A stretch of DNA of 64,000 bases from Daphnia carinata (taxonomy: Eukaryota; Arthropoda; Branchiopoda; Diplostraca; Daphniidae). The notes beneath the pieces were generated by a model that was given only the letters and a program-made list of their open reading frames with translations, had not been told where the DNA came from and ran no database searches. The stretch is from assembly GCF_022539665.2 (NCBI RefSeq), contig NC_081337.1, positions 10,471,768 through 10,535,767 of the forward strand. Direction: 5' to 3'. Both the position numbers and the translations under genes were made by a program. How positions within the stretch are numbered: position 1 is the stretch's first letter; every line of letters begins with the position of its first letter. This document shows, in pieces, positions 1 through 64,000 of the stretch.

Positions 1-17
1 TATATAAATATCTTTAC

Positions 18-2481
18 CTGTATGGTTTCGTGCATTAAGGTCGAAAGCCAGTTTGTTATCTACAGTCCGAACACGTACCAAATAGCGTAGTACCTCATTA
101 TAATCGTCGCCCCACATTGCCAGATAATGAATGACCGTGTTGCCCTTTTCATATGTTTGATTTAAAGGTATACGCAAAGCGCTCATCGTCTCGGCCAGGT
201 AACCCGCCACTAACGGACGACGTTCACTGGCTGCCAAAAACAAGGCAGTCTAAAAATCAATGAAAAAAATTGAGCTATTTCTGTTCAAGAAGAAAGAATT
301 AATCAATTTTTACCTCTCTTCTGTTATTCATAGCGCAAAAGACTTTAGCCGGCTGTGAATGACTTTTGAGACGTTCCAATAGAGCGTAGAGATCTTCGAT
401 TTTGTATGCTGGATTCGCACAGGCCACCATCAATGGACTATACATTGGAATAAAAAATTAAATACAAGTGATTTTCCCACGATATCACAGAGAAATGAAT
501 TTACGTGTCGCCATCATGATCCGCCAGCGTAAGCGTTTCGAGTGTAGATTTCACCACTTGGCGCATAGACTGTTCCTTAATAAGTGGATTCATACTTGTT
601 GCCATCTCTTCATGAGCCGTTGGGTACGGTTTGATTGCTTGTTGTTGTGATGATGATCCAGATGATTGGCTTGTAGGTTGCTTAGCGGCAACAGTTGTTG
701 CAGGACTTGCTGGCTGCTTCGGTACAATGACAGAAGGACCCGGAGAATACTGTTTCGGTGCGATGACGACAGCACTCTGTGGATGGGGCTTTGGAGCAAT
801 AACTGCAGGTTGCCATGACGAGGGAGTGGGTTTATTTAGAGGTATAAGCGGAGGTGGTTGAGACGATACGATAGTCATCCGCACCATTTGCCTCTCGACT
901 GAGCGTGGCAGCGGGCTACTTGGTCCTGGGCTACTATTAGCCGAAGAGAGCTGTGGTGACATGACATTTGAAAATGGAGAATTAGAGGACGATGATACAT
1001 AATTCGGAGATACAGCCAAAGAGCCATCAACGAAGCTTCTTGTTTGCCAAGGGCTGGCCGGTGAACCTGGAATGGAACCGACGGAGCTCGTCGCATAATT
1101 CGGTGTGTGACACGATGATCGTGAAGGGGAAGGCGTCATGAGATTGTCTATTGATGGACTCGGTGGTTGAAAGAAGGGTTGTCCATATAATTCTTCGTAG
1201 TCATGAGGTCCCAATCCTTTCACCGCATCGCTGATTGGGAAAAGCTGACAGACGAGGTGGATCACATCCTGAACATCTACACGCTGGTCCTGTTATTCAA
1301 AATAAAAATGTTAGTGTATTAAATTTTTTATTTTTATTTTTAATCACCTCGAGAAAAGGCGGTAAAGAATCTCGTGAAAAATTATCATATGGTTGTTGAG
1401 GATGCTGTTGATGACTCGATTGCGGTGGCTGGTATGTCGCAGAATTGGTATATGTCAAGTGCGCTGGCGGATGTGAATAGCTTTGCTGTTGGCTACTGTA
1501 AGAATGGATGGATTGATGTGACAAATGTGTACCGCGATGTCCATGAGAAGTTGATCCACTGGCGTACGGATGGTGACCCGAATCACTTCGCCGGAGTGGA
1601 TAAGGCGCGTTGTTGGAACTCGAATTTCTAACAAGTCGTTCATGGCCAAGAGGACCGCGACATAAAACCTGTGGCGGTCCGTCGTCCATACTGGCAAATC
1701 TGGCTGGACGGATGACAGCGCCACCAGGTAACGACGAACTTCTAGTCAACTGCTCTGATTTTCCGAGGAAAACCCGAAAAAATTGACGAATTGCCAAATC
1801 GCTGCCGAACGACTCTTGAAACATGTTAATTCCTGCCGGGCTTTTTCTTTTGACTTCAATCAAGTACATAAAAAGGAAAGATTGCAGTCGTTTCAATGCC
1901 ATAGCACGATATTCTTCGGTAAATTGTTGAATGTTGGGTAAATCCAGCCGCAGAAAACGTACCAATCTGCAATAAGATTGTCGTAGCATTTCCTTTTCTT
2001 GTGCCGTGACCTGTCTGATAGCGTCAGAAGGGCCAGGGGGGAAAAGAGGAGTTAACGGAGGAGGTGGACCAAGTGGGGGTTTTCTAGCTGATGAAGCCGT
2101 CAAATCCAATGCGACGGCCGTATTATCATCGTCGGAGAATTCACCGTTGCCATCCGCCAGTCCCTTCCCTTTATCCACTTTCTTGCGTAAATCCAACGCC
2201 ATGGTGATTAACTTTTCAACCAAATCAAATAGTTCATACGATATGCCTTCACCAAACACGTCGTCGTCTCCCGTATTTAGCTCTTCCGCCGAAGATGATT
2301 CAGATAAAGATTCGCTAAGACAAATTCCTTGATCGTCGGATTCGTAGTGATGCTGATGACTTGGTTTCTCTATCAATCTGTCAAATTCGCTTTGTGGGTA
2401 ATCTTGCAACACTGGAAAGTCTGGGATCAAATCGACACTTGCTTGTTCCAACTGACAATTAGAATTCTTCACGGTTTCCAT
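18..2481 (-). CDS. Ankyrin-repeat, atypical IkB-like protein (3' part outside window)
   Basis: Four exons were read: about 1348-2481, 505-1290, 314-438 and 18-250, with a donor at 12-17, so the gene continues past the left edge. The chosen start is the ATG at 2481; the frame is closed by a stop a short way upstream. The first two exons (about 640 residues) are low-complexity Ser/Pro/Gln-rich and include a more ordered basic helical stretch near residues 180-240. The exon 2/3 junction creates DGDTPLMVACANP, a canonical first ankyrin repeat, followed by TALFLAASERRPLVAGYLAE and GNTVIHYLAM as further repeats. A long disordered N-terminus before IkB-type ankyrin repeats is the architecture of nuclear IkB proteins (BCL3/IkB-zeta class), which bind NF-kB dimers. 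That family assignment is inference; another ankyrin family is possible because the C-terminus is missing. Confidence 0.72.
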
Positions 2482-5302
2482 GGCTGCCGTATGCCCATTG
2501 GTTACAAGCAGCAGCACGGGTCCGGAGAACTCGCGAAATCATCAAACTGTGCGATCGCAAGATGAAAAATGGGTTCTTGCCGATTGGCTGGAGTAATCCT
2601 GATACCAAAAACAAACCGATTAAAGTAGTGAAGTCAAAATAAGAGTCTAAGGGACGAATAACATTGACTGGAAAAAGCGACTGTAACATGCAGTTATTTA
2701 CGATTTCTGCTCCATTATCTTCAATAGATAACGATAGATGAATTTTCAGCATTTTTCGTTTTTGTTTTGTGTTGGCTGCAAAAAATTAAGCCGTGCTCGC
2801 ACATTAAGAGTGTGAAGTTGACGTCTCTAGTTAATGCACAGCGATGACTACTCTGCACGTATAAGAGAAGATTGTTGCATACAAGTATAAGGAGGACTGT
2901 TACACGATGAACCTGGTCCTTTAATGAATGGCCAAAATTTGCTAGCACGAGAACTTCGTGACCAGATTCCTAGCTGGAAACGTGTGAATACATAAAAGCT
3001 AATTACGATCAAAAAATGTGACAAAGTTAGCCACTTTGAGACGTTCATTCGAGATTAAGAATACAAAAGCCTCTAACATTACGGGTGGCTACGCATCTGA
3101 AATCGCACATAGACACTATGACACTAAAGTAAACACAAAGTTATCCTACAAGTAACGGCCAACCTTTTTTAAGTTTAGTACTTAATTTGTTTTTAGTTTA
3201 GTTCTAAACCCTTAAAACAAGTTCTTATCCAGCAAAAAAAAGTTTTTCTTTTTTTCCCCTAAATAGCCTAAAGGAAAGGCAAATGAAAACAAAAACCGGA
3301 TTTTATCAAAACTTGATCACAGTTCCATCCCTTTGGAGAGAACCCACAAAATTATAACGACGACGTAAGGGGGAAATACCCAAAACCAAGTATTTACATC
3401 ATCAAATAACACACTTTAATTATCTAAGTTTGCGGTACGACGTAAAAAAAGATAATTCCATGTGGTTGAGGTATTGTTTTCTTTGGATCCGTTAAGCTGC
3501 TTTCTAAAATGGTTTTTTAAAAAATTATGACATATCATATCTTCTGGTTTGCAACGTAGTAAGCTTCGTGATAGGAACGATACTGGTTGATAAAACGATC
3601 GTTTGATACTAATGCTATTCTGCAGGAAATGATTCGGCCACGGGTTACAATGACTATCCGATCGCTCAATTGGATCAAGTTGCCTAGTAACGCAGATAGC
3701 CATATCTGTAAAAATGATGCAAGATTGCACAAGACATCGAACACCCTGCCGTACAAGTATGTAATTCGACAGGGATTGTTGCATTTTAAAAGACGTTGAA
3801 AATAAACTAGACTTGACACTCAGTTAATGTTTTCTTTACATACAGAATGAATAAGGTGTGGTCAGTTCTTGGTATCCCAGGTTGGAAAGAAACAACAGAT
3901 TTTAGAATGTCGAAGAAGGACAGGTTTTGTTGGCAACTCCAAAAATAAGACCCTTTTGGTAAATTCGAGCTTTTTCGACGTTTTGTTATTTTGTCAATTG
4001 CTCGTCTGTAGTTGAAAAGAAACTAGATTTTTATGTATTTACGTTGAAATACTAGCGGGGAAAAATAATGGCTTAACTGGTTTCTACCCGCCTCGAGACA
4101 CACGGAAATGAAAAAGAAAAAAAAACTTAAAAATTAGGTATGTTCTAGGTAATATTTCAGCCATTCCATCAATCTTCCACCGCGTCGTTTTCCAATTGGC
4201 TGGCTTTAGGTGGATAACCGTAGGGGTTACGTCATGTGAGCCATAAAAACCGACGATGTGCAACAGTGTCAGCGTTGGTGGAATAACTGAGAAGTTTTTT
4301 TATGTCGGTTTAAATACAATATCTTTCTTATTGCTAGATAGTAGGTAGGTCTTTGCAACAACAACAGGTGAACTCCCCCGTGCCAACCCCTAAGGCTCGT
4401 GCGCAAAGCGGGACTTTCCCTAAAAACTGTAAACTTTTTGAGAGAAAAACTTAACCCGAGTGTGTCATGCAGATATCTGGCAACCAAAAAGGGATACGCA
4501 GTTGTTATCTATCTCTACAGACAGACAGCACCTTTCCCTCGTTACAACTGAAGAAAAATCAAATGACCTTCGCCACAAAACTGGGTTCTAGCAGCATTTC
4601 GAATTCCGAGCATGCATTTTTTTAGTAAAATGTTAGGGACTTACTTTTCTCGTGTTAGGCAGAATGATCAGCAGACGAAAGTTTTTTCCATTTTCACCTT
4701 TGGTTTTTTTTTTTGACAAAACGATATTTTTTGTATGTTGTCTAATGTGACCCCTCAGTACAGATAAGACGAAGCAAAAATCCACTGGCCTACCAAACAC
4801 CACGAAAATACAGCCCCACAACCCCAGAACTTTACGAAGCAACTCACACTACTGACGGGCAGTCACGTACAGATAACACATGAAGTATCTTTCCCTTGGT
4901 TTGGCTCGCGGGGATTCTAGCTTTGCATACATTTCGAAAATGGGGACATACAACGCTACCTATGGGAGACCGAAAGAACAAGTGAATGAACTTTGTATTC
5001 GTAAACATTACAAACGGGGAAATTTGGCGTGACCATTGCACTGTTTCTTCTTGCACGACTAAAACTGTTTTGACAAAAATAATATTGCATCATAAAGGTA
5101 AATGGGACAAACATAACAAACCATATTTATTTTTGGTAAATACAAATGGATGGGATAAAGTTAATGTTCTTGGGTGTGACGACCTTGGAACTGGCCTTTT
5201 AGGATTCAGATGGAATTCAATAGCTGCGCTGCCTCCTGCTTCGTCTGTGACGTCAACAAACATAAAAATTACGTCAGATCGTAAAAAGACGCAAGCGCAG
5301 TA
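2482..5302. other. Intergenic stretch, no gene seen
   Basis: It is AT-rich sequence with short poly-A and poly-T tracts and many scattered stops. The short open frames here lack splice sites and recognisable motifs. It probably holds the 5' UTR and promoter of the ankyrin gene on the left and the 3' flank of the RMDN gene on the right. Confidence 0.5.
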
Positions 5303-6469
5303 TTAAATCACCTCCAAATCTTTAGACGAGGCAACTGCATAATCTCGCGCCGCCGTCAAGTAAACAATCGCTTTTTCTCGATTTTTAAGTCGCAAGTATG
5401 TTTTGCCAATCATCAACAAATTCGTGCTGAAAAAAAAATAGATATTATTATTAGCTTTAAAAAATTTTTAAATGGAGAACATTGGACAAACGGCCTACCT
5501 ATAAAAGTTCGGTTCAACTTCTTCCGCCCGTAAGAAATACTGTAAAGCCTCTTCGTATGAAGACACAGGAGGTTTTGCGAATAACGTTGAGGCAATTTGC
5601 CTCTGAAGCCACGGCAACTCAGCAACGGAAAAGCACCTTAAACAAAATGGTTAGTTATCAGAAGAATAAGGGATGATGAAGTTGTTACCAAAAGCCTAGC
5701 AAGTGAAAAGAGGTCGCATCCTTTGGGTTGAGTTCACACGCTCGTTCTATGTGTTGCTTGACGACAAATGACTGTGAAATACGTTCCTTTAAGCCATCAT
5801 ATGAGGCTTTTTTGTCTAACAAAATAAACATCCACTTGTGAGCAGCAAAATTTTCAGGATCAACACGCAGCGCTCGTTCGACATATTCGTAAGCTTCAAT
5901 ATCCAGTTGTTTTTGTTCTGCTGGACTAGACGATAATTTCGCAACTTCGAATGTCGCTCGCGCTAGTCGCCAAAGGATCTCAGCATTTTCTTCTCCCTGC
6001 AACACTTGTTTTGTGCAGAACATAGAAACATAATAAAAAAATTGTTTACCTTATACTGTAAGAGAAGATTCCTCAATTTTGTGTAGGAATGTTCGTTGTA
6101 CAAAATGTCTGCTTCTGAAATAAGATTTATCTTATTTTCTCTTTCTTCGTCAGGTTTGACACCTGTTGCCACTGCAGGCATTAACCCCAACATCCAACCT
6201 ATGGGAGCAATCACACTAGAATGATTACAGAGTTACATTCTCCATACATTTATAGATAACTTGCCTATGTTTCTTGAAACCACCTCGGGTTTGTTAGGGA
6301 AAACATTTAGGAACCTTTTCCTGTACACAGTAAATGCATGGTAAAATACTCCTCCGATTTGTCTCACGGCAAACTGTAACGCCATTATCGTAGCTTTCCA
6401 CAGCAAAAACAACATCAACGACGATAAACGAATGACATGGTTCAAAATAGACAAGTAAGCCAATTCCAT
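5303..6469 (-). CDS. RMDN1: Regulator of microtubule dynamics protein (FAM82/RMDN family)
   Basis: Five exons give about 315 residues, close to human RMDN1. Exons: first exon 6469 to about 6267, about 6214-6049, 5996-5689, 5636-5500, 5426-5303 (TAA at 5303-5305). The ATG at 6469 has a good context (GCCATGG). A hydrophobic N-terminal segment (around LSSLMLFLLW) could anchor it to a membrane. The rest is the TPR-like helical fold of the family: EADILYNEHSY, EILWRLARATFEVAK, FAAHKWMFILLDKK, FHLLGFWCFSVAELPWLQR, SSYEEALQYFLRAEEVEPNF and NLLMIGKTYLRLKN. These match the RMDN signature of a repeated helical array ending in the PW-containing repeat. Family members associate with spindle microtubules and with mitochondrial or ER membranes. 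The first intron donor is uncertain: an AG/GCAAGT site breaks the frame, so a weak GTTATC donor a few bases downstream is preferred. Confidence 0.85.
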
Positions 6470-7016
6470 GGCGCGACTAGAATTGGAACTACAAAATCTG
6501 AAAGTTGAAAAAAATTATTATTATTTCACTTTCCCTTAAGTTTCATTCTACAATTCAGACATAATTGAACAATGAATAACCTATCAACCATATCTGGATA
6601 TTTTACATAGATACACTCAGCAAAGCAGGATTTCTTCGCACTCTATCATGTGGTTAGGGTGCGTGCATGTCTAGCTAACACATCTAGCCAGACTAGCAGA
6701 CGTTAACTAAACCGATTCTCAGTATTGCCATCGTAAGAAGGCTTTCAAGTTATTGGCGCTATTCACTGATGTACTGTTTTGTTCTGTATTACTGAAAAGC
6801 ATTGCATTGCGATTCTTTTTCATACTGTAGTAGAGCTCTAAATTAGTACTCCTGTTATTTAGATTGAATGTATTTTGGGTATTACAGATCTCGTAGCCAT
6901 CCTTGCAGCGTTTACCTGTGATCATATGTCACCGACCTATTACGAACCGAAAGTCTAGACTAGTCCGAAGAAATCAACAAACTCCTAGTTTGTGCGCTGC
7001 CTTTTAAAACTACATC
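6470..7016. promoter_or_regulatory. Shared upstream region of RMDN (minus) and GTF2F1 (plus)
   Basis: The two start codons point away from each other across 547 bp. No convincing coding exon is seen between them, so both promoters and 5' UTRs must lie here. I see no clear TATA box; the assignment rests on geometry only. Confidence 0.5.
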
Positions 7017-9210
7017 ATGGCCGCCAATAATGGAGTAACACATATTTTCCGTGAAACAGTCGAGTTCCTGTTAAAACTTTTGTATGATTTAGGCTCCTGC
7101 TGCTGGTGGATCAGCCCCTGTTGCTGCTCCCACTGTACAAAATATTGATATCAGAGTACCCAAGTAATATTCATAGGAAAGAAATGCTAACTTTATTGTC
7201 ACAATAAATTTTTGGTTATTTGTAGGAACCAAAACAAGAAGCTTGCAATCATGAGATTCAATGGTAGTATGGGTATTGATTTTGTGAAGTGGACCCATGT
7301 CAAAATGGAAAGAGAAAACAATCAAGTTCAGTTTAAAGGGTTCAATGAAGATATGCCAAAATTTGGTGCTGGGAGTGAATATGGAAGAGAGGCACGTGAA
7401 GAAGCCAGAAGAAAAAAATATGGAATCATTAGTAGAAAATACAATCCTGAAAATCAACCATGGATTTTGCAACATGGAGGCAAAACTGGGAAAAAGTTCA
7501 GAGGTATAAAGTGTTCAAATGTACTTGGATGATACTTGCAATGAAAGTAATCTCTATGTCTTTATCATGAACGTAGGTGTAAGAGATGGTGGTGTAGCTG
7601 AGAATGCTTCATATTATGTTTTTACACAAGCTCCAGATGGTGTGTTTGAGGCTTTTCCAGTACAGGAGCAATACAGTTTTCAAGCAGTTCAAAATTATAA
7701 ACCTCTTAGCATTGAAGAAGCAGAGGAGGGATACAACATGAGAAACAAAACGTACAATATGTTCAATGTCATGATGAGAAAACGACTTCGGAAAGCGGAT
7801 GAAGATGCAGAAGAAGAGGGGGAGGAAGAAGGTGAAGCCAAAGGAAAGAGCAAGAAAAAGAAAGGAGTTAAAGGTAGAGTAAAAATAAAAATAAATAAAA
7901 TTAACGGTACAATTATTACTATATCATCTTGGCTTGTTTTCAGATTCTCGCTTTGGTGACGAACTAGACGATATGATGGCCTCGTCTGATGACGATTCTA
8001 GTGATGACGATGATGATGACGATGACGGGGACAAGAAAAAGAAAAAGAAAGGGAAGAAACCTGCTAAGCCCAAAAAGAAGAGGAAAAATGGATCTGACGA
8101 CGAACCACTTGAAGATAGTGATGATGGTGATGGGGAAGGCAGGGAATTGGATTACATTTCTTCCTCCGACGCTGATGAAAGGTAAGCCATTCTTTAGATA
8201 CAACTTTGAAAGATAGATATTTCTCGTAACAGAGGAACTTGTGTGTCGTTGCTTCAGTGATGTCGAAAAAGAAGAGGCGAAAGACGGACTTAAAGGTGTT
8301 GCCGAAGAAGATGCACTTCGTAAGTTGCTCAACTCGGACGAAGAAGACGAAGATGAAGAAAAAGAAGAGGATGAAGATAAGGATAAGGAGGATGAAGACG
8401 CTGAAGGTGGTGAAGACCAGCCAGGTGATAAGTCCAAAGACGACAAAGATGACAAGAAAAAGAAAAAAGACAAAAAGAAGAGTAAAGATAAAAAGCCCCG
8501 TAGTGAGGACTATGGTACGACATGTTTTTAGCAGTTTAAATTGAAACATAAAAATTAAATAGTAATCGATTTAAAAAATCGATTTTCAGGATCGTCAAGT
8601 GACAGCGGTGCAGATAGCTCGGGATCCGAATTAGAAAAGGCGAAACCTAGCCCAAAAATGAAATCGTGAGTACCATGAATTTTACAGTTTTTGTGCTAAA
8701 ATTAAATATTTTTTCCACCATTCTTAAGGGGCAGTGCAAACAGTTCCCGATCAGCTACTCCTACGAAGCCACTAATCCCACAGCCTGAAACAACTCTCTC
8801 CGACAGTAAACGGAAAGGAATGTCAGAGGTCGCTTTAGGACAAGCAGCAAAAAAACCACGATTGGAAATGGCTCCTGCAGCCTTGGCGGCCTCCGCCTCT
8901 TCAGCTGCATCATCGTCCACGTATGTTGATGAACCATCCAAACAAATGTCAAAATGCTGGGCTTGAACAATAATAATTTTTTTTTTAATTTATCCAATAC
9001 AGAGCAAACGAAGGAGTCAATGAAGAATCGGTAAGGCGCTACTTATCCCGCAAACCCATGACAACCACGGAGTTGCTCCAAAAGTTCAAGAGCAAGAGAA
9101 CGGGTTTGACTTCCGAACAGCTTGTTCCGCACATTGCCCAAATTTTGAAAAAAATCAACCCTGTAAAGCAAACCATTAAAGGAAAAATGTATTTGTCAAT
9201 TAAGGGCTAA
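7017..9210 (+). CDS. GTF2F1: Transcription initiation factor IIF subunit alpha (RAP74)
   Basis: Nine exons: 7017-7034, 7093-7163, 7226-7503, 7577-7873, 7944-8181, 8258-8514, 8590-8665, 8729-8920, 9003-9210; they sum to 1635 nt, 544 residues (human 517). The N-terminal dimerisation domain carries DIRVPKN, GAGSEYGREAREEARRKKYG, NPENQPW and the YYVFTQAPDGVFEAFPV block. The middle is a highly charged linker of Asp/Glu and Lys runs, typical of RAP74. The C-terminus is the winged-helix domain (SVRRYLSRKPMTTTELLQKF then LTSEQ, INPVKQ, KMYLSIKG), which in the family binds the FCP1 phosphatase and TFIIB. TFIIF alpha works with the beta subunit to recruit RNA polymerase II and stimulate initiation and elongation in the nucleus. 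The tiny first exon ends at GGA/GTAACA, and its 57-nt intron is inferred from frame. Confidence 0.96.
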
Positions 9211-9613
9211 TAGTAACCATCCTTGGCGGCCCAACCTCACTCAACTATTGTCTTTTCACTACTTCTGTACTGAAATTGTCTCAGGCCTTCCTTTATGGTT
9301 TTTGTAAAATTACGGATGCGTATGGTTGTTTAAAAAAATCTTTTACTTTTCGGAACGGTCAATAACAATTGTCAATTATTAATTGTTGAATTTTGCATGA
9401 GAGCCATACAACTGTAGGCAGTTACCAAATCTTTAGCAAATAGCAGATATTAGATAAGAATGACCTGGGTACAAATTGCTGGCTCTTTCATAAGTCAAAC
9501 GAGATTTCTTCGAAGATACGCGTAGACATGGGGGACGGATGGTTTCGGCATATGCAGAGTATAAACTTAAGAATTCGTGTACAGAGAACAAGCGACGTCA
9601 GCCAAACCTCTAC

Positions 9614-10569
9614 TTACCGCTGCTAAAGACCGGCAATAGGTAAGTTAAAACTGGCTTTTTAAATTTTCTCTGTAATAAAGTTATAGTCCTTTTGATAGTC
9701 AGTGAAATATTCACCTTCTATGCTTTCAATAGAAAGTTTCTAAACCCAAGTACAATTTTAGTTACAAAAGCCAATAAGAGTTGTTATGCTACAATACTTA
9801 CAGTTGCAGCTGCTTTCATGTAACTTGCTGCAGCTTTCCAGGATGTTGCAAATCCAAATGATATGTTCTTGTTAGGAACCATAATTTCAATGCTTTATAT
9901 TAAGGTAAATGAGTTATTGTGCAAAATATTTTATAACAGGTCCTTATACCTTCTTTGAAGATCGTATGAAACAGAAATTACAAGCTCATCAACTTTAGGA
10001 CATAGGTATATCAGATGAGGTCCATCATTGGTCTTGACAAATTCAGCAAGCCTATTTTATCCAGACATAAAACAAAACTCATCAAGAAAATTATTTAAAT
10101 GGTAAAATTTAAATGTATCACCAGTTCATTTTGTGATTATCAAAATCTTCATCTTCTGTCCAGTGTTCAAAGTCACGAATGAAGTCTATAAGCAAGAAAG
10201 TTACTTGGGAAGAAGGAAAATAGCAGGAGAAGGGCAACAAATCCTGTGAATCTGATTTAAATAAATCCAAGATTTATGTAAAACTTGTTAAGTATTATTC
10301 TCTTTCACGGCTTTTAAGTAACTTACAATGGATTTGGTAAGATCGCCCTAGTTTTTCCAGAAGGACTTCATTGTTCAAGTCGTTATTGAAGACGAGTACT
10401 TCTTTACTTTTCCACATTCTACGGTGACCTTTAAAATTCACTGTGACGAGAAAGATTATTTGTAAATAGATTTAGTTTATCACAGGTTTTTCAAGCCTTG
10501 CCATTCAGCACCTTCAACTTCGAAGTTCGAACCCACTGCGCGCTCTCGTGTGTAGATTTTATTCGGCAT
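9614..10569 (-). CDS. Unidentified 145-residue protein, six exons
   Basis: I do not recognise this protein. Six exons with consistent phases were read on the minus strand: 10569-10512, 10440-10327, 10185-10122, 10051-9950, 9892-9802 and 9622-9614, total 438 nt. The product starts MPNKIYTRERAVGSNFEVEV, has VLVFNNDLNNEVLLEKLG, YFIRDFEHWTEDEDFDNHK, GPHLIYLCPKVDELVISVSY and ends SWKAAASYMKAAATQR. The alternating hydrophobic pattern suggests a small alpha/beta fold with several strands. No signal peptide or membrane segment is visible. It is head to head with the BTB gene (181 bp between start codons), which fits a housekeeping promoter. The first intron donor (GAAG/GTGCTG) is the least certain junction: the stronger-looking donor at CT/GTGATA does not keep the frame. 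The start and the 9-nt last exon are provisional. Confidence 0.6.
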
Positions 10570-10750
10570 TTCACTAGATGTCTCTCATGCGTTATGTCGT
10601 CTGCTGGTATTTTGGTGTCACTCTTGTAATGTTAAATTTTTAATTTTTCAGTAATTTACTTTTGCAAGTTGTCAATATGCTACATAAGTTTCCACACGAG
10701 ATTTAACTCGACACCAGTAAAGAATTTAAGGAAATATATTTACTGCAACC
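10570..10750. promoter_or_regulatory. Short bidirectional promoter region
   Basis: Only 181 bp separate the start codons of the unidentified minus-strand gene and the BTB gene. The interval must contain both 5' UTRs and start sites. It is AT-rich with no recognisable TATA box. Confidence 0.5.
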
Positions 10751-12484
10751 ATGGACTGTCTAACTAACTCGGCCTGCAACCTTGCAATTAGTGAAATAGT
10801 TCAAAAAAAAACCTTTGAAATAGATGACGACGAAGCCGATATAGTTTTGAAAACCAGTGATGGCCTATTTAAAGCACACAAATCGGTTGTTAGGAGTTGT
10901 CCCTACTTTGCAGCAATTATAGATGGCAGTTGGATTGAAAGTCAATCTGCAATCATTACTTTGGACATGTATAGACATAAAGTTTACATAGCATTTTAAT
11001 TAATACTCAATGGGTTTTCTTGTTTATTCAGATTCTCATTCAAATCTGTCAAATTTGTTGTTGAACACATGTACAAGCCCAAACAGTCAATTGAAACCAA
11101 TCATGACATAGGGGAACTTATCACATTGGTAGATATGCTTGGTATTCAGTCTCTTCAAGAATTGATCAGTTCTACCATGGTTGTTACAGCCTGTCACAAT
11201 TTTCACAAGGTAGGAGTTTTGTTCATGTCCCACTCTACCAGAAATCTGATAATGTTAACTTTGAGCATATAGCCCTGTAAGGATTGTATTGAAGGTGTGA
11301 TGAGCACACTGCAGCTTGCCAGTACTTACCATTTAGCAGAAGTGAAAACCAAATGTGTGAATTGGATAACAAAGCATTTTGTTAAAGCTTGGAATACAAG
11401 ACCTTTTTCTTGTCTTCCAGAACCACTTCAGCAAAATTGTCTTAAATCCCTTGAAAATTCAATGGTGATGATCAGATAACATTTTCATACAGCAAGTAAC
11501 TAATGGTATTGTTTGTGTTGTTAGAATGTTGAAAACATTATTGATTTAACTCTAAAAACTCAACAACTTCAGCAAATGCTCCCTTCAGTAAAGTGGGCAG
11601 AGCCAGTTAACATGCTGGTAAAAACTCTCTCAGCATCTTGCATGACATTCATGCAGCAACATTTTCATGGTGCTCTTCATTCAGCCAAGTATTTAAATGG
11701 GATTACTTTTGATGTGGGCATCCAGTATATTTTGTTTTGTTGCAGATTTAAATCCTTGTGCCAAATCGATACCTGGAGTCTGAGTAGCGTGGAAGCTATC
11801 CTCTTTCAAGCTGCCTGTAATTTACCTGTTGAACAAGCTTGCTTGTCTTATCTAGCTCTCGAAAAAATTACTGATGAACTTTCCAAGCTTGGCGAAGATC
11901 AGCAACCTCTGGATCCTGTTTACCTTGACTTCATCAAGAGACTTTTTAAAACAGTAGAAAATCGTCTCATTCAACGAGTAGGCATGGCAACGAAATGCTC
12001 TGCGTGGGATGCCATACCAAAAGCTAAACAGATCAGCATAATGCAAATGGGCTTCTTTGATCCCCTTGATAGTCATCCAAAGAATTCTTCGGACAGGCCT
12101 AATCCAAAGAATAGTTTAAGGAGAAATCATTCTTTGAACGCTGCCACTGCAAGTGGTGACATGTCCAAAAGCCGTACTCCCAATTCTGGTCTGACCACTG
12201 GAGCCTTACAGCGTACCACTTTACGGGCTACTATACATGGAGGAAGAAACCCAATTCACCCAACAGCTGCCGCTAGAATAACAGGAACTCCTCGTTCTTC
12301 AGGGATATCCAATGTTCAGTCATCCAATCGAGGAATGCCAGAAACCTCACGATCTAACTCTGCGCGGACAACTAATGCAAGCTCCTCTCGATCAAATACG
12401 AGTCAACTTAATAGCAACTCAGTTGGTACATCTTACCAACGGTCGGTAAATCCCACTGCTTCCCGTACACCCAAAACTCGCTAG
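10751..12484 (+). CDS. BTB/POZ-BACK domain protein
   Basis: Exons 10751-10968, 11032-11209, 11273-11464, 11525-11688 and 11746-12484 give 1491 nt, 496 residues. Residues about 28-120 form a BTB domain: ADIVLKTSDGLFKAHKSVVR, SCPYFAAIIDGSW, FVVEHMYKPKQSIE, GELITLVDMLGIQSLQELI. A BACK-type helical region follows (LASTYHLAEVKTKCVNWITK onward, then WSLSSVEAILFQAACNLPVE). The last 130 residues are Ser/Thr/Asn/Arg-rich and look disordered, with repeated basic-Ser motifs (SKSRTPNSG, SRTPKTR) that could be phosphorylated or bind microtubules. No Kelch repeats are present. BTB-BACK proteins without Kelch often act as Cullin-3 adaptors or scaffolds; BTBD8-like is one possibility but I cannot assign an orthologue. 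The fourth intron (57 nt) is stop-free and a multiple of three. Confidence 0.85.
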
Positions 12485-13129
12485 ATCGTTACAGCTCCCC
12501 ATTGTATTAGTGGTGTAGCTGGCATGCCAATCATTTTCAAACAAACTCGTACAATTTGATTCGCAAATGCTCAAAGTTTTTCTTGCTCTTGAGTTCACAT
12601 CTTAGATTTCTTTTCCTCCGTCTAAGATTGGTATTATTTGTTTCACATGTCTCGGCTTCTGGTTATCAAGACCATACGTTTGTAGTCGTGTAGGCTAGTC
12701 GTGTCTTGCGAATTCGAGTCTCCCTTTACACACAAAACGCGTCTATTATAGTTCACGAATAAAACAATTATATTACTTTTAACGATCGCATTGCTATAGA
12801 ACTAAATGAATTACCATCGTGCACGAGCATTTTGGGATTCAGATTTATTTCATACATTTTAATAATTTTTATATTCGTCTCCAAAATGCGCCGGTTAATG
12901 AAAGGAAACAAATACATTTAACGGCCAAACATACGAGAAACCATAAATTTGCAAAAGGCACTGGTGGTGTTTGGACTGATTGTTGCCAGGTTTGCTTTGA
13001 ATGGAGGCAAAAAACAGAACATCAAGAAGCATAACGTGTTGCATAAAAGTGTTGAGTCCCTATGTATGTTGTTGTGATCCCAAATAAAGCACAACTACTG
13101 AAGTGATTGAAAAGGAAATGTGCTACTTA
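12485..13129. other. Convergent 3' flanks, no gene seen
   Basis: It lies between the stop codons of the BTB gene (plus) and alanine aminotransferase (minus). It holds a candidate poly(A) signal for the BTB gene at 12758-12763. No coding exon is seen. Confidence 0.5.
12758..12763 (+). terminator. Polyadenylation signal AATAAA, BTB gene
   Basis: A canonical AATAAA lies 274 nt after the BTB gene stop codon. A GT-rich stretch is not obvious downstream, so use is inferred from position. Confidence 0.45.
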
Positions 13130-16097
<2,968 letters not shown>

Positions 16098-17574
16098 AGT
16101 CGTGATTGGTCGTTGGAGTGATACGCCCTAAGCACGTGCTAGAACAATTCACCGAAAGAATTTCCTCTTTTATTAAATAAGTGACTGGCACTTGTTCAAT
16201 TTCGAAACTTTGTAAGTCTACATTTAATAATAGGAGTCTAAAATATAATGTAAGCCTAGGAACACGGTTAAAAATAAACTGAAGTCAGATGATTTGATTA
16301 AGTTCGACGCTCATAAACGTTTCTAATCTCGTCCTGAAGATAGCTAAAAAACAAAACACGTCTACACTGCGCCGACTTCCTTTGAAAAATAGGTAAAGAT
16401 CATTAGATATGCATCACAGCAGACGACAACAACTAGATTTGTTTTCGAATTGAAGTTACGTCTTCAATAATTCAAACAATCAGATTTGGTAAACAAGGTT
16501 TACAGCTGCTGAATCCTGGCTTATGCTTGCTTACGAGACCACGTTGAATCAGATAGCAACCCAGAAGCACAGACGAAATATGGCAATCACAAGTCATCCG
16601 ATACACAAAACAGTTGGACAAATGACAAAAGAAGAACGTCGGGCGTAAAGGTAAACAAAGTCTCTCGAATACAGTTTTAAATTAGTCTAAAATCCAAAGT
16701 GTAAGAAGACAAACGAAAGGTTCTCACCGGTCGATATCTCTGTAGTCACAGAAACGAAAAGTAGCCTGATCGACTTACGAAAACCCAAGGGTTTTTTCGA
16801 CGCCGTATGATGAGCACAAATTTTGCGGCGTCTCAATCCTATTTACTTTTCTCAACTACACGAAGGCGACTCTGACGAAAGGCAATCGAATGAGGTTACG
16901 CAATGCCAAAAAAACTGTGGGGCACAACGTGACTACAGAGCATGAGCCTGCATGCGCCAGTGGCAAGCTAAAGGATACGCTCAGTCAAGCAGATATTACT
17001 GTCTGTTGATTTTTTTGTTCTTCTTACTATGAACATTTTTTTTTTATCCCGCCTGGGAACTTGGAAATCTGCCTACGTTACAGTCTCACAGATCAAGGAA
17101 AAATGCGAAAATTAATCGGTTCCCGGAATTTATTATTAAAAAGGGAAAAAAAAAACTGCGATTATGTCTCTTGCTCATGCTTGATCACTACCATGTACCA
17201 GGTATTACTAAAAGAGGCTGGGCCTGTTCACGAAAAGCTATAAAACTCGGAGCCACCACTGAAATACCCTCATGGCCATCCTTGTTTGAAAGTATAGCAG
17301 CGTTAGCAGTTTTTAAAAATAATTCTCTGCGGACGTCAGCGATCCCACTCGAAACCAAATGCGTTTTCCACCTTTCTACTAGATCTACCCTTCGGTACAG
17401 ATTCTTTGTTTGTAATTAAAGACACACCAAAAGTAATACCCTTTAAAGTGAAGATTGACGAACGGCAAAGTGAAATTGGGGAATCGTATAAAACACTATG
17501 GAATTCGGAAATAATCTCGTTTATATTGAGGTACAATTCCTGAGCACCAACCCATATAGTTAAGCAAAGCAATT
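16098..17574. other. Intergenic stretch, no gene seen
   Basis: It is the upstream region of alanine aminotransferase and the 3' flank of the microsomal GST. Open frames here are short and have no family motifs or splice support. I see no repeat structure. Confidence 0.45.
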
Positions 17575-18166
17575 TTAGAAGGCAGATGCGTAATTCGTCA
17601 AAATAGCATAAGCCATGTAAAGGTTTACAACCATGCCTGCAAAGAACGCCAAAGCTCTAGCAGGCTGTGGGATGACGACTACCGCGTAGACAAACGTATG
17701 GAGGAATCTAGCAGCAGCGAATGTGCGAAATAAAAATTTGGCACAACCCAAAGTCGGTCCTGTGCCAACATAGACAAATGCAAGGCTAAGGAAAGGTAGA
17801 ATATTCTCCAAATCATTGAGGTGGGCTCTATAAAATGTAGGAAAAAACAATATCAAATGAAAAATATTAGTATTGTTATTGAAATCAGGATAAAGTTTAC
17901 TTTACCGACGAACTCGTTCTACATCGTCATCAGTTTTTGTTTTACCCTTGTTTAATTTTGCATCTTCCGGGTTGGCAAATGCCTTTGAACATATTGTGAA
18001 CAGTTAGTTGAGTCCAATCACCTGTACAAGCTGAATGATTGCTTACCATCTTACGATATCTTTGGCGGGCAGTTAGGAAAGCCATGAACAGGGTCTTTGC
18101 TCCCAACAATGCAGCATAGAAGCTGAATGTGGCAAACACAGGATTTTCAGATGTATACAGTGACAT
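17575..18166 (-). CDS. MGST1: Microsomal glutathione S-transferase (MGST1 type, MAPEG)
   Basis: A membrane enzyme of the MAPEG family, conjugating glutathione to electrophiles and reducing lipid hydroperoxides in ER and outer mitochondrial membranes. Three coding exons: 18166 to about 18049, a short middle exon (about 17982-17908), and about 17829-17575 (TAA at 17575-17577), giving roughly 150 residues, the usual family size. The start ATG at 18166 opens MSLYTSENPVFATFSFYAA. Transmembrane helix 1 is followed by the basic loop TARQRYRKM, then AFANPEDAKL and the hallmark DDDVERVRRAHLNDLENILP, which is almost identical to vertebrate MGST1 and includes the GSH-contacting Arg and Glu positions. 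Three more hydrophobic helices follow, ending YMAYAILTNYASAF. Noncoding upstream exons probably lie between 18180 and 18400. Its neighbours do not suggest a shared pathway. Confidence 0.94.
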
Positions 18167-18399
18167 CCTCAAAGATATTGCTGGCAGTGTTCTGCAAAAC
18201 GTGGAAATAAAGTAATGCTTTTATAAATATGCCTTCAATATAAGGAATGGAAGTATAATGTCATATTTTCTTTATAATCGTAAATACGCACCTGTTGCTT
18301 ACTCGGCACTTTCCTATCTGACAGGATGACCATAGTTGCTACATGCTAAACAAACTCGGATTTGGGACCTTGCCCCATTCTGAAGGTCATTTTATGGTT

Positions 18400-21300
18400 A
18401 GCCCGCGGGTTGAGACCGCTCTAAATTCCTCACAGATGGTTGTGGACAGAACATAACAAGGATTGTCTGTTATCTTGACCCACGTGATGTTTACCATCAC
18501 AAATTTTTATTTACACGGCTAAAGAAAAAGCGATTTGCTACATTGACAGCTAGTTAAAATTGGCATTTAGCACCCGTTTGGTAATTCACTACTAGATGGC
18601 AGTAATGTGTTGTCCGAAGAAACAATATGATACAAGTCCCAAGCCTTGAAAGCACAGTGTAGCACAATTTAATGAAACAACGAAACCAAATAAATTGATC
18701 GCAAAAAGGAACGTGTAAAAAAAAACTTCTTTTCGTTTATCCATTATTATGATTTATTGTATGCTTCATGTTTAATGGTAAAATGTAATTTTTGTTGTAT
18801 TTTATCAATCGATCATTGATTTCAATGCATGTTGGATTCGCTAGATGTCACCGGCAACCACAGTCTAATGGCAGAAGAGCGTAAGGGAGCTTAGACGTCA
18901 AGAGTCTCAAGACGTTTTCGACGCGACGTAGATTTCGGCTGCTGGTCAACAAATCAGGTAAGAAAAAATCGATTATATTGATGTTTTTTCGCTCGCTTCC
19001 GAGAAAAGATATAGCGGATGGTTTCGTTGCCAGTGGTGACAGTTCCTCGTTGTTGTTAGCTCCTTCTTTGTTGTGTATTTGCAAGGATCGAAAATCCCCC
19101 TTTGACTCCCTTGTGGGCGTAAAGGCCCGCCTGTTGCTGCTATGGCAGCTCCGTCACATTGCCTAGTGCTCGACCTCTTCCGAGTCGCTCCGGTTGCGTC
19201 GTATTTCTTGGTGTCTAAGCAAAAATTGACGATGGACGAGTACAAAAAAAGAGACGAAACAGCTTGTTGCTAAGCCTTGCTCTTTCCATTTCTACTCACA
19301 ATTTTTTGTTTCACATCAAATCAAAAGTTTGTCTTCGGCTCAGTAGGAAGGACAATGTTAAGAAAATGGCAGCTAGGATACATTTTTGTTGGTTGTCAGG
19401 GGTTTCCATCTGCGTTTGTTGCTGTGTTTCCATAATACGTTCCCTTCGCCTTTAGGAAGAGCCTTTCACGTTCGTACATGTCATGAGAGGAAAACGACAT
19501 CAAACACAATCGTTTCGTTCAGCAACACGAAGTTGTTTTCTTTTTGTTTTTCATTTTATCTAAGTTTAAACACACACACACACACAAAAAAGAAACAAGA
19601 AAATGGGCGTCTTTACTGGGCCGGTCCTGTCGGTCGTTTTTCTTTTTTTTTTCTATGACGAAATTATCTGTGTCATGAACTGGAAACCGACTTCCCGTAT
19701 AGTCCTCTACGAGCTTGTTTCTTTCTCTTTTTATTTTATCATTTTCTTTTCCCTCGATCTATGGCATCCGGCTGATGGAGGTCTCGACTTCTTCTTAATT
19801 GATTTCCTTTTCGTATCGCTGTGGGGGAAGCTGTGGGAGTTTTCTTTTTGTTTCCCTCTTTCACAAATAGGTTAAAGACATTGGTTTGTCATACAAGTTT
19901 TACAAGGTCTCGTAAAAATCTACAACATCCTAACATCAGTCAACAGTTTTTTGTTGTTTATTGCTCTAAATATCCGGAGATGTTTGGGAGGGGGGGGGGA
20001 CTCTATTAAATGCGTAACTGTGTCCGTCCTTTTTGTGTGCAGTGCTGCCCGAAGTTCAAAACAAACATCACGTCCCATGCGTTTTTCGTGAGTGTTTCTG
20101 GAGCCCAGCTTTCGACTCTGTTGAGGGTTAGATGCAGTCTAAAATACTTGGGTTCAATGAATGAATGAATGACTTCTCGAGTGCGTTGTTTCATCTTTTT
20201 TTTTTCTTCATTCCTCCCCTGTTTTGTCCTGTGTTTGGCCCTTTCCTTTTTTTTTTTTTTTTTTTGTTTCTCGTTTGGAACATCCGACACTTCACGCGGA
20301 AATCGGGTCCGACACGCGCTGCACGCCAGGACGAACCCTGGTCGGGTTTCTCGCTGTCATCCTCCCGGCTCCGGAACGGAAAACGGAGCGTCTGTGTTTG
20401 GCTGGATGGGTGTTGTAAACAGAAACCTCCGTCCCATTGAAGGGAGAAAGGCGGGGGGGGGGGGGGTAGTGTCTTCCCGGCGCCGAGTCAACGCTCCAAT
20501 GTGTAAACTCTGCCCGGAAGCTGTCTGACAAAATGATCAATAAAAACACACACGAAGTAAAAATAATGAAAATCTTCCAGTAAAAAAGAAAAAAGAAAGA
20601 AAGAGAGGAAGGAGTAGTGGATGGATATGGATGGATGGCCGGAAGAGAGGGGATTCTGGTCTTGAATCTTCTAAACAAACAACTTCCTTAAAAAAGAAAG
20701 AAAAAAAGAGGAAGGAAAAATCAAGGAGAGAGGAAACTAGAAATTAAAATCTATTGATCTACTACGACGACGGAACTACTGGAACAAAAAAAAAATGATG
20801 GCGTCCCCCCCCTCTTTCTTTTTTTCTTAGTGGCTTCGACGTCTTCGTAGAAATCTTCGTGCTTCTCCCCCCCTTCAATTACGTCGGCTTTCTTCGCATA
20901 CAAAGATATATGTGTATATTTATGCGCTTGTGTGTGTATCTGTGCACCACTAATGAGATCCGTTTTATCCGTTGTGTGCCCATGGATGTGTACGTGTCCA
21001 TCGGTGCGGAATACCCTTTGAAGCCAGGTTGCTTCCAATATTCCCGCGTAACAACTCATCTTGAAAAATAACGAGTCCCCCCCCCCCTTTTTTTTGACAT
21101 TTGTTTCTTTCTTCTTAATTGTTTCGACAAGTATTTTATTTCATTTTTTTTTAAACGCTTGAAAGACGAAACATAACATCAATAGCGAAGGGTTACGATC
21201 ATTATTCGATAACTGCAACGACGTGTCGTATGTAGGAAGGGCGCGGTAGTCACTCCCATTCATGTACACACACACACACACACGCTGACACACCTTTGCT

Positions 21301-21786
21301 CTCCTTTTAATGAATGGCGCTTAATGGACCGCCAGGGCAGGCCACATGTTGTTTTTGTTATTGCCAGTTGTTTTTGTGCTGACTGGGGTCTCGGACCAGA
21401 TGCTTAGTTGGCCGGACGCCCAACGTGGATCGATTCGTCCGTTACGACAACCTGTGCCGTGCACACACAACAGGGGCAGTATGGAAAACAAATTCGGTCC
21501 AACTCTTTTTTTTTTTTTTTTTTTTTTTGAGTGCGTGTGTACCTCAATCTCGTGTTCCTGAATTAGAACGTTTCTTTCTCTGTTCCCCTATGTGTGTGTG
21601 TGTGTTTCGTAACTGTTTACCTCGTCTATGTTGACTGCATGCACCCACCCACCCAGAGTGCGAGAGAGAGGGTTCAGCGCGAGTTCAGTAGAAAATGAAA
21701 TCAAACTTATCGACCGACTTCCGGTGGCGTCGCTTGTCGACACGACGCCACCGCGCCCTACTTCCGTCTCTCATCTCTCTCTCCAA

Positions 21787-21818
<32 letters not shown>

Positions 21819-24800
21819 CGTAATGGACTGCGGAGATGTGGGTGGAATGAGATTTTTGGAGGGTTTTATTTAATTATTAACTAAACGATACATTCCCTCT
21901 TCGATTTCTCTTTTCCTCTTTTTATTTATTCACCCATTTCTCCCGTCCTTCCGTATTCGATTCGACGTCATCGGTGGAAAAGAATGCAGAGCTTAAATAC
22001 CAAATCGATGACGTACGTGCATTGGCAAAAAGTGCCCGGATCGTTTGAAAAAATAATGGGAAAAAAAAAAAACGAAATTCGAACGGGAAGGAATTTCGTT
22101 AGAGGACGTGACTAGCGTCGATGTGTCAGTGTCCTCCTCGTCCGTTCTGTTTCTCCAGGAATTTTTTTTTCCTTTTTTTTTTTTTTTGTTTTCTACGAAA
22201 AAAGCAAAAACAATCGGAAAACAAGAGCTTGTTTGTATTGTGATTTGTCGTCACTTTTGGGAAGAAGGGGGTGGGGCGATTTCTCGTATCGAAATTGGAA
22301 GAACAAAAAAGCATCACGTTTTATCAAGTCACGACGTTTTCTCGTGAGTGCACCGAGTTGGCGTTTGATACGTTTTGGAAAGGTTCTTTTTTTTGTTGTT
22401 GTTGTTGTTGAAATTATATGACCAGGGCCATTGGGTTTGATCGTGTGTTTGTATTATCGTTGCATGAATCAAGGACGTTTATATATGAAAGTTCGTATCG
22501 AGAGAGTGCACATTGGTGTACTGCCCTACCATTTTGTGCTCGAAATTGACTCAATTAAAAAGCCAAAGTTTTTTTTTTCGCGTACGCTACTATTATTACT
22601 ACTACAACTGTTCATCATTTCCGGAGAAAAATAAAAAGAAGATTGTTCTCAAAAATGTAATTTTCGAGGGGGGGGGATCTCTCTGTTTTTAGCTACCTCG
22701 AGATCTATTTTTAGAAAGACGTGTATAAAAAAAAAAAATCAAGCGCGAGTAACGACGAACGAAACGGAAGTTGCCTTTCTATCCTCCACACACACACACA
22801 CACACACACCCATCGCGCTGCTTTTTCTTTTTCAATGAGCTTTGGCAGCTTTAGACCGAGAGATTGTCACATTTTTTAAAAAGATGAAAACTTTCTACAT
22901 CGTCGTCGTTCTTCTACCTTTTTCGCCTTTTCTTTTGTGAACCATTGGCGAAGTAAACAGCTAGAAATAGCCGGGACGAAAAACAAATGAAAGCGGACGG
23001 GTTTTTTTTTTTTTTTTCTTTGCTGCTGGACGGATTTATGTTTCGTTTTCATTCAAGAAAAGAAGAGAGGAGATTCGCTCAATGAAAATGTCCTCAATGC
23101 GTGAACGGAAGGCTTCGTTCTCTGAACTGCTCAGCTGCCAAAAGAAGTTATTTATACTCATTTGAACGTGTGTGTGTGTGTTGGTGCCCTAACCTCCTCC
23201 CCTCCTGCTCTTCGCCGTGCCTCGCCATAACAAATGAATGGATTGGTGTTGTGTTTACCTTTTTCTTCGTAAGGTAAAAGAAAGAGAGAAAACGAGGGAA
23301 AATTTTGAGGTGAAGTACACCGGAAGCGGTTGTGATTGTTGCCGTCCTTCGTATCAGTCTGGAATGATGAACGCGTGTGTGTAGCAGTGGAATAAGTAAA
23401 TGAGGGAAAGGACCTTGAGAAGGGCACGGGGCCAAATGCCCGAAATGTGTTTTTCTCTGTGTGTGAATGATCGGCGTGACACGAACGGCTCGTGCCAAGA
23501 CATTTGATGGGTTGTTGTTGTCTTTGGCCCGCGGCGTCTGAGCGCAGTTCCGTTTCGCATCAGCGGGACCCGATTCATCTTGAATGCTTAGGCATTTTTT
23601 TTTTCCACCTTGCCTTCCCCCCCCCCCCCTCCCCTCTTCTATTCCTCTCCTTCTTGACCTTCTTCACTGGAAATCGAACCATGGCCACAAGAGAAGGAGG
23701 AGGAGAATATTAGACTACACACTTTTTTTCTTCTTCTTCTTCTTCTTCTGGTGACAGGTGTGCCGAAACAAGAGGAAAAAAAAAAAACAAATCACGCGAT
23801 CCTCTTGATGAACATTTGTGTTAAAAAAAAACCACCACCTTCTTCATTGTGCTCGGCGTGTTGTCGAACAATTTTTTTTTTTTTTTTTTTTTTTAAGGTT
23901 TCGTGACCTTAAGGCATATCCTCCTCACTCACCTGAGAAAGCCCCAGACACCTCTCTTGCGTACAGTTTTCTAGTTTCTTTCGTCGTCGCCGTCGTCGTG
24001 CATAGCTCCAGGTGATGCAACATGTCTGTTGCTGCTGCTTCTTTTTTTTTTTTGCTTTCCTTATTATCCAAGGCCCTACCTATTTTTTTTTTTTCTGTGC
24101 AGAATGTTGTACGTAACGAATAATTTTATTTTACTCCTTTTTATTTTTTTGGTTCGTTTCCTCGACCGAGTTTCATCACTCAATGAATGAATGGAACGAA
24201 AACGTAAGAAAAGAACGACACTATAAATATCCTCCCTACCAAAAGACCTACTTTTAGACCTTTAGACGAGATCTCCTCCCTCCCCCCCGTGTTTTTTTTT
24301 CTTTTTGAAATGGTTTTAGTAGGTGAAAAAAGTCACGATATTCAACGTGTTTCTTTTGTTTAAAAAATGTTTTTTTTTTTTTTTTGCGATGACCCTTGGC
24401 AAACCCCTTTCAAAATGATCGTTTTTAATGTTCACCATAGAAAAGAGCAGTTTCAGCAACTTTCTCTACGTCTTTTTTTTTTTTTTTTTATATTATTACC
24501 ACATATTTGGCACTGTGTGTGGTATAGGCCGCACCCCGGTTTTTGTTGTTGGCATCGCTGTTGTTGTTGTTGTTGTCTGAGAGAGAGGAAAAAAAAAAGA
24601 GTTTGATTCGTTGGCCTTTTTCAGAGACAGAGGTAAAGGTAGAAAGACAGACAGACACAGAGAGAGAGGTTTTTTGTGTTATTCACGCACGCCAGGAGGC
24701 GGAGCAGACACAGAGACTCGGGAGAAGTTGCAGACACGGAGCCGAACAGCGGTGGCGCGACGCTCAGTCAACGTTGAAGAGTCGAGAGATGTGGCAGTGC

Positions 24801-25860
24801 GGCCGAGTCCCTCCCGCACGGGCTCGACCTCTCCTTTTTTTTTTTTTTTTTTTTTTTTTTGATTTATTTCTTTGTTTCTTTTTTTTTATTATTCTGACCG
24901 TGTGATTTAGCCAACAAAAAGAAAAAAAAGTTTAAAGTTAATTCTACGTCCAAGAAATCAACGTGTAAAAGTTCTCAACGTGATCGTGCTGAACGCAAAG
25001 ACATCGTGAATCTTCACTACCGAATGCAGGATTTAAAAAAAAAAAGCGAGAGGATTATTTAAAGCTTCATTTCGAATAGTGTTGCACTGTCGCTTCCGGC
25101 GATTCCGTTTTTAAAAGGAAGAAAAGAGAAAATGTTTCAAAGTAAATGCCGGTTGGGGTGCTGTACGCGCTCACACAAGGCCCCTCATCTTGATTGGGAT
25201 TGTCGGCACATCGGGAATTTTCTTTTGATTGGATTTGATTATTAAATCAATCAGGATCATTCAAATTTGGTTTTTTTCGAACGGATTCATTTACCGGAAC
25301 TTGAATGACATCCGGCTGGTTCTTTCTGAATGACACACGTGGTTGTCCGTGTGAGTGGGACGTGACGATTGCACGCAATTTCACGTTTGACACGCAAGTG
25401 CCATCAGTTTTGTCCTCAATTTGAATATAAAAAAAGGCGTTGGCAGATGGAAGAGCGTCGAGAGAAATGTTATCCTTTTCAAACGATTCGCAAGAAGCAA
25501 AACGGGATACATTTTCAAGTTCCATCGTGTCGATCTCGGCAATGTCCATCTCATCTATCAGTCGATTGCAAATGAATTAGAAAATCTGGATTGATATCAT
25601 TGAAACAAAGTGTTCGAAGTGATGTGAAAACGTAAACAACGTCGTCTACGTTGGATCCCCCAGATGAAGGACCGCCACGTCTGTTTGATACTTTGACAGC
25701 TACTGCTACTCGTCGGCCGTGGTGGTAGCTCATTTGATTCCGACTCGTCAATTCTTTTTCAATCCAGCTGAATTGCCAAAAACGGAATTTTTTTTTTTTT
25801 TAAATTTAATCTCCGATTTGTGCCCGTGTTTTTTTTTTTTTTCATTTTGTGCGCAAAACT
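18400..25860. repeat. Long homopolymer- and microsatellite-rich noncoding region 5' of SHC
   Basis: Almost 7.5 kb without a supported coding exon on the plus strand. It is packed with simple sequence: poly-T runs on the plus strand (for example about 21505-21529, 21789-21818, 23872-23894, 24833-24860), fewer poly-A runs, CA/TG repeats (about 19569-19585, 21268-21283, 22788-22808), CTT and TTG repeats, and C or G runs of 8-10. The T bias on the SHC coding strand fits transcribed leader or intron sequence. A purine-rich stretch around 24620-24830, containing GCTCAGTCAACG near 24762, resembles an arthropod initiator (TCAGT) and could be a SHC transcription start. That promoter reading is inference. 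Confidence 0.5.
25247..25790 (-). pseudogene. Coding-like antisense segment with one frame break
   Basis: On the minus strand, just upstream of the SHC start codon, two adjacent open frames read like one protein broken by a single frame shift near 25565-25580. The upstream part includes WIEKELTSRNQMSYHHGRR and ends FNDINPDFLI; the downstream part continues in another frame with CNRLIDEMDIAEIDTMEL and ends at a stop at 25247. Its composition is unlike the simple sequence around it. An acceptor-like CAG precedes the first part. I recognise no family. It could be a decayed gene fragment, an exon pair with an intron I missed, or chance. Confidence 0.3.
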
Positions 25861-28800
25861 ATGACGACGCAAGATTGGACTAGAATGCTGAAAAGCTTCC
25901 GAACCAAAACCTACCGCAATCTAGCAACAGTTGAAGATCGCAAGGCCGGATCGGCTTTGAACGACGCTCGATCGTCGTCCGTAGGCTTGTGCGACGATGT
26001 CGGTGAAGTTGAAGACGACGTTGACGACGGCATCTGCCGTAAGTTCATTTATTGCACACAGGGGCTCGAGCGAAAAAAAAAAAAAAATCCTCCTTTTTAT
26101 TTTCAAAGGAGATTTTTAAATAAGAAACAAAAAGCGGAATCGAATTTCGATCCGGCGTAGTGCGTCACTGTCCGCTTGGTGAGCCCCGTCTGATCCAAAT
26201 GTTCAAATCTCAGGATGTTGTTGCCTTGACTTGGTTTTATTTTTAAGTCCCTTTTTTTGTTGTTGTGTGTGTGTGTGTTTCGTATTTCACATCGAGTTGT
26301 AATCTTTTTTGATTCGCAAAAACAGACAAAATTCTACGTAAACTAATTATTGTATTGTTTTTTTTTGTCTGTTTGGTGATTGGGGTTGATGGAAAATACA
26401 AAAAACAGGTTTAGGGCCGTCAGACATCAAATCAAGAGCGTCGAACGTCGGAGCGATTATCAAGAAAGGTACGTTATTGCCTACGGACTGGACATTGAGG
26501 GAGCGCGTGACGTACAGGGGCGGAGGGCACAGCGATCCAGCAACAAGCGCCGGTAAAAGTCACATTCACCAAAGCGTTGGCTGCCAAGCGAATCAAAGTG
26601 GCAGCGGCGGCGGCGGTGGTGGTGGTGGCGGCGGCGGCGGCGGCGGTGGAGGCGAAGGAGCCGAAGACAAGCCGCTAGCGGTGAGAGGTCGGAGCGCCTC
26701 CGAGCCGTCGTTCCTTTCGGCCAGCCGAGCCGTTAAGGTCCGCGTCTCTTCGTCTCCCGCCAATAACCCATCGTCATACACACCACCGACCGTCAAAGGT
26801 GAAAATTCTTGGGTCGTTTGTTTTTGTTTTTGTTTTTTTACCTTCTCCTCATTTTCGATTTACGAAACTTGGCAGAATTTTTTTTTTATTTTGGCGAAAG
26901 GAATTGGCCTTCGTTTCCTTTGGTTCAGTTCCAAGAACAGGAAAGATAGAAATAAAAAAGAGAAACAGGTTTTCTTTTTTTTTTGGGGGGGGGGGGAGGG
27001 AGGTAAAGAGTTTTAAAGGCTTGGCCGGCCCTTATACGGGTCTGTAATTAGTCGAACAATCTGTCTCTCTTTTTGTCTCGTTGAAATTCTCTCTTTCCAC
27101 ATGTTTGTCTATACACACACGCGCTCGCGCGCCCTATACGCATTTTTTTTTTTTTTTTTTACCTTGATCAATGGGTTGTATATATGTGAAGCGGGAATGA
27201 ATGTTTTTTTCAGGTGGAGGGGAGTGGTCATGGGATGAGGTTAGCTGGCGGTTCTGGAATGTGAATGAATCAGACACACACACACACACACCTTTAACGG
27301 CCCAAAAAAAAAAAATAATAATAATAGTGTTTTTGAGCTCATTCACAAGTACTAGCCGGAGCATTTTTTGGAAAGGGTGTTAACGTTTGTTTTTGATTGT
27401 CTTACGTCTTTAGAGATCAGCAGCATTACGGGGCTGCAACAGCAAATCAAGGCGGCCTTTGGCCGTTGGAGAAAAAGGGGAGCTCCATCGTCGCACGCCG
27501 GTTTGGAGGAGGAGGTGGGTGGCGGCGGCCATCAGCCCATCCGGGAGGACAGCTTTGATCATCCGCTAAACGTCCGTCTCTCGGCGCAGAGTCAGACCTT
27601 TTCGCATCCGCACCGGCTGACCGTCTTTCCGCCTTTCCCTTCCGGCGCCGCATCCTCCTCCTCGGCCAACGTTTCGCCCGCCAGGACTAAGAAGTCGTCC
27701 GTTTTTCATACCTCGGCCACACCTTCCACCGCTGCTGGTGGCGGTGGCAATTCGAAATCGGGCGGCGCCGCTAGTAGTCATCCGTTCGCCTTCGTCCGCG
27801 GCTTGCGCAAACGGCGGGCGGCCAGGGCGGGAGAAGCGTCCGAAGCGCAATCCAATCACCAGCATCGCACTCTGACGGATCTCTGTTCGGATCGCTTGCG
27901 CTCGCGAACGGCGGCAGAGAGCGGCTGGCCCAACTGCACGACCCGTTTAGCCGGCCACGATCATTTCGGACCGTTTGGACCTTTGACGGCCAAATCGAGG
28001 AGCGACCACAGTTTGCACCGCATCCTCAAAGAAGACAACACGTGGACAGTCTTCGCTACTCTTCGCCCACCTTCAGGTTATTTTATTTTATTTTTTTTTT
28101 AAATTCAGATTTCGAGTTTTGATTGGATGGGAGAATGTTGGAATGGCCAAAGTCATTTGATTGGATTCTATAAAAAAAAAATCAGATAAAGGAGGTTCGC
28201 TATCGAAAGGGACGACAGCGTGGACGTTCGGCTTGTTTAGCGATTCGACGTCGTCGCATCAACGACGTCAGACGTCGACCCCATCTGTCGGAAAATCGAC
28301 TAAAAGCAAAGCGGCGTCGGTGGCACCGTCGCCGGAACTCGTCCATCGGGCGTTCACCCCTTGTTTTTCGGCCGGACCGCCATCCGGCCTCGTTTTGCCG
28401 TCCAGCGGCGGATTGTTCGGACGTAACGAGAGGCGGACCCGATCGTTGGAGCGGTGCTGGCAACAGCGTGTCCGCGGTTCAGGTGCTGCCACCGCCACAG
28501 CCACCGCCGGTGCTAGTTGCGGTTACGGTTCGGCCGGCGGCCAGGCCAAAGCTCCGCCGCCCATTCCGTCTCGAGTGCGTTCGCGGTCGCTCGAAAAGAA
28601 CTACACCGTCTCGACGACGACGTCGACCACGCCCCATTGCAATCGACTAGCGGCCGGCGCAGTCAGCAACGCGACAAGTGGTTCCAGCGCGGCTGCCGCC
28701 AACAGCATCGGCACTCCGCTCTTGCCCGTGCGGCGCAACAACGTGCCACCCGAAGTGTTGGCCACGTGGTGCACGTTCAACGAAGCCTTTGGAGGCGGAC

Positions 28801-29961
28801 GGCCGAGACATCAGCAGCATCAGCATCAGCACCAGCGCCTGCCCGCCGAGCCGTTGACGGTCAACGACGAGAGGGATTCGCCCGGTTCGCCCGTCTTCGA
28901 GGAGCTGTTTTTGCCTCCGCCGCAGAAATTCGCGGCTGCTCCTCTTCCTCCGCCGATCGTCGCCAATCCGACGGTCGCTGAGCTCGTCAGCAACAACAAC
29001 AACAACAACAATAAGCGCAACAGCGTCGGAGCGGCCAGTTGTTGTTGTTGCAGCAGTTGCAGCGGCGGGCACAGCCAAAGCAGCGCCGGAGTCAGTTGCA
29101 GTTCGAAATCGACGCCGCGATCCTCGCCCGTCCCGCCCACTTCCTTCCCGGAGACGGTGTTGTACGGGACGCGCGAAGCGCCCGTCCTGGAACGCCACTG
29201 CGTCGAAGGCGGCGAGTTCATCATCGCTTGGCTCTCTCATTCCAACGGTTCCAGCCAATTACAGCAACCAGCTAATCCTTCATCGGGCGGCAATCGAGTG
29301 GGTGCGGCCGCCCTTGTTTCTCCGCCGACCGTAGCGCTGACGTCAGCCGACATGCAGTCGTCCACGTCGTCGAGCCATTCGGCCACGGCCGCGACGGGCG
29401 CCCATCAGGCGGCCGGCAGCGGCAGCAGCAGCAACCGGAGTTTCATCAACAAACCGGCCCGCGGATGGCTCCATTCCGATGTGGTCATTGTCCGCGAGGG
29501 CATCACCTACTTCGTCAGGGTAAACCCATTTTGCATATGAAGGACTTGTCCTTCGTTCGTTCGTTCGTTTCGTTCATTGTATTTCTTTTCTTTTTCTTTG
29601 CTCGGACCGTATCTACACGTGATTTTGTTTGTAGATGATCATCAGAAAAGAGAAGGTCGTTTTGGCTAATAATTAGGGGGGGGGGGGAGGGGGACAAAAA
29701 ATAATAATAAAGATCGGAAGGGGGAGAGAAACGCTAATGCAAGTAGTGTTGCACGTGGGCGGAATCGATCCAGTAGAGGGGTGTGTGTGTGTGTGTGTGC
29801 CAATGCCGATGAGAGAGCGGGAGTCAACAACACGGGCCGTGAGAGGCTTTTGCCTTTGCGCGAACGTTTCCCTCTCTCGCAGTGTGCGTGTGTGGGTTGA
29901 AGATTGAGAAAATCGATGAGAGAGCAGTCTGAAAGTGGGGGGAGGAGGTAACACCCCCTCT

Positions 29962-29992
<31 letters not shown>

Positions 29993-30454
29993 AATTTTTT
30001 TTTTTTTTTTTTGGAGATGGAAGCAATGGGTGGAGTAACGGAAGAGAAGGAAGGCCTGACGAAAAACGGTTGTCGGGAACTATAACCCTCCCCAGTAGGA
30101 TCAATTGAATTGTCGAAGGAAAGAGAAAAGAGCTCGTCATGGAAAGAGAAAGAGCCTTCAAAGATGAATATAAAATAAAAAAAAAAAAAAAAAATGTCGG
30201 AAGGGAGTGTTGAAAAAGAACGGGAATGGTGTGGAACCCACGCATATTGTCACGCAATCTGTGCGGGATGTGTGTGTGTGTGTGTGTCTTGCCGATAAAA
30301 AGTCGAACTCTCCCAAAAAAAAAAAAAAAGAAAAAAAATGTCTGTAGGATCGATCCACCATCACAGTCGCCATTTTTTTTTTCCCCTTCCTTTGGCACCG
30401 GATCATGTCCAGGTACTTTGGTAGGAGGAGCCAAATTTTTGCAAACGTTTTTTT

Positions 30455-30488
<34 letters not shown>

Positions 30489-33400
30489 GATATAACATCC
30501 CCTGTTGCAAGACGATGTTCCCTCAGAGATTGATAAATGTAGTTGCAACTGTCGTGGGTCGATATTGCACGACGGGGGGGGGGGGGGATGGCCAAAAAGT
30601 AATCTGTAAAAGAGAAGGCTTGCAATCGGATGAACGGTAAGAAGAGCAGAAAATAATAGCGTCCGGATGACAACGAAAATCCAGTTGATTTCCAGGGATC
30701 GATCAATAAATGGGGGGAGGGGAACTCTGCAAAGGTATATCCACTCGCGTGTCGTTGGTAGAAAAGAAGCCTGACAAACATTTTGATGCAATAATGAAAT
30801 GAGACCGATCGTCTTGACTTGTAAGCAATGTCGACACACACACACACACTCACGTGAAATGAGATTTATTTGCTTTGCACTATTTGCTACTATGAAATTG
30901 CATTCCTTGTATACCTATGTAATATTATCAATTGATCTTTTACCATCATTTTTTATTTTATTTTAATCAAATACTTGCAGTATATCGGATGTCTGGAAGT
31001 CAACACGTCCATGAAGAGCCTGGATTTCGACACGCGCTCGCAAATTGCCAAGTATGTTTACTCAAAAGCTTTGGTCCATTTTCGTTTGTGTTTGTTGCGT
31101 ATATTTATTATGTCTCTTAAAATTTGTATTTATTTATTATTATTTTTTTTTTTTAATTCAGAGAATGCATCAACATTGTTTGCGAAACAGCCGGCCTCAA
31201 GACGGTCGACAAGAAGCGCAAGGTAAATTACAATGTTTTAATTAACTTCTAAAATGAAGGCGTGAGCCAACGTGAATGAGCCCCGCGGCTAGTGAGGGCC
31301 AGGCCAGTCTCAGGCCCTTTTGCACTCGCTTCTTTGTATTGATTGTATTGATTTTTTCTTTCCCATCTCCCATCCCCCAGCTGCCTAGTTCTGTGACCTC
31401 TCATCTCGTCGTTTTTGCGACTGTGTCACGTCGTGATCTGATTGGCGTTCGCGTCGCCTTATTAGCCATCGCTTTCAAACACGAGCACATCTTAAATTGC
31501 TTTAAAAAAAATATGTTAAACATGTAACAGATATAAGGCACAAAAAGAAAAAGAAAAAGAAAAACTAGTTGAAAAATCAAGTCCGTCTGTGAGCCCGCAA
31601 TTGGGACGATTGGCGCAATCAAAAGCGTTACAGTGGTTCGTGCGGAATAACGGACATTCCGCCCACGCAGCCAATCCCATGCTCGGCTCGTTCGTTTTCC
31701 CTCTCCGCTTCTATGATGTTTGCATCATTGAATCGAATGGTAGCAGCTGTAGATCTTCACGCCCACGTTCTTTTTTTTTTTTGTTATCGTGTTCTTTCAG
31801 CGTTTCGTTCCATCTTTTATATACTTCTCTGTACACACACACACACACTCTTCTTCTTCTTCTTCTTCTTCTTCCTCCTCTTCCTCTTCGTCCAGCTATT
31901 CGCATACCCCCGTCCAACAGCATTAGTCTTTTGTTTTTTTATTGATCGGCACGAGCACAGGGGCAGGTACGGGGCCGATGAAAGATGAGTTTTTCACGAT
32001 GATGGTGTATGTTTTGCAGGTCGACCGGCGGATCCAGCGTATCCTGGGCGACGCCCCTCACATGGAACACGCAGGCAGTGACGTGGCATTGACCATCAGC
32101 AGCGGATGTTTAAGGATCAGCACGCTCGAAGGCAGCGCCGTCGTTGCCTGTCATGACATGCCCAACATTTCCTTTGCTTCCGGCGGAGATCCCGTAAGTC
32201 CCGTTTTTTCTTATCCGCATTAACTAACAGTTTCATATGGTGGTTGGTTTTTCGTTTGTTTTTAATATAAAAGGACACGCTCGATTTCGTCGCCTACGTC
32301 GCCAAGGACACTATCCACGGTCGGGCTTGCTACGTCCTCGAATGCGGAGGTGGGCTGGCGCAGGACGTCATCACCACCATTGGCCAAGCATTTGAATTGC
32401 GTTTCAAGGAATACTTAAAACGAACGCCACGCCCTGCTGGAACTGAATCTGTCCTCGACGGGTACTGATTTTGCATTCATTTCGACTTGGGACACATTTT
32501 TGGCAAAAGATGATTCTTATAAATTCTTTTTAAAATTTCATTTTTTTACACAGACGCGATGCAGTTGGGACGGCCGGCGGGCACAACAGCGCCGGAGCGG
32601 CTCCTCCCCCGTGGTCGCCTGATGATCCCGAGTATTACAATGATTTGCCTGGCAAAGTACCGCCGGATGTCGGACCACCTCCAGTTCCACCGCTGCCCAA
32701 TTATCAGGCTCCATTAGGAGGAGGACCGGTAGCCAGTGGAACGGCTGCTGGAACATTGAAGAAGCCATCAGCGGGTCATCAAGCCAGTAGTGATCGATCG
32801 CGCCACACTGTCGATCTCTCTGACAACTTGATCGATCTGAACGCTGACGTGTCGTCAATGGGCAGAACGGAGACTGGCCTCGCCGGATCGGCTGGATCAA
32901 GCGGCGTTGGAAACATGAGCGGCGCAGTTGTTGGCGGCAATGTCGCCAGCCTGTCGCCTTTTCCCGATCACGAGTACGTCAATGGGATTATGGGATCGAG
33001 CAGCGATTTCAAAAACACTCCCGTCAACAAAGATCCGTTCGATATGCGTAAGTCAACTGGCCCCCTGTTTGGGGTCAAATCAGAAGGGAAAAGAGCTCTG
33101 ACAAATTATTAAAAGCTTGTTGCTAACATCGAACGATAGATCCATTCTCAGCCACACTTCCATCGCCGCTGCCATCGGCCCTGCTTGCGCCTAATACTGG
33201 AACGGGCCGACCCGGTGTCACCCTGCAGCGAGGAGCTACCAAAGCAGGCAAAGCCCGTGTGAGCCCGTTCGAGGCTCAGTTGCTGCAAGAAATTTGGTTT
33301 CACGGACCCATCAGCCGCAAAGAGGCTGAAGATCTTTTGAAACAAGTATGACACCAAAAGATATTGCCATTTTTTTTTTTTTTTTGAACTTTGATTTATA

Positions 33401-33738
33401 TCTCACTCTTCTTCCTTTTTTTTAGGACGGGGATTTCTTGGTACGCGAATCCCAAGGCTCCCAGGGCCAGTATGTACTGACGGGAATGCAATCGGGCCAC
33501 CACAAGCATTTACTGCTCGTTGATCCCGAAGGCGTCGTAAGTTATTATTTTTTGTTAAATCATTGCATTTAAATCGATTAACATTTTTTTTTTTCTCACT
33601 CAGGTCCGCACTAAAGACAGGACTTTCGAGAGCGTCAGCCATTTGATCAACTTCCACCGGAATAACGTTCTGCCCATCATATCGGCCGAGAGTGTTTTGC
33701 TCCTCAAGAGACCCGTTTCTCGTGCGCATCACACATGA
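25861..33738 (+). CDS. Shc: SHC-type adaptor (PTB-CH1-SH2) with very long N-terminal extension
   Basis: Twelve exons with matching phases: 25861-26038, 26409-26798, 27414-28076, 28186-29519, 30981-31051, 31162-31222, 32020-32193, 32274-32461, 32554-33047, 33140-33345, 33426-33536, 33604-33738; 4005 nt, 1334 residues. SHC couples activated receptor tyrosine kinases to Grb2-Sos and Ras at the membrane. The PTB domain is clear around residues 845-1030 ([57 protein letters not shown]). The CH1 linker keeps the tandem phosphotyrosine site [11 protein letters not shown] and a Grb2-type YVNG site. The SH2 domain has [15 protein letters not shown], the FLVRES arginine and a C-terminal [14 protein letters not shown]. 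The first 855 residues have no counterpart in human SHC1: they are Ser/Gly/Pro-rich, with a poly-Gly run in exon 2, His/Gln, Asn and Cys runs in exon 4 and several RSRSLE-like phosphosite motifs. The start at 25861 is inferred from the exon 1 donor and frame. Confidence 0.93.
26601..26652 (+). repeat. GGC/GGT trinucleotide repeat inside SHC exon 2
   Basis: About 17 consecutive glycine codons of the GGN type encode a poly-Gly run in the SHC N-terminal extension. Mixed GGC and GGT codons suggest it is not a very recent expansion. Confidence 0.85.
29932..30012. repeat. G/C hairpin followed by C10-A20-T18 palindrome
   Basis: In the SHC intron after the large fourth exon, a GGGGGGAGGAGG stretch is followed by its near complement, then ten C, twenty A (29975-29994) and eighteen T (29995-30012). 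It can fold into two adjacent hairpins. Homopolymer lengths may be affected by sequencing or assembly. Confidence 0.75.
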
Positions 33739-34942
33739 GAAATGGATGGTCATGTCCCGTTGTGTTACCCCCTACCACGACATTTGTCCTCACTAATACC
33801 GCCCCCCCCCCCCTCTTTTACAAGTATACTAGCACTCCGCCCGGACGTCATGCCATCACGTACACCGTTTTTTTTTTTTCTTTTTTCTCGATATCTGAGA
33901 GCTACAAGAGAAAAGGCGCACAGATCCGATGCCGAATAGACTCGGAAGCTTATTTTTCCTTCCGCATTTCTCAGCACGTACGCACTTGGGAACGGTTCTT
34001 TTGTACAGCAGAAAGACAAGAAAAGAAATATGGAAAACATATCTTTGGACGCGATCTGCGTCAAGCCTCCCTCACTTTCACGATTTAATGCCAACCATTT
34101 GTTATTATTATTATTATTTTTTTTTTTTGCAGTTTTTCAGAAGGGAAGTTATTGTTACTATTATTCTTAATTCACCTTTTTGACGTAGAAATGGGGGAAC
34201 TCGCGCGAGCTCTTTCTCTAAGAGGTCTTTTCTTATTTATAAAAAATAATTCTAATAATGTTTCATGTCGGGGTGGATGCGGGGGGGGGGGGAGTGGGCA
34301 AAAGAAAGGAGCAAAGTAGAAGAGGCCATCGAACGTAACCACGCACAGAATTGGATTGCTCACATTCTCTTTGTTTCCCAACTTTTTCCGACGTTATCAA
34401 AGATGCTTTACTAACGCTGTTGCTCGTCTAACTCGCACATGTGGAAGCCAATGACATCTCGTCTCCACACAAGGAAATTGGAATGTGGTTTGCGTTGGCA
34501 CACACACATACGCACACGAAATCTTGTACGGCCCAATTTCCATCCCGTTTCCCTCTTTATTTTTTTTCCCGTTTTGTTTTTGTTTTTTTGCTCTCCTTGT
34601 TGTAGATAGATGACTTCCCATCAATTTTGGTTGGATAGTGGAGGGAAAGTGGATTCGTCGTCTTCATCATCCCCCGCAGGGAAAGAATAAAGTCCACTAT
34701 CCTCCCCCGCACACTTCAATTGTGCATAATATCGACCACCTCGTCTCCTTACAATTCGACGTCAAGGCGTCACCTTTTGCTGCGCCTGACGTGTACCGTG
34801 GGAGGTTTCGGTCTCCCCTTTGCCCGTGTTCACTGGGAGATGTCTCCTTCCCACGCAATCAAATAGAGCGTCATGGTTGTTGAATTGTTGTTACTGTTGT
34901 TGTCGTGTCGGTTGGTGCTCCTCGCACGCCATACAATTTTTC

Positions 34943-34977
<35 letters not shown>

Positions 34978-36234
34978 GTTGATATTTTTGTGAATGTTGT
35001 TCCAAAGTCCATTTCCTTACCTTGCTTTTCACGCAGACGTTTCGTGACGGCGGTTACCGTTTCGCGTGGCTGAACTGTGGCGCCACGCAACGTCTCCATC
35101 GCTATTTGAAATGTGGCAAATGTTTTTGCTGTCACCAGTAAATTGTGTCCCCTCTTTAACACATGTACACATCCCATATACATATATACATATATTATAT
35201 ATATATATTATATAATACCCATCTTCAAATGCCGTACGTGTAGGACTTACATCAACTCGTTCGTTTCGTGGGGAAAGGAAGAATCAGAGCAAGGCAAACC
35301 AATTGCCTAGGAAATGAAGGTTCTAAGTGGTGGATGACCTGCTCCCTCGCCCCGTATTCCCCCCCTCGTTTCCCTGTCATACTTTCTCGATGCACGAATC
35401 GTTTACTACAAAATGGAGCCCCCAAAAACACCCTTAAGAATCATATCTTTGCGCGTCCGCCGATCGATGCTACGGTCGACAAATCGGGAATTTTGTGAAA
35501 CAAATAATGTACCTTTGTACTGTTTTATATTTGCCTTATGTCTTACCCATTGCTTTCCACACGCAAACAGATATTTAAAACAAAAAAAGTGAAATTTCTA
35601 GATAATGGAAAACCTCCTCCTCTATCTGGTTTATTGTATAACGTCCATGATTATGGATTCCGTGTAGATCTAATCTCTTTTGTGTACTGTATGGAGAATA
35701 ATCATTTTCCTCCTTCGCGTTCCATTGTTTTTTTTTGGTTTTTTCTTTTCTTTTCCACGAGTACCACTACTAAGCTGGAGGGGGAAAATAATAAAAGGAT
35801 TCGACAAAAGTTGTGTCTCTGTTTTTATTGGACATTCTTTCTAGTCTAGTACAAGTCACTTTATAGCAGTTTCTTAACTGAGACAGAGCCATTGGCTTAG
35901 CGAGTATTCACAAATGAGAAGTTTACAAAAAAAAAATACTTTTATTATTTTCGTTCCCGGAATTATCGGATATCCTTGTTCTTGGCAACTTATTTCAGCT
36001 TTAACCAAGGGCTTCATTTGTTGCAACTTGTGAACGTGCTGCATGACTATAAAGTAACACGCGGGAAATAACAAACGAATCAACATTTCAGAAATGTGAC
36101 AACTGTGGATATGGAAAATTCTTAAAAATTTTCTGTAATAGCAGACGCGGCTTAATACTACATGAATGAAAGATCAAAGTTTGAAAATCCTGCCTCTTTT
36201 TTAGATTTATAGGCCACTGTTTGTTTTTGTGAAG
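33739..36234. other. SHC 3' UTR and intergenic region
   Basis: No coding exon is seen. It includes a poly-T tract of about 34 bases near 34940-34976, an AT dinucleotide-like stretch near 35175-35213 and a poly-A signal at 35790-35795. The SHC 3' UTR could extend for up to 2 kb; the promoter of JMJD6 must lie near the right end. Confidence 0.45.
35790..35795 (+). terminator. Candidate distal polyadenylation signal AATAAA, SHC
   Basis: An AATAAA lies about 2.05 kb beyond the SHC stop. An earlier signal could be used instead, so assignment to SHC is tentative. Confidence 0.3.
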
Positions 36235-38055
36235 ATGAGCTTTGATTCACGTGCAAAAAGACGCATTCATGAATCCAAAAAAAAAGCAAGACCAGGTAAT
36301 TGAATCCTTCTGATCTCTTCGCAACCATGTGATGGGCGTCTCTTTGGCTTCCTACGTGACATATACTCGTTTTGCTTCTTGCTCATTTCAGAACTCAATT
36401 CCAGTTCAGCCTGGGTGGAACAATGCTACTACAAAAATTTCAAGCCTTTCACAGTCTTTACTGACAGTGCATTAAGAATCAGTGTTGACAAAGTGAGCCC
36501 ACAAGAGTTTATTGATCGATTTGAGAGGCCCTATTTACCAGTATGAAAACCATTACCTTGTGTCACTTTTGGGAAGTATTAATTATTTTCCTTTTTTTTA
36601 AATTGTAGGTTGTTATTCTTGATGTTCAAAGAGAATGGATGGCAAATTATAAATGGACAATCCAGGCATGCCTTTGAGATTTAAAAAATTTTGTTGTTTA
36701 AACTGATTCTATCAAGTGGTTTTTTTTCATACAGAGGCTAGCCAAAAAGTATCGGAATCAAAAATTTAAATGTGGGGAGGATAATGAAGGATATTCAGTG
36801 AAAATGAAGATGAAATATTATGCACATTACATGCAGAACACCACTGATGACAGCCCATTGTATATATTTGATAGCAGCTATGGTGATGTAAGGACTCACA
36901 TTTCTTATAGAAAAGGTTTTTCAAATTCCTTTATATATGTTTTTTTTTTTTTTCCTTTCTTTTCTTGTTATTCAGCATCCAAGACGAAAGCGCTTTTTGG
37001 AAGACTATGATGTGCCTATCTATTTCAGAGATGATTTGTTTAAATATGCGGGTGAGGAAAAAAGACCTCCATACAGATGGATAGTTGTTGGTCCCGAAAG
37101 ATCTGGAACAGGAATACATATAGATCCTTTAGGTACAAGTGCCTGGAATGCCTTGGTCTTTGGCCACAAACGGTATGTTCAGAATTTCTTGAAAGTGGCA
37201 ACATCAAATCATTGAAATATTAGTTATTTGATCCTTTTTCCATATTCAGGTGGTGCTTATTTCCTACACATACACCGCGTGAGTTGATAAAATTGTCATC
37301 ACAAGAGGGCGGGAAACAACAGGATGAAGCAATTACCTGGTTTAAAATTATTTATCCTAGGACCCAAAGCCCAAGTTGGCCAGTAGAATTTAAACCGGTA
37401 TTTGCCCCTTCATATACTTACCCGTAATTTTCCATGCATTAGTGATCGTAATTCTTGACAGCTTGAAATTATGCAAAAACCAGGGGAAACCGTTTTTGTC
37501 CCTGGAGGTTGGTGGCACGTAGTTCTAAATCTCGATACCACCGTCGCTATCACCCAAAATTTTTGCTCACGTACCAATTTTCCAATAGTTTGGCACAAAA
37601 CGGTCCGTGGAAGACCAAAGTTTTCCCGCAAGTGGTACAAAAGCTTAAAAGTATGAAAGAATCAACAGATTATTTTTGGGTAAATACATCATTCTCGTCT
37701 TGGTTAAATATTTACATAGGTAAACGAACCTGACCTTGCAGTAGTAGCTGACAACGTGAATCTGAATTCGCATACCGGTGTAGCTTCAGACAGCTCCTCA
37801 GATAGCTCAAGTTCTAGTTCCAGTTCATCTGATTCTGAATCAAGCGATGACATGGAAGAAACAAGTATGGATCGAAAAGGCAAACGTGAAGAAAATCGTG
37901 GTAGTATGACCACTGTGCACAAAAAGAAAAGGTTAAAATGATGAAAATATTTTCTTAAATTGTACTTGACGTATATGTATGAATATAGATTTTCTATTTT
38001 TTGGTTTTATATTAGGAGAAAATTAACTCGTACTCCACCACGGGTGATGAACTAA
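36235..38055 (+). CDS. JMJD6: JMJD6, bifunctional arginine demethylase and lysyl hydroxylase
   Basis: Fe(II)/2-oxoglutarate-dependent JmjC oxygenase acting in the nucleus on splicing factors such as U2AF65 and on histone arginines. About nine exons give roughly 390 residues (human 403). The start [20 protein letters not shown] is basic, as in vertebrates. Conserved blocks: [57 protein letters not shown], and the cupin core [20 protein letters not shown] with the H-x-D iron ligands, followed by [16 protein letters not shown] and [12 protein letters not shown] carrying the distal iron histidine. The tail has a poly-Ser stretch, then Asp/Glu, then Lys/Arg-rich residues, matching the nuclear-speckle targeting poly-Ser region of human JMJD6. 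The last exon begins after TTATATTAG near 38016 and ends RTPPRVMN. All key residues are present. Confidence 0.95.
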
Positions 38056-38809
38056 GTGACAATGGCGGTCTTTGGGTAAAATCATCCAGAAAAGATTTCC
38101 AGTTGAATAGATAACTACCATTTTCCTGACAGGCTCTCAGTTTGGTCGGACATACGACCCGAAATTTCCCTCTAATGTTCCCTTTGTACTGTAACTCGGC
38201 AAAATATGATTTGTGATGATAAACATTTTTGCTGCAACTTTTAGTGCTAGAAAATTTTCTGAATTAATGTTGTTTTTTTTTTTTGTTCTTTTTTTAACAG
38301 ATGCCTTGAAAACTGTACCTTGTATCAAGAGTTCAGTGCCTACCGCCAATACAATTTCATAATATACCCTGTATCTGCCAACATGCGTTCTTTTTTTTTT
38401 CTGTCATGAAACTAATAGAATACATTTCAGAATAGACTTCATGAATAGGGGCAAGAGAAATACCAATACATAAAATCTTTTCGTTGAGGTTATTGACTTT
38501 GTCTTCCATGTTCTGAGGAAATTTTTGCAGATTTTAAGAGGAAATACCGGCATAGCGACCGTAGTCAACAGTGTCGATGTGCGTGGCGTGGGCGTGTCCT
38601 GTCGTGATGTGGTGTTCTCTTCTCATTGGTTGTTTTAGACCTGACGGGTTCTTCTTCACGTTAAGACACGTGTAAAATCGTAGCTTCGAGATCAAAATTT
38701 ACGGCTGAAGTAGTGGAGTTGACGTGAGCGGCCGTATTCATTCGGGTTAGTTGGTGATTGCATTTTGTTCTGGTCGGCAACACATTCGTCGGGCTGAACA
38801 CAGCTAATC
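38056..38809 (+). promoter_or_regulatory. GRP94 upstream region with UPR-type element
   Basis: The 754 bp between JMJD6 and GRP94 hold the GRP94 promoter and 5' UTR. TGACGTGA at 38720-38727 matches the ATF6/XBP1 UPR element core TGACGTG. An inverted CCAAT (ATTGG) lies near 38625, and ACACGTGT near 38664. I did not find a perfect ER stress element with the usual 9-base spacing, so UPR control is inferred from family knowledge plus this motif. Confidence 0.45.
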
Positions 38810-41800
38810 ATGGTTTCCACGAAAATTGCTTTATGCCTAATAGGGCTTCTTTTACTTTCTGGTAAGTTTGTCAGTTGAGACGATATTCGTATATACCGGG
38901 TGTAATGCATTCAATCATGTATTGCATTTCGCTTTTCTCAACTTGTTTTTAGCAAATTCTGTAATTATTGTGTGTTCTTTAGCATCTTGTTATGCCCAAG
39001 ATGATGAAGATGTTGCCTCAGAAAATATTGAAATTGACTTGGGTGCTAGCAGAGAAGGTTCCAGAACAGGTAAATCCATTATTTTAAGTCTGTAATGTCA
39101 CAATCATTTGATGGAAAAGTTTGACTAAATAGATGCTGAGGTTGTAAAGAGAGAAGAGGAAGCAATTAAACTTGATGGCTTGAACGTAGCTCAAGTAAAG
39201 GAACTCAGGGAAAAGTCTGAAAAGTTTGCCTTCCAAGCTGAAGTCAACCGCATGATGAAACTTATCATCAACTCTCTGTACCGCAACAAGGAGGTATTTG
39301 TTATACCAAAGGTTTTTTCCTTAATTTAGGCAATTACTAAACATAATTTCTTTATCTTGCAGATCTTTTTGAGAGAGTTGATTTCAAATGCTTCTGATGC
39401 TATTGACAAAATTCGTCTAATGGCACTTACAGATAAAGATGCTTTGGCTGCCACAAGTGAACAAACAATTCGAATCAAGGTAATATAATTTTTTCTAAAT
39501 CACAATCTTTGTATGTGTGTGGTGTGGGTACACCTTCCACATGAACCTAGATTAATAGATGTGCGCATTTTTTATTTTATTTTTATTATAAATTTTTGAA
39601 ATAAAATTTATTTCAAGTGCTTTTTTTTTCATTTTTAGGCTGACAAAGAAAACAATGTTCTTCACATTACTGATACTGGCATTGGCATGACCAAGAATGA
39701 TTTGGTTACCAACCTTGGTACAATTGCTAAATCTGGAACAGCTGATTTCTTGAGCAAAATGCAAAATCCTGAATCAACTGGACAGGACGCTGGGGATCTT
39801 ATTGGACAATTTGGTGTCGGTTTCTATTCAGCATTTTTGGGTAAGGGATACAAATTACTACGTATCATCTGAACTGCTACTAAAGACCAACTATCCTTCA
39901 TTTGTCATATAGTTGCTGATCGAGTTGTTGTAACTTCAAAGAACAACGACGACAAACAATACATTTGGGAATCGGATGCTAACTCTTTTAGCATTGCCGA
40001 AGATCCTCGTGGTAATACTCTCCAGCGCGGTACTCAGATTAGCCTTTATTTGAAGGAAGAAGCCCGAGACTTCCTTGAAGTTGACACCATCCGCAACTTA
40101 GTGCACAAATACTCCCAGTTCATCAACTTCAACATCTACCTATGGACTAGCAAGGTATTGTTTACGTAAAACTGCCTTACCAAATTAAATACGATATTTG
40201 ATTACATTTTCCAGACTGAAGAAGTAGAAGAACCTATTGATGATGAAGCAGAACCAGTTGCAGAGAAAAAAACTGAGGAAGAGGAAGATGCTAAAGTCGA
40301 GGAAGAGGCTGAAGAGAAGAAACCCAAAACTCGCAAGGTTGAAAAGACCACATGGGACTGGGAGTTGTTGAACAATGCCAAGCCAATTTGGACTAGAAAG
40401 TGAATTACTTAAAATTTTCTATCCATTTCACATTTCTTACCTCGTAAAATTATTATAGACCATCGGATGTAGAAGAAAGTGAATATGAGGAGTTCTACAA
40501 AGCAATTACCAAGGACACCCAAAGTCCGCTGGGACATATTCATTTTGTCGCAGAGGGTGAAGTTACTTTCAAATCCCTTCTCTACATCCCCAAAGTTCAG
40601 CCGACGGAAAGTTTTAACAAGTACGGTACCCGTACGGACAACATTAAGGTAAACTAGACTGCAGTAAATGCATTGTTTAAAAAAATCAATTTAATAGGGG
40701 GCTTTTTAAATTATATAGCTCTACGTTCGCCGTGTTTTCATCACCGATGACTTCCAAGACATCATGCCCAATTATTTGAACTTCGTTCGTGGTGTCGTCG
40801 ATTCTGATGATTTGCCGTTGAATGTTTCTCGTGAAACCCTTCAGCAACACAAACTTATCAAAGTTATCCGCAAAAAGCTTATCCGTAAAACGTTGGACAT
40901 GATCAAGAAATTGGACAAGGCTGACCAAGAAAAATTCTGGGCTGAATACTCTACCAAGTACATTTTTCACCATTTACTTCAATGAATTTTCTTACTTTTG
41001 ATTTTATTAATTGAAATTCGAAAATTGTATTTCTTTCTTTTTTTAGCATCAAATTGGGTGTTATCGATGATTCAGCAAACCGATCCCGCCTTGCCAAACT
41101 TCTTCAGTTCCGTTCGTCTGCCCAGAAGGGTTTCGTTACGTTCACCGAGTATGTTGAACGTATGAAAGAGAAGCAGGAAGCTATCTATTTTATTGCCGGT
41201 TCCTCTTTGGATGAAGTTGAAAAGTCCCCGTTCGTCGAACGTCTTGTCAAAAAAGGCTACGAAGTTTTATACCTTACCGAAGCCGTTGACGAGTATTGCA
41301 TTTCTGCACTTCCCGAGTTTGAAGGCAAGAAATTCCAGAACGTGGCCAAGGAAGGTGTCGAGTTGGATGAGGGAGAGGGTGCCAAAGCAAAGCTTGAAGC
41401 CCTGAAGACCCAATTCGAACCTTTGACTAAATGGTTGACTGAAACTGCCCTTAAAGAACACGTAAGTTTTCTTACTTACTAAGGTTAAGGAACTAGATTA
41501 AATGGCAATTGCTATTCTATGTACAAATTTAATTGTAAAAATACTATTCCGGTTAGATTATGACTGCTAAGATATCAAACCGTTTGCACAAATCGCCGAC
41601 CGCACTTGTAGCGTCGCGATGGGGTATAACCGGAAATATGGAACGATTAATGTTGGCAAACTCTCATCAGAAAGCAAATGATATTCAAAGAGAGTAAGTC
41701 GAGAGGGCTAAGGAATCCGTCGGCTTCTGTAAAATGTCGGGGATCTATTTTATGTGTTTGTCCATCGTAGCTGAAGGGAATGTAATACGTTTAAGTCTTA

Positions 41801-42542
41801 TTTCATCTGTTATTCTGCTGTGGCTGTTTTACTGTTTCTTATGTGCGTCCTACGTTTGTTGCTTTATAAAGATTTTACGTGCCGAAGTTGGTCAGCGTTT
41901 GCTCAAGACGCCATGCGCCTTAATTACCTCCAAATTTGGTTGGACCGGTAACATGCAGCGAATCATCGCTTCACAGACGCATTCTAAATCGCAAGACATT
42001 CAGCGAGAGTAAGTGTTTTTTGTTTTTTTGGTTTTGTTTTTTTCCTTGTTGCTTCTAGTCATATTCGTTGTGTTAGTCCGGATACCACCATCCATTTTCT
42101 ATTAACTTATTCATTTCTTGTTTGTGTTTTTAGTTATTACTTAACACAGAAGAAAACTCTGGAAATCAACCCCCGTCATCCTTTGATTAAAGAACTGCTT
42201 CGGCGAGTTGAAGCTGACCCTGAGGATCGTTTATCGAAGGGCATGGCAATGATGATGTTCCAAACAGGTAATTTGCATTGTACTAGTATAATCCAGGCCT
42301 TTACTAACGCAATTCGATTTCCGCCTGAAGCCACTCTTCGTTCTGGCTACATGCTACAGGATCCTAGCCAGTTTGCCGAACACATAGATGCGATGTTGAA
42401 GCAGTCATTAGGAGTGGGTGACGCGGAAATCGAGGAAGAGGAGGAGATGGAAAATGTGCCAGAAGGAGAAAATGCTGAAGAGGAAGCAGATCAGGATAAT
42501 GAGGAAGATGAGGAAGAAAAATCGTCGAAAGACGAGCTTTGA
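38810..42542 (+). CDS. HSP90B1: Endoplasmin (GRP94/gp93), ER HSP90 with mutually exclusive exons
   Basis: ER-lumen HSP90 chaperone folding secreted and membrane clients. A signal peptide ([18 protein letters not shown]...) opens the protein and KDEL retrieval signal closes it (KSSKDEL, stop 42540-42542). ATP-binding motifs: [46 protein letters not shown]. The charged linker is Glu/Lys-rich (near 40215-40340), the middle domain has [14 protein letters not shown] and [13 protein letters not shown], and the C-terminal part has [14 protein letters not shown] and [13 protein letters not shown]. Length is about 785 residues, as expected. Two 137-nt exons, 41557-41693 and 41872-42008, encode alternative versions of the same segment (21 of 45 residues identical) between ALKEH and YYLTQKK; both start in phase 0 and end in phase 2, so only one can be used. 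Other exons are ordinary. It is followed by an AATAAA at 42706. Confidence 0.97.
41557..41693 (+). other. HSP90B1: GRP94 alternative exon A (divergent version)
   Basis: 137 nt preceded by CCGGTTAG and followed by GTAAGT. It encodes a segment with [12 protein letters not shown] and [10 protein letters not shown]. The Trp that is conserved in vertebrate GRP94 (GWSGNM) is Ile here and the preceding conserved Cys is Thr. Confidence 0.85.
41872..42008 (+). other. HSP90B1: GRP94 alternative exon B (canonical version)
   Basis: 137 nt preceded by TTTATAAAG and followed by GTAAGT. It encodes [12 protein letters not shown] and [10 protein letters not shown], keeping the Cys and Trp of vertebrate GRP94. 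Its acceptor has a weaker pyrimidine tract than most introns in this gene. Confidence 0.85.
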
Positions 42543-42705
42543 ATGAATGTATTGTGGTGAGAGAACGTTTGGTATGTTTGTTTTTGTCACCGATATAACT
42601 ATGGGTGAGCGTTGAAAATACTGTTACACTGTCAAGTGAAATCTGAACTGCGTCTTAAGATTTTGTTTCCGAATTCTTTGCGATATTTCCGTATCTAAAG
42701 GGCGA

Positions 42706-42711
42706 AATAAA
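42706..42711 (+). terminator. Polyadenylation signal AATAAA, GRP94
   Basis: Canonical hexamer 164 nt after the GRP94 stop, in an AT-rich 3' UTR. Confidence 0.6.
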
Positions 42712-43340
42712 ATGTTTCCCCAAAAATTGGAAAACATTTTTTATATAACTAAAATACCAATTTTGCATCATCGGCATTATTTTGAAAAATGTTTAAATTC
42801 AGTAATCAGATATGGTGGATTTTAAAAATTTTCTTCTGCGTGCGAATTTAGTCGAATATGGTATAAAACTGCTACACTTAACTTGGAACAAAGATAAGGA
42901 TAATTTTGGCTTCGGCAATTTTTCGGTGGTAAATTGTGGCCGATCGTGACAATCTGCAGAAATATTTCAATCCACAAAGCAAATTGTCAACCAAAGCAAA
43001 TGAAAGAACCATAATTACGAAACAAGTTGTATTAAAATTAAATTTGTTAAACAGAGAAGACATCGAAAACACAAATAAGGTGATATCCTTCCGGGATAAT
43101 AGCTAAACATTTTTGCTGCCAAACGAATGGAATGTCGATCGCGGCAGATAACAAGAGATCTTGGTCAAAAACAGTTGCAAGTGGAGAAGTATGTACATAA
43201 TCTCAACGTATTTATGCAGAAGACTAATAGACCTCCGCGACAGATTGAGAAAGTTTTGCCTTTACGGCAAGTAAATATCACCGCTGAACCAGCAAAGTAA
43301 TTCAGTCATCCAATAAATATCTTTGACAGTCAACATGATT

Positions 43341-44621
43341 TTAAAAAAACATTGTCTGAGTCAGCTTTCGGTAAAGGTGTTTGCTTACTTCCCTGTAATT
43401 TAATCCTTTTGTTATGCGACGCAGGCTGTCGATGGCTCTCCAAATGTCCGTCTGCTCGAACCAAGTAGTTTCAAAGTAGACGCCAATTTCACCTGGCGCT
43501 GATATCAGAAACGCCTCTGCATAGCCGAATTTTTTTTCACACGACGTCGAACAACAAACGGCGAAAGCACTGCAGTACTGATTGCGGGTGTCTGGCTCTA
43601 GTGCGTACTTCGACAACTCATGTGATACCTGGCAAAGAAAATGATATAATCGATTGTGCGAAACCAAACGCTGTCGCTTTTATTGGTATTACCTGTTCTA
43701 GCATTCGACTCTCTGAAATTAAATGATCTGCCATAGGAAAGGCTTTCCTTACATTGGGTAACAGCTCTTCTCGATTCACAACAACGGCTTTTACGACAGA
43801 AGCATCATTATGCTATGGGAGAAAGCAAGGAAAGATTAATAAACTACTATATTATTCTTATTGATACATTTTACTGATATGAATATCCTCAAGCAGCGAG
43901 CGACGACTTCCGAAACGATACGATCCGGTAACGTGACGAGACAGACTGTGTAATCTACACCGCTATCACTATCGATGATGGACATAGCCAATAACGTCTT
44001 AGTAGCATTGGCGGAGTGGAGCAAGTGGATGAAGAGAACATTACTGTGTCGCTTGTATAGTTGCTTCTGTGCCTCTGATTGACGATACAAAGCCTATAGC
44101 AAAAACGCATACTAATAAGTAAAAAATTTTGTTTTCAAGGTTTATACGAAGCTTGGTTACTAACTAAGATATGGCCTCCTGTTGAGCGAATAACCCGAAC
44201 AACATTTGAAATCGACCTCAGCTCTTCACCTGAAAGAAAACACACGTAAAGTTTTTCATATTTCTAATAATCTGAAGTTAGTTTATTACGTTGTTTTGAC
44301 GTTTCTGGGGATCCTAATCGGTTATGGTCAAATTTTACGCAATTTAGCTCAAGCAGGCGATTATTTTGGTTGTTTTCCAAAGAACAGCTTCCCACTATTT
44401 CAGTCTCTGTCCAATGTTTGCCACACAAAGATGTAACGAGAAAATTTTGCATCATAGAATCTTTTACTGGCCCGACCTGGAAATACAAGTAAATTTCTTA
44501 TATCTATTGGAAAGATGGATGGACAACAATTTTCTCCCTCGAGGTTAGTTGCCTTGACTTTGCCATTAATACATACGTCGCATATGTTGCACACGTGGAG
44601 AGAGGAAGGGCTAGCAGACAT
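43341..44621 (-). CDS. Unidentified protein, possibly MULE/ZSWIM transposase-derived
   Basis: Six exons with consistent phases encode about 305 residues: first exon 44621 to about 44577, then about 44469-44290, 44230-44166, 44096-43877, 43811-43694 and 43629-43341. The start MSASPSSLHVCNICD and LCGKHWTETE give Cys/His pairs that may bind zinc. The centre reads NVLFIHLLHSANATKTLLAM and SDSGVDYTVCLVTL, then VVKAVVVNREELLPNVRKAFPMADHLISE, which has the order and hydrophobic pattern of the MULE transposase core found in ZSWIM1/3 proteins (substrate strand, second strand, then the fP-a helix). The first catalytic Asp expected after the LL strand is Ser. This relationship is inference from pattern, not a certain homology. 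The C-terminus is FGYAEAFLISAPGEIGVYFE and WRAIDSLRRITKGLNYREV. There is no neighbouring terminal repeat that would mark an active element. Confidence 0.55.
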
Positions 44622-45489
44622 TCCACTAGATTTGCGATGTAGAACTAGATGCTGAAGCTGAAGTTCAAACTCACGATGTGATTACAGTTTTTACGCCCCA
44701 GGTCGATTCAGTTTCTACTTGATTACCAGATTAGTGAAAGTCTTCCACAAACTTCTGGCAGCAAAAAATTCTAAGACCTTGATCACAGTTCGAAGTGAAA
44801 CTAAACATACATTCACGTTGCAAGACAAAAGACAGTTGCAACCTTGCTGCTCGAAAACTGGTTTGTGACTGGTAATCCTTTTGGTTTTTGAAGGGGTTTA
44901 TCCCCCTCTCAAAGGATTAGTACAAAGACGAAGATCTGAAGAAACCGTTTTAAAGGGAGTCGATCTCCGGAAATTCTTTCTTGGAATGTGAACCAAGGAA
45001 TGGGTATTTCTATAACGTATCCCATGGGTGACTGCCCAATTCGTTTTCCCCTTAGGACGATTAAATAAGTTTCAAAGTGCCTTTCATTGAAAACGGAGTT
45101 TCATTGATAATTAAAAAAAACTGCATGTTTTGTTGCTGTAATCGAAATGCATTTAGACTTTGAACATATCCCGGAGCTGAAAACATGTTTATTTGGGTGT
45201 ATGCTGGTAACTGAGTGTCGCCAAAATGGGTACAGCAATTGATAACCGAATGATATGATAACATAAAAAGGTAATACTTCATAGCTAATGTTAGATTAGG
45301 ATTGCATTGTTATTTATTAATGTGTATGGAAATCCCATTATATGCCACAAAACCAGACTTGCTTTAGTGTTACGCAATATGGCTAGATCCCTCCTCAAAG
45401 TTTATTTTACAGATAATGTATATTTGCTAAACAAATATTCTAGCGGGCAAAGACGTCGACGATATGGATAGAGAGTCACATGCATCGAG
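44622..45489. other. Divergent upstream region, no gene seen
   Basis: It separates the start codons of the putative transposase-derived gene and the GH31 gene. No coding exon is seen. Two short upstream ATGs near the right end overlap the GH31 start. Confidence 0.45.
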
Positions 45490-48314
45490 ATGGTGCCAAG
45501 TTTAAGAAGTGAATTGCACTGTGTGCTCCTTTGTTGTATTGTGACAGCCAATTGTCTGACTTTGACAAATCCGTTCTACAATACCTTTACACTTTTCATC
45601 GATGACAAACCGGTAAGCAGCATATCTGGCAAGTTTTTACTCCAAATTTGATATTTTTATTTTCTTTGTGATAGCTTCTCGACCATAATAGTGAAGATCC
45701 TGTAGTTGCCGTTGGAAGAAGTCAAATCAACTTTACAGAAGATCAAGGCAATTTTATTATTAGTGAAGATGTTTACGAGAAAATAGAATTATCCACTTGT
45801 GATATTGATGAAAGCGGCATGCCAGATCTCTTCAAAGCTACATGCTACAACATTGAATACTTTCCAGAAGTTTCGGTAATTTGGTACAAGTACATGCTTA
45901 AGAACATGATACAAGCTACTGTCTATTAAACAGGTAGATTTTGCTGTCGAGGAAAAGGCAGATTCGGGATTTTTTCGTAAAACCGCTTCAGTTAATATCA
46001 CGGTGTTCGGCCGGGATCGTCTGTGGTTCCGGTTAGCATCAAACTCTTCTGAAAAAATCTATGGTGGCGGAGAACAGTTTACGTACTTGAATTTGAAAGG
46101 TCGTGAATTTCCCATGTGGATTCGCGAACAAGGTAAACAAGCCCTTCATCGAAGCACAAGTTTTCCTATTTGGTTGCTGTTCGTTTGTAATATTTTTTTG
46201 CACAACATAGGTGTTGGAAGAAACCTATCAAGCCCTCTAACAGAGATAGTGGAGACAGGGTCACCAGGCGCAGGAGGGGATTACCATACCACATATTACC
46301 CCGCCCCTATTTTCTTATCCACGTGGAACTATGCCATTTTAGGCAAACAAGAGAGGTTTCTTATTTATATCATTATTATGTTTTTAAAACGAGATGCATT
46401 GAGGTCTGTTGACGTATTTCTTTTGTATTTTTACGTGTAAAGGTACTCCATCTTGAATTTCACTTCGTCGACGAGGAAAGAAATCTATGTCCATGATGAA
46501 CAACTAAAGCTTAATGTTGGAACAGCTGCTAGCTTAATGGAGCTAGTTGGTGCAATTAACCGTGAGATGTCCGTGATTCCGCCAACTCTTCCTGAATGGA
46601 TTTATAACGGAGCGATTGTTGCTGTTCAAGGCGGAACCCAGAATGTAAGCTCAAGTTTGACGTTTGTAGGAATCGCCTTCTTTAAACGTACTTCTTACAT
46701 CGTTAAATATTAAAAACAGATGCTTGACAAGCTTCAGCAATGCTTAGACAACGGTGTAAATGTCAGTGCCATATGGATTCAAGATTGGGCGGGTAAAATC
46801 GAAACACCATTTGGCTATCGTGTTTTTTGGAATTGGCGTTGGAATGAAGAGCTTTATCCAGGTGACTTTCATAAATTTATCACCTCAAAAAACGTTTTTT
46901 TGTTTTAATTTTCTGTAACAACAGGACTTGATTCCGTCATAATCAACTTGGCACAGCAAGGCATTCAAGTTGCGGCATATATCAATCCGCATTTGAATGT
47001 TGAAGGCGACTTGTTCGTCGAGGCAGACAGTCTTGGTTATTTACTCAAAAATGACAAAGGTGGAACCTATAGACAAGATTTTGGTGGATTTTTGGCTGGA
47101 ACGCTTGACTTTTCTAATCCACTGGCAAAACAGTGGTATGCTGGTATATACCTATAACTTTTTTGAAGCGTCATTTGAAACGGGTGGATGGAAGTCTTTT
47201 CAAACTGTATTATTTTTTGTTTTTAATTATAGATCTTATTAAAGAAAACATCATCGGTTTTGGCTTCAAAGGGTTCATGGCTGACTTTGGGGAATACACA
47301 CCGGTAGACGCCGTTGCAGCCAACAGCCCTGATCCCTATCAGTTCCATAATGTTCTCCCTGTTTTATGGGCCAGCACAGTTCGGTGAACATCACAGTCCT
47401 TCAACAGAAAAATGTAATTGTATATTTATACTAATTAACGTTTTCTTTAGACTTGCCTTAGAGCAGTCTGACACGTTAAGTTCTGTCTTGCCGTGGGCGA
47501 GATCAGGATTTTCGGGTGCGCAAAGCTTTCATTCAATGATGTGGGCTGGTGACCAAAACGTTGACTGGTCGATGTCTGATGGGTTACCGTCTAGTATTGT
47601 AGCAGGTATTTCCATGTTAGAAAAATCAGATTTCGTTTGAGCAAACTTTTTTGTGTCGCAGCTCTTTCCTTGGGCTTATCCGGCTACGGTCTCAGCCATA
47701 GTGATATTGGAGGGTATACCACCCTTAATGGAATTTTAACCCGTAGTGAGGAATTGCTTTTGCGCTGGGCCGAATACAGTGTTTTTACACCTCTAATGAG
47801 AACTCATGAAGGTAGTATATACCTAAAAGATTGGCTAATGTACATTTGAACATTTTTTATACCTTAACATTTAGGAAATAAACCTGAACTAAATCATCAA
47901 ATCTATTCAACGAACGAAACCCTAAAAAGTTTTGCCCGTTTATCAGCAATCTACACATCGCTTACCCCCTATCATAAAGAGGTAGTGTCGCAAGTGGCGA
48001 CTATTGGGATTCCAGCAATGGCTCCTTTATTCCTCTATCATGCTGACGATGTAGATTCTTTTGATATTCAATATCAATACTTGTATGGATCAGATTTATT
48101 AGTAGCTCCTGTACTGCAGCCATCAAAAACTAATCAAGAAGTTTACTTACCACCAGGACGCTGGATTCATTTGTGGGATAACGACCAGAAAGTCTTTCAG
48201 GGCCCTGTTTCAGTTAACGTTAACGCCACTATGGGTAAAACGCCAGTTTTTTTCCGTGATAATAGCAAATGGATATCGTTGTTCCATGATATCCGCAACC
48301 GTTTCAATCTCTAG
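45490..48314 (+). CDS. Secreted GH31 glycosidase, sulfoquinovosidase (YihQ-like)
   Basis: A glycoside hydrolase family 31 protein of roughly 680-700 residues spread over about nine exons. The N-terminus (MVPSLRSELHCVLLCCIVTA) is a likely signal peptide. The sequence follows bacterial sulfoquinovosidase YihQ closely: IYGGGEQFTYLNLKG, IYNGAIVAVQGGTQN, AIWIQDWAGK, GYRVFWNWRWN, VAAYINPHLNVEGDL, MADFGEYTPVDA (nucleophile Asp), MMWAGDQNVDWSMSDGLPS (acid/base Asp), GYGLSHSDIGGYTT and FTPLMRTHEGNKP. All five residues of the sulfosugar-binding QQRWY set described for YihQ are in place: the Gln of VQGG, the Gln of IQDW, the Arg and Trp of RVFW, and the Tyr of GGYTT. The predicted reaction is release of sulfoquinovose from plant or algal sulfolipid headgroups. 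Introns and N-glycosylation sites (NFT, NVS, NAT) show it belongs to the animal genome. Some intron junctions are approximate. Confidence 0.9.
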
Positions 48315-48390
48315 TGGTTTGCTTGGGTTGATAAGGGTTTTATTCAAGTCTGTCATTGCATTTGTTTCTTAGTTCCTAGACGTACTTAAA

Positions 48391-48396
48391 AATAAA
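48391..48396 (+). terminator. Polyadenylation signal AATAAA, GH31 gene
   Basis: Canonical hexamer 77 nt after the GH31 stop codon. Confidence 0.6.
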
Positions 48397-48821
48397 AGCA
48401 TTTTATCCCTCGTTAGACATTTTTTTATTGCTTCGAGTCATCTGCTTTTTCCCCGTTTTGCTGTATGCAAAAACCATCCCCTCAAAAAGTCACGATGATC
48501 TGATGTTCGATACCAAAACTAAATAGTGATGTGAATCTGTATAGGTTTGAGTAAATTATATTTCTTTTGTTTGATTAAGAAGAAAATGTTATGAGTGTCA
48601 AAATTAACTCCTCAAAATAACTGTCATTAATGGAAGAAACAAGGTTTTCCCGGATAAAATTGAAATTTCAAGCTCAAGCACCACCTAGTGATTAGATTGT
48701 GAGTTGTTTGGTTGCCATAGCATCGGCTCTTCAGCGACAAATAGATAGTCAAATTTCAAACGTTTTTTTTTTTTTTTTTTTGCTTCGACAAAACAAATTG
48801 GTCGAATAAAAGATATTGGTA

Positions 48822-49826
48822 ATGTCGCAGTTCCGAAAAATGGTTGAACAGTCATCCATTAGAAAGTTACCGTCAGCATCTCAACAATCGGTAAGGTCAT
48901 TAATCATTGTTTCTTCCCTACACCATATATCATAAAGCAAGTAATGTAATTTAACAATCAATGGCTAGAAATCCAAAACCCGATACGAAAATGTGAGCCC
49001 TAAAACCAATTCTGGTAAATGTTAATTGTTTTTCCCAGTTCTTTGCATGTATTGTTTGTTTATTTTTTCTTACAGGATATCATGTTGGAAAAATGATGGA
49101 GGATTTTGATATTATTCAAAGAAATTTTCGCTTTAAACCTGATGAAATTTTTCCACGCATTAAATTATCATTGCTGGTGTCTCTGATCTGTGAGAGTATA
49201 TATCTCGAGGCTGAATCTCACCTAGCAAAGAATGAAGCAACGGGAGATGCTGCTGCCACAACTACTGCAAAGACTACACTTTCTTCATATAGTACCCATC
49301 TGGATAAGTAAGCAAGTAAATATTAAAACCTGAATAGATTTTCGCCTCCAATGGTTCTATTGACATAGTGAACAAGAAAAGAAGGGCAACACTGACATAC
49401 CATATCTTCTCCTAGATGTGAGGGATTTGGATGAATATAACAAGGGTCACATAATCACTGCAGAAAACTACCCTAAAAGTCTGCTATCACGGGCTAATTT
49501 TGAAATACCCTCCCTTCTCAAATATGTCAGTCTAAAAATTACATCTTAAACTAAACATCCATTAATAGATATATTTTGAACAGAAAAACCATCCGGAACA
49601 CGTAATAGTCGTTTATGATGAAGATGAAATACTTGCACCGCAGGTTGCTACAACTCTAATGGAACGAGGCTACGATAATGTTTTTATGCTAAGTGGCGGA
49701 TTGAAAGTAGCCAAACATTGCTTTCCACATTCTTTGGTAGTAATCCCAGAAGTAACTATGACTGTGGAAAAAAGTCAGATACTAGAAACACAGCTCCAGC
49801 AGATGAGTTTCCGCTATCGCAAATGA
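48822..49826 (+). CDS. CEP41: CEP41-like centrosomal protein with rhodanese domain
   Basis: About five exons encode roughly 245 residues. The start MSQFRKMVEQSSIRKLPSA lies in a short first exon; the second ends KTNSG. The conserved CEP41 N-terminal block is MMEDFDIIQRNFRFKPDEIFPRIK. The rhodanese-like domain is IPYLLLDVRDLDEYNKGHII, AENYPKSLLSRANFE, HVIVVYDEDEILAPQVATTL, RGYDNVFMLSGGLKVAKHCFP, closely matching the vertebrate protein. The catalytic Cys of true rhodaneses is absent (DEDE at that position), as in vertebrate CEP41 (DDDE). CEP41 is a ciliary and centrosomal protein needed for tubulin glutamylation. The protein is shorter than human CEP41 (373), ending soon after the domain with EKSQILETQLQQMSFRYRK; this may be genuine. 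The donor GTCAGT after LLKY is weak. Confidence 0.88.
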
Positions 49827-51859
<2,033 letters not shown>

Positions 51860-51891
51860 ACACAATTTTGTGACTGTCATTTCAACTCTGA

Positions 51892-51897
51892 AATAAA
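51892..51897 (+). terminator. Polyadenylation signal AATAAA, PSMA6
   Basis: Canonical hexamer 33 nt after the PSMA6 stop. Its expected cleavage site falls near that of the opposing SNRPD2 gene. Confidence 0.65.
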
Positions 51898-51929
51898 AAG
51901 TTTAACAAAATCATGTTCTTACAATTTTG

Positions 51930-51935
51930 TTTATT
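51930..51935 (-). terminator. Polyadenylation signal AATAAA, SNRPD2
   Basis: TTTATT on the plus strand is AATAAA on the minus strand, 39 nt beyond the SNRPD2 stop. Confidence 0.6.
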
Positions 51936-51973
51936 CATACAAAAAGATGAGAATACATAGGAATACAGTTAAT

Positions 51974-52549
51974 TCATTTAGCTCCAGGTGTTCCAGCTAA
52001 AGGATTTCTCAAAACTAAAATTACTGAGTCTCCACGAAGAAACATCTTGGAGATAAAGCGATCTTTGTTTACTGGCTTGCTCTAAATTCAAATAAATCTT
52101 TCACTGCTGTTTAACATAATTTTTACCACATTCACTACCTTTTTTTTTCCTTTTCCTGTTCTGGGCACTTCAGTCCACATCTCTTTAACACTTTCCAACA
52201 CCATATTACAATGACGGTCAAATGCTTTGACACGTCCCAGCAACTTTTTGTTGTTACGGCAGTTTATCAAGACTTGAGTGTTGTTTTTAACACTCTGGGT
52301 CAGAACTGAGAGAGGTCCAGTGTTGAATTCTTCTTCCTCTCTTTTGGCCAGCTCTTCCGGAGTCATTTCCGATTTGGGTTTGTTCGCAACAGCCCTGTCA
52401 ACAATTTCAACAAATACATTTTAAAGTGGGACCCCAAAAAACTGTCAGAAAAGACAAGATCCAGAAATGAGCACCATTCAACCAAGTATTTTCATTGAAA
52501 TAACACTAAATTTATTGTGAAACATTTGCTGATATTTTACTTACGCCAT
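51974..52549 (-). CDS. SNRPD2: Small nuclear ribonucleoprotein Sm D2
   Basis: A core Sm-ring protein of spliceosomal snRNPs. Three exons: a 5-nt coding start (ATGGC) at 52545-52549, a main exon from about 52394 to 52142, and about 52083-51974. The reading is nearly identical to human SmD2: [56 protein letters not shown] (Sm1 motif), [19 protein letters not shown], then after the second intron [20 protein letters not shown] (Sm2) and [15 protein letters not shown]. The junction GKGKKK/SKPVNKD uses donor GTAGTG and matches the human protein without gap. Length is about 120 residues. The first intron splits codon 2. Confidence 0.97.
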
Positions 52550-54354
52550 GATAAATAAGTGCGATGAAAATGGATAAAAGAAATTCCTGAAACTTTTGAG
52601 CCGGCGTCACTTTAAGCGCTCTTCATTTGTTTTTTCAAATCACAAACAAACGACATGCAATGTTGCCAGATTTTACCTATGGTGCTTAAAATGAAGCAAA
52701 GTAAAGTGCGGACGCGGACTGCGGACTAGACAAAGGACTAGGCAAAGTTTGCCTAATCCGCAGTCTGCAACCGCACTTTACTTTGGCTCGCAAAAAATAT
52801 AGGCGATGACTCGATGAGTCTTCAATGTTCATTCCCCAATAAGACAACACGAGTTAGATTATTGTAGTAAAATCAGTGATGTAAAGTCAGATTTATGAAA
52901 AAGAGCTCAAGTGTTATTTGTTTTTAGCCTATGGTTTTATCATTTCACGTTGTCATATCATTTAATTGTGAATCGAGCATATGCAGACAGAGAAAGAAAG
53001 AAATTTGATTTCCAATATCCTACACCAGAGACGTCTGGAATTCGTTTTTGCAGTCGAGCCAAGAGAAAGAGACGAGTAGTCGCGTCGCGTAAAAGAAACG
53101 AAACCTCGAAAAAGTTGAGTCAAGAGAAAACCGAAGCGGTTGACAATTATCAGCCGTCAGCCCGACAGATGTTATGTAGCTTGTCTGATGCCATATATGG
53201 ACATATTCCCCACTGTATGGAAACCCTCAGTTGAGACTGCTCTTTCTTACTACCCAATGGGGAACGCTTTCCACCGTTCTTGATAACTCATCCCGAAACG
53301 GAAGAACTTTCGAATCAAGCTGATATTGGTTGTTCATTGTGCGCAGGCGATCTATGCCAATTGAAACTTTTGGTATGAAAGATAGAAACAGAGAGAGTTG
53401 CCGGCGCACCGGTCCCGAGAGTACAGATTTTTAATATAGGGGAGGGGAGAGGCGGATGAGAGGGAGGGAAGTAAAAATGTGAGTCATCGATGTCTGCCCA
53501 TAAAAGGTCATCCTACCCGAGAAACTGAATGAAAGAATAAGTGTGTAACTGGCTACATCATTTTGTCAAAAGGCCATTCGAGATGCTTGGCGTTTATTTT
53601 AAAATTGAAATTAACGTACTGGATTCGACAACTATTCGTAGTTACTAAGACAATGCAGGAGAAATTTGCCAGCAGAGGATTTTTACCATAACAACGAAAA
53701 ATTACTTTTTGTAACTCTCTCCAAGTTTGTGGTCGGGCTCCCTTTTTCGGTGGGTTAACAAGCGCCCGATATGGACAACCAATCAGAGAATGTTCAACTG
53801 GTACACATGAAATTCTACATGATCGGCCCCATATTCTTGTAAAAACTATAGAGACCCCTACCGAGGAATAAATGTTATTTCATAATATTTCATGTTTTTA
53901 AATTACTTAAAAAGCATGATGAGTACCTCTCAAAGGCTAATTATTTATGTAAAAAAGAAATGGGATCGGTGGTGGCCATTTTTAACTGATAAATATTTCC
54001 CTTTAAAATACAACACGTCGCAAAACCGTCTGAGGGCGCTGAATTCAGACGACAGATGACGCTAACAACGCGCGTTATTTTGGGTGTGGACTGAGTACCG
54101 CTAAGCACCAGGGGATAGCCGCCATTTTGCAGTGCGAGGTCCCGGCCGGTGTAGAGAAGTCTACTCTGAGTTTCCCCTCTTCTTTCGCCGCGCCACGCGT
54201 AAATCTTATCGAGGGCATTTTCTCTCTCTCACTCCCCCCAGTGCCGTCTCTTCCCGCAGTCATTTCGGGTTGATCTTTGAGTTTAGGCGTCTGAGCTTTG
54301 CGTGGATTCTCGACACTTTTTGTACTGTATCCGTCATCCAAATTTTAGTCTAAA
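52550..54354. other. Intergenic stretch with an inverted repeat
   Basis: It lies between the SNRPD2 and cofilin start codons. It holds the inverted repeat at 52695-52787 and an open frame near 52911-53234 with a basic cluster (RAKRKRRVVASRKRN) but no splice or family support. The right end is the cofilin promoter and 5' UTR. Confidence 0.5.
52695..52787. repeat. Imperfect inverted repeat, arms about 33 bp
   Basis: The left arm begins GCAAAGTAAAGTGCGG and the right arm ends with its complement CCGCACTTTACTTTGG; the arms continue to about 33 bp with about five mismatches. The centre has a second short palindrome GGCAAAGTTTGCC. It sits about 150 bp upstream of the SNRPD2 start. It may be the remnant of a small foldback element or a slippage product. 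Confidence 0.8.
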
Positions 54355-55762
54355 ATGGTGAGCATCATTTGGTTAATTTATTTTGTTTAAGTAGTAACCA
54401 TAGCATTTGCGTGAAATTTTTCCTTAAACCTGCTTTGAAGTCTTTGAATTCAAGGAAAAAGTCCTTCCTTCTGTGTGCTTGACTGACGAACGCGGCACGG
54501 CTTGGCGGGGGGCCGGCTCCCCATTCTGAATTTAGCTCACGGTTGAAAATCTCGTCTAGCCTCACGTCTATGCATAGGTTGCAAAATTTCCTTGTGTTAT
54601 CTGAACCATCTGAATTTTTATCTTTAATGTCTTGATATCTATCAAATGTAATTATCGAAAATGGTGACATGTTCACCGAAAGGCTGATTGTACTGTTTGG
54701 ACACTCCGTTCAGCTAGTTTCATTCGTCCATACACCAATGTATACCTTAAGTATTGTAATCTTTCTACCATTTGATGCAATTTCCTACTGCGAGGTGTGT
54801 AGGCTTGCGTAGACGATGGAATCCACTAAGATAACGTCACCTTTTTTCATTGACGAAGACCTTGAAACTGAGAAAAGAAACGCCAGAGAGCCGGATCATT
54901 TTTCTGCCACTTCCGGTCCTGTGACTGCAGTCAAAGAAATTCCCTATTTCATTAGCTAGTTGCGCATCGTTTGCTGTCAGTTATCGAGTAATTTTGTTTT
55001 AAAGTATCGTCTAGTCATCGGTTGGGCCTATTTTGTAGAACATAGAATTGTATGCAGTTGGTTGAATGTAACTGTCAGTAAATTCTTAGTTCTGATTTCT
55101 AAAGTTCAGAGCTATAACAGTTTTTATTTTGCTTTTTCAGGCATCTGGAGTAACAGTCACTGACGCTTGCAAGCAAGTCTTTGAGAAGATCAAAACCAAG
55201 AAAGACTATCGCTATGTTGTCTTCTACATCAAGGATGAGAAGTTCATTGATGTTGAATCAACAGGTATGGAATCATTTAATTGTGTGAATGGCATGTCTT
55301 ATTTTAATTTGATTTGTTGTATTAGGTGATCGTGAATCAAGCTATGAATCCTTCTTGGAGAAGTTGAAGATTGTCAATGGAGCTGAGAAGGAATGCCGCT
55401 ATGGTCTCTTTGACTTTGAGTACACTCACCAGTGTCAAGGAACCCAAGAGGTAGGAATTAAGCTGCAGAGGAAAAGAGGCTCATGACTAACTCATTTTTA
55501 TAGGGCAAAAAAGAGAAATTGTTTTTAATGTCTTGGTGCCCTGATGATGCCAAAGTGAAGAAGAAGATGTTGTACTCTTCTTCTTTTGATGCCTTGAAGA
55601 AAGCTCTTGTTGGTGTCGCCAAGTACATTCAGGTAAGTTGTCAAAAATATGCTACTGTGATTTATACAATTGTTTACAATCCCTTTGGCTTAGGCAACTG
55701 ATCACTCAGAAGCTTCACCGGAAGCAGTGGAGGAAAAGTTGAGGTCTACCGATCGCATGTAA
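54355..55762 (+). CDS. tsr: Cofilin/ADF (twinstar)
   Basis: An actin-depolymerising factor severing ADP-actin filaments in the cytoplasm. The initiator ATG is a coding exon of just three bases (54355-54357, followed by GTGAGC), then an intron of about 780 nt, exon from 55141, and three further exons, ending at 55760-55762. This ATG-alone first exon is typical for animal and fungal cofilin genes. The product is about 148 residues: ASGVTVTDACKQVFEKIKTK (with the regulatory Ser next to the initiator Met), YRYVVFYIKDEKFIDVEST, ESFLEKLKIVNGAEKECRYG, FDFEYTHQCQGTQEGKKEKL, SWCPDDAKVKKKMLYSSSFD (the long actin-binding helix), and the tail EASPEAVEEKLRSTDRM. It matches insect twinstar in length and tail. 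Confidence 0.97.
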
Positions 55763-56183
55763 ACCATCATGAGCCAACTCCATGAAAAATTACAGTTTCA
55801 CAATTTTTTAAAATAAGAAAATTCCTTCCTGGTCCTGTGCGATGAAATTGGATAATTTTGTTTGTTCGTTTTTTTCTTCCTTCCAACTTGTAATCCAGGT
55901 CAATACGAAAAGAAAACATTGAAAAATTCTACTTGGAACACTCTTGGCTGATATTTTTTTGTTGTAATACTTCGGTTTTTGTCTTCCTCCCTAGTCTCAC
56001 CTACAGCTCCGTTTTTTTTTTTTTTTTTTTTTTGGTTGTTTCCTCGCTCAGTGATTACTTATTTTTTGTGAACAAACAACAAGCGATATGGGCCCTATGA
56101 TTGCCAACTAATAGGGCGAATGTTTTCCAAACGAAAAGGTGTTCTGTCCAATTAATCCTTTCCCTCCCTTCTTAATTGAACAA

Positions 56184-56189
56184 AATAAA
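56184..56189 (+). terminator. Polyadenylation signal AATAAA, cofilin
   Basis: Canonical hexamer 422 nt after the cofilin stop, following a poly-T stretch in the 3' UTR. Confidence 0.5.
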
Positions 56190-56488
56190 ATGCCAGCTTC
56201 ATAAAAAAAAAGCTAGATTATGAATGTTTCATTTTTGAAAATTGCCTGTAAATTCCAGTTCTTAAATTTCACCAGTAAAAAATTGCTGAGCGTGAAATCT
56301 ATAAAACTTAATACCAAATTCTGAATGAACAAATGAGGTAACAATGTATGTTGTATTTGAGGTTAAGGTGCAAAAGGAAAAATATATCTTATTATTTTAA
56401 CAGATTGTATTCAGTTGCTAGTGTGTGCCAGTCAACGAATGCTTGAACATGATACTGCCTAGGTATTCAGTTTCATGATCACTTGGGT

Positions 56489-56884
56489 TTATTTCTTTAT
56501 TTGTCCTAGATTAGCCTGCATGCCTGCGAGAACTGTCTTCAACTTTTCATTTATCTGCAAACTATGACTATTGTGGAGCATGACAGCACTTAGGAATCCT
56601 TCCATCTCTGCTGAATTCTGACTCTGTTTGAAACCTGACAGGTAGCCCTGATCAAAGCCTTCTTGTAATTTTCGCTCTTTTCCTTCGATCAGCCCTTCTC
56701 GATAACCTTGCTGTAAAAAAATACAACAAGAGGGTCCTCATCTAGCAAAAAATAAAAAATAAAAATAAATAAATATATATCTGTTTACCGAATGACAGGC
56801 ATTTTGGAGCTTATTCCACGTGAGCTTTGAAACGCTTCCATCATCGGAATCAGATTCAACATTGTCTAGTGCGATTTTCTCCAT
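56489..56884 (-). CDS. YAE1: YAE1 domain-containing protein
   Basis: Two exons give about 108 residues. Exon 1 (56884 to about 56789) reads MEKIALDNVESDSDDGS and NKLQNACHS; exon 2 (about 56712-56489) has the diagnostic deca-GX3 repeat GYREGLIEGKERKLQEGFDQ then GYLSGFKQ. The following VMLHNSHSLQINEKLKTVLA resembles the human YAE1 C-terminal segment. In yeast and man YAE1 with LTO1 forms an adaptor that delivers iron-sulphur cluster assembly machinery to the ribosome recycling ATPase ABCE1. The protein is shorter than human YAE1 (about 226 listed in some annotations, with variable N-terminus), mostly at the N-terminus. Confidence 0.82.
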
Positions 56885-58023
56885 TTAATTTCGCTAAACC
56901 GTTTCCGATCTTGACGTTTTGTCATTTGTCAAACATCAAACGTCTATTAATATATATCTCCTCCACCGGTGTTGCCATGGTCTAAAAAGCAAAAGGATTG
57001 GAAAGGGGCTTGGGCCGGCTGGGCGGCTGTGCTATCCTTGGATAGGTGGCTGACAACCTGGCATTGCTGCTCTGGGCCAGTTGAATTAGTACTTTGAAGG
57101 AAAACCACAGTAGGTAACGTGGAAGTCACAAGAAACGTGCCAAAAAAAATCCGTGAATCTCAAAACTGCATACACGCTTTTGGATGTCCGGTTGCATAGA
57201 ACTCCAAATGCCCTGTTATTTTTCAGCACCTGGAGTAGTAACATTGATTTTTTCTGCTTTTAATAATCACCAACAACAACGCGTGAAGAAAAATTAATGG
57301 TACTACTCGAAATCCTGAAAACAAAAAATAGAGGATCATTTAGCGTTCCGTAAAAATGGGCCAATGGTGAGAGACAGATGGCAAGAACAGAGTTTTACCG
57401 AAATGTAAAAATATTCAGCATCGTTTCTCAATATGATGTGGTTGATAACCGCATGCAATCTGAAACAAACGGTCAAAGGAAAGAGGAAAGAAAGCAACAT
57501 GTTAACATGTTCTGATGACGTCTGTTTCAGTATTTCGTTTTCAGATTTTTTTTTATGGTATACAGACTTGTAGTTGGAGTATTCATGATTTTGTTAACTA
57601 GATAAGTAATATGGCTCACTTACAGCTACCATCTTTCAGAAATACCCCATATTATTTTGATGGCTGCTTGCCTAACATGCCATCAATCCAAAATGAAATT
57701 TCATTTGAAGTTGGATGTAATTTAAAAAAATGCATGTTTGTGAGCCTATTAGAAGTAAAGAACACCACAAATACTGGAGAAAAATGAAAAGAAAAAGAAA
57801 AGGTCATTTTTCAGTATCTAATGCTATTCTTATGTGCTAAAATGCAATGTTAAGCTTCCAATTTCACTGACCAGGCATCACACTTATAAATAGAAATTTA
57901 TGTTGCCGAAAAATTTGTGTATGCAACTTGAAATTGGCAAACAAGAACTTCATATTGATTGTTAACTTTGTTTATAGAAGCTTTATTCTTCATTGGCAAA
58001 AAAACCAATTTTCAGACTGACAT
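56885..58023. other. Intergenic stretch, no gene seen
   Basis: It holds the YAE1 promoter and the SPCS1 3' UTR. Open frames are short and unsupported. Confidence 0.45.
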
Positions 58024-58461
58024 TTACTTATTCTTCTTCTTTGGTTTGGGGGCTGCAACAACAACTTCCTTCTCTGGTTTGCTGACATCTGAGGTTACTT
58101 CTTTACGGGGTTTCCTCCAGCTAAGGGGTTTTCTGCGGTACATGGGCCAAGGAGGTAGTGTAACTATTGCTGCAATAAGGACTCCTACACCAAGAATCAT
58201 AATTGTTTGTGAAAACTGTTGGTTTACATAGCCAATAATCCATCCAATAACCTAAAGAGAAATGGAAGTAAGATAATCATTCAATTTGTAATAATGCTGG
58301 AAAACCCATTTACCCCGAAAACGACAACAATGATGTGCGATAATTTTTCGGCCAAATGTTGTCCTTCATAGTCCTAAAACCGAAAAAAAATTTTCGTTAC
58401 GAAAAATTTTATAAATAATAATAAAAAAACTAACCATGTGTGTGGCGATGTTGAGTACCAT
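58024..58461 (-). CDS. SPCS1: Signal peptidase complex subunit 1
   Basis: A small ER membrane subunit of the signal peptidase complex; it shapes substrate choice rather than catalysis. Three exons: 58461-58435 (MVLNIATHM), about 58375-58316 (DYEGQHLAEKLSHIIVVVFG) and about 58253-58024. The third carries two membrane helices with a short luminal turn (VIGWIIGYVNQQFSQTIMIL and GVGVLIAAIVTL) and the family signature LPPWPMYRRKPLSW. The C-terminus is Lys-rich (PKPKKKNK). Length is about 105 residues, as in human SPCS1 core. It is head to head with the golgin gene, 213 bp apart. Confidence 0.93.
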
Positions 58462-58674
58462 TCTGGAATTAACAATGATTTGCTTTCAGCTACGGCTGTT
58501 TGAAAATTGTGTTTGACAGCTAGGAAGAGAGGTGACGTGTAGCAATAGCAGCCGCTAACTTAAATAGTTGACATTAGTTTCGCTAGGTGAAGTCAACAGC
58601 TGTTGGAAAGCAAAGAAGAAAAACAATGTAGGTAAAAGCTCAGTAAAAGGAGTGAATGAGCTGATTGTGCAAAA
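58462..58674. promoter_or_regulatory. Short bidirectional promoter, SPCS1 and GCC1
   Basis: The 213 bp between two oppositely oriented start codons must contain both promoters. No TATA box is obvious. Both products act in the secretory pathway, so co-expression would be sensible; that is inference. Confidence 0.5.
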
Positions 58675-61366
58675 ATGGATAGATTAACAAAACGCGAGAA
58701 AGAATATAAAGAGGTTATTGAACAGCAAAAAGATCAGATTAGTCGTTATGAAAAGAAATTGAGGGGTAAGTTGCAAATTCTCTTCATTTTATCCAGCTTA
58801 ATTATTCATGCATGAAGTTTAATTTTAAACAAACTTGTATATGAATGGGGTGATTTTAGATGTTGTTCAAGCTTATAAAGGGATTCAAAAAGAAAAAGAA
58901 GCTTTGGAATCAAGTTTGAAAGCATTAGCAGAAGCAAAGAGTTCATCGGCTGAAGGTGAAGCGACAAGAGATGATGAACTAGAACATAATGCTGACCAGG
59001 GTGCTGTTCTTCAAGAAACTAGGAATGAATTGGAGGTTTGATGTATATCATTTTAAAATTTACTGAGGGTGTGTAATTAATCCTGCCTTAACAATAAGCT
59101 TGCTGAAATTTCAAGCAAAGAAAAGGATATCATTAAAAGGCTTAAAGCTCAGTTGGGTACTTTATCTGATTCCTTAGCAACTATAACTGCTGAAAAATCA
59201 AGATGTGAAGCTAATTTTCAGCAAGATCGAAAGCGAATCTTACTTGAAAAAGAAGTTGTAAGTTACCACTAGAATCATATCTATAAAAAAAAAAGCTTCC
59301 ATGTTTTCTTTTTAGCTTGAAAAATCAGTTGCAGCTGCCTATAGCCAGGCAGAAATGACCTCACACTCATTCAAGCAGCAACTGTTGGAGCTAAAATCTA
59401 ATCTTAGTGTAGAAAAATCAGAAAGAAGTCGAGAGTCCATAAATAATCAAGTAATTCTAAGGTGATAGATTTCTTTCAACCATTTAATTTTCCACATTGC
59501 TAAACTACAATGTATTACGACTTGCAAAGAGAACTACAAAAAACGATTGCAGAAGAGAGGCAGAAAAGAGAAAGCCTTGAATTAGAATTAAATAGCAAAT
59601 CACGGTTGTCTCACCAAGCAAACAACCTGTCCTCAAACCAACTAGAAGTGGCGGAAAGAAAGTAACGGGAAATTTATTACTATCTTCCTTATCAGCTACA
59701 TGTTAATTTGTTAATTTCATTTTTATTTATTAATTTTTTTCAATGCATTGCTTTATGCAAGACTACGGGATCTGAGCAACGAACTTGAATCTACAAAAAT
59801 GAAGCTGTTTACTGCCGAACAGAAACTCCAGGAACCATCTTCTCATCTAGTGCAGCTCCAAAACGAAATGGCTGACCTGAAGATCCAACATCGCCTTGCC
59901 ATTCAACAGGTTAAATTTTTAATGTTCTGGTTATTCTGAAGCAACTTTTGTATGAATTTTATGAAACAGGAGCAGCGTAATGCGATTGAGGCCAAAGAAG
60001 ATGCGCGACAACTAGCCGAAGCTCACGAAAAGAGAGTTGCGACTTTAGAAACAAGGTTAGCCGAATTTTCTGAACGAATCGGATCCTACGATCGTTTGCG
60101 ACAACAGGACTTAGCCACTGTTACCAAATTAAAGGTGAGAATATATGTTTTTTTTTTTTTCGGGCAAACTTAAAATCTCTTGATGTTCAGGAGCAATTAA
60201 ATACGATGCAAAATATGTCTAGTCCACTTTCCCATCCCAGCGAAGAAGACTACGACATCGAAAAACTCATTGGTAAAATAAAATCATTAAAGAATAGACT
60301 CCTGGACGTAAGTCGCCGATCGAATGCAACAGTTAATCTTACAGGTAAGTTAGGCAAATGCATCTATGTCCATTGTGAAACTTTACGTACGATTTTATAT
60401 ATAGCCATTTTTGAATTGGATAACATCGACTCAAATTCGGAACATGATGAAGCTTGTCAGTTGGAATTGCAACAGCTTCGGAAAGAATTAGAATGGTACA
60501 AGCGTGAAGAAAACCAAAGCAATCCAAAATCTGTTAGTTTGTCAGCCCCTGCAGAAGAAGAGGTCAACCAAATGCGCGTTCAGATTCAGTTCCTCCGCAA
60601 TGAAATGGAACACAATGAACAAGAGCATAAACATTCTTTAAGATCAATGCAAGAATCCTGTTTAAAAGAACGTACCGAATGGAAAGATGAATTGACCCAA
60701 ATGGAACGTTCCTGTCGAACTCGTATAGCCGATATGGAGCAACAGCTTCAAAAGCAAAGAGAGAGGTCTCTTACGCTGCTTCAAGAAAAGGACGAAGAGC
60801 TTGTTAGCCTCCGTGAGTTACTAAACATGAAGAACCTATCCACATTGTCTCTACCTCCAGCCACCGTTACCTCCGAAGTTACCGACTCGAATGAAGAATG
60901 GCCGGAATCCTTGGCTCCTCTCGCTTCATTGAGGCTAGGGGCCTCTGCTAGTGGAGGGCAAATGTTGCATTACGTCGAAGAATTAGCCCGGAAGGAGGGA
61001 GAGATTCAGGGTCTTCGTAAATCCAAGAACCAGCTGGAAGCCTCTCTACGAGAAATGCAAATGGCATTTGTCACTATGGAGCATAAAATGGCCGAGCAAA
61101 AGCAACATCTTCATGAAGAACTTGCCCGTTTGGAACGGAATCAATCGCGTGAAAGTGCCAATTTGGAGTACCTTAAAAACGTACTTTTGGAGTTTTTTCT
61201 TCATTCCGATCCGTCCTCTCAGTCCCACATGTTTAACGCAATAGCTGCCTGCCTCCACTTTTCACCGAAAGAGATCCAGCGAGTGCGATCACAGCACCCT
61301 AAATGGAAACTGAATGTGGGGCAAACGAATCCAGCAGCACCATTCAATCCAACAAATTCCTACTAA
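58675..61366 (+). CDS. GCC1: GRIP-domain golgin, GCC1-like
   Basis: A coiled-coil tether of the trans-Golgi. About ten exons encode some 650-700 residues. From MDRLTKREKEYKEVIEQQKD onward, almost the whole protein is heptad-rich, charged coiled coil with few Pro or Gly. A short Ser/Pro-rich hinge lies near SSPLSHPSEEDYDIEKLIGK, and another at LSTLSLPPATVTSEV. The C-terminal GRIP domain is NLEYLKNVLLEFFLHSD, MFNAIAACLHFSPKEIQRV; the Tyr in LEYLKN is the residue that GRIP domains use to contact Arl1-GTP. Placement next to GCC1 rather than golgin-245 or golgin-97 rests on the NLEYLKNVLL form and overall length. The intron at 60344-60403 is 60 nt and stop-free. A junction near 59450-59520 is unclear. 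Confidence 0.86.
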
Positions 61367-64000
61367 GCCGAACTGAAAATAGTTTCTGAAGCAGTGAATG
61401 CTCGACGAAATTCCAAGTGTCCTTGCATGTAATTATTATATCGTTTAAATCAATTTTTCCTTTAAAAAAATCAAACAATTATGCCCAATTATGTTGACAC
61501 ATGATTTAATCGAAATTGTCTGATAATGTGGCATTGGTCAAGAGCTTTTAACCATGTATCTACTGATCTAACGGGAAAATGGCAGAAATAAGTAATGAAT
61601 GTTATTATGTATTGGTAATCGCCACTTTGAGATAGAGATAACGCCTCATAATGATACGTCATTTTTCGATTTAGTACGCGTATTTCAAAGTAGGCTAATT
61701 TGATTTTGACCTTCTTATGTTCGTGAATAATTCCTTTTACAGAGAATGAGTACATTTTCGTGAACAACAACAATCAAAGACCTTGAAACGGTTTATATTA
61801 CGTTTATTTTTTTCGTCGCTCTTCTAGCTCTGGTGAATGTGGTACAATCAAATTGCTCTATTCACACAATCATAAAAGGAGGAAATCAAAAAGGGAAACT
61901 CAGTAAAAAAAGAAAAAAAAATTGCCGAATAGAGAAAGTGAAAACGCACAAGAAAACACTTGGATTTTTTTTTCTCGAAAGCGAAAGAAAAACAAAATAA
62001 AACGTTACGGTTCGTCTGGGTCCAGTTCCCAACGAGTCCATACGTTTATGCAATATAACTCTGTGGGCGATTTTCTAATGAAAATGACGTGAATGAATGT
62101 AACACGTCACATTATCAACCAGAATAAATACAGCAGTCGAGTTGCTGGCACATTCGAGTTTCTCTTTTGTTTCGTGTTTTTCTCTTATTTTTTGGGGGGG
62201 AGGGGGGAGTAAACAAAAACCGGTCGCATTGAACGCAAGTTAGGTTTTACATGATTTAACTGACTGCTAGATCAAGAGGGAGAGAAAGAGAGGGAAAAAA
62301 AAGGAACGAGATAAGAATAAAAGGAGAAAAAGTAATATTACGGTTGGTTGGTTCCCCATTTCCGCTGCTTCAAAACATTACATGTGTTTAACCCTGAGGG
62401 ATACAAAACTTTCGATTTCCTCAGAATTGTTGGGACTTGTTTCTCCCCTCCTCCCCCATTTTTCTACGCACATGATAAAACAACCAAGAGTGTTAAAGCA
62501 TTACGAACGTACGGAGGGATTATTACCAAACGCATTTTCTAGTGAATGTTACCCATGCAGAGCGCAGCCAAATAAAATAGCAGACGATCTGTTTTCGTTT
62601 GGTGGCTATCAGCCTGACGTGGTCTTGTCTCGCCAAAATGTTTGTCATTGTTCTTCTGGATTGTCACATGATCTCTGTGAGGGTGAGCAATACTTGCGTA
62701 TTTTCATACAACAATAATTCAAATTCACGCTTGCATTGGCTCGAGATCAAGACCTTGGCAATGTTTCGTGTCTGATGAAACTAGAAAAAGATCCTGAAAA
62801 TGCCGTAGGCTAAAAGGATTGCTCTTTAGCCACATCCCTTTGTGACGTCACGATTCGGGTTGCTAAACATAGAGGGGGTTAGAGAGGGCGAGAGAAAAAA
62901 GGAGAGGAGTATATTTCCTTTCCCACAACTTTCGGCGTAGCGAAGGCCGACGACGACTTCGAAGCTGCTGGTTGGCTCAATCTGGGCTTACACGTACGGA
63001 CATAATCGTTTGTTAGTGGTTTGGCGTTGAACTGTAATTCCCACGACATCAATCAAACTGCTTTTGTGTGATTTGCCCACTTTGATCGTTGTGTGTGTGT
63101 ATGAGAAATGTGTTGGATCATCGGTCTCGGCCAGCCCGCCATAGTCGATCGGACGCCAATTGTGCTGGGTAAGTTGTTGTGTCTGATGCCTGCGTGATCG
63201 ACTGCTAGATGCATGGACCCATCACTGTGTAGTGTGTATGCATGAATTCGATACCGACACTCGTGTGCAAATGACTGTCGCTCACGTCCGTTTTCGGACA
63301 ACTTGACCTAGTTTTCACTTTCAGCTGCACCGACCCACTGACCGACATTTTCCCCATCCATTCTGTCCCCTTTCAACCGTACCCACAACGACTCCATCTT
63401 GCCCCCCAGCTCTTTTCAGCTTCAAAACTTTCACTGGCACAATACATCAGTCTGTTTGTCTGTTGTTGAAAATAATCAGAAAATATTCGGCGGCTGATTG
63501 GCAACAGCTGGTGTGCCCGATATTCCCCTCCCCTCCCTCTCTCGCTCTAACGGACACAAGTACAAAAAAATTTGCGTACAATAGATGGCCTTGGTCAGCT
63601 TTCCATGTCATCTAATAATTCTCTTGGCAACCTTGATTCGATCCAACTGGTCGATATATTCTCCAAGAGAGGGGTAGCTCTCTTTGGCCATGATATCATC
63701 AAATGGTAGGGTAGGGGGTGGAGGAATGCAACAACAGGTTATGCCAATCGATATGCTGCCCTCGCATTTTACTGGAGCATAGAAAAAAAAGAGTCTGATG
63801 AATAATAAAGGTAGTAGTAGTCGCCTTGTCAGGTGAAAGGTGAAACGTTTTGCTTTTCTTCTCTTTAGTGGGACACACAAGTCTCAGGTGCGTCTGCACT
63901 TTAGAAAACGAAGAGAATCTAGTCTGTCTGGCCCCATACTTTCAATCGAACAAACATTTTGCACAAGTTTAGCCCTTGTGTTTTCATTGCCTACGCGCTT
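61367..64000. other. Right-hand noncoding region
   Basis: It starts with the GCC1 3' UTR. I see no supported coding exon. Notable contents are purine-rich tracts (about 62270-62340 and 62875-62910), a G run near 62194-62206, and a CTGG/GTAAGT donor-like site near 63166 after GC-richer sequence, which could end a 5' noncoding exon of a gene beyond the window. Confidence 0.4.

Follow-up and report, generated by a model that had tools for sequence, protein, structure and literature searches.

In the 64,000-nucleotide stretch of Daphnia carinata DNA analysed here (the window), a gene for GRP94 (endoplasmin) holds two adjacent, similar exons of equal length for one and the same segment of the protein. 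This arrangement raises three questions: whether the two exons are spliced in one at a time, what part of the chaperone such a choice would exchange, and how old the pair is.

The GRP94 gene and its frame-locked exon pair

The gene model (Table 1) is complete: its product has a hydrophobic N-terminus, contains an acidic linker and ends in KDEL; an N-terminal signal-like segment (signal peptide judged by eye) and a C-terminal ER retention signal are thus both present. With the isoform containing exon B as query, the top match in the PDB was endoplasmin 9n9j (1078 bits, aligned over residues 8-780). Among other HSP90s in the PDB, HSP90-beta scored best with 649 bits, and the mitochondrial form reached about 326 bits. 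We read the gene as one for endoplasmin, its predicted product being closer to that protein than to cytosolic HSP90 or TRAP1. The Pfam HSP90 profile matches the orthologues P0001 and P0003. Of the named proteins matched, P0003 ('endoplasmin homolog isoform X1 [Daphnia magna]') is the closest. Outside the alternative exon, the product of the window gene is identical to P0003 at 716 of 743 positions and to P0001 at 686 of 708.

Table 1. Positions in the window of the GRP94 coding region and of the exons and introns at and around the alternative pair
Feature	Positions	Strand	Remarks
GRP94 (endoplasmin) gene, coding part	38810..42541	+	from splice sites and homology; 13 exons per mRNA, 790 aa
Constant exon 10	41047..41461	+	phase 0 end at ...LKEH; donor GTAAGT
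Intron 10-A	41462..41556	+	95 nt
Alternative exon A	41557..41693	+	137 nt; A-type: E659, L661, M662, N665, S666; T645, W652, I654
Intron A-B	41694..41871	+	178 nt
Alternative exon B	41872..42008	+	137 nt; B-type: Q659, I661, I662, Q665, T666; C645, W654
Intron B-12	42009..42133	+	125 nt
Constant exon 12	42134..42267	+	phase 2 entry; holds the early stop (codon ending 42190) if A and B are both skipped
Last constant exon	42331..42541	+	ends ...SSKDEL

Elsewhere in the window, an open frame at 60206-61366 (+ strand, 386 aa), about 18 kb downstream of GRP94, is golgin-like; Pfam places a GRIP domain close to its end. Six further open frames of 179-459 aa lie on both strands at 26477-30853, and the four that were scanned gave no Pfam match.

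A preliminary description of this locus had reported two tandem exons of 137 nt. Their lengths, AG acceptors, AGA/GTAAGT donors, entry in phase 0 and exit in phase 2 were borne out, as was the identity of 21 of 45 residues between the two encoded segments; the end of the upstream exon, placed there at 41462, falls at 41461 in our gene model. At the nucleotide level, 77 of 137 bases are identical. Aligned without gaps, A and B score 119 under BLOSUM62, and the best of 20,000 shuffles reached 28. Identity at codon positions 1, 2 and 3 amounts to 22, 36 and 17 of 45, respectively, and the NG86 method gave a dN of 0.50 and a dS of 2.10. Because agreement is greatest at the second codon position and least at the third, A and B have the appearance of two coding exons under constraint, and the shuffles together with the codon-position pattern rule out chance similarity. 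When the window was scanned in six frames with A and B as queries, no third copy rose above the score limit. The exons are adjacent, similar in length, homologous, matched in reading phase and compatible in their splice sites, which are the features used to recognize mutually exclusive exons in the available part of PMC3228551.

Isoforms with A alone or B alone both comprise 790 aa and reach KDEL, and they differ from each other at 24 of these residues. An mRNA with both exons runs into a stop after residue 692 (its codon ends at 41923, and 219 nt separate it from the last junction), and an mRNA with neither stops after residue 648, 77 nt before that junction. The frames of all combinations therefore agree with the earlier claim that using both exons or neither leads to an early stop and that single use gives a full protein. 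Both stops lie far enough ahead of the last junction that such mRNAs should be removable by nonsense-mediated decay. The frame lock would then clear splicing mistakes by this route, and single use may be kept in part by the decay of mRNAs with both or neither exon.

The same two distances would also suit a mechanism of dosage control, in which the unproductive mRNAs are made and degraded and the difference between the proteins is minor. A poison exon, however, requires no second conserved coding version, and the comparison of A with B shows a coding pattern. We regard dosage control as improbable, and favor a gene that would make two full-length ER chaperones by splicing in A or B.

As to how one exon would be chosen, the A-B intron (178 nt, vs. 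59-159 nt for the ten constant introns) is long, which makes steric exclusion through spliceosome crowding unlikely. No docking/selector pairing stood out in the DNA of this single species, with a whole-region fold z of 0.59 and one overlapping palindrome. The donors of exons 10, A and B all read GTAAGT, and the polypyrimidine tract scores 8 of 17 at the acceptor of exon A and 11 of 17 at that of exon B. Most likely, a regulator acting on the two acceptors would select A or B.

The exchanged segment and its types among relatives

Alignment with the mammalian chain shows that the residue numbers of the window protein equal those of mammalian GRP94 in this region. Exons A and B encode residues 631-675, and thereby nearly all of the reported client site at 652-678. 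According to the available portions of the literature, residues 652-678 of gp96 bind integrins and TLRs, integrin binding (but not that of TLRs) requires Met658 and Met662 (PMC7465916, PMC8002708), and the GWXGNMER motif is essential for the TLR interaction (PMC4868323). The helix N657-Q668 lies inside a predicted substrate region (PMC12527940). The client site has been placed on the interior surface of the GRP94 dimer, in a report that calls Grp94 client recognition an open question (PMC6726633, in the part available). The residue mapping and these papers are in line with the proposal of the preliminary description that a client-binding element is exchanged. At the same residues, the aligned mammalian chain has one sequence, GWSGNMERIM, whereas the window gene encodes two.

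In exon A, Met658, Glu659 and Met662 are kept, Trp654 is replaced by Ile and Cys645 by Thr, and residue 652 is Trp. Exon B keeps Trp654 and Cys645, with Gln659 (E659Q) and Ile662 (M662I), so that each isoform breaks the vertebrate GWXGNMER motif at a different residue. It had been proposed that exon B retains the Cys and Trp and that exon A replaces Trp with Ile, which holds; the implication that only exon A is altered does not, given E659Q and M662I in exon B. Since the exchanged segment is the reported client site and faces the interior of the dimer, the isoforms might differ in the clients that they hold, or in how long they hold them. Judging from the position of the exchange, we consider the prospects for and against a difference in client range to be evenly balanced.

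To place the two segments among relatives, we collected 135 proteins among the matches listed from three protein searches, one of which contributed the best 120 of 3,264. With the two window isoforms, and with two copies each in P0044 and P0006, these proteins give 139 segment copies. Segments were classed by residue 659, with E taken as A-type and Q (in one case A) as B-type, and on this basis 20 of the 139 segments among the matches listed are A-type and 119 are B-type. The two classes are also without overlap at residues 661 (L vs. I/V), 665 (N vs. Q) and 666 (A/S vs. T) across these 139 listed segments. The mammalian chain carries E659, Q665 and A666, a mixture of A and B states. Trp654 is present in 136 of the 139 segments among the matches listed, and is absent from window A, P0001 and P0018; in P0018, which is B-type with Gly at this position, the change may be a sequence error.

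Among the matches listed, the A-type comprises window A, P0001, Bemisia, Zootermopsis, Diabrotica, the mite Aceria and similar sequences, and the first copy in the sea spider Nymphon. The B-type, again among the matches listed, comprises window B, many other sequences, the second Nymphon copy and the named branchiopods Daphnia magna, Scapholeberis, Eurycercus, Macrothrix, Eubosmina, Sida, Eulimnadia, Lepidurus and Lynceus. The other named crustaceans in this set, Penaeus, Tigriopus and Palaemon, are likewise B-type. Among the matches listed, the A form is thus that of the insects and mites, and the B form that of the named crustaceans. Entries of the protein database are grouped into clusters at 90% identity, and because the window isoforms differ at so few residues, isoforms of one species may share a cluster in which one hides the other; for this reason, the presence of one type alone in a group (for example, decapods or copepods) says nothing on exon loss. 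No DNA of arthropod relatives was found in viral contigs (query P0003) or genome contigs (query P0123).

Two of the listed proteins contain the segment twice. Endoplasmin P0044 from Nymphon striatum carries, at residues 629-731, an A-like and then a B-like copy in the same place as the Daphnia exons. Its two copies are linked by a short odd stretch, and the Pfam HSP90 profile matches the protein in two stretches. P0044 is probably a gene model that strings both alternative exons together, the alternative being a real double segment. P0006 from Diabrotica undecimpunctata (1331 aa) is a low-quality model in which two GRP94 parts flank a PF00059 domain, which we take to be a C-type lectin domain. 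Its two segments are alike, and we suspect that gene prediction went wrong there across copies that are duplicated or misassembled.

Probable use of exon A in Daphnia magna or a very close relative

With the exon-A region as query, five proteins were matched. The best, P0001 (753 aa), carries the A exon and derives from one contig of 3,121 bases, in a cluster of 2 sequences. The same stretch of protein spans 12 exons in the window, so that the unbroken 753-codon frame of P0001 within 3.1 kb is as expected of a spliced mRNA. P0001 and P0003 were compared at 752 positions and differ at 23, all of which lie at residues 631-672 of P0003, inside the alternative exon. Outside the exon they are identical at 707 of 707 compared positions; inside, P0001 has exon A and P0003 exon B, which points to a singly used exon A either in D. 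magna or in a very close relative. The comparison offers good evidence that single use of A occurs there beside single use of B, with one contig for A. The claim of mutually exclusive exons in GRP94 is accordingly well supported, including by a transcript-type protein for exon A, with the qualification that the source of this protein is D. magna or a species very close to it.

An origin of P0001 other than splicing, be it a second gene or a chimeric assembly, is highly improbable. Such an origin would be compatible with a single contig, but it accords poorly with the confinement of every difference to the exon and with 0 differences at the 707 positions outside it. Exon A, moreover, sits in this very GRP94 gene, and the 678-bp A/B stretch has one match in the assembly (108 Mb, 106 contigs), in a DNA search of a kind that would miss a diverged second gene.

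An alternative that we consider unlikely is that exon A is decaying or rarely used, with B making the real chaperone and inclusion of A amounting to splicing noise or a weak protein. Exon A evolves faster than exon B: between the window and P0001, 39 of 45 residues are kept (6 changed), compared with 43 of 45 (2 changed) for exon B between the window and P0003. This faster change, together with the lost Trp654, makes a weaker function of exon A possible; Cys645 is missing from it as well, and its acceptor has a poor polypyrimidine tract. Use of exon A may also be rare, as P0001 rests on one contig, and all 12 of the named crustacean proteins among the matches listed are B-type. Against this reading, the clustering of the database could mask A isoforms of the named species, and exon A has an open frame and clean splice sites and retains, besides the 39 residues, an unchanged block of 12 residues in the near relative. 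In P0001, it is joined to other exons. The preliminary description had named three things that would speak against the pair: one exon without reads joining it to 42134, an exon A with stops in related species, and loss of purifying selection on exon A. As far as these points were looked at in this one relative, exon A runs into a constant exon at either end, is stop-free and is conserved to the extent given above. Taken with the frame lock, these observations argue that exons A and B very probably constitute a mutually exclusive splicing switch.

Age of the pair and its place among known systems

The preliminary description had proposed a search for both exons in other branchiopod genomes; the sea-spider protein P0044 points to an origin that may lie further back than that group. 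All trees and AU tests bearing on this question rest on 45 alignment columns. In a tree of 79 rows from the matches listed, with the mammalian row included, the B side was supported at 94/75 and the A side at 79/76. In a tree of 29 rows, chosen from the 79 without the mammalian row, the A/B split was supported at 99/92. Placing Daphnia A and B together gave an AU p of 0.131 in a two-tree test, and of 0.028 and 0.024 in six-tree sets, so a Daphnia-only duplication appears disfavoured, though not by every test. Uniting crustacean A with crustacean B was not rejected (AU p 0.11, 0.195 and 0.146).

We think it probable that the A/B pair goes back to one old duplication common to water fleas and sea spiders. 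The pairs of Daphnia and Nymphon could instead be separate duplications of the same exon with converged A-like and B-like residues, a possibility that we hold to be somewhat doubtful. Separate crustacean and Nymphon duplications were not rejected over the 45 columns (AU p 0.086 and 0.141), nor was the union of the Nymphon copies in two of its tests (AU p 0.2, 0.045 and 0.232), and convergent exon duplication has been reported in other gene families, in the part of PMC9741552 available. What argues against separate origins is that four positions have non-overlapping states in the 139 segments among the matches listed, that the order of A followed by B is identical in Daphnia and Nymphon, and that a Daphnia-only together with a Nymphon-only duplication was rejected (AU p 0.005 and 0.020). 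If the pair does have a single old origin, a broader scenario can be drawn, for which we see slightly less than an even chance: the client-site splice switch of GRP94 would predate the split of the living arthropod groups, both exons would persist in water fleas, sea spiders and perhaps widely, and the A-only insects and mites and B-only crustaceans would reflect clustering or the loss of one exon.

Dscam, muscle myosin heavy chain and Cacophony likewise have adjacent homologous exons of like length, with the same phases and compatible splice sites, one of which is used at a time. The Cacophony pair is reported to be at least 530 million years old and to code for a partner-binding region (PMC9741552, in the part available). 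Unlike the pairs in those three genes, that of GRP94 sits in an HSP90-family protein that serves as a general chaperone of the ER, and neither 'HSP90' nor 'chaperone' occurs in the main text, as available, of PMC3228551 or PMC9741552 on such exons. We count the A/B pair as a real further case of known mutually exclusive exons, for which a very near relative supplies the evidence of expression.

The preliminary description knew of no described splice switch of this kind in GRP94. In the titles and the starts of abstracts of the papers listed, including few subscription papers, no published A/B-type switch was found for GRP94, endoplasmin, Gp93 or HSP90B1, or in Daphnia or crustaceans, and the available part of a krill transcriptome paper (PMC3017093) contains nothing on GRP94 splicing. 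Human HSP90B1 transcripts do appear under an MXE label in PMC11346782, as an event class assigned by software in microglia RNA-seq, with no word of homologous tandem exons in the available text; as a prior description, this label and the other papers of co-mention were set aside as unrelated. The claim of novelty is limited in that NCBI names of the 'isoform X1' kind are attached to endoplasmins of D. magna, Penaeus japonicus and Palaemon carinicauda; such names imply two or more isoforms in the existing automatic annotation of those species, the exon involved being unspecified.

For the biology of the chaperone, the pair suggests that a protein known in mammals in a single form may here be produced in two versions from one gene. 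The exchange of 45 residues at the reported client site would be a natural experiment, in which the ATPase and the remainder of the dimer stay the same and the grip comes in two versions. If the pair has the age suggested by the sea-spider model, a second isoform may lie concealed behind the GRP94 entries of arthropods in clustered databases, and if the switch predates the arthropod split, a single ER HSP90 would serve two client programmes in arthropods.
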